Positions 1-64,000 of a stretch of 64,000 nt of DNA are shown one piece after another (positions within the stretch are counted from its first letter, which is position 1; every line of letters starts with the position of its first letter). The notes beneath the pieces are model-generated. The model was not told the DNA's origin. It ran no database searches and saw only the letters and a program-made list of their open reading frames with translations. Both the position numbers and the translations under genes were made by a program. This DNA is from an uncultured Spirochaetales bacterium (GTDB lineage Bacteria > Spirochaetota > Spirochaetia > Sphaerochaetales > Sphaerochaetaceae), in NCBI GenBank assembly GCA_949285145.1, contig CASDXQ010000001.1, positions 1 through 64,000 of the forward strand, read 5' to 3'.

Positions 1-639
1 CATCGTTTTTTCGAGCTTACGGAAAACACGCCAGGTAGCAATCCTTTCGTGATGACCAGACAACAATACACCAGGTACGGATTTTGTGCAATACCTTTCC
101 GGCCTTGTATATTGAGGATATTCCAATAATTCAGTAGAAAAACTCTCATCTTCCAGGCTTTCGCTGTTTATCACACCGTCAAGAAGCCTGTAGACAGCAT
201 CAATTATTACAACGGAACTGGTCTCTCCGCTTGAAAGTACATAGTCTCCGATTGAAATCTCGTCATCGACATAAGTATCTATGACACGCTGGTCAAGTCC
301 TTCATAATGGCCGCAGATGAAAACAAGGTTATCTTCCCTGCTGAGATCAAGTGCATACGCCTGATTGAAGAGTTTTCCCGATGGACTTGGATATACAACT
401 CTCTTGTCCTTAGCACCGATGCTCTCAAGAGCTGCGAAAAGAGGTTCGCACTTAAGTACCATTCCAGCACCGCCGCCATAGGGAATGTCATCGCATGTCC
501 TGTGCCTGTCTTCAGCAAAATCCCTGAAATTGATTATGTCATAACTCACAAGTCCCTTTTCAACGGCACGTGCCATGATTGAGGAAGTGAAAAAACTTTC
601 AACCATCTGAGGAAAAAGAGTGAGAATATCAATATGCAT
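1..639 (-). CDS. trmD: tRNA (guanine-N1)-methyltransferase TrmD, partial
   Basis: This gene runs off the left edge, so about 213 N-terminal codons are present and no stop is seen. TrmD uses S-adenosylmethionine to methylate G37 of tRNAs next to the anticodon, which prevents +1 frameshifting. The translated minus strand starts MHIDILTLFP and contains the family motifs YGGGAGMV, CGHYEGLDQR and ISIGDYVLSSGE, the last two lining the trefoil-knot SAM site. The ATG at 639 lies one base after the rimM stop, giving the usual rpsP-khpA-rimM-trmD order. The call is secure; only the C-terminal part is missing because of the window edge. Confidence 0.95.
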   Translation of the reverse strand, partial: MHIDILTLFPQMVESFFTSSIMARAVEKGLVSYDIINFRDFAEDRHRTCDDIPYGGGAGMVLKCEPLFAALESIGAKDKRVVYPSPSGKLFNQAYALDLSREDNLVFICGHYEGLDQRVIDTYVDDEISIGDYVLSSGETSSVVIIDAVYRLLDGVINSESLEDESFSTELLEYPQYTRPERYCTKSVPGVLLSGHHERIATWRVFRKLEKTM

Positions 640-640
640 A

Positions 641-1153
641 TCAGGATTCCAGAAGTTCCTTCATCAAGACCGTGATTGAATTGCTTTCAAAATCAGGTCT
701 GGATACAAACGGCGGCATGTTGGGAACAAGAACGGTTCTGCCGTCATTCTTTCTTATCATCAGATAATCAGCCTGAGCTCCGTCACAGACCGATTCAACC
801 ACTCCGGCCTTCTGTCCATTGCAGATTACATCAAGGGAAAAAAGATCGGCAATATAATACTCGCCTTTCTTAAGCTCCGGAGCCTGATCTCTTTGTATCA
901 GCATTCTGCCGCCGGAGAGTACGGCAGCTTTTTCCTTTGTATCGTAGGAGGTGAATTTCATGAGAAAGCAGTCTGCGTGTTTCCTGGTCTCCAAGACAGA
1001 AACAGCTACCTGTTTTCCGTCGCGCGTCTCAATGACACAGTCATGCAGCTTTTCCAGATGTCCGGTTTCCCCGCTCATAGGGTGAATTCTGAGAAAGCCG
1101 TCATAGCCGTGTGTTTTTCCTACAGCGGCGGTAACAAGTAGCTTTTTGTCCAT
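641..1153 (-). CDS. rimM: Ribosome maturation factor RimM
   Basis: RimM is a 30S assembly factor that binds ribosomal protein S19 and helps mature the 3' domain of 16S rRNA. The 170-residue protein has the normal length. Its N-terminal beta-barrel begins with the typical AAVGKTHGYDGFLRI stretch, and the C-terminal PRC-barrel contains EYYIADLFSLDV and VLVPNMPPFV. The ATG overlaps the upstream khpA stop by one base (TGATG), so translation is probably coupled. It lies in the standard ribosome-maturation operon. Confidence 0.95.
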   Translation of the reverse strand: MDKKLLVTAAVGKTHGYDGFLRIHPMSGETGHLEKLHDCVIETRDGKQVAVSVLETRKHADCFLMKFTSYDTKEKAAVLSGGRMLIQRDQAPELKKGEYYIADLFSLDVICNGQKAGVVESVCDGAQADYLMIRKNDGRTVLVPNMPPFVSRPDFESNSITVLMKELLES

Positions 1154-1386
1154 CAGTCAAGAATCTCCAGAACAGCACGCTTGCCGTCTTTTGTGGCGCA
1201 GGCTGAGAGAATTGTCCTTATAGCCTTTGCAATACGACCCTGCTTGCCGATTACTTTGCCGACATCATCGCTCGCAACACGAAGTTCAAGAATCGTTGAT
1301 TTCTCACCTTCAACCATATTGACGCTGACTTCGTCCGGATTGTCGACAAGACTCCTGACCAAGAATTCAACTAATTCTTTCTCCAT
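1153..1386 (-). CDS. khpA: KH-domain RNA-binding protein KhpA
   Basis: This is a small (77 residues) single KH-domain protein of the YlqC/KhpA family, which binds RNA and usually pairs with KhpB/Jag. The KH core [15 protein letters not shown] carries the GxxG loop as GKQG. I chose the ATG at 1386 over the TTG at 1392 because a CGGAG ribosome-binding site sits six bases before it and overlaps the TTG. The gene is always found between rpsP and rimM in this type of operon, as here. Its exact target RNAs in spirochaetes are not known to me. Confidence 0.9.
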
Positions 1387-1446
1387 ACGCAACTCCGAAA
1401 CAGTTTTCAGTTCTGGCTCTTGCGTGAAAGAGAAACACCCTGCTTA

Positions 1447-1668
1447 TTAAGAATTCTTAACAGTTGCAGAAGGCTGTGCGCCCTTAGCAATCCAAGATTC
1501 TACCTTTTCCTTGTCAAGTGTTACCTGTCTGTCCTCAGCCTCAACCGGATGATAGGTTCCAACCTCATCAATTGTCTCGCTGGTTCTGGCAGCTCTGTTG
1601 TCCATTACAACAATACGATAGTAGGGTCTTTTCTTTGCCCCGAAGCGCTTTAGTCTAATACTAACCAC
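1447..1668 (-). CDS. rpsP: 30S ribosomal protein S16
   Basis: S16 is a small-subunit ribosomal protein needed for 30S assembly. The 73-residue product starts MVSIRLKRFGAKKRPYYRI, the conserved family N-terminus, and has the GTYHP motif near residue 38. Translation starts at a GTG (1668) with AAGGAG eight bases upstream. It follows ffh by 36 bases and precedes khpA by about 60, so all five genes are probably cotranscribed. Confidence 0.97.
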   Translation of the reverse strand: MVSIRLKRFGAKKRPYYRIVVMDNRAARTSETIDEVGTYHPVEAEDRQVTLDKEKVESWIAKGAQPSATVKNS

Positions 1669-1704
1669 GGTTTCTACTCCTTATTCTACATGATAAGCCC
1701 AGAA

Positions 1705-3036
1705 TCATGAGAAATTCTTCATCATCTGAGCCATTAATTTTTTATTATTCATGACTTTCCTGAGCATCAGCTTCTGCTTTTCAAAAGTCTTGAGGAGTCT
1801 GTTCACATCGGCAACCGATGTGCCGGACCCCTTTGCAATCCTCTTCCTTCTGCTCGGTCCGATGATTCTGTAATTCTCTCTCTCGAACTTTGTCATCGAT
1901 TTGATGATGGCTTTCTGGATTTCGAACTGCTTCATGTCGATATCATCTTCACTGATGTTTCCCTTGGCTCCGGGAATCATTTCGATCAGCTTATCGACAG
2001 AACCCATTTTATTCATCTGTTCCAGCTGGTCAAGATAGTCCTGCAGGTCGAAGGTGTTTTTCTGCATCTTCCTTGCAAGCTTCTCGGCCTCCTTCTCATC
2101 GTACAGCTCCTGAGCTTTCTCGACAAGGGAAACAACATCTCCCATACCGAGAATACGCTGAGCGATACGATCCGGATGAAAAACCTCAAGATCTCCGATC
2201 TTTTCGCCGGTACCTATGAACTTCAGCGGCTTGCCCACAACACTCTTGAGAGAAAGTGCTGCACCGCCTCTTGTATCTGAGTCGAACTTTGAGAGGACAA
2301 CGCCGGAGATGCCGACCTTTGATTCGAATTCCTGGGCAATGGTGACGGCATTCTGACCTGTCATCGCATCCGCGACGAAAAGTGTCTCATCAGGGCTTAC
2401 AGCTCTTGCGACATTCTGGATCTCGTTCATCAGAACTTCATCAAGATGCATTCTTCCGCTGGTATCGACAATGACTGTGTCATAAAGCTCGTGTCTCGCT
2501 GTGGAAAGCGCCTCACGTGCAACCCTTACAGGATCCTTCTCTCCGGGAATAGAGAATACTCTCACACCTACCTTGTCACCGAGAACCTGCAGCTGTGTGA
2601 CTGCAGCCGGACGGACAAGGTCGGCAGCGACAAGCATTACCTTCCTGCCCTCTTTGTTCTTGAGCATATTGGCAAGCTTGGCTGCAGTTGTGGTCTTGCC
2701 GGAACCCTGAAGGCCCATCATGAGTATGACAGATGTTGCGTCCTTGCCTTTCAGATGAAGAGCCTGATCCTCACCTCCAAGAAGTGCAACCATCTTGTCA
2801 TAGACGATTTTTGTGAACTGCTGTCCGGGGTCCACAGAAAGAAGAACCTTCTCGCCGAGTGCCTCTTCAAGAGTGGAATTTATGAAGCGCCTGACTACAC
2901 GCAGGTTGACATCCGCATCAAGAAGGGAAATCTTGATCTCTTCCATCGCATCACGGATGTTCTTCTCGGTGATCTTGCTCTTTCCCGATAATGTTTTCAT
3001 TATCGAGGTGAATTTGGTACTTAAACTATCAAACAT
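1705..3036 (-). CDS. ffh: Signal recognition particle GTPase Ffh
   Basis: Ffh binds 4.5S RNA and the signal sequences of nascent membrane proteins and delivers ribosomes to FtsY. The 443-residue protein has an N domain, a G domain with GLQGSGKTTTAAKLA (G1), DTSGRMH (G3) and SKFDSDTRGG (G4 and the following insertion), and a C-terminal methionine-rich M domain rich in KMQ, MxK and IKSMTKFER motifs. I chose the ATG at 3036, which has GAGGAAG five bases upstream; the reading frame stays open to 3066 but that start lacks a ribosome-binding site. It lies downstream of smc and upstream of rpsP. Confidence 0.97.
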   Translation of the reverse strand: MFDSLSTKFTSIMKTLSGKSKITEKNIRDAMEEIKISLLDADVNLRVVRRFINSTLEEALGEKVLLSVDPGQQFTKIVYDKMVALLGGEDQALHLKGKDATSVILMMGLQGSGKTTTAAKLANMLKNKEGRKVMLVAADLVRPAAVTQLQVLGDKVGVRVFSIPGEKDPVRVAREALSTARHELYDTVIVDTSGRMHLDEVLMNEIQNVARAVSPDETLFVADAMTGQNAVTIAQEFESKVGISGVVLSKFDSDTRGGAALSLKSVVGKPLKFIGTGEKIGDLEVFHPDRIAQRILGMGDVVSLVEKAQELYDEKEAEKLARKMQKNTFDLQDYLDQLEQMNKMGSVDKLIEMIPGAKGNISEDDIDMKQFEIQKAIIKSMTKFERENYRIIGPSRRKRIAKGSGTSVADVNRLLKTFEKQKLMLRKVMNNKKLMAQMMKNFS

Positions 3037-3100
3037 ATATTCTTCCTCTACCCGGGCAGAGTACAACGAGGGTATTTATACACATTTTTATTCCGACTCG

Positions 3101-5941
3101 TCAAGATTTTTCCTTTCTTTTTCCGTCCTTGTCGAAATCAACACGTTCATTATCCTCATCAAGGATCACAGGCTGCCCCTCAATGCTGGCAAGCTTGTAT
3201 GTGACAGTTGTGGAAACACCGGCCTCCATCTGAGTCACACCGAGCAATGACGTCGAGCCCATTACCGTATGAGTATTGTGCGTGATGATTATGAACTGGC
3301 TTGTCTGGCTGAAATCCTGAAGAACAGAAAGAAAGTAGCCAATGTTCTTGTCATCAAGAGCCGCATCGATCTCATCCAGAATGCAGAACGGACTTGGTTT
3401 GACAAGATATGTCGCGAAAAGCAGAGCGACCGCTGTCATGCTTCTCTCTCCGCCCGAAAGAAGGGTCAGACTGATGAGTTTCTTTCCCGGCGGCTGTGCG
3501 AAAATATCTATACCGCTTGTGAGTATGTTCTCCTCGTCGGCAAGAGTTATCTCAGCTCGTCCTCCGTTGAAAAGACGCTTGAACATTGCCTGAAAATTGT
3601 CGCTTATCTGCTTGTATGTCGAAAGGAACATTTCCTCACTCTTCTGCTGGATTTCGGTAAGAACCTTCTCAAGATCGGCCTTTGCCTTGTTGAGATCATC
3701 CAGCTGCTTTGTGTAGAAATTATACTGTTCCTCGACTTCCTTGAAATCATCAATTGCCATATGATTGATGTTCGGTCCTAGAGAAGCGATCTGCTTCCTG
3801 ACTTCATCAAGTTCATTCCTGATGAGAACTTCCTCAGGAAGATCATCTGATTCAAGTCTGTCCTGATATTCATTCAGACTTCTGTTGTAAGTGTTGAAGA
3901 AGCTTGTAAAAAGCATCTTTATCTGATCATCAATCTGGCTCTGCCAGAGTTCTGTCTTTTCTATTTCTGTCTTGAGAGTCTGTATCGTCTCTATCGTCCT
4001 GTCCTTTTCCGCCTCCCTTGAGACAAGAGCGCAATTGAGCTGCGATATCTCATCTTTGACTGCAATGAGATCTTCTTTGAGTGATTCGATTCTGGCACTC
4101 AGATCCTTTTTCTCATCATCAGTCGCTTTAAGACTGTCACCGATGGTTTCTATTCTCTGGGAGAAGAAGCGCAGTTTATCCTCGCTGTCTTCCAGATTGA
4201 CCGTATTCTCCTCAATTGTTCTCTTGAGATTTTGAACAATCGTCTTGAAGGACTCAAGTCCTGCTTTTATCGAACTTGCCTTGATCTCCATGGATCTGAC
4301 TGTTTCCCTGAGCCCCTCCACTTCCTGGGAGAGAGAGGAAATCTCAATACGGGCCTGTGCAATGCGCTGGCGGCTCTTCTCGATTCCGGCTCTGCACCTT
4401 TCCTCATTCTCCTCAATGGTTCTTTTCTTTGTCAGAAGTCCTTCGGGAGCAAGAAGTGAATCAATGAAAGGAGGCACAGCAGCCTTGTAGGAATCAAATG
4501 AAGTCCTGAGAGACTCAAGAGATTCGAGAATGGAGGTGAAGTCGGATTCAAGCTTTTCCCTTATATCGCTTCCCTGTGGAAGTGATGAATAGAAAGAAAG
4601 CTTTTCCCTTATGCGGCGGCACAGGGAGTCAAGCCGTTCATTGAAATTGTTTTCCCCCTCCTTCCTCTTCTGGCAGGAATACTCTTCACCCATCTTCTGG
4701 TCAAGTTCCAGAACGAGATTCTCAATGACACTCTTCAGTTCATCGGAAAGGGATGCGGTCTCTCTCTCAAGAGAAAGGATATTTTCATCTTCTTTTCTGA
4801 CAAGCTCTTCAAGAGTGCTGATTTTCTCAAGATCATCCGCAATCATTCCGTTCGCACGGTTTATCTGTTCTTCCGCTTCCTCGAGAATCTCTTCTTTCTC
4901 GCTCATGCTGGCCTGATTCGTATCAAGTTCAGCCTTATCACGGTTGATTATGCTTTTCAGCGACTCAATGGTATTCTCACTTTCCCTCTGGTTCCTCAGA
5001 TACTCACGGTACTGTTCCTCAAGCATCCTGACTCTTTCATTGCGGCTTCTGATGGCCTCTTCCGCCTTGTTGATATTCGTCTGGATCTCGTAGGAACGTG
5101 TGTTCTTTTCCCTCAGGAGAATCTGTTCTTCCTCAATGTTGCTTTTGAAACTGTCAAGGGAAGCCATCAGGGCAGAAAGCTGTTTCTCGTTGCTGGCTTT
5201 CTGCTCAGCACGGAAGGTTTTGAGTCTGGTGAAAGTCTGAAGCTGGATGGCATGCAGCGTTATGTCAAGATCCAGCTGTCTTTTTATCAGATTGTTGTAG
5301 CTTATTGCCTTGTCAGCCTGACCCTTCAGAGTCGTATAACGTCTCTTCTCTCCTGCCAGCAGATTCTCGACCTGAAGTATGTTCTCATTCGTCCTGTCTA
5401 TTTTCTTCTGTGCTTCATTGCATTCAGCCTTGAAACGGGAAATGCCCGCAGCTTCCTCGAAAATGTAGCGCCTGTCTTCTGGCTTTGAAGAGAGAATCTG
5501 ATCGATCTTGCCCTGCTCGAGGATTGAATAAGCCGATTTACCGATACCGGTATCAAAGAAAAGCTCTCTGATATTCTTCAAAAGGCATCTCTGCCTGTTG
5601 AGATAATATTCGCTTTCTCCCGAACGGAACACCCTTCTCTTGATTTCGATCTCGGTAAGTTCTGTCTGGAGTTTGTGCTCGCTGTTGTCGATGGTAAGGG
5701 CAACTTCAGCAAACTGGAGAGGTTTCCTTGTATCGGTGCCGTTGAAGATGACATCTTCCATCTTTCCGGCTCTCAGAGTCTTGGTGGACTGTTCTCCCAG
5801 AACCCATTTGATTGAGTCGACAATATTGGACTTGCCGCAGCCGTTGGGTCCCAGCAGGCTTGTTATTCCGTCTGCGAAATCAATATGCGTCTTGTCCGCA
5901 AAGCTTTTGAACCCGTTGATATCAAGAGACTTTAAAAACAA
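3101..5941 (-). CDS. smc: Chromosome segregation ATPase SMC, short form
   Basis: SMC ATPases form the condensin core that organises the chromosome. The N-terminal ABC half has GPNGCGKSNIVDSIKWVLGE (residues about 32-51). The C-terminal half has the signature LSGGERSM and Walker B FCILDEIDAALDD, separated by long coiled coils rich in E, K and R. At 946 residues it is roughly 230 shorter than Bacillus-type SMC. The middle (about 400-520) lacks recognisable hinge motifs such as the GxxGxVxDLI and FLPL elements. The start is a TTG at 5941 with AAGGAG eight bases upstream. The gene heads the smc-ffh-rpsP run and is divergent from rnhB. Confidence 0.92.
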   Translation of the reverse strand: MFLKSLDINGFKSFADKTHIDFADGITSLLGPNGCGKSNIVDSIKWVLGEQSTKTLRAGKMEDVIFNGTDTRKPLQFAEVALTIDNSEHKLQTELTEIEIKRRVFRSGESEYYLNRQRCLLKNIRELFFDTGIGKSAYSILEQGKIDQILSSKPEDRRYIFEEAAGISRFKAECNEAQKKIDRTNENILQVENLLAGEKRRYTTLKGQADKAISYNNLIKRQLDLDITLHAIQLQTFTRLKTFRAEQKASNEKQLSALMASLDSFKSNIEEEQILLREKNTRSYEIQTNINKAEEAIRSRNERVRMLEEQYREYLRNQRESENTIESLKSIINRDKAELDTNQASMSEKEEILEEAEEQINRANGMIADDLEKISTLEELVRKEDENILSLERETASLSDELKSVIENLVLELDQKMGEEYSCQKRKEGENNFNERLDSLCRRIREKLSFYSSLPQGSDIREKLESDFTSILESLESLRTSFDSYKAAVPPFIDSLLAPEGLLTKKRTIEENEERCRAGIEKSRQRIAQARIEISSLSQEVEGLRETVRSMEIKASSIKAGLESFKTIVQNLKRTIEENTVNLEDSEDKLRFFSQRIETIGDSLKATDDEKKDLSARIESLKEDLIAVKDEISQLNCALVSREAEKDRTIETIQTLKTEIEKTELWQSQIDDQIKMLFTSFFNTYNRSLNEYQDRLESDDLPEEVLIRNELDEVRKQIASLGPNINHMAIDDFKEVEEQYNFYTKQLDDLNKAKADLEKVLTEIQQKSEEMFLSTYKQISDNFQAMFKRLFNGGRAEITLADEENILTSGIDIFAQPPGKKLISLTLLSGGERSMTAVALLFATYLVKPSPFCILDEIDAALDDKNIGYFLSVLQDFSQTSQFIIITHNTHTVMGSTSLLGVTQMEAGVSTTVTYKLASIEGQPVILDEDNERVDFDKDGKRKEKS

Positions 5942-5961
5942 ATGGAATTCTCCTTCTCACC

Positions 5962-5990
5962 TTGACTGATAAACAAGATAAACATAACAT
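5962..5990 (+). promoter_or_regulatory. Promoter of rnhB
   Basis: TTGACT (5962-5967), a 17-base spacer and TAACAT (5985-5990) form a good sigma-70 promoter 13 bases before the rnhB ATG. The TTG of the -35 box is in frame with rnhB and could be mistaken for its start codon. Confidence 0.7.
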
Positions 5991-6003
5991 TTTTGCCTGT
6001 ATT

Positions 6004-6642
6004 ATGGAAGAACAACTTTCCCTTTTCGATTTTGAGAGCACACACACTGATGACGGCTTCATCTGCGGCTGCGATGAAGCGGGACGCGGCCCTCTTGCCG
6101 GGCCTGTCACCGTGGCGGCTGTGATCCTGCCGGATGGTTTCGATGTTTCAATACTGAACGACAGCAAGAAAATGAGTGAGAGAAAAAGAGAGGAAGCCGC
6201 GATTGTCATCAAGGAGAAGGCCATAGCATACTCTGTTGTCTTCATAGACGAGAAAACGATTGACAAGATCAACATATTGCGCGCGACGCTGTGCGGAATG
6301 AAGCGCTGCTATGAGGAAATAAGAAAGGATCATGAAATATCGGCATACTATGTCGATGGAAACCGAAAACCTGATATCAAGGATGGAACATATGTAGAGG
6401 CGGTCGTGAAAGGAGATGCAAAGATTCCTCAGATCATGGCTGCAAGCATTCTTGCAAAGACAGAAAGAGACCATTACATGAGGGAAATGGATGAAATGTA
6501 TCCGGCATACGGTTTTGCGGCAAACAAAGGCTATGGTACAAAAAGACATTATGATGCACTTGCACAATACGGGCCCTGCCCCATTCACAGAAAAACATTT
6601 CTTCCTGTGGAAAACATGCCTTCCAGCCTTAATCTATTATAG
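6004..6642 (+). CDS. rnhB: Ribonuclease HII
   Basis: RNase HII cuts the RNA strand of RNA-DNA hybrids and starts removal of single ribonucleotides from DNA. The 212-residue product has the first catalytic motif GCDEAGRGPLAGPV (Asp-Glu) near residue 20, LNDSKKMSERKRE, and a later YYVDGNRKPD with the third acidic residue. The sequence AASILAKTERDHYM follows. I chose the ATG at 6004; the frame is open to a TTG at 5962, but that triplet is the -35 box. The 3' end overlaps the convergent zupT by 6 bases. The short predicted leader has no clear ribosome-binding site. Confidence 0.95.
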   Translation: MEEQLSLFDFESTHTDDGFICGCDEAGRGPLAGPVTVAAVILPDGFDVSILNDSKKMSERKREEAAIVIKEKAIAYSVVFIDEKTIDKINILRATLCGMKRCYEEIRKDHEISAYYVDGNRKPDIKDGTYVEAVVKGDAKIPQIMAASILAKTERDHYMREMDEMYPAYGFAANKGYGTKRHYDALAQYGPCPIHRKTFLPVENMPSSLNLL

Positions 6643-7401
6643 AATTGCCAGGGTGATTCCCATAATGGCCATGCCAGCAATGACTGAGTAGATCACAAGA
6701 TGATGATGTCCGTAGTTCTCTGCCGCAGGCAGCAGTTCGTCAAATGCAAGATAGACCATGATACCGGAAACAAGTGCATAGACAAGGGCGAATGTCGTAT
6801 CGCTGAAAATAGAACGAAGAAAAAGAAAACCGAAGAGAGCTCCCAGCGGCTCTGCTAGTCCCGAAGCAAGGGTGTATAAAAATGCTTTCGTGCGGCTTCC
6901 GCTCTCTGTATAGATCGGAGTGGAAACCGTGATTCCTTCAGGAATGTTGTGAAGAGCTACGGCAATGGCAATTGAAATCCCGCTCACAGGATCTGAAAGC
7001 GCACTCATAAAAGATGCCAGTCCTTCAGGAAAGTTGTGGATGGCTATCGCAAGTGCTGACATAATCCCCATCTTGCCTAAACTCTTTGTCTCATGACCGA
7101 ATTCATGAGGGTTCTCATCTTCCGGCACAAGTCTGTCGATCAGTGCGATCACTGCAATGCCGATGAAGAAAAAAAGAAGGGAAAGAAGACCTGCTGTTCT
7201 TGCTGTGAAGTTTTTTTCCAGTGATGCGATGGATCCTGCAAGCATTTCCATGAAGGAAATATAGACCATCACACCGGCAGACAGACCGAGAGCGAATGTG
7301 AGGAACCTCACATTTGTTCTTTTTGTGAAAAATGGGATTATGCCGCCTATACAGGTTGACAGACCAGCTCCAAGCGAAACAAGGAAGGCGAAGAGGTACA
7401 A
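6637..7401 (-). CDS. zupT: ZIP-family metal transporter (ZupT-like)
   Basis: ZIP transporters import Zn2+ and other divalent metals across the inner membrane. The 254-residue protein has about eight hydrophobic segments. Both signature metal-site motifs are present, HNFPEGLA in helix 4 and HNIPEGITV in helix 5, and a short hydrophilic loop separates helices 3 and 4 (DRLVPEDENPHEFGHE). The start is a TTG at 7401 preceded by GGGAGG at five bases. It follows the bpuR stop directly, so the two form an operon. Zinc is the likely substrate by family; this is not proved by sequence. Confidence 0.9.
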   Translation of the reverse strand: MYLFAFLVSLGAGLSTCIGGIIPFFTKRTNVRFLTFALGLSAGVMVYISFMEMLAGSIASLEKNFTARTAGLLSLLFFFIGIAVIALIDRLVPEDENPHEFGHETKSLGKMGIMSALAIAIHNFPEGLASFMSALSDPVSGISIAIAVALHNIPEGITVSTPIYTESGSRTKAFLYTLASGLAEPLGALFGFLFLRSIFSDTTFALVYALVSGIMVYLAFDELLPAAENYGHHHLVIYSVIAGMAIMGITLAIL

Positions 7402-7662
7402 TTATTCCTCCCTATCTTCCTTTGATGTCTTTCTGGCATGCATCTTGAGATAATCAAGACTTTTCTGCATTTCCTTGACAAAGTCACCTACATCTTCCTG
7501 ATATACAAGAACAGACTGTCTAAGGAAGCGTCCGCTTTCCGTCGGCTTGCTTTCCACGATATTGAGATAGAGATCTCCGTACATATTTTCTTTTACATTG
7601 AAAAAATACGTCCTGTCATTCCTGACAAGTCTTGAAGAGAATAGTTCACCACGCTGTCCCAT
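7402..7662 (-). CDS. PUR-domain nucleic acid-binding protein (BpuR/DUF3276 family)
   Basis: The 86-residue protein carries one PUR repeat: GELFSSRLVRNDRTYFFNVK, then YGDLYLNIVESKP, then a helix FVKEMQKSLDYLKMHA. In Borrelia the homologue BpuR binds DNA and RNA and regulates gene expression. The family is typical of spirochaetes and Bacteroidetes. The ATG at 7662 is supported by GGGAGG six bases before it and by a promoter at 7693-7722. The open frame up to 7722 would begin at or above the promoter and is rejected. Cotranscribed with zupT. Confidence 0.85.
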   Translation of the reverse strand: MGQRGELFSSRLVRNDRTYFFNVKENMYGDLYLNIVESKPTESGRFLRQSVLVYQEDVGDFVKEMQKSLDYLKMHARKTSKEDREE

Positions 7663-7692
7663 AGAGACCCTCCCGAAATTGAATTTTTCTTG

Positions 7693-7722
7693 ATTTAACC
7701 ACCAAGCACAGCTATCTGTCAA
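7693..7722 (-). promoter_or_regulatory. Promoter of bpuR-zupT
   Basis: On the minus strand TTGACA (7717-7722), an 18-base spacer and TTAAAT (7693-7698) precede the bpuR ATG by 30 bases, leaving room for a leader with its GGGAGG ribosome-binding site. Confidence 0.65.
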
Positions 7723-7773
7723 GTACTTAATTCCTTATAAGAAAGAAGAATACAAAATAATTAAAAAAACATG

Positions 7774-7802
7774 TTGACTAAAAGCCCGCACTTTGCTATG
7801 TT
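7774..7802 (+). promoter_or_regulatory. Promoter of tRNA-Gly
   Basis: TTGACT (7774-7779), 17 bases, TATGTT (7797-7802), placed 13 bases before the mature tRNA 5' end. Confidence 0.7.
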
Positions 7803-7815
7803 TTCTCTCGTTGAT

Positions 7816-7887
7816 GCGTCTGTCGTATAATGGCTATTACCCCAGCCTTCCAAGCTGAAGATGCGAGTTCGATTCTCGTCGGACGCT
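7816..7887 (+). tRNA. tRNA-Gly (TCC)
   Basis: A 72-base cloverleaf. The acceptor GCGTCTG pairs with CGGACGC, including one G-T pair. The anticodon loop CTTCCAA carries TCC, and the T-arm contains GTTCGATTC. The discriminator is T and CCA is not encoded. It has its own promoter upstream and a rho-independent terminator 8 bases downstream. Confidence 0.95.
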
Positions 7888-7894
7888 TAAAATG

Positions 7895-7920
7895 AACTCC
7901 CTGACTCAGGGAGTTTTTTT
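7895..7920 (+). terminator. Rho-independent terminator after tRNA-Gly
   Basis: A 9-base stem (AACTCCCTG with CAGGGAGTT) and a 3-base loop are followed by a run of T. It lies upstream of the ATG at 7952 of the next gene. Confidence 0.85.
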
Positions 7921-7951
7921 GTTTTATTCTTATAATCAAGAGGCAATTTGC

Positions 7952-9118
7952 ATGAATTATCTTGCAGACAGATATGCATACCACATCGTACACAGAATGC
8001 TCCGCCTTGAAGAAGGAGAAAAACTTACGGTAAATGCGAATGAGGAAACCATCGGCTTTTCCCATAAAGTTGCCCATGAAGCAGCCGAGACGACAGGAGT
8101 GAGTGTTTCCCTTGTGTCCATCGAGAACGGCCGCGTTCAGTCTGTTGATGAAATAGAGCCCTCATATCCCGCAAAGGAAGCGAAGGGAAACGCGATGCTT
8201 CATCTCGCTTCATTCATGAAAAGCGAATTCAGGGAAGATGAGGAGAATGATGCGATAAACCTGCAGAAACACAGACTTCTTGCTGATCCCATAATCCTTG
8301 ACAGAAGAATATCCATACCATGGGCAGTTGCATATGTACCAGACGCTCTGTGGGCAGAATATGTCTACGGCAGCGGCGCAACGACGGATCAGCTCTATAT
8401 TGATCTTGCAGCCTTTCTGGGCTTTGATGATGAAGAGACGGATCATGACAGCAGCGCAACAACCGCAATGACGCTCGCAATGCGCTGCAGAGATCTGAAC
8501 AGCATGAAGATAAAAGCACTGCATCTAGAAAGCCCTTCACTCTGTCTGGATCTTTATCCTTCTACCGGTTCACTTACAGGTACAAGTGCCGTGAGGCTTC
8601 CAAACGGAAGATTTTTCTATCCCTCCCTGCCATGTGAAGACATAATCATTCCTCTTGATTTCAGAAAAGGAGACGGATGGTTCAAGTCAACACTTCCTTT
8701 CCGCTTCTTCGACAGGCCTTTCAACAGTGTCGATGTCAGGATAAAGAACGGCAGAATAACAGGTTTTGACTGTGAAGACGCAAAATACGCTCGCCGTTTC
8801 ATGAATATTGATGAAAAGGCATCTTCATTAAGCGAACTCATACTGTGCGATAACATCACAAGAAGTTCGTCATTCAACCTCAGCTTCGGTATACCATTGC
8901 TTGACAGAATGAGAACAAGCGAGATTGTCTTCGGCGGCACTTCGCCGGAGAATATAACTCTAAGGGATGGAAAAGAGCTTGAGGCAAGCGGACTGAATAC
9001 AAGTTTCGCACGTCTTGAAATTCCTGCTGGAAGCCGTGAGCTCTGTGTCACTGCACTTACTGAAGACGGCAGGGAAACACTGATTTATGAAAACGGCTTA
9101 TTTGCTTCAGAAATTTAG
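7952..9118 (+). CDS. Degenerate M29 aminopeptidase-like protein
   Basis: The 388-residue protein has the overall order of the M29 (AmpS/AmpT) metal aminopeptidases: an N-terminal domain starting LADRYAYHIV, then a C-terminal catalytic-type domain. Two metal-ligand glutamates appear kept, in PCEDIII (about residue 229) and SLSEL (about 295). The later ligand motifs are changed: the family's HxxxGxAY region reads FNLSFGIPLL (Asn for His, no Tyr), and the HxD region reads SEIVFGG. It is therefore probably not an active aminopeptidase. The ATG at 7952 lies after the tRNA terminator; the upstream open frame runs through that terminator and is not real. It overlaps convergent coaX by 12 bases. Confidence 0.6.
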   Translation: MNYLADRYAYHIVHRMLRLEEGEKLTVNANEETIGFSHKVAHEAAETTGVSVSLVSIENGRVQSVDEIEPSYPAKEAKGNAMLHLASFMKSEFREDEENDAINLQKHRLLADPIILDRRISIPWAVAYVPDALWAEYVYGSGATTDQLYIDLAAFLGFDDEETDHDSSATTAMTLAMRCRDLNSMKIKALHLESPSLCLDLYPSTGSLTGTSAVRLPNGRFFYPSLPCEDIIIPLDFRKGDGWFKSTLPFRFFDRPFNSVDVRIKNGRITGFDCEDAKYARRFMNIDEKASSLSELILCDNITRSSSFNLSFGIPLLDRMRTSEIVFGGTSPENITLRDGKELEASGLNTSFARLEIPAGSRELCVTALTEDGRETLIYENGLFASEI

Positions 9119-9871
9119 ACTGGCAATAAGGCGCAGACCGTTCAGTGTATGAAATTTGTCCAGCATGTCTATTCTCGGAATCAGAGGGGAAATTGTCTTG
9201 CTAAGACCGCCGGTCGCAATTACAAAGAGATGTTCCCCTGTTTCCTTTTCACTTCGCCCGACAATGCTGGAGACAAGACCTGCATAGCCGTACATAATTC
9301 CTGCCCTGATTGAATCCTCACTGCTGCGCCCAAGCGCAGTAGATGGAATGTGCAGATCAACCTGCGGAAGCTGTGCAGTGGCTCCGAAAAGCGCATGCAC
9401 GCTTGTCACGAGGCCTGGAACAATGGCAACACCGAGCACTTCCCCTTTCCCGTTCACTGTTGAGAATGTAAGGGCCGTACCGAAATCGACAGTCATTACT
9501 GTCTTATCCGGTTTAAGATAGTGCGCATATGCAAGATTGCACATCAGGTCGCTGCCAAGTTCTTCAGGAATTGAGGATCTGACGAGTCCTGACTTCACAT
9601 CATGCGTTACAAGAAGCGCTTCCTTATTGAAAAGCCTTTTCACATTTTTCTGTATGGAAAGCGTCAGATTGGGAACAACTGAGGAAATTATGACATTCTC
9701 AATTCCCGAAACATCAAGCTTCTCACTCTCAAAGAGAGAACGGAAGATGACGTAATACTCATCTCCCGTCTTTCTTTCATCAGAATACACCCGCCAGGTA
9801 TGAACCCAGGAGGTTCCGTCATGAACCGCAAGAACAATATTCGTGTTGCCGATATCAATGCATAAAAGCAT
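9107..9871 (-). CDS. coaX: Type III pantothenate kinase
   Basis: CoaX phosphorylates pantothenate in the first step of coenzyme A synthesis; the type III enzyme is feedback-insensitive. The 254-residue protein begins MLLCIDIGNTNIVLAV, the phosphate-1 motif. VMTVDFGTALTFSTV carries the catalytic region, GVAIVPGLVTSVHALFGATA follows, and ATGGLSKTI is the adenosine site. The ATG overlaps the stop of the upstream ABC-F gene by one base (TAATG). Normal length and no missing motif. Confidence 0.95.
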   Translation of the reverse strand: MLLCIDIGNTNIVLAVHDGTSWVHTWRVYSDERKTGDEYYVIFRSLFESEKLDVSGIENVIISSVVPNLTLSIQKNVKRLFNKEALLVTHDVKSGLVRSSIPEELGSDLMCNLAYAHYLKPDKTVMTVDFGTALTFSTVNGKGEVLGVAIVPGLVTSVHALFGATAQLPQVDLHIPSTALGRSSEDSIRAGIMYGYAGLVSSIVGRSEKETGEHLFVIATGGLSKTISPLIPRIDMLDKFHTLNGLRLIASLNF

Positions 9872-11508
9872 TACAGCAGTACCAGTGAATGCTTACCTTC
9901 GTAAGCTTTGTCGCGGATTGCCTTGACTGATTCATCGTTGATGTAATTCTCAAAACCGGTGTATCTGTCGATGAGACCTGCCGGGGTGAATTCGATGATC
10001 CTGTTTGCGATGGAATCAACGAACTGATGATCGTGGCTGTTGAAAAGCAGAGTACCCCTGAAATTGATCAGCCCGTCATTAAGAGCCTGAATGGCTTCAA
10101 GATCAAGATGGCTTGTCGGTTCATCGAAGATCATGCAGTTAGTACCTTCAAGCATCATTTTCGCAAGAACCACCCTCACTTTCTCGCCACCAGAAAGAAC
10201 ACGGCAGCTCTTGAGTGCCTCATCGCCTGTGAAAAGCATTCTGCCAAGGAAAGAACGTACGAATGTATCATCATCTTCCTTGCTGAACTGCTGGAGGTAA
10301 TCTGCAATTGATATGTCGCTGTCGAACATCTTCGTATTGTCTTTCGGGAAATAGCTGAGTGATGTCGTCACTCCCCAAGTGTATGAACCAGAATCCGGTT
10401 CCATCTCTCCGGCGAGGATCTGGAAAAGAACCGTCTTCGCATAATGATTCGGGCCGACGAATGCAACCTTGTCATTAGGATTTATCGTCAGATTGAGATG
10501 ATCAAAAATAACTTGTCCGTCAATTGTCTTCGAAAGATCCTTGATCTCAAGACAGTTTTTACCGATTTCCCTTTCAGGCTTGAATGCAACATACGGGAAT
10601 CTTCTGCTTGAAGGCTTGATATCATCAAGTGTGAGCTTATCTATCAGCTTCTTCCTGCTTGTAGCCTGCTTTGCTTTTGCCACATTCGAGCTGAAACGCT
10701 GGATGAATTCCTTGAGTTCTGCGATTTTCTCTTCCCTTCTCTTCTTCTCATCCTTCAGCTGTTTAGCCGCAAGCTGACTTGACATATACCAGAAATCATA
10801 GTTACCGACATAAAGCTGGATGCGGCCATAGTCGATATCGCAGATATGAGTGCATACCGTATTGAGAAAATGTCTGTCATGGCTGACAACAATGACTGTG
10901 TTGCTGAAATCGGCAAGGAAATCTTCAAGCCAGTGGACTGACTCGAGATCAAGGTGGTTCGTAGGCTCATCCAGAAGCAGGATGTCGGGATTTCCGAAAA
11001 GCGCCTGCGCAAGAAGAACACGTACTTTGAGATTATCTTCAATATCCTCCATCTTCTTGTCATGGAGTTCTGTGGGAATACCAAGTCCGTCAAGCATCTG
11101 GGCCGCTTCGCTTTCTGCTTCCCAGCCTCCCATCTCCGCAAACTCGTTCTCAAGTTCCGCGGCACGCAGACCGTCTTCTTCAGAGAAATCTTCCTTGGCG
11201 TAAATCTCATCTCTTTCCTTCATCACGGAATACAGCTTGTCGTATCCCATGATGACAGTCTCAAGGACACCGTACTTATTGAATGCGAAGTGATCCTGTC
11301 TGAGAGCTGTCATCCGCTCCCCCGGAGTGATGATCACCTCACCGCTGTCGGCTTCGATCTCACCTGAAAGTATTTTGAGGAAGGTGGACTTCCCTGCACC
11401 GTTTGCCCCGATGATACCGTAACAGTTGCCCGGCGTGAACTTGATGTTGACATCCTTGAAAAGAACCTGTGTTCCATAAGAAAGAGAAATGTTGCTGGCT
11501 GTAATCAT
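9871..11508 (-). CDS. ABC-F ATPase, YbiT/YkpA type
   Basis: ABC-F proteins are soluble twin-ABC ATPases that act on the ribosome. The first domain has GANGAGKSTFLKIL and Walker B ILLLDEPTNHLD, but its signature is IEDNLK instead of LSGGE. The second domain has a clean LSGGEKVRV and FDEPTSHLD, but its Walker A is GPNHYAKTVLF. This crossed pattern is typical of the YbiT/YkpA subgroup, so it is not decay. An interdomain linker rich in K, R and E lies near residues 245-300. The ATG at 11508 has CGGAG at five bases; the upstream frame enters the tRNA terminator. Cotranscribed with coaX. Confidence 0.9.
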   Translation of the reverse strand: MITASNISLSYGTQVLFKDVNIKFTPGNCYGIIGANGAGKSTFLKILSGEIEADSGEVIITPGERMTALRQDHFAFNKYGVLETVIMGYDKLYSVMKERDEIYAKEDFSEEDGLRAAELENEFAEMGGWEAESEAAQMLDGLGIPTELHDKKMEDIEDNLKVRVLLAQALFGNPDILLLDEPTNHLDLESVHWLEDFLADFSNTVIVVSHDRHFLNTVCTHICDIDYGRIQLYVGNYDFWYMSSQLAAKQLKDEKKRREEKIAELKEFIQRFSSNVAKAKQATSRKKLIDKLTLDDIKPSSRRFPYVAFKPEREIGKNCLEIKDLSKTIDGQVIFDHLNLTINPNDKVAFVGPNHYAKTVLFQILAGEMEPDSGSYTWGVTTSLSYFPKDNTKMFDSDISIADYLQQFSKEDDDTFVRSFLGRMLFTGDEALKSCRVLSGGEKVRVVLAKMMLEGTNCMIFDEPTSHLDLEAIQALNDGLINFRGTLLFNSHDHQFVDSIANRIIEFTPAGLIDRYTGFENYINDESVKAIRDKAYEGKHSLVLL

Positions 11509-11521
11509 AACTACTCCGAAT

Positions 11522-11557
11522 GAAAAAAATGGCAATCTGTTTCAGTTCCAGATTGCC
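11522..11557 (-). terminator. Terminator after tRNA-Gln/tRNA-Glu
   Basis: On the minus strand GGCAATCTG pairs with CAGATTGCC across a 9-base loop, followed by ATTTTTTT. It separates the tRNA pair from the ABC-F gene. Confidence 0.85.
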
Positions 11558-11565
11558 GTCATTGT

Positions 11566-11637
11566 TAGTTCCTAGGGGAATCGAACCCCTATTTAGAGAC
11601 TGAGAATCTCCCGTCCTAACCGTTAGACGAAGGAACC
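11566..11637 (-). tRNA. tRNA-Glu (CTC)
   Basis: The acceptor GGTTCCT pairs with AGGAACT (first pair G-T), and the discriminator is A. The anticodon stem GGAGA/TCTCT encloses TTCTCAG, giving anticodon CTC. The T-arm has GGGGTTCGATTCCCC. 72 bases, no encoded CCA. It follows tRNA-Gln in one transcript. Confidence 0.93.
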
Positions 11638-11655
11638 GCTCTTTTTTTCAAAAAT

Positions 11656-11726
11656 CTGGGATGGAGGGATTCGAACCCCCAAAGGCAGAACCAGAATCTG
11701 CAGTGTTACCATTACACTACATCCCA
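11656..11726 (-). tRNA. tRNA-Gln (CTG)
   Basis: The acceptor TGGGATG pairs with CATCCCA, with discriminator G as usual for tRNA-Gln. Anticodon stem GCAGA/TCTGC encloses TTCTGGT, giving CTG. 71 bases, no encoded CCA. Confidence 0.93.
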
Positions 11727-11747
11727 ATCTGTTTTCAATCCTTGTGT

Positions 11748-11776
11748 ACATTACAGAAAAGAGTGAGTACTGTCAA
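11748..11776 (-). promoter_or_regulatory. Promoter of the tRNA-Gln/tRNA-Glu pair
   Basis: Minus-strand TTGACA (11771-11776), 17 bases, TAATGT (11748-11753), 21 bases before the tRNA-Gln 5' end. Confidence 0.75.
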
Positions 11777-11803
11777 GAAGGTTTATGAAAATATTTCAAA
11801 TTT

Positions 11804-11833
11804 TTGAGACAGATCCGGCATTTCCCGTATATA
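11804..11833 (+). promoter_or_regulatory. Likely promoter of the small gene at 11846
   Basis: TTGAGA (11804-11809), 18 bases, TATATA (11828-11833), just before an AAAGGAG sequence. Confidence 0.5.
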
Positions 11834-11845
11834 TGAAAAAGGAGA

Positions 11846-12103
11846 ATGAAAGAAATGTACAGAAAGATATTAAGCGAAGATGAGACATTTATAAGGAACA
11901 GGAAGAATTTCGCAGCAATAATCAACAGCATATGCTGCAACGGCAGGAGATGCATCAAGGCAGATGAACTTGAAAATGTGGAGGGAGATCTGCTGGACAG
12001 GAATGCCCAGAGACAGATTTTCCCAAACTACGTACGCTGCATAACAATGCATTCTCCGAAGGGAGACATCAAGCTTATTCAGCTGGATGCCTCAAAGCGT
12101 TAG
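11846..12103 (+). CDS. Small protein of unknown function
   Basis: An 85-codon frame that I do not recognise. It is charged, has no signal peptide or membrane segment, and contains three cysteines in ICCNGRRC near residues 29-36. A promoter-like sequence and AAAGGAG lie directly upstream. Given their spacing the second ATG at 11855 may be the true start (82 residues). The 3' end overlaps the convergent tsaD stop by four bases. The upstream signals make it likely to be real, but no function can be inferred. Confidence 0.55.
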   Translation: MKEMYRKILSEDETFIRNRKNFAAIINSICCNGRRCIKADELENVEGDLLDRNAQRQIFPNYVRCITMHSPKGDIKLIQLDASKR

Positions 12104-13113
12104 CATTTCTTGAATGCGGCAACACGGGCACTGGCACTGAGATGGACATCATCCCTGTACCCGTCACACAGGTAGCGGTATGCAAGACCTGCGACCATGG
12201 CTCCATTGTCCGTGCAAAGCTTGAGAGAAGGAAACGTCACTGTATAGCCGCACTTTTCCAGTTCTCTGAGTTCGCTTCTGAGAAGGCTGTTGGCGGCAAC
12301 GCCTCCACCGGCTGAAACACGTTTCAGACCGGTATCATTCAATGCAGCCTTCACCCTCTTCATGAGTATGCCGACTGCCGCTCTCTGGAAAGAAGCGGCT
12401 ATATTCTCATCTGTTGCTTCGGCATTTCCGTTGCGGAATTTGTCAAGCTGGTTTATCACACCGGTCTTGAGACCGCTGTATGACATGTCGTATGGATGTT
12501 CCTGACGGTTAAGAGATGGACCGGGAAAAAGAAATGCCATGCTGTCGCCGTTCCGGCTCAGCCTGTCGATAACGACACCTCCCGGATAGCCGAGATCATA
12601 GAATTTAGCTACTTTATCGAAAGCTTCACCGATCGCATCGTCTATAGTTGTACCGAGCACCTCAATCTCATCATAGCCGTCGACACGGCAGATGACAGTG
12701 TGTCCTCCGGAGACCAGGACTCCGAGATACGGATACTCAAGAGGCGTTTCAATCTGAGAGGCATACAGATGTGCTCTGATATGATCGATTCCGATGACAG
12801 GAATGCCAAGTGCATAGGCGAATGACTTTGCGAAGTTGACGCCTACAAGAAGCGAACCGAGAAGTCCCGGTCTGTTTGACACTGCAACAGCATCCAGATC
12901 AGAATTTTCAAGCCCTGCCTTGTCAAGTGCAGCCTTGACAACCTGGCTTATCCATTCAGTATGCAGCCGTGATGCAAGTTCAGGAACGACACCCTGATAT
13001 GGTTTATGAAGCTCTATCTGTGTTGCTATCACATTTGAAAGAATTTCCCTTCCGTCTCTGACAACTGCTGCGGAGCATTCATCGCAGCTGGTTTCTATAC
13101 CTAAAACTATCAT
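12100..13113 (-). CDS. tsaD: tRNA threonylcarbamoyladenosine transferase TsaD
   Basis: TsaD (Kae1/YgjD family) transfers the threonylcarbamoyl group to A37 of tRNAs reading ANN codons, with TsaB and TsaE as partners. The 337-residue protein begins MIVLGIETSCDECSAAV. It carries the metal-binding HIRAHLYA (His-x3-His), the phosphate motifs VSGGHT and SAGGGVAANS, and the CTDNGAMVA ending. It is preceded by a small gene with an eight-base gap. Neither tsaB nor tsaE is in this window. Confidence 0.97.
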   Translation of the reverse strand: MIVLGIETSCDECSAAVVRDGREILSNVIATQIELHKPYQGVVPELASRLHTEWISQVVKAALDKAGLENSDLDAVAVSNRPGLLGSLLVGVNFAKSFAYALGIPVIGIDHIRAHLYASQIETPLEYPYLGVLVSGGHTVICRVDGYDEIEVLGTTIDDAIGEAFDKVAKFYDLGYPGGVVIDRLSRNGDSMAFLFPGPSLNRQEHPYDMSYSGLKTGVINQLDKFRNGNAEATDENIAASFQRAAVGILMKRVKAALNDTGLKRVSAGGGVAANSLLRSELRELEKCGYTVTFPSLKLCTDNGAMVAGLAYRYLCDGYRDDVHLSASARVAAFKKC

Positions 13114-13121
13114 GACAACTG

Positions 13122-13358
13122 TTAATAAACTTCCATTCCCTCTTCGTCAAGATCATACTCTTCATCAAAGTCAAAACCTGCGAGCTGGTTGAAATAAAGA
13201 TAATTGTAGAAATCGTCAGCCAGAACTGACTGATAATAGCCTGCAACATCACTCCCGATCGGTGAACCGATCTGAACCGAAGGGCCTGTTTTTCTTTCGC
13301 AAGCTATCGGTATCAGCATATCAAGCGGCTGTACTTTTCCGTTATACACTTCTCCCAT
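13122..13358 (-). CDS. Conserved-looking small acidic protein upstream of tsaD
   Basis: A 78-residue protein I do not recognise. The N-terminal half is neutral (GEVYNGKVQPLDMLIPIA); the C-terminus is strongly acidic (FDFDEEYDLDEEGMEVY). No cysteine pairs, signal or membrane segment. GGAGGG sits eight to nine bases before the ATG, and the gene ends eight bases before tsaD, so it is almost certainly cotranscribed with it. Confidence 0.65.
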   Translation of the reverse strand: MGEVYNGKVQPLDMLIPIACERKTGPSVQIGSPIGSDVAGYYQSVLADDFYNYLYFNQLAGFDFDEEYDLDEEGMEVY

Positions 13359-13449
13359 AATTCGTGCCCTCCATATACAGGATTCGTAATTCCTTATCTC
13401 TAAGATACACTAAAATCGCAAAAAGGAAAGCCTCCTGAGTGAAAAATAT

Positions 13450-13478
13450 TTGTTGACTGCTCTATTTGGTTATATAAT
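13450..13478 (+). promoter_or_regulatory. Promoter of cutC
   Basis: TTGTTG (13450-13455), 17 bases, TATAAT (13473-13478). The cutC ATG follows after only eight bases, so the transcript is probably leaderless. An overlapping TTGACT at 13453 would leave a 14-base spacer. Confidence 0.6.
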
Positions 13479-13486
13479 CACATGTT

Positions 13487-14236
13487 ATGGATGAACAGAA
13501 TGTAAAAATAGAAGTGTGTACAGGAAGTGCAGAATCAGTCCTGACTGCACAGAAAGCGGGAGCTGACAGAGTTGAACTGTGCAGCGATCTTTTCGAAGGA
13601 GGTCTCACTCCTTCAGTAGGGACTTTCCTTTATCTGAAAGAACACGCATCGATTCCGATGAATATCATGATACGTCCCCGTGCAGGTGATTTCTGCTACA
13701 GCAGCGTTGAATTCGATGTAATGAAGAAGGAAGTGCGTTTTTTCAAGGAAAACGGCGCATCGGGAATTGTTTTCGGCATACTCACTCCTGATGGAGAAAT
13801 AGACATGGAACGCTCAGAAGAACTCATAAGCCTTGCACGTCCCCTCCCTGTCACATTTCACAGAGCATTCGATATGACAAGAAATGCATTCATTTCACTT
13901 GAGAAGCTGATCGCGCTTTCAGTTGACAGGGTTCTGACAAGCGGACTTGAAACCAGTGTTCTTGAAGGTGCTGACACTCTCAGGAAACTTGTTAAGAATG
14001 CCGGCGGGAGGATCATCGTCATGCCCGGCTGCGGAATAAATGAAAGGAATTTCAGCAAGATAAAGAATCTGATACAGGCGAAAGAATACCATGTATCAAT
14101 GTCTTCAAGCACAGCATCAAGGATGATTTACCGCGGTCATGTAAGCATGGGAGGAATGCTGAGACAGGATGAATTTTCAATAGCATCAACCAGCCAGGAG
14201 CGGCTTGAAACTGTCATAAGTTTAAACAGGCAATGA
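13487..14236 (+). CDS. cutC: CutC family protein
   Basis: A TIM-barrel protein historically linked to copper homeostasis; its biochemical role is still unclear in the literature. The 249-residue product has EVCTGSAESVLTAQKAGADR at the start, GGLTPSVGT, MIRPRAGDF, TFHRAFDM and the CGINERNF stretch, all typical of the family. No ribosome-binding site precedes the ATG, and the -10 box lies eight bases upstream. It is a single-gene transcript between tsaD (divergent side) and tRNA-Thr (convergent). Confidence 0.92.
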   Translation: MDEQNVKIEVCTGSAESVLTAQKAGADRVELCSDLFEGGLTPSVGTFLYLKEHASIPMNIMIRPRAGDFCYSSVEFDVMKKEVRFFKENGASGIVFGILTPDGEIDMERSEELISLARPLPVTFHRAFDMTRNAFISLEKLIALSVDRVLTSGLETSVLEGADTLRKLVKNAGGRIIVMPGCGINERNFSKIKNLIQAKEYHVSMSSSTASRMIYRGHVSMGGMLRQDEFSIASTSQERLETVISLNRQ

Positions 14237-14241
14237 CATAA

Positions 14242-14277
14242 AATTAAAAGCTGATTCCAATATCATCAGGAATCAGC
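14242..14277 (-). terminator. Terminator of tRNA-Thr, possibly bidirectional
   Basis: A 9-base stem (GCTGATTCC with GGAATCAGC) and a 10-base loop, followed on the minus strand by TTTTAATTTT. It could also stop cutC transcription from the other side. Confidence 0.7.
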
Positions 14278-14286
14278 CAGTCTTTC

Positions 14287-14358
14287 AGCCGGAAAAGGGA
14301 ATTGAACCCTTGACCTGCTCATTACGAGTGAGCCGCTCTGCCCCTGAGCTATTCCGGC
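14287..14358 (-). tRNA. tRNA-Thr (CGT)
   Basis: Acceptor GCCGGAA pairs with TTCCGGC, discriminator T. D-arm TAGCTCAGGGGCAGAGC. Anticodon stem GCTCA/TGAGC encloses CTCGTAA, giving CGT. T-arm AGGGTTCAATTCCCT. 72 bases, no encoded CCA. Confidence 0.93.
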
Positions 14359-14371
14359 CTGAACTTCTGTA

Positions 14372-14400
14372 TTTATAGCAGAAAGTCAAACTTTCGGCAA
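14372..14400 (-). promoter_or_regulatory. Promoter of tRNA-Thr
   Basis: Minus-strand TTGCCG (14395-14400), 17 bases, TATAAA (14372-14377). It abuts the stop codon of the pmbA relic. Confidence 0.55.
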
Positions 14401-14401
14401 C

Positions 14402-14482
14402 TTACTCTTTACCGGTAACTGAAAGGAATGTGACAAGTATGGAAGGACTGCATGTCATGAATGGTGAGAAAGTCACATCAAA
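14402..14482 (-). pseudogene. Relic of the pmbA 3' end
   Basis: Read on the minus strand, this 81-base piece encodes FDVTFSPFMTCSPSILVTFL followed by SVTGKE and a stop. This matches the last 26 residues of PmbA (FDVTVSPFRTGSPSILVTSL then SVAGKE) encoded at 16188-16268. In DNA, 14401-14483 and 16187-16269 differ at eight of 83 positions by my hand alignment. Similarity stops abruptly upstream, and there is no start. It is a partial duplication 1.7 kb downstream of the intact gene, on the other side of a two-gene Omp/lipoprotein cassette. Confidence 0.88.
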
Positions 14483-14565
14483 CGGTGTTTACTGAGGCAG
14501 CATCTGGAACATCCTGAGCCTTGCCGGCCAGCGAATTTCATATGAAAAATCCGTATCTCTTAACA

Positions 14566-15186
14566 TCAGAACAAGACCACAGATGCGATCAGAGATGGTG
14601 TAATTACAAGTGTTGAACCGTCCAGCGAATGTATCAGAGGTTCTGAACCTCCTGTTGAGTGCTCAGCCCAGTGAACAGGGGCATAACCCAGAAGCAGTGA
14701 TGCATCCACCCTTATTTTCCCGGTGATGCTGTACCCTATTCCAGTCTCGACATATGCTCCTATGCTCAGCCATTTGTAATCGAGATTGCCGCACGACCAT
14801 TGCCTGTTCTGTCCATACATTATTCCGGCATCAAGACTGAGAAGCAGCTTCGGCATAAGAAAATGATTATAAAGCAGACCTAACTGAGCAAGTGTCCTGT
14901 TGACTCCATCCGTGAATTCCTTGGCTGTTCCCTGCTCGAAGAAGCTGTAACCTGGATCGAGCCTTGCTGTGAACGACAGGCCGAATCCATCACGTTCGTC
15001 AAAGAGGAACTGCATTTTCAAAAGCAATTCCATTTCTCCGCGTAAAGCCGTATTCTGAAAATCGGAATCATAGGCATCAAAACTGATATCGAAGCGGGAT
15101 GCAAGACCTCCGGACACACTGAAGTCCAAAGCATAGGCAGACAGGGCTGAAAACAGAATTGCAAGAGTGAGGATGACTTTTCTCAT
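14566..15186 (-). CDS. Probable small outer membrane protein
   Basis: A 206-residue exported protein with a clear signal peptide (MRKVILTLAILFSALSAYA, then LDFSV). The mature part alternates polar and hydrophobic residues in strand-like stretches, has many G, Y and F, and ends SLIASVVLF, an aromatic C-terminus typical of beta-barrels. I do not recognise a family. It overlaps the upstream LRR lipoprotein gene by four bases (ATGA). It is probably controlled by the homopolymer-containing promoter of that operon. Confidence 0.75.
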   Translation of the reverse strand: MRKVILTLAILFSALSAYALDFSVSGGLASRFDISFDAYDSDFQNTALRGEMELLLKMQFLFDERDGFGLSFTARLDPGYSFFEQGTAKEFTDGVNRTLAQLGLLYNHFLMPKLLLSLDAGIMYGQNRQWSCGNLDYKWLSIGAYVETGIGYSITGKIRVDASLLLGYAPVHWAEHSTGGSEPLIHSLDGSTLVITPSLIASVVLF

Positions 15187-15977
15187 ATGCCTGCCTCCTC
15201 ATCAAGATATACAAGGCTGATATTTGAATTAGCTGAAGTCATGTATCCATTCCATTCTTCCTTGTTCCAGCCTTCAGGGACAGGGTCATTCTGTTTCCAT
15301 GGTACGTAAACTGTGATTTGACGGTCAGGATCTCCGAGTATTTTGCTGCCTACACTTGTGAGACTGCCTGGAAGTTTCAATGAGTTGATGCTCGTATTGC
15401 TGAAAGCATTATCCCCTATTGTCTCAAGCTGTTCAGGCAGTATGATCTCCTCAAGCTCACTGGCATTCTTGAAAGCATTATCACCGATTGCCTTGATTCC
15501 ACTTTGAGACATGTCAATTTTCCGGACATTGCCCGAGTAATCTGTCTTGCTTTCAATTATTTCCTCAACCGTGTCACTACTGATTTCCAGAGTTCCAATA
15601 TTGGCATCGTTGAAAACATCAAGACTCAATTTGCGGATATTTGCATCGAAGATCACTTTCCCTGCATTGAAGAGACCGGAAAATGCAGAGTCCTCCAGAT
15701 ATGTGATATGTTCAGGAATGTACAGTGTCTCTACATTAACACTGCCGAATGCATCGGTTCCAATCGCAGTTACAGGCAGATCCCAGAAATGGTCAGGTAT
15801 CACGATGGTTTCAACCGTTTTGTAATAGAAGTATGAGATATCGTCAAGCACAAGTGAATTCCCGTCTGCACCTAATCGGTATGTGTAGACACCATCAGTA
15901 TAGATGAAACCGGGATCATCCTCACACGAGGTGAGGAACACCATTACAAGCAATGCATAAATTATGATGCGTTTCAT
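15183..15977 (-). CDS. BspA-type leucine-rich repeat lipoprotein
   Basis: A 264-residue lipoprotein with signal peptide MKRIIIYALLVMVFLTSCED and lipobox LTSC. The mature protein carries about four to five LRR_5 (BspA/TpLRR) repeats, seen as IPDHFWDLPVTAIGTDAF, LYIPEHITYLEDSAF, IKAIGDNAFKNASELEEI and QLETIGDNAFSNTSI. Such surface LRR proteins in Treponema and other oral or gut bacteria bind host matrix or other bacteria; that role is inference here. GGAGGGG precedes the ATG. Its promoter contains G9 and T9 tracts. Confidence 0.85.
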   Translation of the reverse strand: MKRIIIYALLVMVFLTSCEDDPGFIYTDGVYTYRLGADGNSLVLDDISYFYYKTVETIVIPDHFWDLPVTAIGTDAFGSVNVETLYIPEHITYLEDSAFSGLFNAGKVIFDANIRKLSLDVFNDANIGTLEISSDTVEEIIESKTDYSGNVRKIDMSQSGIKAIGDNAFKNASELEEIILPEQLETIGDNAFSNTSINSLKLPGSLTSVGSKILGDPDRQITVYVPWKQNDPVPEGWNKEEWNGYMTSANSNISLVYLDEEAGI

Positions 15978-16004
15978 TTCCCCTCCATTTTCACTTTTGA
16001 CTTA

Positions 16005-16038
16005 AAGATACCCCCCCCCAAAAAAAAAGTATTGTCAA
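16005..16038 (-). promoter_or_regulatory. Homopolymer-spaced promoter of the LRR/Omp operon
   Basis: On the minus strand a perfect -35 TTGACA (16033-16038) is followed by ATAC, T9, G9 and then TATCTT (16005-16010), a possible -10. The spacer is 22 bases as sequenced; the usual optimum is 17. Slippage in either tract would change this spacing. The start codon lies 27 bases after the -10 box, with a normal GGAGGGG ribosome-binding site. Confidence 0.6.
16011..16028. repeat. C9/A9 homopolymer tract (G9/T9 on the minus strand)
   Basis: Nine C at 16011-16019 are directly followed by nine A at 16020-16028. It is the longest G/C homopolymer I see in the window and lies exactly between promoter boxes of a surface-protein operon. 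Confidence 0.95.
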
Positions 16039-16103
16039 GAAAACGATTCTTGAGGAATCAGAATTGATACTGATTTTTACACAGCATTCCAAAGATATCA
16101 CAT

Positions 16104-16144
16104 AAAACAAAAGGCTAACGCTTTTCAAACAAAAAGATAGCCTT
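16104..16144 (-). terminator. Terminator after tldD-pmbA
   Basis: Minus-strand AAGGCTA pairs with TAGCCTT over a 20-base loop and is followed by TTGTTTT. Moderate strength; placed 43 bases after the pmbA stop. Confidence 0.55.
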
Positions 16145-16187
16145 GAAAATCAAAGAAAAAGAGAATTGAATCCTTTATCTTCGCAGC

Positions 16188-17528
16188 TTACTCCTTACCG
16201 GCAACTGAAAGGGATGTGACAAGTATGGAAGGACTGCCTGTCCTGAATGGAGAGACAGTCACATCGAACTCCAGATCATCCGCTATTGCGCTTATATTCT
16301 CAAGAAGCTGAAAGAAATTTCCGGCAACAGTAAAACCATCAACTGGCTCCATCACTTTTCCGCCGGCAATTCTGAAGCCGGATGATTCAATGGAGAAATC
16401 TCCGCTTACCGGATCCGCTCCTGCATGGAATCCTTTCATGCCTGTGACATAAATTCCATCCTTGCATTCCTCAAGAAGTTCGTCAAAGGATCTTGAACCT
16501 TTTTCCACATAGAAAGAAAAAGGAGAAATGATGCTGCCGGCACTTGTTGAAGCTCCGTTTCCTGTACTTTCACATCCGGCTTTAAGAGCCCATTGACGGT
16601 TGTAAAGCAGAGTCTCAAGACGCCCGTTTCTGATCACATGCTTCTTGAAAGTCGCTCTGGCATCTCCATCATAGGTTTTCTGCATCGAGTATCCCGGATA
16701 AAGAGGGTCGTCAACAAGAGACAGGAGAGGAGATGCGATCAATTTCCCCATTTTTCCCTTGTATGGGGACAGACCCAGAAGCGCGTTTTTGCCAGAAAAT
16801 GCGCAGGAAAAAGCAGAAAGGAACATATTGAAACATTCAGGAGAGAATACAATTTTGTAGACACCGCCGGAAAGCTGCCGTGCATGAAGCTTTCTTACGG
16901 CTTTCGTGACTGTCTCCCTCATATCGAGATCCGGCACGTTACCTTCTTTTGCGCAAAATGCAGTTCTAACCTCATTCCCGTCTTTCACTACCACCTGACT
17001 TGCAAGATAGCTTGATGAAAAACTGTTTGAAAGGAACAGTCCCATGCTGTTTACAAGAAAACTTTCTCCGCGGCTTGCTGCGATATCGCTGCCTGTACCC
17101 TCACCGACCCTGCTGTCACTTTCAAAAAGAACTTTCTGGGTTTGCAGGAGAACTTTCTTCATCTCAGAAGCCGTACATGTGTATGAGGAGGGCGCATTCT
17201 TCTCTGGATATTTCATGTCTGTGAAATATATCTCCGGATCAAAAGAGGGATCCTTCTCTTTTATGGCAGAATTCTCATAAGCTTTTCTGACAAGAAGGGG
17301 AATTATTTCCTTATCAACCCTGTCACTCCTCACGCTTCCTTCCCTGCCTTCATAAATCAGACGGAGAGTGATGCCATAATCCTGAGAGGATGATGACTCG
17401 ACAAGTTCATAGTTTATCATGGAAGCTGATAGAGAAGATTGCGATGAGACAATGAATTCCCATTCATTCACACCTATTTCACTGCAGGCTCTGTCAACTT
17501 CAGCTCTGATCTGATCAATGTTCTTCAT
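16188..17528 (-). CDS. pmbA: TldD/PmbA family protein PmbA (TldE)
   Basis: PmbA (TldE) is the non-catalytic partner of the TldD metalloprotease; the pair matures peptides such as microcins and acts on modified peptides. The 446-residue protein contains the RGESFLVNSMG, YDGDARATFKKHVI, ALKAGCESTGNG and GMKGFHAGADPVSGDFSIES motifs of the family. It lacks the HExxxH zinc motif, as expected for this subunit. The start codon is one base after the tldD stop. The last 26 codons are duplicated at 14402-14482. Confidence 0.93.
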   Translation of the reverse strand: MKNIDQIRAEVDRACSEIGVNEWEFIVSSQSSLSASMINYELVESSSSQDYGITLRLIYEGREGSVRSDRVDKEIIPLLVRKAYENSAIKEKDPSFDPEIYFTDMKYPEKNAPSSYTCTASEMKKVLLQTQKVLFESDSRVGEGTGSDIAASRGESFLVNSMGLFLSNSFSSSYLASQVVVKDGNEVRTAFCAKEGNVPDLDMRETVTKAVRKLHARQLSGGVYKIVFSPECFNMFLSAFSCAFSGKNALLGLSPYKGKMGKLIASPLLSLVDDPLYPGYSMQKTYDGDARATFKKHVIRNGRLETLLYNRQWALKAGCESTGNGASTSAGSIISPFSFYVEKGSRSFDELLEECKDGIYVTGMKGFHAGADPVSGDFSIESSGFRIAGGKVMEPVDGFTVAGNFFQLLENISAIADDLEFDVTVSPFRTGSPSILVTSLSVAGKE

Positions 17529-17529
17529 T

Positions 17530-18918
17530 TCAACGTCCCCCTACAGTTATTGATCTGACCCTGATGAGAGGCTGTCCCACATCAGTGGGAATTGAACCGG
17601 AAGAAGCTCCGCACATTCCCTGCCCTGTAAGCATATGTCTGCCGACCATATCGATATCAAGCAGGATACGGCTGCCTTTTCCTATGAGTGAGGCGCCTCT
17701 CACCGCATTGCATATCTTTCCGTTTCTGATTCTGTATGCCTCGGTTACCGCGAAATTGAATTCTCCTGTTGCAGGATTTACACTGCCTCCTCCCATTTTT
17801 GCACAGTAAATCCCGTTGTCTATCGAGGCGATTATATCCTCATCTTCATCCTCTCCCGCCGCGATGTATGTATTTGTCATGCGGCTTGTGGGAGTATACT
17901 GGTAATTCTGGCGCCGGGATGATCCGCTTGACTTCTCATTCATACGCCTTCCATTGAAACGGTCGACCAGATAATTCCTGAGTATTCCATTTTCTATGAG
18001 AATGTTTTTCTGGGAAGGAGTGCCTTCATCATCTATGTTCATTGAACCCCATGCGTTTGCAATTGTACCGTCATCAATCGCAGTCACTTTCTCATTTGCG
18101 ATTTTCTCTCCTTTCCTGAGAGCGAATTCACTAAGTCCGTAGGCAACCCTCGAAGCTTCAAGGGAATGTCCGCATGATTCATGGAAAATCACACCGCCGA
18201 ATCCGTTTTCGATTGCTGCGGTATAAACTCCGCTTTCAATATAATCCGCCTCTATATTCACGACAGCCTGTCTTGCGGCTTCTCTCCCGATCTCTTCAGG
18301 TTTTATGACCTTCTCCAGCATTTCCATACCCATCTGTCTTCCTGGGCCGCAGAAACCTGTCTGGCTCACACTGCCTTTTGATGCCACTGCAGAACATGCC
18401 ATACGGCAGCGTATCTGCCTGTCCGATGTAAGAAGACCTTCGGAATTGGCTATGACTATCTTTCTGTCTGAATCAATGAATGTACCGGTAACCTGGGAAA
18501 TTACAGGTGAATAGGATTTTGCGCTCACACACATCTTCCTGACAAGTTCAGCTTTTTCCTGTGCAGGAATTCCTGAGGGGACTGTCTCTATCTTATGTAT
18601 ATTGGCGTTAAGTCTTTCCTTCAGGTAAAAAGACTCTGCAACTCTCTTTCCATCCCCGATTATCTGAGCTGCATTCCGTGCTGCAGACAATACAGCGTCC
18701 TCGCTCAGATCACTTGTTGATGCGCTAGCGCTTTTCAATCCGCAATACACTCTGATCCCAAGACCCGATACAACAGCAGAAGAAACAGAGTCGACTCTGG
18801 CATCGACAAGAGAAATTGCATTGTTCAGGCTCTCCTCGATGAAAACTTCCGCAAAATCCGCACCGGTTGAAAGAGCCTCATCAAGTGCTTTCACGATAAG
18901 ATTCTCATTTAAAGGCAT
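17530..18918 (-). CDS. tldD: TldD metalloprotease subunit
   Basis: TldD is the catalytic subunit of the TldD/PmbA protease. The 462-residue protein has the zinc motif HESCGHSLEA (His-Glu-x3-His) in GFGGVIFHE, around residue 250. It also has ENGILRNYLVDRFNGRRM, RMTNTYIAAGE, MGGGSVNPATGEFNFAV and the C-terminal GMCGASSGSIPTDVGQP. It overlaps the upstream flavoprotein gene by ten bases and precedes pmbA by one base. No obvious peptide substrate gene is adjacent. Confidence 0.95.
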   Translation of the reverse strand: MPLNENLIVKALDEALSTGADFAEVFIEESLNNAISLVDARVDSVSSAVVSGLGIRVYCGLKSASASTSDLSEDAVLSAARNAAQIIGDGKRVAESFYLKERLNANIHKIETVPSGIPAQEKAELVRKMCVSAKSYSPVISQVTGTFIDSDRKIVIANSEGLLTSDRQIRCRMACSAVASKGSVSQTGFCGPGRQMGMEMLEKVIKPEEIGREAARQAVVNIEADYIESGVYTAAIENGFGGVIFHESCGHSLEASRVAYGLSEFALRKGEKIANEKVTAIDDGTIANAWGSMNIDDEGTPSQKNILIENGILRNYLVDRFNGRRMNEKSSGSSRRQNYQYTPTSRMTNTYIAAGEDEDEDIIASIDNGIYCAKMGGGSVNPATGEFNFAVTEAYRIRNGKICNAVRGASLIGKGSRILLDIDMVGRHMLTGQGMCGASSGSIPTDVGQPLIRVRSITVGGR

Positions 18919-19409
18919 CCGTTTTCCTCCTTCCAGCCTTTTGTCGCCTTGACTGAAAACACCTCTGTCTCGATTCTGTAAACAAGAATTGCGCTCATCG
19001 CTCTCATGTCAAGATCAAATCCTTCTCTTTCATAATGTTTCATTATAAGCTCAACACCTTTTTTCCTCTCCGTTTCATCATCAACAAGATACACTATTCC
19101 TTTTCCTATGAAAGATGCGTAATTCATGTTGCATGTCCTCTTCCTCTCATCCATGAAAAGAGATGAATTTCCGATTAGAGAGAAAGTACATGAACATTGT
19201 CTGCCGATCAGTCTGTTGAGAGTTCCGTCTTTTGCCTTGTGGAAATAAAAAAAATGCTTTCCGTCTTTTTCCTCTTCACCGAAACACAAAGGAATGATAT
19301 AAGGAACAGAATCAGCATTCAACGCTATGCTGAGCACCTGGCTCTGTCTGATGCATTTTCTGACTGCATCAGGTTCTGATGACACATCTCTGTCAGATCT
19401 TCTCATCAA
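18909..19409 (-). CDS. Pyridoxamine 5'-phosphate oxidase-like flavoprotein (NimA type)
   Basis: The 166-residue protein resembles the split-barrel flavin-binding family that includes nitroimidazole-resistance NimA proteins. Recognisable parts are CIRQSQVLSIALNADSVPYI with IPLCFG, then HFFYFHKAKDGTLNRLI, then YASFIGKGIVYLVDD, and a C-terminal VYRIETEVFSVKATKG. The fold and flavin binding are inferred from family resemblance. Substrate unknown; nitroimidazole reduction is only one possibility. It overlaps both neighbours (16 bases with the DUF368 gene, 10 with tldD), so it is part of their operon. Confidence 0.75.
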   Translation of the reverse strand: MMRRSDRDVSSEPDAVRKCIRQSQVLSIALNADSVPYIIPLCFGEEEKDGKHFFYFHKAKDGTLNRLIGRQCSCTFSLIGNSSLFMDERKRTCNMNYASFIGKGIVYLVDDETERKKGVELIMKHYEREGFDLDMRAMSAILVYRIETEVFSVKATKGWKEENGCL

Positions 19410-20214
19410 GCTGAGCCTCCTTGGATGATATAAGATATATTATGATGAAACCCGCTACGAATGAAACCGCTGAGCAGAGAATTTCCAGACCGTGCGGGGT
19501 TCCCGGGTAAACCGTATACACAGAGCCGACAAGAAAGCCAAGTATGAGTGTATATGTGAAGGACGGAAAACGATACATGCATATCTCAAGCACTCTTGTA
19601 AGAAGAATGACACCGAGAATGAAACCGAGAACAAAGGGGACAAGCGCAAGAACATCCAGCTGGGAAATCGCACTCATCACGAAATCATATGTCCCCAGCA
19701 GCAGGAGCAGATAGCTTGTGCTTATTCCCGGAAGGATAAAGCCGACTGCAACGACAAGTCCGGTGACAATCTGCAGAAGAAATGTGGAAAAGCTCATGCC
19801 GCTGACTGCAGCAGCATCCATCTGAGGCAAGAAACTCATCATGATGACAATAAAAGCTCCTATGCAGAAAAAAAGCATATGGGAAGGCTTAACTTTATCA
19901 ATCATTGCTTTTTTGCACAGCATCGGAACTGATCCGAAAACAAGGCCGATGAAGAAGAACATCGATACTATCGGGAAGCGGTCGATTATGTCTGTTATCG
20001 GGCGGGCACAGAGGACAATTCCGGCAAGTCCTGCAATGGCAAACTGCAGAAGAAATAGGAAATTCTTCTTCACATCCTTGAAAAAACTGCTGACTGAAGA
20101 AATGAGACGGTCATATATTCCAAGAATCATGGCCATTGATCCGCCGGAAACTCCGGGAACCATCATGGTAGAACCAACAACAAAACCTTTTATCAGAACA
20201 CTGATTGAGAACAT
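19393..20214 (-). CDS. DUF368 membrane protein, likely polyprenyl-phosphate transporter (PopT family)
   Basis: A 273-residue polytopic membrane protein with about eight to nine hydrophobic helices. Its N-terminus (GFVVGSTMMVPGVSGGSMAM) has the MxPGVSGGxxA motif of DUF368, and the second half repeats it as VGFILPGISTSYLLLLLG. DUF368 proteins have recently been shown to recycle undecaprenyl phosphate across the inner membrane. A TATATT lies six bases before the ATG, so this operon may also start without a leader, though no good -35 is seen. Confidence 0.85.
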   Translation of the reverse strand: MFSISVLIKGFVVGSTMMVPGVSGGSMAMILGIYDRLISSVSSFFKDVKKNFLFLLQFAIAGLAGIVLCARPITDIIDRFPIVSMFFFIGLVFGSVPMLCKKAMIDKVKPSHMLFFCIGAFIVIMMSFLPQMDAAAVSGMSFSTFLLQIVTGLVVAVGFILPGISTSYLLLLLGTYDFVMSAISQLDVLALVPFVLGFILGVILLTRVLEICMYRFPSFTYTLILGFLVGSVYTVYPGTPHGLEILCSAVSFVAGFIIIYLISSKEAQLDEKI

Positions 20215-20234
20215 GGTAGAAATATAGCATTAAA

Positions 20235-20264
20235 CAAAAAAGAAAGCCACATGATGTGGCTTTC
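20235..20264 (-). terminator. Terminator of the UPF0164/lipoprotein operon
   Basis: Minus-strand GAAAGCCACATGATGTGGCTTTC is a near-perfect palindrome followed by TTTTTTGTTT, 32 bases after the stop at 20296. Confidence 0.85.
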
Positions 20265-20295
20265 CATGAATATATCTGGTAAAAGATACGCCCTG

Positions 20296-21603
20296 TCAGC
20301 GTTCCCACAGGATATTGAGTCTGATTGTGAGTGCATCAACGTCTCTGTCACCGAGATTCTCACCGAACTCATTCCAGTAATAGGATGCTTCAAGATGAAT
20401 AAGGTTGAAGAGATTGATACCGAGACCGACTGATGCATATCCGCTATTAAGACCACCGCGCAGTTCAAGGAACTTGAAGAGCTGCAGCTCAGCACCGACC
20501 TTGACACGTGTAAGGAATGAATTAAGTGAAATGTCATCGAAAAGGCCGATGACATCAACAACATCAAATGCAACTGTCGGATCAGCCAGCCACTCCCATC
20601 CGCCGAGATCAGGAGACCAGCCGAAGCCGAGTGAGAGGTTCATATCTGACTTTGCTGTGAAAGCATCTGATTCAAAAACATCTGAAACGATGCTCATCGG
20701 ATCTCCTGTAAGTCCTTCGATATTCGTAATCATGTAGTTGTATCCGCCGTTGACCAGCTGGATGTTGGAAGCAACAGCAGCGAGTGTGAAGCCGAACGGG
20801 AAATTGACGTTCGCACCTACTGTAAGCGGAACAGCCCAGCCTATTGCAACAGGCTTTGCATTGAGTATGGCCATCGGATCACTTTCGCTTCCTTCAGCAG
20901 GAATCATATCAAGTGCATCCTGTGCGCTTATCGACTCCATGAATGCCCTAATCTGAAGTGCTGCGGAAACACCGATGTCAAAGTTGATTGCGCTGTCACG
21001 GAAGAAGCGCAGTCCGATACCTGCTGTAAGAGCGGCATCAACCTGCGGGATAATCTGGATATCAGCAATGGAATTACCTGTATCAGTATATGTGTTCAGG
21101 TTCACCTGTGTATCAACTGCAAGAGCAAAACGGCCGAGCTTGAAGCCGACACCTGCATCAACAGTAGCAAGCTTGTTGCGGCCGTAGCCTGAAAGAGCGG
21201 AAAGGATACCCGGCTTTCCGTCGCTGCCCAGAAGAGTTGATGAAAGCTTTTCGGGATCAGTGAAGATAGAGGGATCCTCAATTGCAGAGGTCACGATACC
21301 TGTGTCATAAATTCCCTTGACATTATACAGGGTGACCGCAACATTCGGCATGTTGAACACAAGACCTCTTGCTCCGAGGGAAGCAGGGTTGATGTAGAGC
21401 GAATCCTGATTGTTGAATACAGCGAGACCGGCTCCGCCCATAGCCATGATTCTCGCACTAGTCTTTGTATACGGTGCACTCAGCGCATTTGAATACATTG
21501 CATGATCAATGCCTTCAAATACAATATCATCAGCTGCAAATACGGATGAGCAGGCAGCAAAAACAATGAAAACTGTGACTAAAATCTTTTTAATACTGTT
21601 CAT
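20296..21603 (-). CDS. UPF0164/FadL-like outer membrane protein
   Basis: A 435-residue exported protein with signal peptide MNSIKKILVTVFIVFAACSS then VFA. The mature start includes ARIMAMGGAGLAVFNNQDSL and YINPASLGARG, the hallmark N-terminal plug region of the UPF0164/PorV/FadL-like family that is expanded in Treponema. Many amphipathic strands follow, ending LTIRLNILWER. Members are thought to import hydrophobic molecules such as fatty acids; the ligand here is unknown. It lies 17 bases after a lipoprotein gene and shares its promoter. Confidence 0.85.
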   Translation of the reverse strand: MNSIKKILVTVFIVFAACSSVFAADDIVFEGIDHAMYSNALSAPYTKTSARIMAMGGAGLAVFNNQDSLYINPASLGARGLVFNMPNVAVTLYNVKGIYDTGIVTSAIEDPSIFTDPEKLSSTLLGSDGKPGILSALSGYGRNKLATVDAGVGFKLGRFALAVDTQVNLNTYTDTGNSIADIQIIPQVDAALTAGIGLRFFRDSAINFDIGVSAALQIRAFMESISAQDALDMIPAEGSESDPMAILNAKPVAIGWAVPLTVGANVNFPFGFTLAAVASNIQLVNGGYNYMITNIEGLTGDPMSIVSDVFESDAFTAKSDMNLSLGFGWSPDLGGWEWLADPTVAFDVVDVIGLFDDISLNSFLTRVKVGAELQLFKFLELRGGLNSGYASVGLGINLFNLIHLEASYYWNEFGENLGDRDVDALTIRLNILWER

Positions 21604-21620
21604 ATCTTACCTCCTTATCC

Positions 21621-23351
21621 TCAGTTTTTCTGAAATTCATCATACATCTTGCTGACAGCATCTGCGAATGACGTGAATGAACCGTCATCTTCAGCATTGG
21701 AGACACCAAGCTGTTCAAGGATATCGAACACATTGAAAGCGCCCACAGTTGTCATCTTGTCAAGAAGAGCCGCCTTGTTCTCAAGATAATTCTTTATCAC
21801 AGGAACATTTCCTTCAGAAACTTCATTGACTCCGTATGTCAGGATGTTTTCAAAAACTGCGGTGATCATGCTGTTGTCATCATCATTTTCACCGACAATC
21901 TGACCATCAGCCATCAGGCCTAATGCCTCAAGAACATCTGTCTGGACATAAATCCTCGTATCAGCTTCTATGACACCTTTACTGATCCATTCATTCTTTT
22001 CAAGGAAAACATTCAGTTCATCAACAAGATCAAGGTCGTTCAGCGAGAAGATCCTGTCAACGGCGGAAAGGATACCTGAAAGAATGTAGTCAAGAGCAGA
22101 TGAGATGGATGCCTTGCCCTTGTCCTTGATGTAAGAGAAGTCTGCCGGGTTGATCATTTCAACGTCTGCAGGAACAAGGAAATACATCATGTCATAAGCC
22201 GTGACAAGAGAACCCATTGCATTGATTCTTGTTCTCAGATCAGAGAACTGAATGACACCGTTCTTCTCACTTGTTCCGAAAACAGATGTCATGATGCTTC
22301 TTGTCACTGAAAGGATCTTGCGGGCATCCGCTGTTGCTTCAGGATCATTTGCATCCTGACCTGCTGCTGGAGACACATACCAGTCACCTTCAATTTTCCA
22401 GTTATCATCTTCTGTATCCTGCAGTTCATTTTCCAAACTTTCTGCTGAAAGACTTCTCCTGGAATATACCTCAGGAGTGTCTTCTCCGTCAGAAGATGTA
22501 TTCATAAGACTTATAAGATCGCCGATGGCGGGAATAGTAAGCAGATCAATATCGCCTGAAAGAGCTTTGGTAACATCTGCCAGAACTGTCGCATCGTTGA
22601 TCAGCGATTTTACGGAGTCCTTCTCAAGCATGGAAGATGCATCGCTCTCACCCTTAATTTCCGCATAAGCACTTGCCGCTGAAGATACAAGGTTCGTGAT
22701 CATCTGAACCTGAACGACATCAGCCTGAGTCAGTTCTTTATCTGAAGAAGCTTTTGCATTAAGCTGGCTCTGAAGATCATTAAGGACTTTATTGATCTTC
22801 TCGTCATTTATCTTATCATTCAATGTTGTGATGACAGCTGAAGTAAGAGCCATTGAACCTTTTGCAGCATCACTCTTGTCTGAGGCTTTTTTCATGTCCT
22901 CAACAAATGCATTTCTCTGTGCGCCCTGAAGTGAAAGCGTGATGTTCTCGTTGAAAGAGTTCTTCTCTTCCGTGCTCTGGGCTTTCAATACACCCTTTTC
23001 AACAATCTCTTTCTGCTCCTCAGGAATTGTTATTGAAACTGAAACATTTTCTCCGGCAATATCCTTGATGGCAGTTTCCACAGAACCAAGACCGAGTTTC
23101 GTCAATGTATCGGAAGTCAGCTCATTTGTAGAACCAGAACTCCCTTCATTATTAAAGATGTCGTTAACGGTTTCCGTGTTGTTGATTGCATCATTTACAG
23201 CAGAAACATTCTTTATGTCAACACTGATCCAGCCCCACTCGAAATACTTGTTTCCCTGCAGAGATTCAAATGCAGAATCAAGCGAGCAGGATGCCATTGT
23301 AAACAAAAGCAACAGACATACAACAAGTACGCTGATAAATTTCCTTCTCAT
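21621..23351 (-). CDS. Large lipoprotein of unknown function
   Basis: A 576-residue lipoprotein with signal sequence MRRKFISVLVVCLLLLFTMA and lipobox MASC. The mature part is rich in alpha-helix-forming and acidic residues, with no domain that I recognise. A hydrophilic, low-complexity linker (TSSDGEDTPEVYSRRSLSAE) sits near residue 295. It is the first gene of an operon with the UPF0164 protein, so the two may act together at the outer membrane. That partnership is an inference from gene order. Confidence 0.8.
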   Translation of the reverse strand: MRRKFISVLVVCLLLLFTMASCSLDSAFESLQGNKYFEWGWISVDIKNVSAVNDAINNTETVNDIFNNEGSSGSTNELTSDTLTKLGLGSVETAIKDIAGENVSVSITIPEEQKEIVEKGVLKAQSTEEKNSFNENITLSLQGAQRNAFVEDMKKASDKSDAAKGSMALTSAVITTLNDKINDEKINKVLNDLQSQLNAKASSDKELTQADVVQVQMITNLVSSAASAYAEIKGESDASSMLEKDSVKSLINDATVLADVTKALSGDIDLLTIPAIGDLISLMNTSSDGEDTPEVYSRRSLSAESLENELQDTEDDNWKIEGDWYVSPAAGQDANDPEATADARKILSVTRSIMTSVFGTSEKNGVIQFSDLRTRINAMGSLVTAYDMMYFLVPADVEMINPADFSYIKDKGKASISSALDYILSGILSAVDRIFSLNDLDLVDELNVFLEKNEWISKGVIEADTRIYVQTDVLEALGLMADGQIVGENDDDNSMITAVFENILTYGVNEVSEGNVPVIKNYLENKAALLDKMTTVGAFNVFDILEQLGVSNAEDDGSFTSFADAVSKMYDEFQKN

Positions 23352-23427
23352 ATGATTTCTCCCCTATAATTTCTCATTTGCCTTAAAACCTGCATGGTTT
23401 TCAGACAAATTCGTTATGAGCACACAT

Positions 23428-23457
23428 ATTATATACATCAGCAATTGAAAAAATCAA
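23428..23457 (-). promoter_or_regulatory. Promoter of the lipoprotein/UPF0164 operon
   Basis: Minus-strand TTGATT (23452-23457), 18 bases, TATAAT (23428-23433). A leader of about 70 bases follows and contains a small AAAACC/GGTTTT hairpin before GGGGAG and the ATG. Confidence 0.65.
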
Positions 23458-23502
23458 ATATCTGCTTCCTGTTATTTGTATTTTTAACTGCTGTTTTCCC
23501 CA

Positions 23503-23739
23503 TTATCTGCCGTACATATCCTCAAGAGTTCTGATCTGAGTGTCAAATTCAGAAAAGTCGTACATATCCTCCATCTTGAAATCAAGCACCTTTGACAGCT
23601 TATATGCAAGTTCCAGGGACGGAGAGAAAATCTCTTTTTCAATTGAATAGATTGTCTGACGGGAAACACCGCAGCAGAAAGCAAGTTCGCTCTGACTCAT
23701 ACGGCGTTTGATTCTCAATGCTTTCACCAGATTTTTCAT
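23503..23739 (-). CDS. XRE-family HTH transcriptional regulator
   Basis: A small (78 residues) helix-turn-helix protein of the YgzD/Cro type. The HTH is MSQSELAFCCGVSRQTIYSI followed by EKEIFSPSLELAYKLSKVL, and the short tail has FKMEDMY. I prefer the ATG at 23739 because a promoter-like TTGACA lies just upstream; the frame remains open to 23790 but that ATG has no ribosome-binding site. Its target is unknown; the nearest candidates are itself, the lipoprotein operon downstream, and ppdK. Confidence 0.8.
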   Translation of the reverse strand: MKNLVKALRIKRRMSQSELAFCCGVSRQTIYSIEKEIFSPSLELAYKLSKVLDFKMEDMYDFSEFDTQIRTLEDMYGR

Positions 23740-23744
23740 AACAA

Positions 23745-23774
23745 TATACTTGAACAGGTTTTCAGAATTGTCAA
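23745..23774 (-). promoter_or_regulatory. Possible promoter of the XRE regulator
   Basis: Minus-strand TTGACA (23769-23774) with AGTATA (23745-23750) after 18 bases, or TATATT (23743-23748) after 20. The ATG follows within five bases, again pointing to a leaderless mRNA. Confidence 0.4.
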
Positions 23775-23837
23775 GTTTTAATGACCTCATTTATCTGATT
23801 AATTACAGAACAGGAAAAAATCTGCCGGAGAGATCAG

Positions 23838-23873
23838 AAAAAAAGACAGGGGCAGGAAAAACTGCCCCTGTCT
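23838..23873 (-). terminator. Strong terminator after ppdK
   Basis: A 13-base GC-rich stem (AAGACAGGGGCAG with CTGCCCCTGTCTT) with a short loop and a T-run on the minus strand. The A-rich left flank means it could also act on plus-strand transcripts only weakly. Confidence 0.9.
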
Positions 23874-23888
23874 TCATAAACGATGAAA

Positions 23889-26597
23889 TCATTTCTTATT
23901 GACATCAATTGCTGCCTGTGCTGCCGCAAGACGGGCGATAGGCACTCTGAAAGGAGAACAGGAAACATAATTGAGCCCTACCTCCTGACAGAACCTGATC
24001 GTCTTGGGATCACCGCCGTGTTCGCCGCAGATTCCAAGCTTGATGTCAGGACGGACGGAACGTCCGAGCTCAGAGGCCATTCTGACAAGCTTACCGACAC
24101 CTCCTGCATCGATTGTCGCAAATGGATCATATTCATAGAACTGCTTGTCAGGGTCGTTCACATAATGAGTGAGGAAGCTTGCGGCATCGTCACGGGAGAA
24201 ACCGCATGTCATCTGAGTCAGATCGTTTGTTCCGAAGCTGAAGAACTCGGCTTCCCTTGCAATCTCATCAGCTGTGATAGCCGCACGGGGAACTTCAATC
24301 ATGGTACCGATCTTGTAACCAATCTTGAGGCCCTGCTCGTCAAACACCTCATCGATGACTTTCACTGCTCTTTCCTTGCAGTAGACAAATTCCTTATAGA
24401 TGCCTACAAGAGGAATCATGATCTCAGGATGGACTTCATAGCCTTCCCTCTTTGCCTGGATTGCGGCTTCGATGATGGCTCTGACCTGCATTTCAAGAAT
24501 TTCAGGATAGACAACTGCGAGACGGCATCCCCTGAAACCGAGCATCGGGTTGAACTCATGATGCTTTGCTATCTTCTGTGAAAGTTCTTCAACACTGATT
24601 CCGAGCTGGAGAGCGGTCTCATGACGTGTAGTGCTGTCATTGGGCAGGAATTCGTGCAGAGGCGGATCCAGAAGCCTGATTGTAACAGGAAGACCGTTGA
24701 GAGTCTTGAAGATTTCATAGAAATCGCTTCTCTGCATCGGGAGGAGCTCAGAAAGAGCCTGCTGTCTTGCACCAAGAGTGTCAGCAAGAATCATCTTTCT
24801 CATTGAAAGAATCCTGTTTCCGCCGAAGAACATGTGTTCGGTTCTGCAAAGACCAATGCCTTCAGCTCCTAACAGAGTGGCATAATGAGCATCCTTCGGA
24901 GTGTCTGCATTGGTACGCACGCCCATTGTCTTGATTTCGTTGACGTAGCCCATGAACTTCTTGTAATTCTGGAAAAGCCTGCTTTCGCTTTCCCTCATTG
25001 TTCCGTCAAGAACCTGCATGATCTCACTTGGTTTCACAGCGATTTTCTGTGTATATACAGCGCCTGTGAAACCATCAATTGCCATGTAATCTCCTTCCTT
25101 GAGTTTAACACCGTTGACTTCGAGAGTCTTCTGCACTTCATTCACATGGATTTCCCCGCAGCCGGAAACGCAAGGACATCCCATGCCGCGCGCAACAACC
25201 GCAGCATGGCTTGTCATACCGCCGCGGCAGGTGACGACTCCGCGGCTGACAGCCATTCCACCGATATCCTCGGGACTTGTCTCCTCCCTGACGAGAATGA
25301 CATCCTTGCCTTCGGCGCTTGCCTCTTCCGCAGCCTTTGCGGTGAAACAGATCTGTCCGCAGGCACCGCCTGGGCTGGCAGCAAGACCGGTTGTGGCAAC
25401 TTTGATGCTGAGATCCCTGATCACTTTGTTGTCAAGGATGGGAGCGAAAAGCTTGTTGAATTCCTGAGCCGGAACACGGCTGACTGCGGTCTGTTTGTCG
25501 ATAAGACCTTCCTCAACCATCTCAACCTGGCTTCTGATCCATGAGAAGATGGTTCTCTTGCCGTTTCTGGTCTGCAGCATGTATAGCTTGCCTTCCTGGA
25601 TAGTGAACTCGATATCCTGCATGTCATGGTAGTGCTTTTCCAGAGTGTCCCGGATACCGCACAGCTGTTCGTAGACTTCAGGATTGACCTTCGCAAGCGT
25701 GTCTATCTTCTGAGGTGTACGGATGCCGGCAACGACATCTTCGCCCTGAGCATTCATCAGGTACTCGCCGAAGAACTTGTTCTCACCGCTGGCCGGATCA
25801 CGTGTGAAGGCAACACCGGTGCCACTTGTATCGCCCATATTGCCGAAGACCATTGTCTGAACGTTTACTGCTGTGCCGAGAAGGCCGCGGATATCATTCA
25901 TGAGACGGTATTTGATAGCTCTTTCATTGTTCCATGAATTGAACACAGCATCGATTGTCTTGAAAAGCTGGTATTCCGGATCAGTCGGGAAATCCTCATC
26001 CGTGAATTTCTTGTAAACGATCTTGTATCTCTTGATGACTTCCTTGAGGTTTCCGACATCGAGCTCTGTATCGAACACCTTGCCGTTCTCATCCTTGACT
26101 GACTGCAGAACTCTTTCGAATTCAGAATGAGGCACACCCATTACAACATCGCCGAACATCTGGATGAAGCGGCGGTAGCTGTCCCAGGCGAAACGCTCAT
26201 TGCCTGTTTTCTTTATGAGAGCCTGAAGTGAATCGGGATTGAGGCCGAGGTTGAGAACAGTATCCATCATGCCCGGCATGGACTGTGCGGCTCCGGAACG
26301 TACGGAAACAAGAAGAGGATTCTCCTTGTCACCGAGCTTTGCCCCCATGAGATTCTCAAGCTTTGCAAGGTTTGCAAGCACTTCATCGCGCAGTCCTTCA
26401 GGGTATGCACCCTTGTGTGAATCGAAATAGGCACATGCCTCCGTCGTGATCGTGAATCCTGGCGGAACCGGAAGTCCGATGCTTGTCATGTCAGCAAGAT
26501 TTGCTCCTTTGCCTCCAAGCAGGCTTTTCATGTCAGCCCTGCCTTCGGTAACACCGGCACCGAAGAAATAGACATACTTCTTTTTTTCTTTTTTCAT
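23889..26597 (-). CDS. ppdK: Pyruvate, phosphate dikinase
   Basis: PPDK interconverts pyruvate, ATP and Pi with PEP, AMP and PPi, and in anaerobic spirochaetes usually serves PPi-linked glycolysis. The 902-residue protein has the nucleotide-binding domain (FFGAGVTEGRADMKSLLGGK, SVRSGAAQSMPGMMDTVLNL), the phosphohistidine motif RGGMTSHAAVVARGMGCPCV, and a C-terminal PEP/pyruvate domain with GLCRTEHMF and FSFGTNDLTQMTCGFSRDD. The ATG at 26597 matches the family start (MKKEKKKYVYFFG). An AAGGAGGAG lies 33 bases upstream, separated by a hairpin. Confidence 0.96.
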   Translation of the reverse strand: MKKEKKKYVYFFGAGVTEGRADMKSLLGGKGANLADMTSIGLPVPPGFTITTEACAYFDSHKGAYPEGLRDEVLANLAKLENLMGAKLGDKENPLLVSVRSGAAQSMPGMMDTVLNLGLNPDSLQALIKKTGNERFAWDSYRRFIQMFGDVVMGVPHSEFERVLQSVKDENGKVFDTELDVGNLKEVIKRYKIVYKKFTDEDFPTDPEYQLFKTIDAVFNSWNNERAIKYRLMNDIRGLLGTAVNVQTMVFGNMGDTSGTGVAFTRDPASGENKFFGEYLMNAQGEDVVAGIRTPQKIDTLAKVNPEVYEQLCGIRDTLEKHYHDMQDIEFTIQEGKLYMLQTRNGKRTIFSWIRSQVEMVEEGLIDKQTAVSRVPAQEFNKLFAPILDNKVIRDLSIKVATTGLAASPGGACGQICFTAKAAEEASAEGKDVILVREETSPEDIGGMAVSRGVVTCRGGMTSHAAVVARGMGCPCVSGCGEIHVNEVQKTLEVNGVKLKEGDYMAIDGFTGAVYTQKIAVKPSEIMQVLDGTMRESESRLFQNYKKFMGYVNEIKTMGVRTNADTPKDAHYATLLGAEGIGLCRTEHMFFGGNRILSMRKMILADTLGARQQALSELLPMQRSDFYEIFKTLNGLPVTIRLLDPPLHEFLPNDSTTRHETALQLGISVEELSQKIAKHHEFNPMLGFRGCRLAVVYPEILEMQVRAIIEAAIQAKREGYEVHPEIMIPLVGIYKEFVYCKERAVKVIDEVFDEQGLKIGYKIGTMIEVPRAAITADEIAREAEFFSFGTNDLTQMTCGFSRDDAASFLTHYVNDPDKQFYEYDPFATIDAGGVGKLVRMASELGRSVRPDIKLGICGEHGGDPKTIRFCQEVGLNYVSCSPFRVPIARLAAAQAAIDVNKK

Positions 26598-26608
26598 CTG
26601 CTTTGCTA

Positions 26609-26639
26609 AGTACAGGAAAAACTGTACTTTCTCCTCCTT
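26609..26639 (-). promoter_or_regulatory. Hairpin between ribosome-binding site and start of ppdK
   Basis: On the minus strand AAGGAGGAG (26631-26639) is followed directly by a hairpin (AAGTACAG with CTGTACTT, 26609-26630) and then by 11 bases to the ATG. Folding the hairpin would bring the ribosome-binding site to a normal distance. The role is an inference. Confidence 0.5.
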
Positions 26640-26706
26640 CAAAGTATTTGAGAAACGATGTCCTGCCCTAAGGCCATCCATCAGATGATTAACATGTATC
26701 TATTAA

Positions 26707-26734
26707 ATTCTATCAAATATTACTGCTTAGTCAA
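26707..26734 (-). promoter_or_regulatory. Promoter of ppdK
   Basis: Minus-strand TTGACT (26729-26734), 16 bases, TAGAAT (26707-26712). An inverted repeat ACTGCT/AGCAGT with a 13-base centre covers the -35 box and might be an operator. Confidence 0.65.
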
Positions 26735-26854
26735 TTGTTTAGCAGTTAAGAAATTACAAGAATGGAAAATTTAATTTTCAAGTATTGCGCAAAATATTTT
26801 GTTTATTGTGAAGCAATTAACATCTCTGATTTCACCAGGCGGAATGACGTTTCA

Positions 26855-26894
26855 TAAAAAAGAAAACCGCACGGGATACGGCATTCCCATGCGG
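26855..26894 (-). terminator. Terminator of the sigma factor gene
   Basis: Minus-strand CCGCATGGGA and TCCCGTGCGG pair with one mismatch, followed by TTTTCTTTTTT. It lies 36 bases after the stop at 26930. Confidence 0.85.
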
Positions 26895-26929
26895 ACATCT
26901 TCGGAAGGCTGAATGCATACTGCCTGTAA

Positions 26930-27805
26930 TCAGGCAGTATAGGATTCAAGAATCCTTGCTCTTGAGGGCTGCTTGAGTCTCTCAAGCGCTCTCTTCTCGA
27001 TCTGTCTGATTCTCTCTTTCGTAAGGTTGAAAATCTCACCGATCTCCTTGAGGCTCATCGGAGCATTGTTGTTCAGACCAAAACGGAGGATTATGATTTC
27101 CCTCTCCTTGTCGGAGAGAGTCGAGAGAACTGTGTTTATATCTTCCTTGAGACACTTCTGCATTGCCAGTTCCTCCGGACCGAATCCCTCGTCTTCGATA
27201 AAATCTCCGAGTCTGCTGGTTGTGGATTCTCCACCAGCCGTGACAGGAGTGTCAAAAGAAACAGTGTCACGTGATATGGAAAGAAGCTCATTGACGAGTT
27301 CAGGCTCCAGGCCTGCCTCCTGTGCGATTTCCTCAATGGACACATCTGCTGAACCGGAAGAGTGCATGAGGCTCTTCTGCGCCTTCTGGATCTGGAAAAG
27401 CTCGTTTGCCCTGTTGAGGGGAAGACGCACAGCCCTGCTCTTCTCGCAGATCGCCTTCATGATTGACTGCCTTATCCACCAGACTGCATACGAGATAAAA
27501 TGATATCCCTTGTCCGGCTCGAACTTATCCAGTGCAATCAGAAGACCGATGTTACCCTCATCAATGAGATCCTCAAGGGGAAGACCCTGTCCCTGGAATT
27601 TCTTGGCCACAGCAACAACAAAACGCAGGTTTGCGCTTATAAGCCTCTCCCGGGCTTTTTCATCTCCCTTCTGGGCTCTCAAAGCCAGCTGATACTCTTC
27701 GTCATGATCAAGAAGTGGAACTCTGTTGATTTCCTTCAGATATATTGAAAGGACGTCCTTCTCGTCCTGAAGTGAGGTTGTATCGTTAAGCATTCTTTTT
27801 GTCAT
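26930..27805 (-). CDS. Short RpoD/RpoS-type sigma-70 factor
   Basis: A 291-residue sigma factor with region 1.2 (DVLSIYLKEINRVPLLDHDE), region 2 (LISANLRFVVAVAKKF, DLIDEGNIGLLIALDKFE, FISYAVWWIRQSI), region 3 and region 4 (REIIILRFGLNN, SLKEIGEIFNLTKERIRQIE). It lacks region 1.1 and the long insert of a typical RpoD, so it resembles group 2 sigma factors such as RpoS. It could also be the main sigma factor in a reduced form. The ATG at 27805 has AAGGAG nine bases upstream; the frame is open to 27826. Single-gene transcript. Confidence 0.9.
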   Translation of the reverse strand: MTKRMLNDTTSLQDEKDVLSIYLKEINRVPLLDHDEEYQLALRAQKGDEKARERLISANLRFVVAVAKKFQGQGLPLEDLIDEGNIGLLIALDKFEPDKGYHFISYAVWWIRQSIMKAICEKSRAVRLPLNRANELFQIQKAQKSLMHSSGSADVSIEEIAQEAGLEPELVNELLSISRDTVSFDTPVTAGGESTTSRLGDFIEDEGFGPEELAMQKCLKEDINTVLSTLSDKEREIIILRFGLNNNAPMSLKEIGEIFNLTKERIRQIEKRALERLKQPSRARILESYTA

Positions 27806-27992
27806 TGCTTCTGTCTCCTTACGCATTCAATAAAGCAAAGAGCATGCCAAAAAAATACAGATTCAATTATATTGTTTTATCATAAAAAAATAATTAATTT
27901 TTAAAATTATGTAGACAATATAAAGAAAGTGTCATAATGATACAACATGCATTATTGGAACAAATTATGGGTTAAAATGACACATAAAGAAA

Positions 27993-28370
27993 TCAGGCAG
28001 AGAGAAATGGAGTCTTTTTTTCTGAAAAATCGATCTCAACCTGACGCAGGAGATTCCACTCACCGGCTCCTGCGACATTGAAAGGCGAGTAATCAAGGCA
28101 GAGGCGCATCTCATCATAGGTCTTCCTGATAAGCCTGCACACTTCATCGCCCTCACTGAGGGAGAGTTCGAAACTCCCGCGGGAAAGAAGGAAGATACGG
28201 AACTGGTAGTAAAAGAAGGAAGAGAACTCGATGTCAAAGAAATCTTCTTCCGTACAGCGAAGGTAGAAACCTTTGACATAAGAAGATACACATGTCTCTA
28301 TTTCATCTGCCAGAGCTGCCTGACGGCCTTTTTTCAAATAGATAAGACTGTTTATCTGTCTCATGTTCAT
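27993..28370 (-). CDS. Protein of unknown function
   Basis: A 125-residue soluble protein that I do not recognise. No signal peptide, membrane segment or metal motif. It has an aromatic-rich centre (FFDIEFSSFFYYQFRIFLLS) and a basic N-terminus (MNMRQINSLIYLKKGRQ). GAGGAAAAA lies before the first ATG. It sits alone between the sigma factor gene and groES, divergent from groES, and shares the intergenic region with the groES promoter. Confidence 0.6.
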   Translation of the reverse strand: MNMRQINSLIYLKKGRQAALADEIETCVSSYVKGFYLRCTEEDFFDIEFSSFFYYQFRIFLLSRGSFELSLSEGDEVCRLIRKTYDEMRLCLDYSPFNVAGAGEWNLLRQVEIDFSEKKTPFLSA

Positions 28371-28437
28371 CTTGATTTTTCCTCTGATACACTTTCTAGA
28401 TAATAAGAAAAAACATGAACGGCAAGAGAAAAAATAA

Positions 28438-28468
28438 AAATTTTCACACTGTTACAAATTTTCACACT
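28438..28468. repeat. Direct repeat upstream of groES
   Basis: The 13-mer AAATTTTCACACT occurs at 28438-28450 and again at 28456-28468, an 18-base period. It lies just upstream of the groES promoter and is not a CIRCE element. Confidence 0.75.
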
Positions 28469-28477
28469 TTGCTCCCC

Positions 28478-28506
28478 TTGCCGATTGATTTGCTCTTGGC
28501 TATATT
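28478..28506 (+). promoter_or_regulatory. Promoter of groES
   Basis: TTGCCG (28478-28483), 17 bases, TATATT (28501-28506), followed by a leader of about 48 bases with AGGAGAG before the ATG. Confidence 0.6.
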
Positions 28507-28560
28507 ATCTAAGGTTGAGATGCTCAACAGATTTCATGCTTATTATATAGGAGAGAAAAT

Positions 28561-28824
28561 ATGAAGATCATTCCGCTTAATGACAGAGTACTTGTCAAAG
28601 TAAGTGAAGCTGAGGAAAAGACAGCCAGCGGCCTGTACATTCCGCAGACCAGTCAGGAAAAGACCCAGATTGCTGAAGTCATGGCAATCGGCGACAGTGA
28701 GGACATCAAGGTCAAAGTCGGTCAGAAGATCCTTCATGACAAGTATGCCGGCACTTCCGTAAAGGCTGACGGTGCTGAATACCTCATTCTCGCTGCTGCT
28801 GACATTCTTGCAGTTATCGAATAA
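28561..28824 (+). CDS. groES: Co-chaperonin GroES
   Basis: GroES caps the GroEL folding chamber as a heptamer. The 87-residue protein begins MKIIPLNDRVLVKVSEAEEK, has the mobile loop TASGLYIPQTSQEK, and ends EYLILAAADILAVIE. AGGAGAG precedes the ATG. No groEL follows: a terminator and then the convergent helicase gene lie downstream. A solo groES is also known in Treponema pallidum. Confidence 0.97.
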   Translation: MKIIPLNDRVLVKVSEAEEKTASGLYIPQTSQEKTQIAEVMAIGDSEDIKVKVGQKILHDKYAGTSVKADGAEYLILAAADILAVIE

Positions 28825-28847
28825 GGAAGTCATTTCCGGTTAATTGG

Positions 28848-28894
28848 GCTCCGGTGGAATGAGGCTTCACCTCTCAATCCGGAGCTTTTTTTTT
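28848..28894 (+). terminator. Terminator after groES
   Basis: GCTCCGG (28848-28854) pairs with CCGGAGC (28879-28885). The 24-base loop contains GTGGAATGAGG and CCTCTCAA stretches that can pair partly. A run of nine T follows. Confidence 0.85.
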
Positions 28895-31017
28895 CAGAAA
28901 AGAAAGTTCTCGATTTTCTGTGCGAAGGAAGCGGTGTCAAGAGAATCCTCATCGGGAATATAATAGGGAGGAAGACAGTTTCTTATGGCTTCTATGTATC
29001 GTGATGTTCTTCCGTCCGCGATTATGACGACACCTCTGTCGCTCTCACTCCTGATGAGACGTCCGAGCCCCTGTTTCAGAGTGATCAGCATTTCAGGAAC
29101 GGAGATGAAAAGGAAAGGTGACTTCTCTTCTTTCTCCAGCTGTCTGGAGCGTGCCCTCATTATGCAGTCCTGAATGTGCGGAAAAGGAAGCTGGGTTATA
29201 ATCAGCAGACGCAGGGAATCTCCCGGAACGTCTATGCCTTCCCAGAAAGATCTCAGGCCGAATAGGATCGAGTTTTTCTCGCTGAGAAATTTTTTTCTAA
29301 GCAGATTTGTACTTGTTCCGCCCTTCTGTATGAGCAGCGGAAGCTCAATGGTATCTTTGACAAGGGCATATACCCTCTCCATCATTTCCCTTGACGTGAA
29401 AAGAACAAGAGCACTGCCTTCGCTTGCCTTCACGCTCTGTGAGATCATGTCCGCAAGATATATTGCATAGTTATCCTTGTCGCTGGCTGCAAAACGCATG
29501 AAATTTCCCTTTACAGGGAAAAGCAGCATCGCATTTGTGGAATAATCGAAAGGCGAAGGATAGAAACCCGTAACAAGATCCTGAGTGTTTCCAAGCCCCA
29601 CCTGACGGAGAAAATAGTTGAAATTCTTGCCTGTCTTCACTGTTGCGGATGTGCACACAACCGTATCAAGTTTAGAAAATATGTAATCATTCAGCTTGTC
29701 TGCAACTGAAACAGGGCTGACGCACATCACTGCTGATTCATCATCAGGGGAGAATCTGTAATAGCAGACAAGACTGTCATTCTCACCATGATGATAAAAG
29801 CTGCTGAGAACTTCATGGTATTCCTCGTATTCGGAGAAAACAGAAGAAGCAAGGTTCAGATACATCTCATCCTCTCCCATGTCCTTTCCATCCAGCCCTT
29901 CAAGGAAGAGACGGAACAACCTGAGTATCTCGTCAAGCGTCACGAGAAGCTGTGAGACCAATTCTTTCTTCGTGCTGTCGAAATCTTCCTCAGTGTCGCT
30001 TACGAGACATTCGCTGAGAAAAAGCCGGCGGTCTCTGTCCGACACAAGCGATTTAAGGAGAATGCATGCTTCACTCGTGAACTGGGTGAGACTGACGCTG
30101 AAGGCTCTCGCATCATCTGCAGTTATTCCTTTTCTGAATGAAGTGATCATGTCGGCAAGATGCATGCCGTTCTTCTGCCTGTATGTCACAGTGAAAAGCT
30201 TTTTATAGCTCTCCCTCACCATCTCCCCGCTCATTGAAAGCGAAAAAAACTCCGTTGCACTTTTGTCGATATTATGACACTCGTCAATTATCAGTCTGTT
30301 GTATGAAGGAATTATGACAGACTCGTCAAATCCTTCATTCCCTGTACCTCTTATATAGCTGTCAATAAAGAGGAGCGCATGATTAGTAATGATCAGACGG
30401 CTGCTGTTCGCTTTCTGCACAGCGTTGTAATAGAAACATTTGTTTATATGCGGGCATCTCTGCTTGAGACAGGTGTCCTTGTCGCTTCTTATGTTTGATG
30501 CGAAAGATGCCCTGAGGAGTCTGTGTTCAAGTTCTTCCATTATTCCGGTTTCTGTGGTGCGGAACCATGCATAGATCTTGTCTTGCGCGCTCTCCGCCTC
30601 TTCGAACAGTTTTGACTCACGCCCCTTGAAGCTGTTGACGGCATCAAGCATTTTTGAAACACAGACATAACGCCCCCTGCCAAGAAGCAGTGCATACGGG
30701 ATGTCGAGATCAAGAATTTTCTCAAGAGAGGGCAGATCCTTGTTTATGAGCTGCTGCTGAAGAGCCACATTGCTTGTCGCGATGACAGTTTTCTCCTCAA
30801 TGTTGTCCCTTGCATTCACAAGAGCAACCGCAAGATAGGCATATGACTTGCCTATTCCCGTTCCGGCTTCTATGACTCCCTTGCGGTTCTCATTATAGCA
30901 GAGAGCCACATCCTCGGCCATTGAAAGCTGGTCAGGACGGTTTTCATAGGATGGAAGCTTCTGTGAAAGCTTTCCTCCTGATGCGAAAATATCCTCAAGA
31001 TCGGAAAGGCTGATCAC
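28894..31017 (-). CDS. dinG: DinG/XPD-family superfamily 2 helicase
   Basis: DinG-type helicases unwind DNA 5' to 3' and resolve R-loops and other structures. The 707-residue protein has Walker A GVIEAGTGIGKSYAYLA near residue 48 and DECH (LIIDECHNIDKSA). Four cysteines typical of the iron-sulphur cluster occur as RYVC, then DTCLKQRCPHINKC. Motifs V/VI appear as SFWEGIDVPGDSLRLLIITQ and LKQGLGRLIRSESDRGVV. No exonuclease domain is fused. It overlaps the response regulator gene by four bases. DinG versus YoaA cannot be settled from sequence alone. Confidence 0.9.
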   Translation of the reverse strand: MISLSDLEDIFASGGKLSQKLPSYENRPDQLSMAEDVALCYNENRKGVIEAGTGIGKSYAYLAVALVNARDNIEEKTVIATSNVALQQQLINKDLPSLEKILDLDIPYALLLGRGRYVCVSKMLDAVNSFKGRESKLFEEAESAQDKIYAWFRTTETGIMEELEHRLLRASFASNIRSDKDTCLKQRCPHINKCFYYNAVQKANSSRLIITNHALLFIDSYIRGTGNEGFDESVIIPSYNRLIIDECHNIDKSATEFFSLSMSGEMVRESYKKLFTVTYRQKNGMHLADMITSFRKGITADDARAFSVSLTQFTSEACILLKSLVSDRDRRLFLSECLVSDTEEDFDSTKKELVSQLLVTLDEILRLFRLFLEGLDGKDMGEDEMYLNLASSVFSEYEEYHEVLSSFYHHGENDSLVCYYRFSPDDESAVMCVSPVSVADKLNDYIFSKLDTVVCTSATVKTGKNFNYFLRQVGLGNTQDLVTGFYPSPFDYSTNAMLLFPVKGNFMRFAASDKDNYAIYLADMISQSVKASEGSALVLFTSREMMERVYALVKDTIELPLLIQKGGTSTNLLRKKFLSEKNSILFGLRSFWEGIDVPGDSLRLLIITQLPFPHIQDCIMRARSRQLEKEEKSPFLFISVPEMLITLKQGLGRLIRSESDRGVVIIADGRTSRYIEAIRNCLPPYYIPDEDSLDTASFAQKIENFLF

Positions 31018-32381
31018 GTTCCGCTCTCCGCAGGAGATGAATATTCCTCAAGTTTCCTGTGAAGTGTCTTCCTTCCGATCTTGAGAATTTCCGCCGCACG
31101 GGTCTTATTTCCCCTGCAATAGTCTATTGTCGACATTATCAGCATCTTCTCTGCCTCATCAAGGCTCGTGCCAATTCTGATATCCACACTTCCGGCACTG
31201 CCGCATTCCGTTATCTGCGGAGGAAGGTCATCAATATCAATGACCTTGCCGCGTGCAAGCACGACACAGCTTTCAACGGTATTGCGCAGCTCACGTATGT
31301 TTCCCGGCCAGGAATAGGACATGAGAGCTTTGCGCGCGGCAGGAGAAAAACCGGCAACCTGCTTGTCATCTTCCTTGTTGAAGGTATCCAGGAATGAGGC
31401 GATGAGCAGTGCGATATCCTCCTTTCTTTCCCTCAGTGGAGGCACCTGTATGTGCACTACATTCAGGCGGTAGTAAAGATCTTCCCTGAAACTGCCTTTC
31501 TTCACTTCCTCCTCAAGATTCCTGTTTGTCGCCGCGATAATTCTGACATCGACATTGATTGTCTCATTTCCTCCCACACGTTCAAAAGACCGCTCCTGGA
31601 GGACACGCAGTATCTTGACCTGGGTTGAAGCGTTTATTTCCCCTATCTCATCAAGGAAAATAGTTCCTCCGTCTGCGAGTTCGAAACGCCCTTTTTTCTG
31701 GCTTATGGCACCTGTGAAAGCACCTTTCTCATGACCGAACAGTTCAGATTCAAGAAGACTTTCAGACAAAGCAGCGCAGTGAACCTTTATGAACGGGCCG
31801 CTGCTGCGGTTTGAAAGACTGTGAATTGCATCTGCGACAAGTTCCTTGCCGGTACCGCTCTCGCCTGTGACAAGCACAGAAGCTCTTGTGGGGGCAACCT
31901 GCTCTATGGTTTCCATCATCTTCACAAGCGGCGCGCTTTTTCCGATTATCTGATGAAAATCCTGTTTTTTCCTCAGTGTCGTTATTTCTTTTGAAAGCTT
32001 CTCATTCTGTTCCCTGATCAGTTTGTTTGACAGCGCCTTCGATACAGTGAGAATGAGATGATCCAGATCCACGGGTTTCGTGAAGAAGTCGACAGCTCCA
32101 TCTCTCATAGCCTGTACCGCATCCTCGATCGAACCGTGTCCGGTGAGGACGATCACGGGAAGAGTAGGATAAGACGAATTGATTTTCTTCAGCAGCTCAT
32201 AGCCGCTCATTACAGGCATTCTCAGATCCGTAATGACCAGATCGATGCTGTTCCTGTTTATTATCTTCCATGCTTCCTCACCGTCTGCGGCTTCGAATGT
32301 TTCATAGCCTTCGTCTTCAAAAGCAATCTTAAGACCGGAACGGATGTTTTTCTCGTCATCAACAATAAGAATGTCAGCCAT
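31014..32381 (-). CDS. atoC: Sigma-54-dependent response regulator (NtrC/AtoC type)
   Basis: The 455-residue protein has a receiver domain (ILIVDDEKNIRSGL, phospho-Asp in DLVITDLRMP, KPVDLDHL), an AAA+ domain with Walker A GESGTGKELVADAIH and the sigma-54 contact loop GAFTGA, and a C-terminal Fis-type HTH (NKTRAAEILKIGRKTLHRKL). It therefore activates sigma-54 promoters when phosphorylated. Its partner kinase is the next gene upstream, overlapping by eight bases. Treponema pallidum has a similar AtoS/AtoC pair. The input signal is unknown. Confidence 0.93.
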   Translation of the reverse strand: MADILIVDDEKNIRSGLKIAFEDEGYETFEAADGEEAWKIINRNSIDLVITDLRMPVMSGYELLKKINSSYPTLPVIVLTGHGSIEDAVQAMRDGAVDFFTKPVDLDHLILTVSKALSNKLIREQNEKLSKEITTLRKKQDFHQIIGKSAPLVKMMETIEQVAPTRASVLVTGESGTGKELVADAIHSLSNRSSGPFIKVHCAALSESLLESELFGHEKGAFTGAISQKKGRFELADGGTIFLDEIGEINASTQVKILRVLQERSFERVGGNETINVDVRIIAATNRNLEEEVKKGSFREDLYYRLNVVHIQVPPLRERKEDIALLIASFLDTFNKEDDKQVAGFSPAARKALMSYSWPGNIRELRNTVESCVVLARGKVIDIDDLPPQITECGSAGSVDIRIGTSLDEAEKMLIMSTIDYCRGNKTRAAEILKIGRKTLHRKLEEYSSPAESGT

Positions 32382-33543
32382 CGCTCATCTCCTCCAGAGC
32401 AGTTCTCTCGTCACTCGGCACGGGAAGGGTAAGCGTGAAAGTCGTCCCTTCCCCTACTGTGCTTTCGACACTTATATCACCGCCGTGTTCTTTCATTATC
32501 TTGTACACAACAGTCAGCCCAAGACCTGTGCCGCTCGCCTTTGTAGTGAAATACGGCTCGAATATCTTGCTCATCTTGTCTCTTTCGATACCGCATCCGG
32601 TATCCCTGATCATGATCTTCACATTATCTCCGTCGCTTCTGGCACAAATATCAAGGCGCCCTCCTCTTTCCATGGCATTCATGGCATTTTTTATCATGTT
32701 GAGCAGAGCCTGCCTGATGTAGTTAGCATCCAGCATGAGCTGTGGCAGGAAAGGCTCAACCTTCACGATGAACTTTATTCCGTGCTCTTCAAGTTCAGGA
32801 CGTACAAACTCCTCAAGCGAGGAAAGAAGAGGCTCAAGACGCTGTTTTTTCAGTTCAACATTCATGGGGCGCACTGCGAAAAGAAAGTCGACGGCAATTC
32901 CGTTCAGATGTCCGATCTCTTCTTCAAGGACATTCGTATACCGTTTAGCCTCTTCTCCGGTGAGACTTCCCTTCTTCTCGAAAGCTTTCCTGAGCAGCTG
33001 GAGATGTATCTGCATTGCGGCAAGCGGATTCTTTATCTCATGGGCAATACCTGCGGCCATGGTAGTCATTGAAGCAAGAGACTCGCTTCTTCTGAGCCTG
33101 GTCTCCTTCCTCTTTTCCTCTGTAATGTCCTGCACGGAAAGATCGAGATACACACCGTCCTCCGTTGCAAGCCTTCTGTTGGAAAGAAGGATTATCCTTA
33201 TTTCACTGCCCGCCTGGAAGTAGAATTCCTTTTCATCCTCTTCGCTGCCGATGCTAAGTTCCCTGAGATAGCTCATCACCTCATCATCCGTGATTATTTC
33301 ATCAAGACGATGGCCTTCTGCACGTCCGAGATAGAGTCTGTTTGACGGAAGAAGCGTGAAGAAAAGAGTATTCGCATAACGGATTATGTCATCTGAGAGA
33401 ACGCAATGCCCTGTCTTTCCGCTTTCAAGAAGCGCCTCAAGCATTTCCGACTCCCTCATCTGAAGAGCGATCAGCCTTTTGATCTCTTTTTCCGGCATGC
33501 TGTCAATTTTGCTTACAGCCTTCTTAAGCAGTCTGTTGCTCAT
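32374..33543 (-). CDS. atoS: Soluble sensor histidine kinase (NtrB/AtoS type)
   Basis: A 389-residue kinase without membrane segments. A PAS-like domain (about residues 30-145) precedes the H-box AAGIAHEIKNPLAAM, then N-box NMIKNAMNAMERGG, G1 DTGCGI, and G2 ASGTGLGLTVVYKIM. It should autophosphorylate the H-box His and phosphorylate the adjacent sigma-54 regulator. The ATG at 33543 overlaps the holB stop by four bases (ATGA); the frame stays open further upstream inside holB, but that is not used. The cytoplasmic location suggests an internal metabolic or cell-state signal. Confidence 0.92.
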   Translation of the reverse strand: MSNRLLKKAVSKIDSMPEKEIKRLIALQMRESEMLEALLESGKTGHCVLSDDIIRYANTLFFTLLPSNRLYLGRAEGHRLDEIITDDEVMSYLRELSIGSEEDEKEFYFQAGSEIRIILLSNRRLATEDGVYLDLSVQDITEEKRKETRLRRSESLASMTTMAAGIAHEIKNPLAAMQIHLQLLRKAFEKKGSLTGEEAKRYTNVLEEEIGHLNGIAVDFLFAVRPMNVELKKQRLEPLLSSLEEFVRPELEEHGIKFIVKVEPFLPQLMLDANYIRQALLNMIKNAMNAMERGGRLDICARSDGDNVKIMIRDTGCGIERDKMSKIFEPYFTTKASGTGLGLTVVYKIMKEHGGDISVESTVGEGTTFTLTLPVPSDERTALEEMSDG

Positions 33544-34667
33544 AATGCAAGTATCCCCCTGTGAATATTCTCGAGCATGATGCGTCTGTTCTGCGCATAA
33601 ACCCGGGAATTGCTGAAACACCTGCTGACAAGACAGAGTGTCTGATCACATAATACCGTATCCAGGCGTCCCTGTCGGAAACCATCCTCCACAATGGACA
33701 ATATCCTCTCAAGGAAAATACGCCATGCGGAAAAACTGTCAAGAAAAGCGCACAGGCTGTTCATCTCATCGTTTGTAAGCGCCTCCTTCCTGACAAGAAG
33801 ACGGTGGACGAACTCCTCGGCAAATATGTTCAGCTGGTCAAGATCAAGACCGGATGAGATAAGGAAGAATTCTTCCAGATCACTGCCCTCCCTTCTGAAA
33901 GTGTCGCGGATGAGAGCATGCTGCTCACGGGCGGAGACAGATGGAAACACATAATGTCTGACACGAGAGAGGATAGTATCAAGGATACGTCCGGGATTAC
34001 TGGAAATAAGAATAATGTATGCACCTTCAGGCGGCTCTTCCAGCAGCTTGAGAATCGAATTGACGGCACCAGTGCTCACGTCCTCGATATTCTCAAGGAT
34101 CACTATCTTGTTCTGCTCCCTGTTCTGCTGCAGATAAGACTGGATGAGTCTGATCTGGTCTATTGTGAAAAGAGATGACTTCTTTCTGGCAAGGTAAAAG
34201 CGGTCGCAGGCCTTGTCGAATGAAGCAAGGAATGACGAGACAGCCTGTCTGTCATCTGCCTCGGGCTGTTCCATAAGAAGAGATGAAAGTTCGCCTGCAG
34301 CAGTGAAAGCATCCTTATCGCTGTTTGAATAAAGGGCTTCATGATAAGAGAGAAGCATCACTCTTGCCTCATGCACGAGATTCATGAAAGCCTGTGAGGT
34401 CATATCCTTTTCATAGAGATTTCTCAGCGCTCTGATGCGCATGCTGCTCTCACGCGATGAGATGACAATCAGGCTGGCACTGTCAAGTGTGTCGTATTTT
34501 CCGCTTTCCCCGCACAGGTTCAGAGCGAGTTCCAGGGCAACAGTCATTCTGGATGAATATTCGCAGCCTGAAAAGAGAATGGAACGGGCCAGTGTGCCGC
34601 TCTTCATCTCTTCTTCAAGCCTCAGGGCAATCTGTTTCTGGGTTCTAGCTGATCTGAGTAAAGGCAT
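33540..34667 (-). CDS. holB: DNA polymerase III delta'-like clamp-loader subunit
   Basis: The 375-residue protein has the AAA+ fold of DnaX/HolB proteins: LARSILFSGCEYSSRMTVAL in place of a working Walker A, then KIVILENIEDVSTGAVNSIL and KLLEEPPEGAYIILISSNPG, and ILDTILSRVRHY with the SRC-like sensor changed to SRV. No zinc-binding cysteines are seen. This divergence is common for delta' subunits, which do not hydrolyse ATP. It lies between cvpA (23-base overlap) and the AtoS-type kinase (4-base overlap). Confidence 0.82.
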   Translation of the reverse strand: MPLLRSARTQKQIALRLEEEMKSGTLARSILFSGCEYSSRMTVALELALNLCGESGKYDTLDSASLIVISSRESSMRIRALRNLYEKDMTSQAFMNLVHEARVMLLSYHEALYSNSDKDAFTAAGELSSLLMEQPEADDRQAVSSFLASFDKACDRFYLARKKSSLFTIDQIRLIQSYLQQNREQNKIVILENIEDVSTGAVNSILKLLEEPPEGAYIILISSNPGRILDTILSRVRHYVFPSVSAREQHALIRDTFRREGSDLEEFFLISSGLDLDQLNIFAEEFVHRLLVRKEALTNDEMNSLCAFLDSFSAWRIFLERILSIVEDGFRQGRLDTVLCDQTLCLVSRCFSNSRVYAQNRRIMLENIHRGILAL

Positions 34668-35187
34668 TCACCCCTTCCTGTGCTATGCTTTCAAGAGCAG
34701 AGATTGTCTGCGGTAGCAATGGATTGATGATCTTTGTCACTATCAGCGATGAGCCTAGAATGCCGGACAGGTCGAAGACAGGCTGTATTGACAGCAGATA
34801 AATGATCACTGAGAAAACAAGAAGCGAGAACACAAGCCCCCAGATGAAACCGAGTATGTTGTCAATAACGCCGAGCTTGAAAGTCTCGACAATCTTCCTT
34901 GCCATTTTCCCGACAACAACAATGAGAAGGAAACCCGCAAGCGCAAGAACGATGAAACTTATCACAGATGCGCCGAATTCAGGGAACGAAGAGGGAAGAA
35001 GCGTCGAGACATGAGGCGAGAGAACGGATGTAAACATAACTGCGACAAGCAGGCCAACAGCAATGCCCACCCATTTTGAAAGTTCCATCACAAAGCCTTT
35101 TATGCAGCAGAAAACAGCACTTACCATTGTGAAGACGAAAATCACGATATCGACGACACTGAGTGCCGCTCCTCCGATTTCAATCAT
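34645..35187 (-). CDS. cvpA: CvpA-family membrane protein
   Basis: A 180-residue protein with four hydrophobic segments. The first two (VVDIVIFVFTMVSAVFCCIK, GIAVGLLVAVMF) and the later GVIDNILGFIWGLVFSLLVF match the CvpA/colicin V production family, whose role lies in envelope maintenance. The ATG at 35187 has AAGGAG at six bases. It overlaps murG by eight bases and holB by 23, so it is in the same operon. Confidence 0.85.
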   Translation of the reverse strand: MIEIGGAALSVVDIVIFVFTMVSAVFCCIKGFVMELSKWVGIAVGLLVAVMFTSVLSPHVSTLLPSSFPEFGASVISFIVLALAGFLLIVVVGKMARKIVETFKLGVIDNILGFIWGLVFSLLVFSVIIYLLSIQPVFDLSGILGSSLIVTKIINPLLPQTISALESIAQEGVNAFTQIS

Positions 35188-36208
35188 ATAAAACTCCTTT
35201 GACAAGAGATGCGATTGAAGCAGCCGCATCTTCTTTTTTCAGTTTATAAGCATTCTGTCCGGTTACAGTGTTATCATCCATCAGATGAGAGACTTTTTCA
35301 AGAAAGCCGGCCTTGTCTCTCAGAACAAGTGCCGCTCCCCTTTCCTCAAGCCATGAAGCATTCTCGATCTGATCCCCCCTGCTGCCTTCACGGCCGAGCG
35401 GAACAAGCAGGCTTGCCTTGCCCAGAGTGCACAGTTCGCTCACGGTGTTGGCGCCGCTGCGCGAAATGACAAGCCGTGCCTTCTTCATGATGAGGGGAAG
35501 ATCCTCTCCTATGAATTCCCTCTGTTCATAATTCTCCCTCCGGATGGAGAAATCTCCCTGTTTGCCCGCCTGATGGACAACATGCCATCTGGGGCACAGT
35601 TCATCAAGATGTTCATAAACAAGACTGTTGATCTCGCCGGCTCCCGTGCTGCCGCCGAGAACCAGGATAAGATCTGGAGACTGTGGAATATCCTGATGAG
35701 ACAGAAAGGCAATCTCACGCCTCACGGGATTGCCTGTATATATGTATTTCTTCCCGTCGGCAAGAGGAGAATCAAAGCCCAGACAGACAATGCCGGCAAA
35801 ATGTGAGCATATCCTGTTTGCAAGTCCCATTGAACAGTCAGACTCATGTATGACGATCCTGATCTTAAGAGCGGCTGCCGCAAGGCAGACCGGAACGGAA
35901 ACATAGCCGCCTTTGGAGAAAAGCACATCAGGTTCTTCCTTTCTCAGGATTGAAAGTGACTGGAAGAATCCAGCTGCTATCCTGAAAACATCCGTGAAAT
36001 TCTCACTGGAGAAATAACGGCGGAGCTTTCCTGTGCTTACCGGATAGAATCTGAGGCCATGGGCTCTGACATATTCCGCCTCGTTTTCCTTTCTGGAGCC
36101 GATATAAAAAGCATCAAGATCATTCATCTGCTCTTTAAGCTCCTGATAAACGCTCAGAGCAGGAATGACATGCCCCAGTGTGCCACCTCCGGTAAATGCA
36201 ATCTTCAT
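35180..36208 (-). CDS. murG: UDP-GlcNAc transferase MurG (lipid II synthesis)
   Basis: MurG adds GlcNAc to lipid I to make lipid II on the inner face of the membrane. The 342-residue protein begins MKIAFTGGGTLGHVIPALSV, the first G-loop; further motifs are LFSKGGYVSVPVCLAAAALK, VLGGSTGAGEIN (second G-loop) and ISRSGANTVSELC. The ATG at 36208 lies seven bases after a TACCTT -10 box. The open frame up to 36244 begins with the TTG of the -35 box and is rejected. First gene of murG-cvpA-holB-kinase-regulator-helicase. Confidence 0.95.
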   Translation of the reverse strand: MKIAFTGGGTLGHVIPALSVYQELKEQMNDLDAFYIGSRKENEAEYVRAHGLRFYPVSTGKLRRYFSSENFTDVFRIAAGFFQSLSILRKEEPDVLFSKGGYVSVPVCLAAAALKIRIVIHESDCSMGLANRICSHFAGIVCLGFDSPLADGKKYIYTGNPVRREIAFLSHQDIPQSPDLILVLGGSTGAGEINSLVYEHLDELCPRWHVVHQAGKQGDFSIRRENYEQREFIGEDLPLIMKKARLVISRSGANTVSELCTLGKASLLVPLGREGSRGDQIENASWLEERGAALVLRDKAGFLEKVSHLMDDNTVTGQNAYKLKKEDAAASIASLVKGVLYD

Positions 36209-36215
36209 GCTTTTT

Positions 36216-36244
36216 AAGGTACTCTTCAGTTTCTTGTGTGTCAA
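36216..36244 (-). promoter_or_regulatory. Promoter of the murG operon
   Basis: Minus-strand TTGACA (36239-36244), 17 bases, TACCTT (36216-36221). The murG ATG follows after seven bases, so the mRNA is probably leaderless. Confidence 0.7.
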
Positions 36245-36306
36245 TTAGACACAGCCCTATGTTTTAATGACTCACTGAATGCCTTTCCTTTAACAATCGT
36301 TTTTTG

Positions 36307-36312
36307 TATTAT
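36307..36312 (+). promoter_or_regulatory. -10 box of secA
   Basis: TATTAT nine bases before the secA ATG; no good -35 at the usual distance (TTTCCT at 36284 is weak). Suggests a leader of three bases or less. Confidence 0.4.
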
Positions 36313-36321
36313 ATGCCTCAT

Positions 36322-39099
36322 ATGGCTAAGAATTTTTTTGCCGCCCTCTTTGGCGGAACAAAACACGATAAGGATATGAAGAGGCTCAACCCCATCGTTG
36401 CGGCAGTGAATGCCGAGGCAGGATGGGCTGCAGAACTGACTCATGAAGACATGGTCAGACAGACAAATGAATGGAAAGCACAGATCAGAGATGGAAAGAC
36501 TGCTCTTGACTTGATTCTTCCGAAAGCTTTCGCCCTTGCAAGGGAAGCAAGCTGGAGAGTACTGGGTGAAAAGCATTATGATGTGCAGATTATGGGTGCG
36601 GTTGTTCTCCACCAGGGTGATATTCTCGAGATGAAGACAGGCGAAGGAAAAACACTCACATGCGTTCCCGCCGCTTACCTCAATGCTCTTAGCGGCAACG
36701 GTGTTCATGTTGTCACCGTCAATGACTACCTTGCAGGAAGAGATGCTTCCTGGATGGGCCCGGTCTATTCATACATGGGTCTGACAACAGGCGTCATCTT
36801 TGCAAATCAGGACAACGAGTCAAAGAAAAAGGCATATGAATGCGACATCACATACGGCACCAACAATGAGTTCGGCTTTGACTATCTGAGAGACAATCTG
36901 AAATGGAGAATGCAGGACAAAGTCCAGCCGAAACACAACTTCTGCATTGTCGATGAAATAGACTCGATCCTCATCGATGAGGCCCGCACTCCCCTCATAA
37001 TCTCAGGCCAGGCTGATGATGATTCAAAACAGGTAAAGGCTGCCAACAGCATTGTGCACTTCCTCAGGGAATGCGAGAAGAATCCCGAAACCGGCGAATA
37101 CTATGAACTGACAAAAATGGAAATGCTCGACAGAAAGGCAGTTGAGGCTTTTGACGAGAGAGGCGATTACAGGATCGATGAGAAGGCGAAGAACATCACT
37201 TTCACAAAACAGGGCATAAACAATCTTGAAAGGATACTGAAGTCACAGGGACTGCTTGTCACATCAACAGATGAGAACGGAAATGACACAACAAGCATAT
37301 ATGATGACGGAAATTTCGAGCTGATCCATTACTGCACCGAGGCCGTGATCGCCCACCGCCTTTACGAGAAGGATGTGGATTATGTCGTCCATGACGGCAT
37401 TGTCGAGATCGTCGACCAGTTCACAGGCCGCATCCTGTCCGGAAGACGTTATTCTGGAGGCCTCCATCAGGCAATAGAGGCAAAGGAAGGCGTGAAGATA
37501 CAGGGTCAGTCAAAGACTTTCGCCACCATCACATTCCAGAACTTCTTCAGGATGTATGACAAGCTTTCCGGCATGACCGGTACTGCAGATACGGAAGCCA
37601 ATGAATTCAAGCAGATCTATGATCTTGATGTTGTTGTTGTTCCGACCAACAAGCCTGTGAGAAGAGTCGACCTTCCCGACCTCATCTATTACAACGAGGA
37701 GATGAAGTTCAACGCAATTGTCGAGGAAGTCAGGAAGATCCATGCCACAGGCCAGCCTGTGCTTGTAGGTACGGTCTCAATAGAGAAATCCGAACTGCTT
37801 TCAAAGATGTTCCGCCGCGCCGGTATCCAGCATGAGGTTCTCAATGCAAAGAACCATGCGCGAGAGGCTTTCATCATAGGCGAAGCCGGACGCAAGGGGG
37901 CCGTCACCATTTCCACGAACATGGCAGGACGCGGTACGGATATCAAGCTGGGAGGATCCCCTGAGCATCTTGCAATGAAGAAAGTCGGCAGCGAGGCTGA
38001 GCCTGAAGTCCTCCGACAGGCTGTAAAGGACATCATGCCGCAGTGGAAGGAAGCGTATGAGGAAGTAAAGGCACTGGGAGGTCTTTACATCATCGGCTCG
38101 GAGCGTCATGAATCAAGACGTATCGATAACCAGCTCAGAGGCCGTTCCGGCCGCCAGGGTGATCCCGGTTCATCACGTTTCTTTGTCTCCATGGATGATA
38201 CTCTCATGCGCCTTTTCGCATCCGATACAGTCAAATCGATTGTCGGAAAGCTCGGTATGACGGACGGTGCCCCCATCGAGAACAAAATGCTTACCAATGC
38301 AATTGAGAAGGCTCAGGAAAGAGTCGAGGAAAGGAACTTTGAAATCAGGAAAAGACTCCTTGACTATGATGATGTTCTCAATGAGCAGAGAAACTACATC
38401 TATGAACAGAGAGACGAGATCATCACAAGCGATGACCTTCCCTCACGTATCAAGACAAACTGCAGGATCTTTACGGAGAGCCTATATGATGAGACACAGA
38501 AGGAGGGAGCGGCAAAATACAGAGAAGCGCTTCAGAGAACATTCACGACAAGTTTTGATCTGACTGATGAGGAGTACAAGTCAAAGCCTGTCGACACAGT
38601 CGTTGACAGGATAAATGCAATCCTTGATGCCAAGGAAAAGCTCATCGGAAAGGAGAACTTCAATCTTTTCATCCGCTCCCTGTATCTCAGGAACATTGAC
38701 AAGAGATGGATCGATCACCTTGATGTGCTTGATGAGATAAAGGATGCTTCCCAGCTCAAGAGTTATGCACAGAAGAATCCTCTCATCGAGTATAAGAACG
38801 AGGCAAGTGATGCTTATGACAAGATGCTTGATGAGATTAGTGAGAACGTCTGCCGTACTGCTGTCGCCGCAAAGTTCGTCCTCAGGACTTCAAGCCGTAG
38901 TCCGCAGAATTCAAAGCTCACCCTCTCCCGTCCTCAGATCAATGCACAGGCAAGTCAGAATGCCGCAAAGCCTCATGTGACTGACTCCGCAATGAAGACA
39001 ACCACAGTCGTGCGCACCACGCCGAAGATCGGACGCAATGATCCCTGTCCATGCGGAAGCGGAAAGAAATACAAGAACTGCTGCGGCAGAAATGTGTGA
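36322..39099 (+). CDS. secA: Preprotein translocase ATPase SecA
   Basis: SecA drives post-translational export through SecYEG. The 925-residue protein starts [18 protein letters not shown]. It has Walker [26 protein letters not shown], Walker [37 protein letters not shown], and the [16 protein letters not shown] motif VI. The C-terminal zinc tail [16 protein letters not shown] binds SecB or ribosomes. The ATG at 36322 lacks a ribosome-binding site; the frame is open to 36304. Full length and alone in its transcript. Confidence 0.98.
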
Positions 39100-39128
39100 G
39101 ACCTGAAAAAACTCACATAACATAACAT

Positions 39129-39162
39129 AAGGAGCTTCGCTGTGAGGCTCCTTCTCATTTTC
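39129..39162 (+). terminator. Terminator after secA
   Basis: AAGGAGC (39129-39135) pairs with GCTCCTT (39147-39153), followed by CTCATTTTC. Moderate. Confidence 0.55.
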
Positions 39163-39220
39163 ACGCACATGACCTGAATGTCAACCTGCATTTACTTTTT
39201 CAATTGTCCCTGACGAAATC

Positions 39221-39260
39221 ATAAAAAATCCGGCAGAGCAATATACTGTCCTTCCGGATT
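39221..39260 (-). terminator. Terminator of the large mosaic lipoprotein gene
   Basis: Minus-strand AATCCGG pairs with CCGGATT over a 20-base loop and is followed by TTTTTTAT. Confidence 0.65.
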
Positions 39261-39284
39261 GAATAATAATTTGCTTATGCGAAA

Positions 39285-42200
39285 TCAGAAGTAGCGAATA
39301 GCATATATTTTCTGAGACGACGCATTAGATACTGTGGCTTCTATGAGCGTAATATATCCGTCTAAATCTCCAGAAGAATATACATAGTAATAATTATCCG
39401 TGTCATATTCAGAAGATGTCACTAACCATTCTTCAGATCTCATTAATTTTGCCTCGTCAACACTTGGAAGATACCAGTCGTCATAACCTTTGTACTCAGC
39501 GCTGTATACAGCATCAGGTGCATACCATTCTTGTTTGGAGTCGCCCTCTTCATAATCATAAACATTCTCTTTTCTGTTATTCACAAGTAATTCCGTATTC
39601 CTCTTTCCTTCACCTATTTCTCTACGTGTACAATCAGCATTGTCATATCTTGTTGTTCCGTTTACATAAAGATTTTGACCGTATGAGCTTAATCTGAAAT
39701 AGCCTAAGCAGGCATAAGCATAATCAGAATCGCCAAAAGTAAAAACACCGTTACCATCATGCGCAAGTTGATACGGACTCTGTTCAATGAACCGCCAGCC
39801 ATCATCTCTTACGCTTCCTTCGTCATAGATGATATAACCACCGGCAGGTCCTGTAATAATGAAATCAAGATCAATTACATTAATTGCAGATTCAATTCCT
39901 TTTTCATCACGTACCTGAATAATAAACTTTTTTGATTCGAATATATCTTCAGCTTCCTCAGATGAAAGCATGATAGAAACATCTTCAGAACAAATTGAAT
40001 TCCAGGTTGCATTGAATATTTCATTCGGATCTATAGAATACCTGTAGTCAACAATCTTCTTACCATTCAAAGACTCAACATGAAGGTTTATTGAATCCGT
40101 CACAGATAATGCATAATCCCCATCAATTGCCAAGAAAGGTTTTTCATCCCATGTAACATCATATGCAATATAGTTTTCCCCCTGATAACCAACGACAGGA
40201 CTCTCATTCTGAAGCCAGTCATCATATACAATCTTTGTCAGATCAAAATCATCATAATAGTCATATATGAATGAAAGATCTGCATTTTCACCTTTACTAT
40301 TGAGTTCGATTGTATTTGTCTTACCCCAGTAGTTATAAGAGAAATCGAATTCTTCTGTAATTTCACGTTTGAACTTACTGACTATTTTTTTTATTGAATT
40401 ATAGTATCCAGAAAAAAATGGTAAATTATTAGTGTAATCCGCAGTAATGTTAATTTGTGAATCTGTATAATTGTTGTTCCCTGAATCAAATGTATAATTC
40501 AAGTGTGAGATGATAATTTCACCACAATTATCAAACGTATTCGAATACATTGAAATTCCATATCCGCTCCAGAAACTGATATGTGCATAATATGAGATAT
40601 AATTATTAATGATATAAGTATGACAATGAAAACCATCATTATGGATCTCAATATCAGAAGTTCCATACATAGTATTGCTGATAAAATATGCTTCGGAAAC
40701 ATGCAAATTATCATAATATTTTATATAATTAGAATTTATCACGTTATCGCTGATTATTGCATCATCAATGATGTAACAATCTCCAACAATATTGCTTTCT
40801 TTCAGAATTCCCGAAAAATCAGACAAAGAACCACGTTGAGGAGTTTCGTAATAATCACCAGATGTAAAAGGTCCAGTTATCGAAGAATCCTCAACAAACA
40901 GATTTCCCTGAAGACCCTGCTCACAGTTCTGGATCTCAACGTATCTCAGGAGATTACCGGAAACATACTGAGGATCATAGACAGTGCCTGAATATGAAAT
41001 ATTGTCACTTACACCGTTTATGCCCCTCCATGTACCTTCACCATCCTCAACTCCATGGAATACGATATGTTCATCTTCTGTACCATCCGCAATGATCGTA
41101 CCTTCCACCTGAATTCTGTACGGCCCCGCGAACTGGATTTCTGTTCCTGCTTCAATAGTAAGTGTCTTACCCTTTTCAACCATTATGTTGCCGACAACAA
41201 GATATGGACTCATTTCCTTTGTCCATACAAGATCGTCATCGAGAAGCACACCGGAGACTTCCTTCTTCTGATCGGTAAGACGAACTTCAGCCTTAACCAT
41301 ATCCGAAATATTGCCCGCAGTATCCTTAACCCTGATGAATACACTCTTAAGTCCGTTGCCGCTTTCAAGCTCACGGTCAAATGAGGCATAATAATCCTCC
41401 CAGTCGACAAGACCGTCAAGAGACTCATCATAAATCACCTGCATTTCAGATATACCGCTGCCTTCATCCAACGCATCAACATGGATTGTGACATCCTTAT
41501 CTGCGGCGGTACTTGCTCCATTGTTGATCCTGACGGAATTAATCACAGGAACCGTCGTGTCCACCAAGGTGACATCATTCAATTTCTTCGTCTCAAGCGG
41601 TGTCAGACCGCTGACTGTCATATACTGGCTGTCCCAGCCTTTCTTAGTGAATGTGACACTATGCTCGCCTGTTGAGATAAGATTGCCTATGTAATAGTAA
41701 CCGGTTGAATCCGTTGTAGTAGTAAGGATGCCTTCCTCGCCTTTTGTCTCAACAGAAACAGTGACACCTTCAAAATAATCCAGACTGTCAAGATATACAT
41801 AACCTTCAATGTTTGATGAATTCGGGATTATCCTGATCGTATCAAGGTCGAGAACAGGACACGGGACTGCCGTGAATTTCACTGTTGCTGTAGGAGTATT
41901 GGCCCTTTCAACAATGAGAGTATGCTCACCAAGCGGTATATGGGAGAAAATAAAATCACCAGTACTGTCTGTAATCACTTCAGTATTCGCAATGTCATCA
42001 AAATATACACGCGCACCGGAATCATCATCAGCGCCGGCAACATCGATATGACCGCAGACTGTGATTGCAATTGCGGAAAGTTCCTTTTCAGGCACAGAGT
42101 ACGCACCTTCAGTCAGTACTGTTATTGTCTGACTGTCTGATGCGGTCTCGAAATCTACATGCGAGAAACGTACGCCTCCTGCATAGTTTGCGGATGGAAC

Positions 42201-44291
42201 GCTCATTGTCCAAATGCCATTCTCATCAGTCTGGGCTGTATATGAAGTTCCGACGAGCTCTACAAGTGTTCCGCTGTGATCAGTATAGCCTTCAAGTTTG
42301 ACAATACCTGTGATTTCACCCTTGTCTATTAAAAGAGTAACTGTTCCAAGATCCTTAAGAGTATCGGTAACGACATTGACAGTCTCAAGCGTCACAGTAC
42401 CGTACCCGACGCTGCTGAGTGTGATAAGATATTCACCGGGTTTCATGCCGGCAAGAGAATAATTTCCATCACTGTTCGAAAGCGCTGAATATATTAAAGT
42501 TGGATCGCTTAAGGATGTTGCTGTGATAGTCACCCCGGAATGATCATCTTTGAGTTCGAGAGTAACATTGCCGGTAACACTTCTCACTCCCACCTTCAGA
42601 ACGACATTCTCTTCAAGACTCACATCTCCAGGCTTGATGAAAAAATTAGCGGTCTTAGAAGAAACATAACCGTCTTTGGATGCCTGAAGAAAATATGTTC
42701 CCGGAGCAACATCGTTGACAATGAAATTCCCGCTCTGGTCAGTAACAGCTGTATAGCTGTTGTGGTTTCCATCCGTAAGAAGTATTGTGATACCTTCAAA
42801 TGAGGCGGCTCCCTCCAGCTGAACATTTCCTCTGAATGTAGCTACATTCTTTTTCAATGAGAGCATTGGAACTTCACTCACGTAGCCAAGTGTAACATCT
42901 GCAGGAACCGGCAAACTCTGCAGATAACCGCTTGCTGATGCAGTGACCAGATACTGTGCAGCCTTGTCAACTCTGATTGAGAAAGAACCGTCACTTCCTG
43001 TAACGACGGTATATGTAAGCTGATTTTTAAGATCCGTACTTGTTGCAGTAACTGTTATTCCTGAATGCTGTTCCTGTCCTTCAAGAAATACTTTTCCCGT
43101 AATAAAGCCGTATGCAGGAGTCAGCGATATGTCGCTTAAAGAAGTTATCTGACCTGAAGAGACAGCTATGGATGTCTTGAAAGTTGTATATCCGCTTGCC
43201 ATGAATGTCACTTCGTAATCTCCAGCGATGACATTTTTCAGAACATAGCTACCATCACTTCCTGTTACAGTCGAATAGCGGTATGACGAGTTTTCAAGCA
43301 ATACAGTCGCATTCTCAAGTCCTCCTTCAGAATTAGTGATCCTGCCGCTGACCTGTCCTCCGTTTGCCTGAATCACGATATCATTGACCAAAGTATCCGA
43401 TGGGGATTTGACTTCAACTGATGTGATTTTTGCCGACTGGAAAACAGAAGTGGATGGTACAAACTGAAGTGTATATGTTCCATCCTTCAGATTATTGATC
43501 ACAAACTGACCGTTCTCATCACTTGTAGTCGTGCCTCCGCTGACTGTCACGTCAGACTCATTGACAGCTGTTACAGTCACAGCAGGATAAGGAGAATTCT
43601 GTATTCCTTCAAATGCAAGCTGTCCTATGATCGAGGCGGTCGCAGGCTGAAGAATAACAGCTCCTGCATGGACAATATTCTCTTCATCGGATTCATCGAT
43701 TATTAGGCTTACATCAGTTCTGTATGCTGTTGTGAACCCGTCTCTCATAAAAGCGAGTCTGTGTACACCTTCAGGTACTCCTGTTATTGTGTAGTTTCCG
43801 CTGCCATCCGTTTTGGCCATATATGAGGTTCCGGGAATGAACACATCCGTTCCTGTGAAATCACTCTCGCCTTCAAGCTTAACATTCCCGCTTATTGTTC
43901 CTGTCTTCTTTATATTCACAACCCCGATATTGTCGCCGATGATGATTGTCGCATAAATCTTGTCTTTTTTAGCACCATATGCATGGCCGTTACCATTATT
44001 ATTGATACCGCGTGATACAGAAGAAAACGGTTCAGTTGAGAAATACAAAGTATAAGGAACATCCTCGGACAACCCGCTTATTGAGAAATTTCCATCTGAT
44101 GCTGTCGTATACTGGTTGCCTGTTTCGGACACAAGAATATATACAGAATCGGACTGTGCCTCCTGAGGAATCATCACTCTGCCTTCAATGGTCGGTGATG
44201 AACGGAAAGCAGGTTCCTTAATTTCACTCTTGCATGAAATTCCGAAGAAAGCGATTATTAATACCAGTATTGCAATTATTGATTTTCTCAT
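39285..44291 (-). CDS. Giant mosaic surface lipoprotein with Cna-B-like repeats, beta-helix and DUF1566
   Basis: A 1668-residue lipoprotein. The signal is MRKSIIAILVLIIAFFGISC, a relaxed spirochaetal lipobox. About ten tandem carboxypeptidase-regulatory/Cna-B-like domains of 70-85 residues follow (to about residue 900), each starting GxVxLEG and containing T/SDGxGxYxIxxxxxGxYxxxF. Next come an Ig-like segment, a stretch of short beta-helix repeats (about 1000-1400), and a C-terminal DUF1566/Lcl domain (GPAGGYIIYDEG, DDWYLPSVDEAKLM). The architecture suggests a surface stalk with a tip. The beta-helix part is visibly more AT-rich than the repeat part. GGGGAG lies nine bases before the ATG at 44291. 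Confidence 0.88.
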   Translation of the reverse strand: MRKSIIAILVLIIAFFGISCKSEIKEPAFRSSPTIEGRVMIPQEAQSDSVYILVSETGNQYTTASDGNFSISGLSEDVPYTLYFSTEPFSSVSRGINNNGNGHAYGAKKDKIYATIIIGDNIGVVNIKKTGTISGNVKLEGESDFTGTDVFIPGTSYMAKTDGSGNYTITGVPEGVHRLAFMRDGFTTAYRTDVSLIIDESDEENIVHAGAVILQPATASIIGQLAFEGIQNSPYPAVTVTAVNESDVTVSGGTTTSDENGQFVINNLKDGTYTLQFVPSTSVFQSAKITSVEVKSPSDTLVNDIVIQANGGQVSGRITNSEGGLENATVLLENSSYRYSTVTGSDGSYVLKNVIAGDYEVTFMASGYTTFKTSIAVSSGQITSLSDISLTPAYGFITGKVFLEGQEQHSGITVTATSTDLKNQLTYTVVTGSDGSFSIRVDKAAQYLVTASASGYLQSLPVPADVTLGYVSEVPMLSLKKNVATFRGNVQLEGAASFEGITILLTDGNHNSYTAVTDQSGNFIVNDVAPGTYFLQASKDGYVSSKTANFFIKPGDVSLEENVVLKVGVRSVTGNVTLELKDDHSGVTITATSLSDPTLIYSALSNSDGNYSLAGMKPGEYLITLSSVGYGTVTLETVNVVTDTLKDLGTVTLLIDKGEITGIVKLEGYTDHSGTLVELVGTSYTAQTDENGIWTMSVPSANYAGGVRFSHVDFETASDSQTITVLTEGAYSVPEKELSAIAITVCGHIDVAGADDDSGARVYFDDIANTEVITDSTGDFIFSHIPLGEHTLIVERANTPTATVKFTAVPCPVLDLDTIRIIPNSSNIEGYVYLDSLDYFEGVTVSVETKGEEGILTTTTDSTGYYYIGNLISTGEHSVTFTKKGWDSQYMTVSGLTPLETKKLNDVTLVDTTVPVINSVRINNGASTAADKDVTIHVDALDEGSGISEMQVIYDESLDGLVDWEDYYASFDRELESGNGLKSVFIRVKDTAGNISDMVKAEVRLTDQKKEVSGVLLDDDLVWTKEMSPYLVVGNIMVEKGKTLTIEAGTEIQFAGPYRIQVEGTIIADGTEDEHIVFHGVEDGEGTWRGINGVSDNISYSGTVYDPQYVSGNLLRYVEIQNCEQGLQGNLFVEDSSITGPFTSGDYYETPQRGSLSDFSGILKESNIVGDCYIIDDAIISDNVINSNYIKYYDNLHVSEAYFISNTMYGTSDIEIHNDGFHCHTYIINNYISYYAHISFWSGYGISMYSNTFDNCGEIIISHLNYTFDSGNNNYTDSQINITADYTNNLPFFSGYYNSIKKIVSKFKREITEEFDFSYNYWGKTNTIELNSKGENADLSFIYDYYDDFDLTKIVYDDWLQNESPVVGYQGENYIAYDVTWDEKPFLAIDGDYALSVTDSINLHVESLNGKKIVDYRYSIDPNEIFNATWNSICSEDVSIMLSSEEAEDIFESKKFIIQVRDEKGIESAINVIDLDFIITGPAGGYIIYDEGSVRDDGWRFIEQSPYQLAHDGNGVFTFGDSDYAYACLGYFRLSSYGQNLYVNGTTRYDNADCTRREIGEGKRNTELLVNNRKENVYDYEEGDSKQEWYAPDAVYSAEYKGYDDWYLPSVDEAKLMRSEEWLVTSSEYDTDNYYYVYSSGDLDGYITLIEATVSNASSQKIYAIRYF

Positions 44292-44522
44292 TGTGCATTG
44301 TCTCCCCTGAATCATCTATCTGATTGTCATACCATAACTTGAATATGTCAATGTATTCCTCGGTCAAAAACTGTAAAGTATCTGAAATGAACGGAACGGC
44401 TAATATAAAAATTAATTAAATTAAAAGAAATAACTATCAAGAACGGAGCTTATTGCAAAAAAATTTGATTGAAAGCATAGTATTGCATATTCTATTTACC
44501 ACTGAATATATGAATTCATAGT

Positions 44523-44557
44523 GCAGCAGTTCATGAACTGTATTCACAAACTGCTGC
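44523..44557. repeat. Inverted repeat at the end of the 44.6-52.2 kb operon
   Basis: GCAGCAGTT (44523-44531) pairs with AACTGCTGC (44549-44557); CAGTTCATGAACTG inside is itself a perfect palindrome. No T-run follows on the minus strand, so it may be a weak terminator, an RNA-stability hairpin or a protein site. Confidence 0.55.
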
Positions 44558-44588
44558 ATAAATTAAATTTCAGAATGTATTATTCCCC

Positions 44589-44876
44589 TCAGTCCCAGTA
44601 AAAATCTTCATCGTCAGGGGTATTGCCGCAGTTGTCGAATATATAAGCCTTCTGCTCTTCTCTCCACCATGCATCTTTGGCAGCTATAACGCAGGTATTG
44701 CAGTACCAGCCGGGATCAAGAGTTTCAGGAAGACGGGGATCTCCGTCATCATAGTATTCAACTCCTGTATAATCTGAATAATCTCCGATATCATGCATGA
44801 TACGGTGATCAATATTATTGTCATTCACCCCGCACCTTGCACATGTATGCATTTCCTTTTTTCCGTTCTCATTCAT
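44589..44876 (-). CDS. Small zinc-ribbon protein downstream of Doc
   Basis: A 95-residue acidic protein with two CxxC knuckles, CARC near residue 12 and CNTC near residue 60, as expected for a zinc ribbon. The rest is rich in D, Y and W (DIGDYSDYTGVEYYDDGD, KDAWWREEQK). I do not recognise a family. The ATG overlaps the doc stop by four bases, so it is the last gene of the operon and is translated in step with the toxin. Because no standard antitoxin is present, it is one of two candidates for neutralising Doc. Confidence 0.7.
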   Translation of the reverse strand: MNENGKKEMHTCARCGVNDNNIDHRIMHDIGDYSDYTGVEYYDDGDPRLPETLDPGWYCNTCVIAAKDAWWREEQKAYIFDNCGNTPDDEDFYWD

Positions 44877-45265
44877 ACAGTAAAGTTCTCCTTTTTGTGG
44901 TTTGTTATCCAGTCAAGCAGATCAGCAGAATCCATCAGATCGGATGCAACAGCAAATCCGGTACTGGCAATATCCTCATCACTGCAGATGATCTTTATTC
45001 CATTGACTTCAAGGAACGTCATCATTGCAAGCATGCCGATCCGTTTATTGCCATCTGCAAATACATGATTCTTGATCAGGGAAAAACCAAGCTGAGCAGC
45101 TTTTTCCTCAATGCTTCTATAGAGATCCTTTCCCTCAAACGTCTGCCAGATTCCGTCTGCTGCAGAATCAAGAAGCGATTCATCAACAAGACAGTATGAG
45201 CCTCCTGTCTCATCAATCAGAAGTTTATAAATTGAAAGAATAGTTTTAGTCAATATCCGTATCAT
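44873..45265 (-). CDS. doc: Doc/Fic-type death-on-curing toxin
   Basis: A 130-residue Fic-fold protein. It has the active motif NHVFADGNKRIG (residues 66-77) in the form HxFx(D)GNKR, as in phage P1 Doc, which phosphorylates EF-Tu. The N-terminal KLLIDETGG, LLDSAADGIWQTFEGKDLY and the later LEVNG are typical of the death-on-curing family. All key residues are present, so it is probably active. No Phd, AbrB or other known antitoxin adjoins; the upstream neighbour is the FtsK-like protein (4-base overlap), the downstream one a zinc ribbon (4-base overlap). Confidence 0.9.
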   Translation of the reverse strand: MIRILTKTILSIYKLLIDETGGSYCLVDESLLDSAADGIWQTFEGKDLYRSIEEKAAQLGFSLIKNHVFADGNKRIGMLAMMTFLEVNGIKIICSDEDIASTGFAVASDLMDSADLLDWITNHKKENFTV

Positions 45266-45945
45266 TTTGCCATCTCAATAAAAGCAGTCATATGTTCCTT
45301 CAGTATTCTCTCGGCAGTCTGTATGATTCTTTCGTTACTGCTTAGAAATCTGACATAAGGTTCTGTATTACTTGTGAATCTGCAGGCCAAAACATCCTCA
45401 TTATCTTTCACCATCACCTCATCAGGTGCGATAAGTACCGCATCTCTTTTTCTGAACATGATCCTGCTGCATAGATCAGAACTGAGTTTTGAGGAGATCC
45501 TTATTTCAAAAGTTTTCTGGACTACCGGAGTTATGACGTCAGCAGAAACATATTTTGTTGCAGCAAGTATTGTGACAAAATCTTTGTCTGCAATCTTCTG
45601 AAGCACAAGTTCGAAATCTCTGCTAATCGGAGAATAAGAAAAGCCATACATCTCATCTAAAATCACAAGAAGATACTGTCTTCTTTTTTTAAACTTGAGT
45701 GAAAACGATTCATCTTCAAACCGTTTGAGAAAATCAAGCGTGTGCCTGTTGGCTTTTGCCTGAACTTCAAAGCAGCTCATTCCTGCATTTTTTATCAGTT
45801 TTCGAATATGTTTTCTCACAACTGAGAGAATCTTCATCCTCATCACGTTGTCACATCCGCCTATGAGTATATTCCCGTCAGATTTGAGTGGATATTTCAG
45901 CTTTTCATCAAGAATATCTGTAAGCTGTCTGTCAAAGTGTTTCAT
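45262..45945 (-). CDS. Degenerate FtsK/SpoIIIE-like ATPase domain protein
   Basis: The 227-residue protein aligns by eye with the FtsK motor domain. NILIGGCDNVMRMKI takes the place of the Walker A region (LLIAGTTGSGKS in FtsK), so the GKS is lost. Walker B is kept as YLLVILDE (91-98). The stretch TILAATKYVSADVITPVVQK then TFEIRISSKLSSDLCSRI (125-161) matches the [32 protein letters not shown] region of FtsK. No membrane or gamma domain. It overlaps both the ankyrin gene (one base) and doc (four bases). A role as toxin partner is inference. Confidence 0.65.
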   Translation of the reverse strand: MKHFDRQLTDILDEKLKYPLKSDGNILIGGCDNVMRMKILSVVRKHIRKLIKNAGMSCFEVQAKANRHTLDFLKRFEDESFSLKFKKRRQYLLVILDEMYGFSYSPISRDFELVLQKIADKDFVTILAATKYVSADVITPVVQKTFEIRISSKLSSDLCSRIMFRKRDAVLIAPDEVMVKDNEDVLACRFTSNTEPYVRFLSSNERIIQTAERILKEHMTAFIEMAK

Positions 45946-47222
45946 TAAATATCTCCTCTCATTTTCCTGTAAAGAACATCAAACGGTGTCTCTCCATTTG
46001 AGTTTTTCATATTAAGGAGGCTGACAGGCAGGTAAAAGCTACAATCACGGATGAGATGTTGCACGGAAGATGTCCGCGATCCTTTGAAAAGAATATGAAC
46101 AACATTGTTTCCCTCTGAATCGGTTATGTTCACATCGGCCCCCAGTTCAATAAGCTCTTCAATGCATTCCGGATAATCACTGTTTGCCAGATAGAAAATT
46201 GCTGCCCGTCCATGATTGTCTTTTGCATTAATGTCTTCGGGAGAAGAAATGAGGTAACGATATAGTTCCGGTGGATAATTCTCATTTCTGACAGCCGACA
46301 TCAGCGGAGTGCAACCGTATTTGTCAGTTCTTTTCAGATAAGATGGGTGGACGATCTGATTCAGGATCTTTTCATCCACTTCTTCAAATGATATGTAGGA
46401 AATAAAAGCCTTGTAACCTTCTTCACTTCCAGGCTTCAGCATACCGTGCTCAAATATCTCTGAAAGGATTTCCTGATTCTTAACAGGATATGAATCTATG
46501 AAAGATATTGATTGCGGATAATGCTCAAGCAGAAGGTCAAAGCCGTAAGAATTATCAGAGCTGGCTGCAACGTTGATGAACCACTTCAGATTATCCTCGC
46601 TGAAACATTCCCCAGGAAGAACCTCAATGCATGTTCTGACAGCTTTTTTGAATGCTATATTCTTTATTATTGCCTTTACAAGATAATCAGTATTTCCAGC
46701 TTCACTCTTATCAACAGCAAGTTTAATAAAACAGGACAGCCAGTCATCAAGATATGAGAGAAAGCATGGCCTGAATTTCTCATCAGCATAGACATTGTAC
46801 GGAATCCTGTAACATGAATAATTTGTTGAAATGACGTTAATGAAATATGCAACAGCTGAAATTAAATCTACATAAATATCTTTTTCCGATTTATCAGAAG
46901 TCTTCTTCTTGATACTCAGAAGTTCTTCAGGAGTTCCGTTAAATGGGTTGATTTCCAGTTCCATTCTCGAAAAACTGAATCCGTTATCAAACAGAACCCT
47001 GATAACTTCAACAGACGCCATCTCCTTCAATGCAAAATCCACAGGAGAACTGCAGTCATAGAAGTCAGAGGATTTCAGCTCTGGCAATCTCTTCAGTACA
47101 ACCTCAGCAAGCTGTGGGTTATCACATCGTATTGCTGTGACAAGAGCTTCTCTCAGGAAGAGTTCTGACGGTGACTGATCGTTAATGTGAGCCATGTAAT
47201 AGTTTTCAATCTGTTTATTCAT
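45945..47222 (-). CDS. Ankyrin-repeat protein
   Basis: A 425-residue protein without signal peptide. The C-terminal third has three clear ankyrin repeats: DKYGCTPLMSAVRNENYPPE, DNHGRAAIFYLANSDYPECI with ELIELGADVN, and DSEGNNVVHILFKGSR; weaker repeats lie at the N-terminus. The final NSNGETPFDVLYRK is a cap repeat. Ankyrin proteins bind other proteins, so a scaffold or inhibitor role is possible. Its stop overlaps the next start (TAATG). I chose the ATG at 47222; the frame extends to a TTG at 47240. Confidence 0.8.
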   Translation of the reverse strand: MNKQIENYYMAHINDQSPSELFLREALVTAIRCDNPQLAEVVLKRLPELKSSDFYDCSSPVDFALKEMASVEVIRVLFDNGFSFSRMELEINPFNGTPEELLSIKKKTSDKSEKDIYVDLISAVAYFINVISTNYSCYRIPYNVYADEKFRPCFLSYLDDWLSCFIKLAVDKSEAGNTDYLVKAIIKNIAFKKAVRTCIEVLPGECFSEDNLKWFINVAASSDNSYGFDLLLEHYPQSISFIDSYPVKNQEILSEIFEHGMLKPGSEEGYKAFISYISFEEVDEKILNQIVHPSYLKRTDKYGCTPLMSAVRNENYPPELYRYLISSPEDINAKDNHGRAAIFYLANSDYPECIEELIELGADVNITDSEGNNVVHILFKGSRTSSVQHLIRDCSFYLPVSLLNMKNSNGETPFDVLYRKMRGDI

Positions 47223-47272
47223 GGCCTCATGATAAATCAATAAATGTACAAATTAATGTGCATATAAAAATT

Positions 47273-48253
47273 TTATTCTTTTTTTCCGTACCACTTATAA
47301 ACCGCCAATGTATCTTCCAGAGAAGAGATAATATCTTCCCTCAATTCCTTTGGTTCAATCAGTTCTGCTTCCGCCCCTAGAGACAGTACCCATCTTTCAA
47401 GCAGATACCTACCAGATGTTCTGACAGTAAAGAGATAACCATTATCAATCTTCTTGATATTTACAGAATCCGGCCAATCCCGCTCCGCCTCATATGACCC
47501 CTGACTTTCAGATAATTTGACTACAGCAGTGAATTCTTCACTGTCACTGACAATTCCAAATGGATCATCCAATGCTTTATTTATATCGATCCGAGGTTCT
47601 GGACGAGGTGTATCTAGTCTGGATAATGGCTTTGTTATTCTGGTTATCCTTGGAACTGATATCGTGTAAGTCAGTCCGTCTTCTTGCATGACAAGGCAGT
47701 ATACACCACCCATATTCACAAAACATTTAAGCGGATAAAGCCTTCTAGTTTTCCCATTATATTCTATAAAAAGCAAGGATTCAACTTCCTGCGCACGCAA
47801 CAAAATCAGTAAGTTTCTGACATTATCGAGAGAAAAATACCCTTTGGCACCAGAAGGTTCTACAGTTATCTCTCCGACAAGATTCCTTATATTAGAGATG
47901 AAATTCCGGTCTGCAGCAGAAACAAGAGGCGAAAAGCTGGCTGTTGATTCAATCATGAATCCCAGGAGCAGCCGGTCATCATCAGAAAGCACCTTCTGGA
48001 TGAATCTTGAACGGAAGTTCTTCCAGTCTTCAGGCTCTATTCTCTGTACAGTTTCCCTCCCGCTCTTTCCCCTCTTTTCATCGGTTGCAATGACAGTCAT
48101 GCCGAAATGAGTGAATATGTTCTGGAAGTCTCCATAGATACTCGATCTGGATGAATAGCCGAATCTGTTATCTTCAATCAGTTCCTGAACAGTTACCCCG
48201 TTATCAGAGGCAAGAAGAGATGCCAGATTTAATAGTTTTATGAATGTTGTCAT
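47273..48253 (-). CDS. WYL-domain transcriptional regulator
   Basis: A 326-residue regulator with an N-terminal HTH (KLLNLASLLASDNGVTVQEL, SRSSIYGDFQNIF). The WYL domain spans about residues 150-225 and keeps LLFIEYNGKTRRLYPLKCF, and the C-terminal WCX-like part has YLLERWVLSLGAEAELIEP. WYL proteins often control phage-defence operons and sense nucleic acids or nucleotides. The ATG overlaps the DUF262 stop by four bases (ATGA). It probably autoregulates the operon; an inverted repeat lies in the promoter at 52238-52251. Confidence 0.88.
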   Translation of the reverse strand: MTTFIKLLNLASLLASDNGVTVQELIEDNRFGYSSRSSIYGDFQNIFTHFGMTVIATDEKRGKSGRETVQRIEPEDWKNFRSRFIQKVLSDDDRLLLGFMIESTASFSPLVSAADRNFISNIRNLVGEITVEPSGAKGYFSLDNVRNLLILLRAQEVESLLFIEYNGKTRRLYPLKCFVNMGGVYCLVMQEDGLTYTISVPRITRITKPLSRLDTPRPEPRIDINKALDDPFGIVSDSEEFTAVVKLSESQGSYEAERDWPDSVNIKKIDNGYLFTVRTSGRYLLERWVLSLGAEAELIEPKELREDIISSLEDTLAVYKWYGKKE

Positions 48254-51200
48254 GAAATTCCTTCTATAATATCATCAAGTAGTTTTTTTAAATCTTCCTT
48301 GTTTTTAAGGACCATATTCTGAGAATTTTGATAAATACATCGAGTTTCGTATTTTTTTTCATTTTCCAAAATATCGATTATATCTTCTTTTTGATATACA
48401 TAGTATTCTTCTTCCGTAATAATTACTCCAGGAGTTGTCATATATAATACTTTTCCTTGATAAGTAAATTTTACATAGCAAAAATCTATGTAATATCCCC
48501 AGACAACAAGATGATTTTGATTTTCATCAAAACTTACCTTACTTAAATCAGTAATATTTTTTTTACTGTCATTGTAATTTGTAATATCATCACCTTTATA
48601 ATCAATTACACGGAAGTAATCTCCATCTGGATGAATAATTTCCTTCGTTACTTTGAAGAACTTTGTAATCTGATTGTTCTGCTTTTTATTATCATATTTC
48701 CATCCATCAGCATCCCAATAGATATAGATTTTCTGGCCACTTTTTATTCTTGTAAAAACGGGTATTTCGTTATGTAAATTCCAGGAATACCACACAATTT
48801 TGAAATCAGAATGTTCACTCATCATCCATTTGATGAACCAATTACTGTCAATTAATGATTTCCGGATAATATCTGATCTCTGGCTTTCACTTTTTTTAAA
48901 AACTATAGAACAAAGATTTTTTGCAGAAAGTAAACCATCAACTATTTTGCGATAGTCGGCATTATAGACTCTATCATGGATTCCTCTAAAAATCCTATTC
49001 TTCCAATGTTCTCTTGAAGTATTAAAGTATAATTCGTCCCAATCCCATGGAGAAAGCTTGACGTATGCAGTGACAATTGCGTCACTATAATCACTGTTTA
49101 TTCCTTTTTCATCAAACCATCTGGCAAAATTTTCCCGTTTAGTTATGAAATTATTCCAACATATATCTTTTGCATTGTAGAACAGAAAATCAATTCTTCC
49201 ATCCGCAAAAGCTGTACTTTCAGCTTCTTCTACTTGTTCAATGGAAACCTTCTTATCCTTAATAATTGCTTTTGCTTTTTTATGTTCTTCTTCATATTGA
49301 CTGATGTTACTTAGATTTTCATTCTCATCTTTGGCAAGGAAAGATAAAATATCGGAAGCATTGGCCAATAGTTCGTTGAAAATCAACTTCAATGCTGATG
49401 CAACATCGCTACTATTCCAAATAAGGTTTGCACAAACTCTCATCCATTGTCTGTTTTGTTTACCGTTTGCAAGAGTAATCAAATATGAGAACATCAACGC
49501 ATGTGTCTTTTCTTTACCTTGTTTATCTGTCCAAATAAAAAGATTATTATTATTTTTCTGTTTTGTATACTTTGGGCAAAGAGATTTGTATTCCTCTTCT
49601 ATTAACTCCAAGTCAGAATCTGCAAGAACATCTATCAAAGACTTTAACACATTTAATTCTGATTTTTTCTTTTTATATTCTACATATAATGATGTAGAAA
49701 GCAATTCAGGTTTGAAAAAATCAACTTCAGGTTCTTCTTTCGATTTTGAAATTTTCTGGAACGAATCAAACATGAGACTGATCAAATTCTGGAAAGCCTC
49801 TTCATAGCTTTGGGACATTTCATTATTTTGGGAATGATTTTTGTAATACAGGAAAAAGCGTTCAGCAACTTTATCATATTTTTCTGAAAATTCTTTCTCA
49901 TCTTTACTAAAGAAAAAAGATTTGAACTTTTCCAACGGCGTTAACGTCTTTCCTCTTGCATTCATCCTCCAGTAAATATCCGGGGTAAGCGAAATATCAT
50001 TAGGAATAAAGAAGCGTATGTTTTCCATTCTTTCTATATATTGATGGATTTTATCTTTTTTAAGAGAATTATCTATTCTCTGCAGAATCTCGTTAACAGT
50101 AATATTCATGCCTTTTACTGATGCATTTTTTGATTCGCTCATACAAATCATTCGACCTGAAACAATTTCTTTACAGTATTTGGCAGCTTCATCCCGATTA
50201 GCATATGTGAATTTTTTTAAATAATCCTCACATTTCTGTTCTGCTTTAAAATAAAGGCAACAATAAACAAGAAATACTGTTGTAAGACGTTGTTGTCCAT
50301 CAAATGGAAACAGCTCGTTTTTATCAGTTACAGAACCATATATAAAATCAAGATCCAGATGATTGTCCGATCCGTTAAGAAAACGGAATATTTCATCCAA
50401 GAATTTTTTTCTTACATATATTGATTGTACATCTGTTCTACCTTGGGCATATTCCCTCTGAAAATCGGGAATGACAATAGCTGTTTTCTCAAGAATATTC
50501 TTTAGACTTAGTGCATTATTATTATTTTTAAATGGAAGAACTGGTACATTACCATAACAAGGTTTATTATCAGATAATCTGTAGGATTCTGTATAGCAAT
50601 CGATTTTAAAGCACTTACTCAGAAATGAATCAACTTTAGTCTTTATATCATTCTCATAACTATCATATTCATCTTTCAACCAATTCCCACTTTTGCTAAT
50701 CTTGTATGCATATGAAGTCCCATCTAGCAGATGTTTAGAGACATTATTGGCTTTTTCTTGTTTTTTACTAAAAGAAATATTATTGAATGATGCATTCATG
50801 TCGCGCTCAAGAAGAACTAGATTTCCTATACCGTGAATCCATTTACTGATTGAGTCTTTGTGTTCAATTATCTGAATATTATGGGTATTTTTATCGTATT
50901 TACATGCTCCATAAAGTAAATCATAAAGAATATCCTGATATGCCTTAACATCAGAATTTTCTGAAAATCTGTTCTTTAAGTTAATACAGTCTACATCATC
51001 AATTTTATTCTGACTAATAAGAGTATTTTCTAATTGCTTAAGTTGAGAATCAGCTAATAATTCTGCATTTTTGGCATGAATATGATCCAGCGACCATTTA
51101 CGCTTGTTTTTCACTTCTGAAAAATATTTAAAATTAAATCGATCTTTAGAATTATAAAATGAGAGATTATATAGTAATAATTGATTCATTATGTCCTTGT

Positions 51201-52185
51201 TATCTTCGCCGTACCTGAAATCTGACCTTCTCTCTTGTTTAGGAATATAGTTAAATAAGTTAAGTGTTTGATTCTCCAATTCGGTCAATACTTCATACTG
51301 ATCATTATTTAAAAAACAATGAAGTATATATCCTAATCTGTTATACACATTAATATCATCATAGCAATTGCGGAGAGTTTTATATAGAGAATACATTTTT
51401 GAGAAAATCTCCCCCTGCGTTTTCTCTCCTTCAATTAAGGAATTAAAAACATAGGTGTGATCATTTTCCCATTTAGACTCGACTTCTATTTGTTTTTTCG
51501 TTTTTCCTATCAATTCAATCTCTATAAGCTCAGCAATATAATCAAGCCGAGTTGCGTAATAACGTGGAGAATCTGCATCGGGATTAATAAAATAGAAGAA
51601 TTCATCTTCCATCAATCCTTCCTCCATTTCTTTCCAACACTCTCTTAGATAGATATCTTCTGTCGATGTGAATATCCATGCTTTTAATAACTCTGCGGAA
51701 GATAGGGGAATCTTTCCTTCATTTATTCTGAAAAATATACGTCTAGCTTCATCTTCATCATTTTCATCAACTTCATATCTGATGAAAAATGCCTTATTTA
51801 ATTTTTCTAGAAATATTTCTTTGTTATTCTTTTCAAAAAAACATTCAATTTCAGTTTTAGCCTTTTCGATATACCACTTATCAATCTCATCATGATGAAA
51901 ATCACTGAAATCTGGATTGTCATCAATAATAAGGAGTATAGTTGTCAGACGTTGCTGACCATCTATTACATTGTATTTTCCGTCAACTTTTCTGCTCGGA
52001 CAGATAATCAGAGGTTGAAGAGAATATCCATTGTTGTCTTCTGAAGAATTAATATCATTTAGAAGCTTGAATACTTCATACTCAGTTCTCCAGCGATATC
52101 CTCTCTGATAAGAGCGCGGAATTGAAAATTTATTTTTTAAATTTTCGCTTATATCATCGATTTTAAGTTTTGAAATTTTAGGCAT
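48250..52185 (-). CDS. Tandem DUF262 / DUF1524 protein, GmrSD-like
   Basis: A 1311-residue cytoplasmic protein. Half one is a complete GmrSD-type unit: YQRGYRW (26-32), the NTP motif VIDGQQRLTT (73-82), and a DUF1524 HNH-type nuclease region SLDHIHAKN (365-373) with GNLVLLERDMNASFNNISFS (454-473). Half two is a second DUF262: PDFQREYAQG (573-582) and FDGQQRLTT (628-636), then NARGKTLTPLEKFK and a long C-terminal region I do not recognise. GmrSD proteins use NTP to cut modified phage DNA; that function here is inference. The gene is strongly AT-rich compared with its surroundings. TGGAG lies eight bases before the ATG. Confidence 0.85.
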   Translation of the reverse strand: MPKISKLKIDDISENLKNKFSIPRSYQRGYRWRTEYEVFKLLNDINSSEDNNGYSLQPLIICPSRKVDGKYNVIDGQQRLTTILLIIDDNPDFSDFHHDEIDKWYIEKAKTEIECFFEKNNKEIFLEKLNKAFFIRYEVDENDEDEARRIFFRINEGKIPLSSAELLKAWIFTSTEDIYLRECWKEMEEGLMEDEFFYFINPDADSPRYYATRLDYIAELIEIELIGKTKKQIEVESKWENDHTYVFNSLIEGEKTQGEIFSKMYSLYKTLRNCYDDINVYNRLGYILHCFLNNDQYEVLTELENQTLNLFNYIPKQERRSDFRYGEDNKDIMNQLLLYNLSFYNSKDRFNFKYFSEVKNKRKWSLDHIHAKNAELLADSQLKQLENTLISQNKIDDVDCINLKNRFSENSDVKAYQDILYDLLYGACKYDKNTHNIQIIEHKDSISKWIHGIGNLVLLERDMNASFNNISFSKKQEKANNVSKHLLDGTSYAYKISKSGNWLKDEYDSYENDIKTKVDSFLSKCFKIDCYTESYRLSDNKPCYGNVPVLPFKNNNNALSLKNILEKTAIVIPDFQREYAQGRTDVQSIYVRKKFLDEIFRFLNGSDNHLDLDFIYGSVTDKNELFPFDGQQRLTTVFLVYCCLYFKAEQKCEDYLKKFTYANRDEAAKYCKEIVSGRMICMSESKNASVKGMNITVNEILQRIDNSLKKDKIHQYIERMENIRFFIPNDISLTPDIYWRMNARGKTLTPLEKFKSFFFSKDEKEFSEKYDKVAERFFLYYKNHSQNNEMSQSYEEAFQNLISLMFDSFQKISKSKEEPEVDFFKPELLSTSLYVEYKKKKSELNVLKSLIDVLADSDLELIEEEYKSLCPKYTKQKNNNNLFIWTDKQGKEKTHALMFSYLITLANGKQNRQWMRVCANLIWNSSDVASALKLIFNELLANASDILSFLAKDENENLSNISQYEEEHKKAKAIIKDKKVSIEQVEEAESTAFADGRIDFLFYNAKDICWNNFITKRENFARWFDEKGINSDYSDAIVTAYVKLSPWDWDELYFNTSREHWKNRIFRGIHDRVYNADYRKIVDGLLSAKNLCSIVFKKSESQRSDIIRKSLIDSNWFIKWMMSEHSDFKIVWYSWNLHNEIPVFTRIKSGQKIYIYWDADGWKYDNKKQNNQITKFFKVTKEIIHPDGDYFRVIDYKGDDITNYNDSKKNITDLSKVSFDENQNHLVVWGYYIDFCYVKFTYQGKVLYMTTPGVIITEEEYYVYQKEDIIDILENEKKYETRCIYQNSQNMVLKNKEDLKKLLDDIIEGIS

Positions 52186-52229
52186 TTGTTAACTCCAAAG
52201 AAAAAAATAACACACAATCTGTCCAAATT

Positions 52230-52257
52230 TATATACAGATAGTATTCTATCATGCAA
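52230..52257 (-). promoter_or_regulatory. Promoter and candidate operator of the DUF262-WYL operon
   Basis: Minus-strand TTGCAT (52252-52257), 16 bases, TATATA (52230-52235). The spacer holds the perfect inverted repeat GATAG-AATA-CTATC (52238-52251 on either strand), where a bound repressor would block polymerase. Confidence 0.55.
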
Positions 52258-52448
52258 TCGTGAACAAGAATATAGAAAAGTTTCTATCGAATTGAAATCT
52301 CCGTTGAAAGATATGATTTTATCACAACAAGTTTTTTCCTGTTCCCGACTGTATGGATTATGCCAGCTTATATGGTCTGTAAAGAAATAATTAATCTGTT
52401 TCCTGATTTGTTCATATATGAAGTATACTGAAAAAAATGGAGGTTTTT

Positions 52449-52700
52449 ATGGCAAATTATTATTGCAAGAATTGTGGGCAGAAGTTTTCCAGTGTATCGT
52501 CATTGACAGCAAACAGATGTCAACGTCATCCTGACGGTTCTTTTAAAGGACCACATGAACTGTATGAAGGAAGCGAGAAATCAAAGTATACCTGCAAATA
52601 CTGCGGTCAGACTTTCTCAAGTATCAGTTCTATGACAGCAAACAAGTGCCAGCGACATCCAAAAGGAACATTTAAAGGAAATCACTCGCCTGCACTTTGA
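52449..52700 (+). CDS. Small protein with two tandem C2H2/CCCH-like zinc fingers
   Basis: An 83-residue protein made of two near-identical units: CKNCGQKFSSVSSLTANRCQ with RHPDG, and CKYCGQTFSSISSMTANKCQ with RHPKG. Each has the pattern CxxC-x12-C-x2-H, followed by another His (GPH, GNH). The repeat unit is about 40 residues. GGAGG lies five bases before the ATG at 52449. It is divergent from the DUF262 operon and may belong to the same accessory block. Nucleic acid or protein binding is likely by fold; no function is known to me. Confidence 0.8.
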   Translation: MANYYCKNCGQKFSSVSSLTANRCQRHPDGSFKGPHELYEGSEKSKYTCKYCGQTFSSISSMTANKCQRHPKGTFKGNHSPAL

Positions 52701-52713
52701 TAACTCATACAAT

Positions 52714-52750
52714 AATTGGAGGTGGAAAAAACAAACACCTCCAATTTAAA
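52714..52750 (+). terminator. Terminator after the zinc-finger gene
   Basis: An 11-base stem (AATTGGAGGTG with CACCTCCAATT) and 11-base loop. The T-run on the plus strand is weak (TTTAAAA). Confidence 0.6.
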
Positions 52751-52922
52751 AGACACTCAAACAAGTATTTCGACTCAATTTAATTTTCAATAGCAGATTT
52801 CATGGATGATGTTCTGTCCGGCTTTTTCAAAGCCAGGAAAACAAAGACACGGATTTATATCACTCTGACTGTCTCATATCATGACGGATTTGAATTCAGT
52901 CATTGAAACAATCAGCAATGAT

Positions 52923-54035
52923 TCAGATGAACAGTGCAGGATCCAGCGCGATACCGCCCTGCTCTATCTGGAAATACAGAGTCGGAGACGGGAATGCATA
53001 TGAAGAAGAGACTGTTCCTATCATATCATCCTGCGCGCATTCGCTTCCGATTGATACATTGAACGAGTCAAGGAATGCATATGTTGTCTTGTATCCCTGG
53101 TCATGCTGGATTACCACAAATTTGCCGTAATTGTCATTTGCACCCAGATCAACAACAGTACCTGAAGCAGAAGCCTTCACTTCAGAGCCCGCGGCACATC
53201 TTATGAGAATGCCGGAAAGAGTCGTTCCGCTGTAAACTTCACCGAAAGAAGCACTTACATTCCCGCTTACGGGTGAAATGAATGTGAGGGAAGAATCCTG
53301 AGGTACAGCATTTGAAGAGACTCCTGTCATGCTCGGTATGAAGAGCTCCTGGCCGACATAGATATTCTCGCTCTTGAGGCTGTTTATATCCATAAGATTT
53401 TTCCATCCGAGTTCAGGGTTGAATTTATAGGCGATTGTTGAGAGCATATCGCCCTGCTGGACTGTGTAAAGCTGTCCGTCCATATTCGGGATTCTGAGCT
53501 GGACACCGCTTTGGACTGCAGCAATATTCTTTATCCTGTTGACAGAAATTAGAGTATTCACATTTCTTCCATAAGCTTCTGCTATACTCTGAAGATCCTC
53601 ACCTTCACTGACAATATGTGTAAGGTAGATTACATGATCCGAAGTGTCGAAATTCGCCATATCCTGTGCGGAAAGGAGATCGACAGCAGTATTGCGTCTG
53701 CTCTCTGAAGATGATGACTGTATTGATTGGGCAGTAACTGTCTGGGAGATCCGGGATGGTTCTGCAGTAGCACTTTCAGTTTCACTTTCCTCGCTCCGGA
53801 TCGTTGCATCAGAGGGCTGGATGATCTCCGGCTGCCGGACTTCAACAGTTATGGGAGTCTGTTCCGCTCTGGCTTCTGTTTCCTCCTCGACAGGAGAGAG
53901 AATCAGGAAAAAAAGAACTGCGATCGCACATATGAGAACGCCCAGAACTGCAATCAGGCCTGTCCTGGAAGAGCTTCCGTTTCTGCGTCTCTCGCGTGAG
54001 GAACTTACCATATCATCATAATTTTCACGTCCCAT
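52923..54035 (-). CDS. LysM protein with degenerate LytM domain, NlpD-like
   Basis: A 370-residue membrane-anchored protein: cytoplasmic N-terminus, one transmembrane helix (26-46), a Ser/Glu-rich linker, two LysM domains (138-183, 190-234) and an M23/LytM fold (255-368). All zinc ligands are lost: the HxH site reads PTLYF, YAHL reads YAFL, and the first His/Asp region reads SASFGEVYSG and GILIRCAAGSEV. Such dead LytM domains activate cell-wall amidases in division (NlpD, EnvC). The ATG at 54035 follows from the divergent promoter; the longer upstream frame crosses the PBP gene. The neighbourhood of PBP and ftsZ supports a division role. Confidence 0.82.
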   Translation of the reverse strand: MGRENYDDMVSSSRERRRNGSSSRTGLIAVLGVLICAIAVLFFLILSPVEEETEARAEQTPITVEVRQPEIIQPSDATIRSEESETESATAEPSRISQTVTAQSIQSSSSESRRNTAVDLLSAQDMANFDTSDHVIYLTHIVSEGEDLQSIAEAYGRNVNTLISVNRIKNIAAVQSGVQLRIPNMDGQLYTVQQGDMLSTIAYKFNPELGWKNLMDINSLKSENIYVGQELFIPSMTGVSSNAVPQDSSLTFISPVSGNVSASFGEVYSGTTLSGILIRCAAGSEVKASASGTVVDLGANDNYGKFVVIQHDQGYKTTYAFLDSFNVSIGSECAQDDMIGTVSSSYAFPSPTLYFQIEQGGIALDPALFI

Positions 54036-54064
54036 TTGATTAAACCTACACCTGTGCCTATAAT
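54036..54064 (+). promoter_or_regulatory. Promoter of the PBP gene
   Basis: TTGATT (54036-54041), 17 bases, TATAAT (54059-54064). The ATG follows after eight bases, so the mRNA is probably leaderless. Confidence 0.75.
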
Positions 54065-54072
54065 ACAATACA

Positions 54073-55728
54073 ATGGCTAAAGATTCCAGAAAGAACAGAA
54101 TACCTGTACTGTACCTCTGTATCGTACTGGTTCTTTTCCTAGTCTTCATCGCAAGAATAGCATATATTATGCTTCTTGAAAATGATAAAGGAAAGGAATA
54201 CAGCGATCCTGAAGTATCTTCATCTGTCATACGGGGCGAGATAATTGACAGAAACGGCAATGTGCTTGCAAACCAGACACGCCAGTGGGCGCTTTATTTT
54301 CGTCTTTCCGCCATTGACGATCTGACGAGAGCGGCTGTGCTTGTCAGTCCCTATATCAGCATGAGTACGGATGAAATCATCGCACAGGCTCAGAAATACT
54401 CAATATATGCGCTTATAAAAACCCGTATGACAATGGAAGAAGCATCAAAACTCGAGGAAGTTGTCAGGAATGCCGGCATGCAGAATCAGATTGTCATTGA
54501 AAGCAGGAGCGCAAGAAGCTATTCATCACTCTTTCATGCCTGCCAGCTGATCGGCTTTGTCAATGCAGAGGGAGTCGGCAGCGAAGGTATTGAATACGTT
54601 TATGATGATATTCTCTCTCCATATCCTGCTCTTGATGAGGATGTGACATACGGTGCCGATGTTCATCTTACTCTTGATCTCGACGTGCAGTATCTTGTGG
54701 ATGTCGAGGTGCAGAATATCGCTTATGAGCATAATCCTGATTACATCATGGCTGTTGTCGCGGATGCATCCAGCGGGGATATCATCGCAATGTCTTCCTA
54801 TCCATGGTACGATCTCAATTATTACGGTTCCTCAAGCGAGGATGAAAGGATGAACAGAACCATTGCATATAATTATGAGCCGGGTTCCGTATTCAAAGTC
54901 TTCACTCTTGCAAAATGCATGGATGAAGGAATAGATACATCCACTCCTTTCATCTGCGACGGAAGCGAGACTTTCACTGTCAATGGCTCATCTTTCACGA
55001 TAAACTGCCATGGTGCTCACGGTGCAGTGGATGCCAGAAACATGATCTCCCTCTCATGCAACGGGGCAATCGCGTCATGGTGTCTGCAGCTTGGAGATCA
55101 GGAATTCTATGATTACCTGAGGCTTCTGGGATTCGGCACAAGACCTGGAATCAATCTTGGAGGAGTGACATCCGGATATCTTTCAAGACCGGAAAGCTGG
55201 AGCAGCAGGAGCAAGGCGACTATTGCATTCGGTCAGGAAATCAGCGTGAATGCCCTTCAGATAGTCCAGGCAGCCACTGCACTGGCAAATGACGGAGTCA
55301 TGAACAGTCTCAGAATCGTGGACAGCATAACAGATCATGATGGGAATATCATTTCTTCCGGTGACGGATCTGTCAAGACACGTGTTATGACAGCCGGCAC
55401 AGCCAATGAGATTCTTTCCTTCATGGAAAGCGCAGTCAGGGAAGGAACAGCAAAAAAAGCCGCAGTAAGCAATGTCACAGTCAGGGCAAAGACCGGAACT
55501 GCCGAAATAATCAACCCGGAAACAGGAAGCTATGAAGACGGTACGAATCTTGCTTCAACACTTGCCTTTGCTGATGACTATATCGTGTATTTCGCTATTT
55601 CTGCACCGAAAGGAAACAGCGTCTGGGGAGCTGACATCGCAGCGCCGGCATGCGGCAATGTGATCTCAGGCCTTGTCAGGCAAGGAAAGATAAAAGCCAG
55701 CAGTCAGAGCATTCTTCAGCTCAGCTGA
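54073..55728 (+). CDS. Penicillin-binding protein, FtsI/PBP2-type transpeptidase
   Basis: A 551-residue class B PBP that cross-links peptidoglycan. One N-terminal transmembrane helix (11-34) is followed by a pedestal domain (IRGEIIDRNGNVLANQ at about 53) and the transpeptidase domain. The catalytic triad of motifs is SVFK (272-275), SCN (328-330) and KTG (473-475). The lack of a transglycosylase domain and the genomic setting near ftsZ/ftsA favour the divisome enzyme FtsI. The C-terminus overlaps convergent flhF by 13 bases. No ribosome-binding site is seen before the ATG. Confidence 0.9.
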   Translation: MAKDSRKNRIPVLYLCIVLVLFLVFIARIAYIMLLENDKGKEYSDPEVSSSVIRGEIIDRNGNVLANQTRQWALYFRLSAIDDLTRAAVLVSPYISMSTDEIIAQAQKYSIYALIKTRMTMEEASKLEEVVRNAGMQNQIVIESRSARSYSSLFHACQLIGFVNAEGVGSEGIEYVYDDILSPYPALDEDVTYGADVHLTLDLDVQYLVDVEVQNIAYEHNPDYIMAVVADASSGDIIAMSSYPWYDLNYYGSSSEDERMNRTIAYNYEPGSVFKVFTLAKCMDEGIDTSTPFICDGSETFTVNGSSFTINCHGAHGAVDARNMISLSCNGAIASWCLQLGDQEFYDYLRLLGFGTRPGINLGGVTSGYLSRPESWSSRSKATIAFGQEISVNALQIVQAATALANDGVMNSLRIVDSITDHDGNIISSGDGSVKTRVMTAGTANEILSFMESAVREGTAKKAAVSNVTVRAKTGTAEIINPETGSYEDGTNLASTLAFADDYIVYFAISAPKGNSVWGADIAAPACGNVISGLVRQGKIKASSQSILQLS

Positions 55729-56825
55729 TCATTTACCCTCCTGATATCCATGTCAAGACCTTTCAGGTATTCCATAAGTGAAAGCGTGCTCGCCTTCATC
55801 AGATCATCAGGAACACCCTGCCCGTTGGTGCAGAAGGAAACAGGAAGCTTCACTTCATATGCAAAAGTGAGGAAAGAGCCGATACTTCCCGTCTCATCAA
55901 GTTTTGTGACAATCAGCGAGCTTATTTTCCTGAACTGCGCATAATGCCTGTAGATTCTGAGCATGTCATCAGTCTTTGTCGTTGCAGGGCATGTGAGAAG
56001 ATAACTTGTCTCTTCTTCCCCGAAAAGGGACAGCATTCCTCTGAGCTTGAGATTCAGGGCTCCGTCGGCAGGGCTTAGTCCCATCGTATCGACAAGGACA
56101 AGATCAAGAGAACGGAACTGATCCTTTGCGAGAATTATCTCATCTTCCCCTCTTACAAGCATCACTGGAATCGAGAAAGCATCCGCAAAAGCCTTCACCT
56201 GCTCATATGCTCCTATCCTGTAGCTGTCAAGCGTTATGATCCCGACATTCTTTCCAACTGTTTTGTAAAGAGATGCGATCTTTGCAAGTGTCGTGGTTTT
56301 TCCACTGCCCGTAGGACCGAGGAAAACCTGATATTTCTTCGGATGTGCCTGATTCTCATGATCGATCATGAGCGAGGAGATGATCTTGTCGCAAAGGGAA
56401 AGAGACAGATCATCACCAGCTTCAAAACCTTCAAGAATATGAGATCTCAGTGAAAGAGAGATCTCATTCTCATCCAGAATGGCAGCAGCCTTATCCATGC
56501 CGCTGTCTTCCATCTTGAGATCACGGGCCGGTTTGAGTGTATCAAGGCGTTCCTGGTTTGTCAGAGTCTCCGGATCCGGAGTCTTTGCCTCTCTTTCAAA
56601 TTCAGCAAGATCCTGCTTTGTAACGCCGCTCTTCTTTTCCTCCGGCGTACTTTCTTCCTTCACAAGATAGAATGTGATTTCGCATTTCTTTCTCTTACGG
56701 GTGAAAATTCCTCCGCCGGAAGTATATTCCTTTCTCGAAATGACACGCAGCGAGGAACCGTATTTCCTTTTCGCTTCCTCGACTGCTTTCTCATAACTGT
56801 CGCTTACAAGCGTGATGTACTGCAT
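55716..56825 (-). CDS. flhF: SRP-type GTPase FlhF
   Basis: FlhF places flagella at the cell poles and is a relative of Ffh and FtsY. The 369-residue protein begins MQYITLVSDSYEKAVEEAKRK, typical of the family's B domain. It has the GTPase motifs VFLGPTGSGKTTTLAKIASL (G1), LDSYRIGAYEQVKAFADA, VDTMGLSPAD (G3) and VTKLDETGSIG (G4). AGGAG precedes the ATG. No other flagellar gene is in the window; flhF here follows hslU by eight bases instead of flhA. This suggests a flagellated lineage or a remnant of one. Confidence 0.92.
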   Translation of the reverse strand: MQYITLVSDSYEKAVEEAKRKYGSSLRVISRKEYTSGGGIFTRKRKKCEITFYLVKEESTPEEKKSGVTKQDLAEFEREAKTPDPETLTNQERLDTLKPARDLKMEDSGMDKAAAILDENEISLSLRSHILEGFEAGDDLSLSLCDKIISSLMIDHENQAHPKKYQVFLGPTGSGKTTTLAKIASLYKTVGKNVGIITLDSYRIGAYEQVKAFADAFSIPVMLVRGEDEIILAKDQFRSLDLVLVDTMGLSPADGALNLKLRGMLSLFGEEETSYLLTCPATTKTDDMLRIYRHYAQFRKISSLIVTKLDETGSIGSFLTFAYEVKLPVSFCTNGQGVPDDLMKASTLSLMEYLKGLDMDIRRVNDQLS

Positions 56826-56833
56826 AGCATCTC

Positions 56834-58192
56834 CTAGAGGATATACCTTGTGACATCTTCTCTTGAGACAATGTCCTTGAGTTTGTCTTCTACATATGAC
56901 TGGTCAATGCTTACGCTCTGGCCTTTATATTTTTCCGCCTCATAGCTGACATCCTCAAGCAGTTTCTCCATTACCGTATGAAGCCTTCTGGCCCCGATAT
57001 TGTCAGTTGCCGAATTCACCTGATGGGCAAAATCAGCAATGCGCCTGAGGCCGTCATCAGTGAAGTCAAGGCATACATCCTCTGTCTCCAGAAGTGCCTT
57101 GTACTGTTTTGTCAGCGCATTCTCCGGCTCTGTGAGTATTCTGTAAAAATCATCGCTTGAAAGGTCGCTGAGCTCGACGCGGATCGGGAAACGGCCCTGA
57201 AGCTCGGGAATGAGATCCGACGGCTTTGAAAAAGAAAATGCACCTGCGGCGATGAACAGTATATTTGTCGTGTCAATGACACCCCAGCGTGTATTGACTC
57301 TTGTCCCCTCCACGATAGGCAGGATATCTCTCTGAACTCCCTCACGGGACACATCACCGCGGGAATTGCTTCCGCTTGAGGCAATCTTGTCAATTTCATC
57401 GATGAAGATGATGCCCATTTCCTCTGTTCTTTCTTTTGCAACCTCGACAACTCTGTCATTGTCGACAGCCTTGCTCATTTCCTCTTCCTTTATTATCTCG
57501 CGTGCTCTCTTCACGGAAACCTTTTTCTTTTTCGGCTTCTGGAACATGGAGCCGAGATTGCTCATGGCTTCCTGTATGTCTTCCATTGAGTTTCCGCTGC
57601 CCATGACACCTATTTCCACACGTGAGGAAGGATGTGTGCTTATAGTGACCATCTTGTCCTCGAAAACACCGTTGTGAAGCATCTGCCTGAACTGCTCTCT
57701 TGCGCTGTCTGATGATGATTCGACAACAGTGGAACTGCTGCCTTCCTTAATGCTTTCATCTCTTACGGAAGGAAGCAGAAGATCAAGGAGTCTTTCATCT
57801 ACAGCCCTGCTGACTTCCTCTTCCTTGGCTGCAGCCATCTCGGCAGTGACCATGTTGACAGCGCTGGCCATGAGATCCTTGACCATTGACTCCACATCAC
57901 GTCCGACATAGCCGACCTCTGTGTATTTTGTTGCTTCAACCTTGATGAAAGGTGCGTTGGCAAGCTTTGCGATACGGCGGGCGATCTCGGTCTTGCCGAC
58001 ACCGGTCGGGCCGATCATCATTATATTTTTCGGATTGATCTCATCCCTTATGTTCTGTGCAAGTTTCTTTCTCCTGCTTCTGTTGCGCAGTGCAATGGCA
58101 ATCATCTTCTTCGCTTCATTCTGTCCGATGATGTATTTATCAAGAGATGCCACTATCTCGCATGGGAACATCTCGTCAAGTTTCTTTTCCAT
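56834..58192 (-). CDS. hslU: ATP-dependent protease ATPase subunit HslU
   Basis: HslU unfolds substrates for the HslV peptidase. The 452-residue protein has DKYIIGQNEAKKMIAIALRN at the start, Walker A MIGPTGVGKTEIARR, TEVGYVGRDVES, Walker B GIIFIDEIDKIA, sensor ELQGRFPIRVEL and the C-terminal ISREDVTRYIL-type tail (SREDVTRYIL) that inserts into HslV. The ATG at 58192 lies two bases after the hslV stop; the frame is open to 58210 inside hslV. Confidence 0.96.
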   Translation of the reverse strand: MEKKLDEMFPCEIVASLDKYIIGQNEAKKMIAIALRNRSRRKKLAQNIRDEINPKNIMMIGPTGVGKTEIARRIAKLANAPFIKVEATKYTEVGYVGRDVESMVKDLMASAVNMVTAEMAAAKEEEVSRAVDERLLDLLLPSVRDESIKEGSSSTVVESSSDSAREQFRQMLHNGVFEDKMVTISTHPSSRVEIGVMGSGNSMEDIQEAMSNLGSMFQKPKKKKVSVKRAREIIKEEEMSKAVDNDRVVEVAKERTEEMGIIFIDEIDKIASSGSNSRGDVSREGVQRDILPIVEGTRVNTRWGVIDTTNILFIAAGAFSFSKPSDLIPELQGRFPIRVELSDLSSDDFYRILTEPENALTKQYKALLETEDVCLDFTDDGLRRIADFAHQVNSATDNIGARRLHTVMEKLLEDVSYEAEKYKGQSVSIDQSYVEDKLKDIVSREDVTRYIL

Positions 58193-58194
58193 AA

Positions 58195-58737
58195 TCAAAT
58201 AACCTCGCATGTGATATTATCGTTTGTGAAGACGCAGATCTGGGAGGCGATCCTGATTGAACGTCTTGCGATCTCCTCAGCTGACAGGACGGCGCCGCTG
58301 TCAAGGTAAGCACGTGCCGCTGCGATAGCATAGTTTCCTCCTGAACCAATTGCCATGCAGTCGTCCTCCGGTTCGATCACATCGCCCACACCTGAAATGT
58401 AGAACATGCGTTTCCCGTCAGTGGCAAGAAGGAGCGCTTCAAGATTCCTCAGCTGCTTGTCAACCCTCCACTGCTTTGCAAGATCTACGGCTGCACGTGT
58501 GAGATCTCCGTTGTCCTCCGCCAGCTTTTTCTCGAAAAGCTCATAAAGAGTGATCGCATCAGCGGTGGAACCTGCGAAACCTATGACAATCCTGTCATTA
58601 TAGATTCTTCTGACCTTTCTTGCATTTCCCTTGAGGATCGAGCTCTGTCCCTGCGTGACCTGTCCGTCTCCTGCTATTGCCACTCTGCCGTCTTTCCGTA
58701 CTGCGACAATGGTTGTACCTCTCAAATCATTACTCAT
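58195..58737 (-). CDS. hslV: ATP-dependent protease peptidase subunit HslV
   Basis: HslV is the N-terminal threonine peptidase of the HslUV complex. The 180-residue product has [20 protein letters not shown], then [20 protein letters not shown] and [16 protein letters not shown], all conserved. The catalytic Thr is residue 8 behind MSNDLRG, so a seven-residue leader must be removed; most HslV have only Met. A TTG at codon 5 would shorten this to three residues. The ATG at 58737 overlaps the end of xerC by eight bases. Confidence 0.94.
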
Positions 58738-59647
58738 AATTCTCTTTTTCTCCTCTGGCATGCGGATGGCATTCCTCATATATCTTATGAAGCCCTGCCC
58801 TGGACACATGCGTATATATCTGGGTTGTGGAGATGCTCTCATGTCCAAGAAGAGACTGCACCACCCTGATGTCACAGCCACTGTCAAGCAGATGCGTTGC
58901 ATATGTATGCCTGAGAGTGTGCGGTGTGAACTCTTTCTGCCAGCCCAGAGATTCTTTCACTTTAGTAAAAATAACGTGAACACTTGAGAAGGGCAACCTG
59001 TTTCCTCTTGAAGAGATGAAAAGTGCCTTTTCATCAGGGCAGCCTTTTTCTCTCACTACAAGTTCCCTTTCCTTAAGATAGTGCTCCATTTCGCTTATTG
59101 TAACGGGAGAAAGGAAAAGAAAGCGTGTCTTGCCGCCCTTTCCCTTTATCCTGACTCTTCTCTCACTTTTCTCGACCATTGGGATATCTATGGAAAGAGC
59201 CTCACTGATGCGCGCTCCCGTGTTGTAGAGGAAAAGAAAGAGAAAATGATTCCTCACACCGTCAAAGCCATCTCCCTTATAAGCGAGGAGTTCTTCCACT
59301 TCTCTGTTGCTGAGAACTGAGGGAAGATGGAAGCTTCCCTGCGGAAGCGAGAGTGAGGCGAAGATATTGTTTTTTATGAATTCCCTTTTCTGCAGATAAC
59401 CGAAGAAAGTCCTTACAGCGGAAATCTTCCTTTTCACAGTCTTTTCCGCCCACTCTTCTTTCAGACTTCTCACATAATCCCTTGCGTCATGAAGGGAAAA
59501 ATCATCTATTGCTATACCGTGACAATCAAGATAGGCGATGAAATCCTCAAGATCACGGGAATAGGCTGTCTGTGTATGAAAGGAGAGCTTTCTCTCCGCA
59601 TCTATGTATGTAAGAAACGAATCGAGATAATCCTTTTCCCTGCCCAT
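58730..59647 (-). CDS. xerC: Tyrosine recombinase XerC-like
   Basis: A 305-residue site-specific recombinase with an N-terminal SAM-like core-binding domain ([20 protein letters not shown]). The catalytic domain keeps R ([12 protein letters not shown]), K (IKGKGGKTR), HxxR ([12 protein letters not shown]), H (LGHESI) and the nucleophile Tyr (TTQIYTHV). With its partner it would resolve chromosome dimers at dif. It lies directly upstream of hslVU, as in many bacteria, and its start overlaps the dprA-like stop (TAATG). XerC is assigned by this position. Confidence 0.88.
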
Positions 59648-60435
59648 TATGTGAATTCACACCCCCTGATGAGACTGTACCGGCGGCCGTTGTAGGCATA
59701 TTGCCCTTTCACATCAGGATAGGACACGGTATCACCTGCAATCTTTCTCGCCCTCATGTAATCATTCGCACAGGAAATCACATGTGCGCCGTCGCGTGCA
59801 TACACTCTAGCATGAAATGAGGACATGAATGAAGAGTGCACATATATTTCCGCGCCGCCCATCAATGCACTTTCGACTATGTTCTTCCTGTTCCATCCGA
59901 GGCCGAGCAGGATTATGTTCCGCTTCCTTGTTGCAAGATATTCTTTCAGCATCATGTCTTCAGGCTTCCAGGAATCTGCCTTCTTGTCAGGATGAAATGG
60001 AGAATAAACACAGCCTTCCCTTGAAAGGATCACAGAACACAGTCTCTTTATCTTCTCATGGGAAAAAACATCCATCAGACCGCAGTCAAGATAATATTCA
60101 AGCTGTCCTTCACCGTCAAGGAAACCTGAACGGAATGCTTTTTCGATAACACTTGAACCGCTTCCGATTGAAACTGGTATCTCATTCACCCCCATCTCAA
60201 GACCGAAATGATACGCTTCATCCTGAAGATATTCCATCCCCCTGCACGCTGAACATATCACGGCAGTGTCGCAGATGACAGGAAGGCCGAAAAATGAAAG
60301 CACACTGATTTCATTTTCTTCCAGAGCACAGGGAAAGAGAGGATCATTCTTCTCCACGAACCCTATGTAGCGATCCCAGGCATTTTTATACATCACAGGA
60401 TAATTTGAAACTTCCAGAAGTTTGTTCTCACTCAT
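59647..60435 (-). CDS. Divergent DprA/Smf-like protein
   Basis: A 262-residue protein with a Rossmann-like core. PVICDTAVICSACRGMEYLQ then DEAYHFGLEMG parallels the SGLARGIDxxAHxGAL motif of DprA; IPVSIGSGSSVIEKA, YSPFHPDKKA, and RKRNIILLGLGWNRKNIVES then ALMGGAEIYV parallel the later FPxRNRIIAGLS and SGSLxTA regions. DprA loads RecA on incoming DNA in transformation. The likeness is weak and several motif residues differ, so function may have changed. The gene sits in the xerC-hslVU cluster where dprA-topA often lie. The ATG at 60435 follows a -10 box within six bases. Confidence 0.5.
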   Translation of the reverse strand: MSENKLLEVSNYPVMYKNAWDRYIGFVEKNDPLFPCALEENEISVLSFFGLPVICDTAVICSACRGMEYLQDEAYHFGLEMGVNEIPVSIGSGSSVIEKAFRSGFLDGEGQLEYYLDCGLMDVFSHEKIKRLCSVILSREGCVYSPFHPDKKADSWKPEDMMLKEYLATRKRNIILLGLGWNRKNIVESALMGGAEIYVHSSFMSSFHARVYARDGAHVISCANDYMRARKIAGDTVSYPDVKGQYAYNGRRYSLIRGCEFT

Positions 60436-60441
60436 GTATAT

Positions 60442-60470
60442 TATATACAGAAATGAATGATTCCGGCTAA
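60442..60470 (-). promoter_or_regulatory. Possible internal promoter for the dprA-like gene
   Basis: Minus-strand TTAGCC (60465-60470), 17 bases, TATATA (60442-60447), overlapping TATAAT at 60440-60445. It lies at the end of xerD. Confidence 0.4.
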
Positions 60471-61444
60471 TTCTGTTTCTGCCCGCTGAGCGGGAAGTAT
60501 TTGTCAAAAGCAGCAAGCAGATCATCTGTATTGAGATGAGTGTATATCTGTGTTGTCTTGATATCGGAGTGCCCAAGCAGCACCTGTACCTGCCTTATGT
60601 TCGCACCGCCCCTGAGCAGATGTGTTGCAAAGCTGTGACGCAGGGCATGCACTGTCGCATCTATTCCGAGAGACCTGACTATGGCATGATAACGTTTATG
60701 CATTGCCTGACGTGTAAGCTTCTCGCCTCTCCTTCCCAGAAAAAGTGCATCGGTGCTTTCCCTGTCCTTTACTGTTTTGCGTGCTTTTTTCCTGTTTGCA
60801 GATGCAAGAGACGGACGGACAGATGCTATGTATTCATCAAGTGCCGCGGCTGCTATCTCACCGACAAAGACAATGCGTTCCTTGCTTCTTTTTCCGAACA
60901 CGATCAGTGTTTTCCCTTCCTTGTTGTATGATGAGACTTTCAGATTAACGGTCTCGCTGATTCTGAGACCGCATGAATATATCAGTTCGAAAAAAACATA
61001 ATCACGGAAGAAAAGAATGTCATCTGAGGCAAGATCTTTCATTCTGGCAAGTATCGAATTCACTTCATCAAGAGACAGCGCATGCGGAAGATACTGATCT
61101 GTTTTCGGTTTATCCAGCAGAAGCGCTATATTGTCTTTCCTCAGATTCTCCTTTACCAGAAAAGAGAAAAAAGACCTCAGTGATGAATCTATGCGGGAAA
61201 TCGTCTTTGCATCCAGGCCGCAGTCCCGCTTGCGGAAATATTCATCAAGTTCACTTAAAGTAATTGATGCCGCATCTTTTCCTTTTTCATCAAGGCTTGA
61301 GACAAGGAAGCCAGCTTCCCTCAGATATACCTCACGGGTAGCAGGGGAAAGCTGGACTTCATTTTCTAGATAATCCTGATAATCGGCAATCAGCTGCCGT
61401 GAAGAATGATTATCTTCTGCTATTGTTCTGCTCATCTTCCTCAT
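60467..61444 (-). CDS. xerD: Tyrosine recombinase XerD-like
   Basis: A 325-residue tyrosine recombinase. The core-binding domain starts [20 protein letters not shown]; the catalytic set is R ([12 protein letters not shown]), K (VFGKRSKER), HxxR ([12 protein letters not shown]), H (LGHSDI) and Tyr (TTQIYTHL). An insert rich in K and R ([14 protein letters not shown]) lies near residue 215. Paired with the XerC-like protein two genes away, it should act at dif. The 5' end overlaps ftsZ by 35 bases; the ATG at 61435 is an alternative start. Confidence 0.88.
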
Positions 61445-62714
61445 TCTGGCGGTAACGCATCACAGCAGGAATAGAATAATCATTTGACTGACTTCTCTTT
61501 CCCAGCTGCTGCTGAAGATCCTGCCAGCGGTTGACCGTGATGGATTCAGCATCATTTGGCACAGGCCTGGACTGTGTCTGCACCTGGGATGAAGCAGGAG
61601 AGGACGGCTGATAGCTGCCTGTTCCAGCAATATGCTGGCTTTCAGCTTCCTTCTCACGGGCATTCTCGTTGCTGTTTGATACAAAGCGTCTGAGGACAGT
61701 CTCACTGTCACTCTCACCGCCTGTAACATCATGATGAGATTCAAAACCGGTTGCGACGACAGTAACCTTGATTCTGTCGCCGAGTTCTGGGTTGAAAGCC
61801 TGACCTGCGATTATCAGAGCATCCTCGGCGCAGTTTGCGGTTATGAGTTCGACCACATCCTGATACTCCTGCAGCGTAAGGTTGTCACTTCCCGCAAGAT
61901 TCACGAGCACGCTCTTTGCACCGTCAATGGAAGCATTTTCAAGCAGAGGATTGCTTATCGCCTCCTTTGCTGCATCAACAGCCCTGTTCGCACCTTCACC
62001 GAAACCGATTCCCATAAGAGCATCGCCCTTTCCTTTCATCACTGTCTTGACGTCAGCGAAATCAATGTTTATTTCACCCGGTTCGGTAATGAGTTCAGAT
62101 ATACCCTGAACACCCTGATAAAGGACATCATCGGCAATGAGGAAGGCCTGCTTGATGGGAGTATTGTTCTCAACTACCCTGAGAAGATACTGGTTCGGAA
62201 TGAGAATAAGCGTATCAACCTGCTTTCTCAGCCTCTCTATACCCTGCTGGGCAAGAGCAAATTTCTTCTTTCCCTCAAATGCGAATGGTGTTGTTACTAC
62301 AGCTACGGTAAGGGCATTGCAACTCTTTGCGATCTCCGCGACAACAGCAGCGGCTCCGGTGCCGGTTCCGCCGCCCATTCCTGCTGTGATGAACACCATA
62401 TCGGTGTTCTCAAGCTCGGCTTTTATCTCTTCCTTGCTTTCAAGTGCCGCTTTCTCGCCGATTTCAGGCTGACCGCCTGCACCGAGACCTCCTGTCAGTT
62501 CCTTTCCGATGGCGATTCTCGTCTGTGCGTTTGAGCGCTGGAGAGCCTGGACATCTGTGTTCAGTGCGACGAATGAGACTTTCTTGAGACCTGATGCAAT
62601 CATCCTGTTGACCGCATTGCCGCCAGCTCCGCCCACACCGACTACTTTGATGATGGTCGGGGTTGACTGTTCCCCGGTTGTCGTGTCTTCAATATCAAAA
62701 ATTCCGAATCCCAT
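61410..62714 (-). CDS. ftsZ: Cell division GTPase FtsZ
   Basis: FtsZ forms the cytokinetic Z ring. The 434-residue protein has the tubulin signature GGGTGTGAA (in [20 protein letters not shown]), [17 protein letters not shown] at the start, and [13 protein letters not shown] variable Q/S-rich linker (about 330-410) precedes the conserved C-terminal peptide [10 protein letters not shown] that binds FtsA. It starts nine bases after the ftsA stop. Full length with all expected parts. Confidence 0.98.
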
Positions 62715-62723
62715 AACTATCTC

Positions 62724-63959
62724 CTAGAATAACTTACCAAAAAATCCTTTTATCTTTCCCCCGAAGGAGTGCTTTTCCCTGTCGCCTTTTGCTGAAGAGG
62801 AAGAAGATGATGCAACCTTCTTCGCCTCGCTCTTCAGAAGTCCCAGTACAGTTGTGTACTTCGGATTGATGTAGCTTCTGTCAAGTCCGGGCAGAGCTTC
62901 CGGGAATCCTATTCTGGCAGGGAGCTTGAATATTTCACCTGCAAGCTCCGTAACACCGGAAAGCAGAGATCCGCCGCCGACAAGAACAACACCGCCGCCG
63001 AAAGATCCCTGATGCTCGACCTTCTCAAGCTCCATTGCAAGAAGAGTGAAAATCTCTGCCATGCGAGGCTCTATGATCTCGGAAAGAGATTTGCGTGGCA
63101 TTCTTATGCTAGGCATTCCCCCGACCTGAGGAATGAGAATCATATCAGAAGACGGAACGGATGGCACATAACAGCTGCCCGACTCGCATTTGATCTGTTC
63201 TGCAATCTGTTTCGGTTTATTGAGAATATATGCAAGATCGCTTGTGATGCTGTCGCCTCCGAAAGCTACACCTCCGGTATAGATCGGACTTCCCTGTGAG
63301 TAGGCGATCATGTTTGTCGTACCGTATCCGATATTGATGAGTATCGTGCCCATTTCCTTTTCCTCAAGAGAAAGGACAACTTCGCAGTCTGCAACAGTCT
63401 GCAGCATCATGCGCTGCACCTGCAATCCCGCTTTCTGCACGCATTTTCTCTGGTTCTGACAGATCGAGGAAGAACCGGTTACAAGCAGCACACGGCTCTC
63501 AAGCCTGTGGCCAAGCATATCGATCGGATCCTTTATGCCGGTTCTGGAATCAACCTGGAAATCCTGGACAAGAGTATGCAGGAACTCTCTGTCCTGAGGC
63601 AGCTCGCGGGCACGAGCGACATCAAGCGAGCGGTAAATGTCTTCCCTTTTTATCTCCTGTTCCTTGGAATTTATGCCGACGACTCCGGTCGACTGAAGCC
63701 CCTGTATATGATCACCTCCGACGCCGAGAATTGCAGAATGAATCTCGCAGCCCGCCTGAAGTTCTGCATCTGATATAACGGAATTGATGGTTCTGAGAGT
63801 CTGCTCAATGTTGACGATTGAACCGCTGCGTACACCCTCTGTCTGTTTTTCACACAGCGCATCGACCATCAGTGTTCCCTCTTTGTTAACGGATCCGATC
63901 ACAGCCCTTGTCCAGCTTGAGCCGATATCAAGTCCCATCATTATTCTGTCACTAGCCAT
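62724..63959 (-). CDS. ftsA: Cell division protein FtsA
   Basis: FtsA is an actin-like ATPase that tethers FtsZ to the membrane. The 411-residue protein begins MMGLDIGSSWTRAVIGSV after a short start, with phosphate motifs ILINIGYGTTNMIAYSQGSP and GVVLVGGGSLLSGV. A 1C subdomain is present, and the C-terminus ends in a basic amphipathic helix (GKIKGFFGKLF) for membrane binding. GGTGGAG lies six bases before the ATG and overlaps the previous stop. Confidence 0.96.
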   Translation of the reverse strand: MASDRIMMGLDIGSSWTRAVIGSVNKEGTLMVDALCEKQTEGVRSGSIVNIEQTLRTINSVISDAELQAGCEIHSAILGVGGDHIQGLQSTGVVGINSKEQEIKREDIYRSLDVARARELPQDREFLHTLVQDFQVDSRTGIKDPIDMLGHRLESRVLLVTGSSSICQNQRKCVQKAGLQVQRMMLQTVADCEVVLSLEEKEMGTILINIGYGTTNMIAYSQGSPIYTGGVAFGGDSITSDLAYILNKPKQIAEQIKCESGSCYVPSVPSSDMILIPQVGGMPSIRMPRKSLSEIIEPRMAEIFTLLAMELEKVEHQGSFGGGVVLVGGGSLLSGVTELAGEIFKLPARIGFPEALPGLDRSYINPKYTTVLGLLKSEAKKVASSSSSSAKGDREKHSFGGKIKGFFGKLF

Positions 63960-63962
63960 ACT

Positions 63963-64000
63963 CTACTCCACCGTCCTTCTGACAAGGGCATCGCTGTAAA
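63963..64000 (-). CDS. C-terminal tail of the gene upstream of ftsA, possibly ftsQ
   Basis: Only 38 bases are present: a minus-strand frame reading YSDALVRRTVE and a TAG, ending three bases before the ftsA ATG. FtsQ/DivIB is the usual gene at this place, but the fragment is too short to prove it. Confidence 0.35.
   Translation of the reverse strand, partial: YSDALVRRTVE

Follow-up and report, generated by a model that had tools for sequence, protein, structure and literature searches.

What is known of poly-G phase variation in spirochaetes comes mainly from the syphilis agent, where it was tied to immune evasion. In tp0126 of Treponema pallidum, an OmpW-like gene, a poly-G tract lies in the promoter spacer and expression is best at a spacing of 17 nt (PMC7864442). 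The length of a poly-G tract between -35 and -10 likewise sets surface-protein expression from porA of Neisseria meningitidis, for which graded output was measured over the range of 9G to 11G (PMC3639595). The tract of tprL, with 7–11 G in vivo, lies immediately before the start site, where it overlaps the -10, and does not work as a spacing switch (PMC7864442). Homopolymer counts have been tabulated for cultivated treponemes (PMC8049484), and no promoter analysis was found in the accessible part of that survey. Our literature search, thin on subscription journals, found no paper on such a promoter class in gut spirochaetes and none on phase variation in Sphaerochaeta.

Here we describe a promoter in a 64-kb stretch of DNA from an uncultured gut spirochaete; the whole stretch is called the window. 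We consider it likely, with good confidence, that this sigma70-type promoter is a spacer-length phase switch of an operon for a leucine-rich repeat (LRR) lipoprotein and an Omp-like protein.

Results

The promoter has a composite spacer of T and G runs

An earlier note on this DNA had described a perfect TTGACA, a 22-base spacer made largely of T9 and G9, and TATCTT, and the coordinates on the minus strand confirm this description exactly. The following features were read from the sequence, with Pfam support for the two genes.

16033–16038, minus strand: -35 hexamer TTGACA, perfect; TTGAC is likewise placed at 41 of the 140 G tracts of the genus
16032–16029, minus strand: ATAC, the first spacer bases after -35
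16020–16028, minus strand: T9, one half of the composite spacer tract
16011–16019, minus strand: G9 spacer tract, adjoining -10 on its upstream side
16005–16010, minus strand: -10 hexamer TATCTT, 4/6 to TATAAT, 22 bp from -35
15980–15986, minus strand: Shine-Dalgarno-like GGAGGGG
15183–15977, minus strand: 264-aa BspA-type LRR lipoprotein, lipobox LTSC, ORF intact; PF13306 (LRR_5), 91 bits, cut-off 27.7
14566–15186, minus strand: 206-aa predicted secreted beta-barrel-like protein, ORF intact; PF13505 (OMP_b-brl), 21.6 bits, below the cut-off of 28.7

From 16038 to 16005 the minus strand reads TTGACA ATAC TTTTTTTTT GGGGGGGGG TATCTT, so that ATAC, T9 and G9 make up the 22-nt spacer, and 33 nt separate the tract end from the ATG (15977) of the LRR lipoprotein gene. 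Both runs, whose lengths are those of one assembly, reach the slippage-prone range of about eight or more identical bases. They sit between recognisable -35 and -10 hexamers, as in spacer-length switches of the porA and tp0126 kind; the tract stops before TATCTT, inside the spacer, with no overlap of -10 as in tprL. The promoter drives a protein that is exported or on the surface, to judge from the lipobox and the LRR_5 repeats. Of the two genes named in the earlier note, the LRR lipoprotein is thus well founded and the Omp label is weak. The 3' end of the LRR gene and the start of the Omp-like ORF share a 4-nt overlap. A sigma70 scan limited to 16–18-bp spacers missed the promoter because its spacer is 22 bp, and the two matches that it gave elsewhere were at chance level. 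A 7-bp inverted repeat, TCAAGAA-TCGTT-TTCTTGA (16033–16051), overlaps the -35 and is a possible regulator site.

Long G tracts are rare in the genome

By run count the window holds a single G9/C9 run, and a first-order Markov simulation gave an expectation of 0.08 G or C runs of at least nine per 64 kb. The whole 2.06-Mb genome, in a 61-contig assembly, has seven G/C runs of at least eight.

Window 16005–16038: spacer tract before a lipoprotein gene
C10:47677: spacer tract before a lipoprotein gene
C10:25641: in-frame tract at the 5' end of a lipoprotein ORF, with T9 G9 inside the signal peptide
C47:402: in-frame tract at the 5' end of a lipoprotein ORF
C2:7455: tract with a large lipoprotein gene about 50 nt downstream; no clear -35/-10
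C7:83526: tract at the 3' end of a long ORF, on the opposite strand
C50:18580 (G000): unexplained; (TG)n runs directly into G10, a compound repeat without clear gene context

In four species, a G9 (C9 on the coding strand) lies near the 3' end of a long ORF with a GGDEF-like end, where slippage would alter the C-terminus (L056 around 4026–4035; G015:C2:124571; G008:C3:133153; G014:C28:296876).

The same layout recurs at lipoprotein genes across the genus and the phylum

The surroundings of all 140 tracts of at least eight G were analysed in 16 genomes of the genus, the window's own and those of 15 other species. TTGAC was found up to about 20 nt upstream on the same strand at 41 of them, against 1/140 for GTCAA in the same upstream range and 2/140 for TTGAC downstream. 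In 37 of these 41 cases a TAnnnT -10 followed the tract, at a distance from the -35 of 15 bp (8 cases), 16 bp (17), 17 bp (4) or 19 bp (4), with one case each at 20, 21, 22 (the window) and 25 bp. The natural spacings cluster at 15–17 bp, which is indirectly consistent with an optimum near 17 bp; with a mode of 16 bp, the spacer of the window is the second longest of the matched set. Two layouts were observed: either the tract adjoins the -10 (TTGACA-N6-10-G8-13-TAnnnT) or it adjoins the -35 (TTGAC-G8-10-N8-9-TAnnnT). A strict lipobox test was passed by 28 of 40 downstream ORFs, compared with 6 of 45 ORFs in the window. Inspection by eye added five lipoproteins that start with GTG/TTG or have an unusual lipobox, and two ORFs with ordinary signal peptides, bringing lipoproteins or secreted proteins to about 35 of 40. 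A Pfam scan of ten downstream examples detected LRR_5, Big_2, Listeria-Bacteroides repeats, beta-helix and pectate-lyase-like adhesive domains and a solute-binding domain; several of the ten matched no family. Tract lengths in the genus peak at nine (G8, 42; G9, 68; G10, 24; at least 11, 6; n = 140), unlike random runs, which in the Markov simulation drop about fourfold per added base.

To survey the phylum, the pattern TTGACN{5,14}G8TA was searched in 393 sampled Spirochaetota genomes with the reversed pattern as control, giving 282 matches in 86 genomes against 6 for the control. The matches were concentrated in two groups, another genus of the same family (g3), with at most 11 per genome, and family f3, with at most 20; they were nearly missing from the small-genome family f5 and from f29. 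Among the matches listed for a similar pattern in named genomes, single matches in many phyla predominate; several Treponema records including T. bryantii are among them, and this listing served to name examples, not to describe a distribution. With one example taken per genome of the phylum sample, most downstream genes were again lipoproteins. The same architecture thus occurs at other loci and in relatives beyond chance, and its recurrence throughout the genus and in further families of Spirochaetia, set against nearly empty orientation controls, strongly supports the reading as a phase-variable promoter. Since dozens of genes for surface lipoproteins in related species share this layout, the window locus very probably belongs to a set of many switches that vary the cell surface by turning on and off at random.

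These counts bear on whether the tract could be a chance homopolymer or an assembly artefact without function. Assemblies are error-prone at homopolymers, and T8G8 elsewhere in the class lies mostly outside promoters, but 41 tracts against 1 in an orientation control in the 16 genomes, 282 matches against 6 in the phylum and the expectation of 0.08 for the window leave this explanation scarcely credible for the locus, and very unlikely for the poly-G promoter class as a whole.

The two-run design was also searched for. No second promoter with a T–G two-run spacer was found in the genus. T8G8 was rejected as a general promoter motif: among its 28 cases in 297 genomes of the class, TTGAC was seen by eye within 40 nt upstream at the window only. 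Most of these T8G8 cases are non-promoter, and the directional asymmetry against the reversed control G8T8, which was found 0 times in the same 297 genomes, is unexplained.

In one genome of the genus, G013, a shared 74-nt repeat terminates four contigs (C1:451297, C13:79, C18:82 and C6:135879), each time on the upstream side of a G9 tract and exactly 4 nt from it, and two further contigs end, at their left ends, in the inverted end of this repeat. Two loci show apparent 3-bp target duplications (CTA and GAC), and the orthologous promoters in G015 are uninterrupted. The repeat looks like an element, putatively of the IS3 type, that inserts at poly-G promoter tracts.

Tract and gap lengths vary among members of the genus while the hexamers are constant

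Among members of the genus, tract and gap lengths differ and the hexamers are constant. One coding tract with orthologues in two neighbouring species has G8 in the first and G11 in the second, between flanks that are 91–92% identical, and promoter orthologues across neighbouring species mostly have an unchanged G number. This last observation would also fit a fixed structural or regulator-binding element, such as a rigid G tract or a site beside the inverted repeat TCAAGAA-N5-TTCTTGA, acting with no length switch. Such an element could draw further on the overlap of the inverted repeat with the -35 and on the precedent of tprL, whose tract overlaps the -10 and acts without spacing (PMC7864442). 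On the other hand, gap and tract length vary among members while the hexamers stay, and the same genome has G tracts inside lipoprotein ORFs, where only a frame effect makes sense. We therefore regard a fixed element as highly improbable.

A homologous promoter elsewhere in the genome is spaced at 17 bp

A promoter at C10:47677 is homologous to that of the window, with 77% identity across promoter and leader (E 1.7e-6). It reads TTGACA-ATACTTCC-G9-TACTTT, its spacer is exactly 17 bp, and its orthologue in G015 (G015:C20:28320) retains both the G9 and the 17 bp. The two are like the window promoter in having a near-identical -35 region and leader and a G9 adjoining the -10; they are unlike it in the 17-bp spacer and in a CC in place of the T run, and the gene downstream of C10:47677 encodes a solute-binding-type lipoprotein. 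In the window, T7 replaces this CC, a net gain of five bases. This comparison favours the phase-variable reading, and C10:47677 likely shows the working spacer length.

Under the proposed mechanism, the T and G runs would gain or lose bases during replication, and the change in run length would shift both the distance and the helical phase between -35 and -10. The altered geometry would switch or grade transcription of the LRR lipoprotein and Omp-like genes. With T9 and G9 as assembled, the 22-bp spacer is about 5 bp too long and the predicted state of the promoter is off or weak, whereas run lengths giving about 16–18 bp would turn it on. If the rule from tp0126 with its optimum of 17 (PMC7864442) applies, the 22-bp promoter should be off or weak. 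The expectation that a loss of four to five bases would activate the operon is arithmetically right (22 minus 4–5 gives 17–18). The anatomy of the promoter, its recurrence, its bias in orientation and its association with lipoprotein genes are thus shown, while slippage at the tract, an off state and a surface role are inferred.

Since the spacer is 22 bp against a mode of 16, reaching 17 would take several slippage steps. The promoter could instead have decayed, its T run having grown past the working range so that it is dead in this lineage and the tract a relic. The distance of 22 bp from the genus mode of 16, at which one slippage step cannot restore 17, and the 17-bp layout of C10:47677, which is probably ancestral, speak for decay. 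However, the hexamers, the Shine-Dalgarno sequence and both ORFs are all intact, adjacent slippery runs ease multi-base changes, and other members likewise stand at 19–21 bp. We judge decay unlikely, and retain the spacer-length switch.

The promoter and its two genes lie in a species-specific cassette

At the 3' end of pmbA, the operon forms a species-specific insertion. Its surroundings are as follows.

14484–16182, unstranded: species-specific inserted cassette with the promoter and the two genes; in five congeners tRNA-Thr(cgt) comes directly after pmbA
14397–14483, minus strand: left direct repeat, remnant of the original pmbA 3' end, 90% identical to 16183–16269
16183–16269, minus strand: right direct repeat, the present pmbA 3' end
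16111–16144, minus strand: candidate rho-independent pmbA terminator, a hairpin followed by TTTTGTTTT, folding z -1.5

The direct repeats that flank the cassette are 87 nt long with 90% identity, and the left one runs on into the ancestral pmbA–tRNA-Thr junction. The Omp-like protein has no clear homologue among 118 other genomes of the family, one weak match aside, and no orthologues in the genus for comparison. Matches of the LRR protein in the genus are other BspA-like proteins of low identity, and no orthologous promoter was found there. The direct pmbA–tRNA-Thr(cgt) order in five congeners, the repeat carrying the ancestral junction and the lack of clear relatives of the Omp-like protein make it probable that the promoter arrived together with its two genes. 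Recombination between the 87-bp repeats could delete the operon and restore the ancestral junction. The candidate terminator folds modestly better than shuffled sequences, and a simple terminator scan did not report it; the hairpin and T-rich stretch (16144–16111) may end the pmbA transcript upstream and so separate pmbA from the operon. In G013, a different lipoprotein gene with G10 at its 5' end lies just past the same tRNA-Thr (L354 7047–7822), and the pmbA–tRNA-Thr–tsaD interval may therefore be a recurrent slot for switchable surface genes.

Discussion

The mechanism considered here is already known; the organism group, the scale and the composite tract are new. A broader reading, to which we give about even chances, is that in gut Spirochaetia (the Candidatus Aphodenecus genus, a sister genus of the same family and Treponema relatives) a single promoter design, with poly-G between the -35 and -10 of lipoprotein genes, underlies a large phasome of up to 20 such promoters per genome, and that the window promoter is a T-plus-G version of it on an acquired cassette, with a wider spacing range than one tract would give. 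A spacer with two runs could allow a wider range of lengths; since no second T–G spacer promoter was found in the genus, it may also be one lineage's accident. The interest lies in the scale of poly-G promoters in Spirochaetia. The same design at many lipoprotein genes of gut relatives suggests that it is a strategy by which spirochaetes widely diversify their surface, perhaps to counter phages, competitors or gut immunity, and offers many natural promoter variants for testing the spacing rule.

Among known systems, porA is like the window promoter in its poly-G between the -35 and -10 of a surface-protein gene, and is unlike it in coming from an unrelated organism and gene and in its measured output. 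The tprE/G/J and tprL genes of Treponema pallidum share variable poly-G near surface-protein promoters, but the tprL tract overlaps the -10 and leaves the spacing unaffected. Of the precedents first cited for this locus, porA with its spacer G tract is therefore apt and the tpr promoters are less exact, and tp0126 joins porA as one of the better precedents (PMC7864442). It is a spirochaete promoter with a spacer poly-G that drives an outer-membrane protein. It differs in having a pure G tract and in belonging to a host-restricted pathogen, whereas the window has a T9 G9 composite of 22 bp; and tp0126 is a single locus studied, against many such loci in the window's uncultured gut genus.
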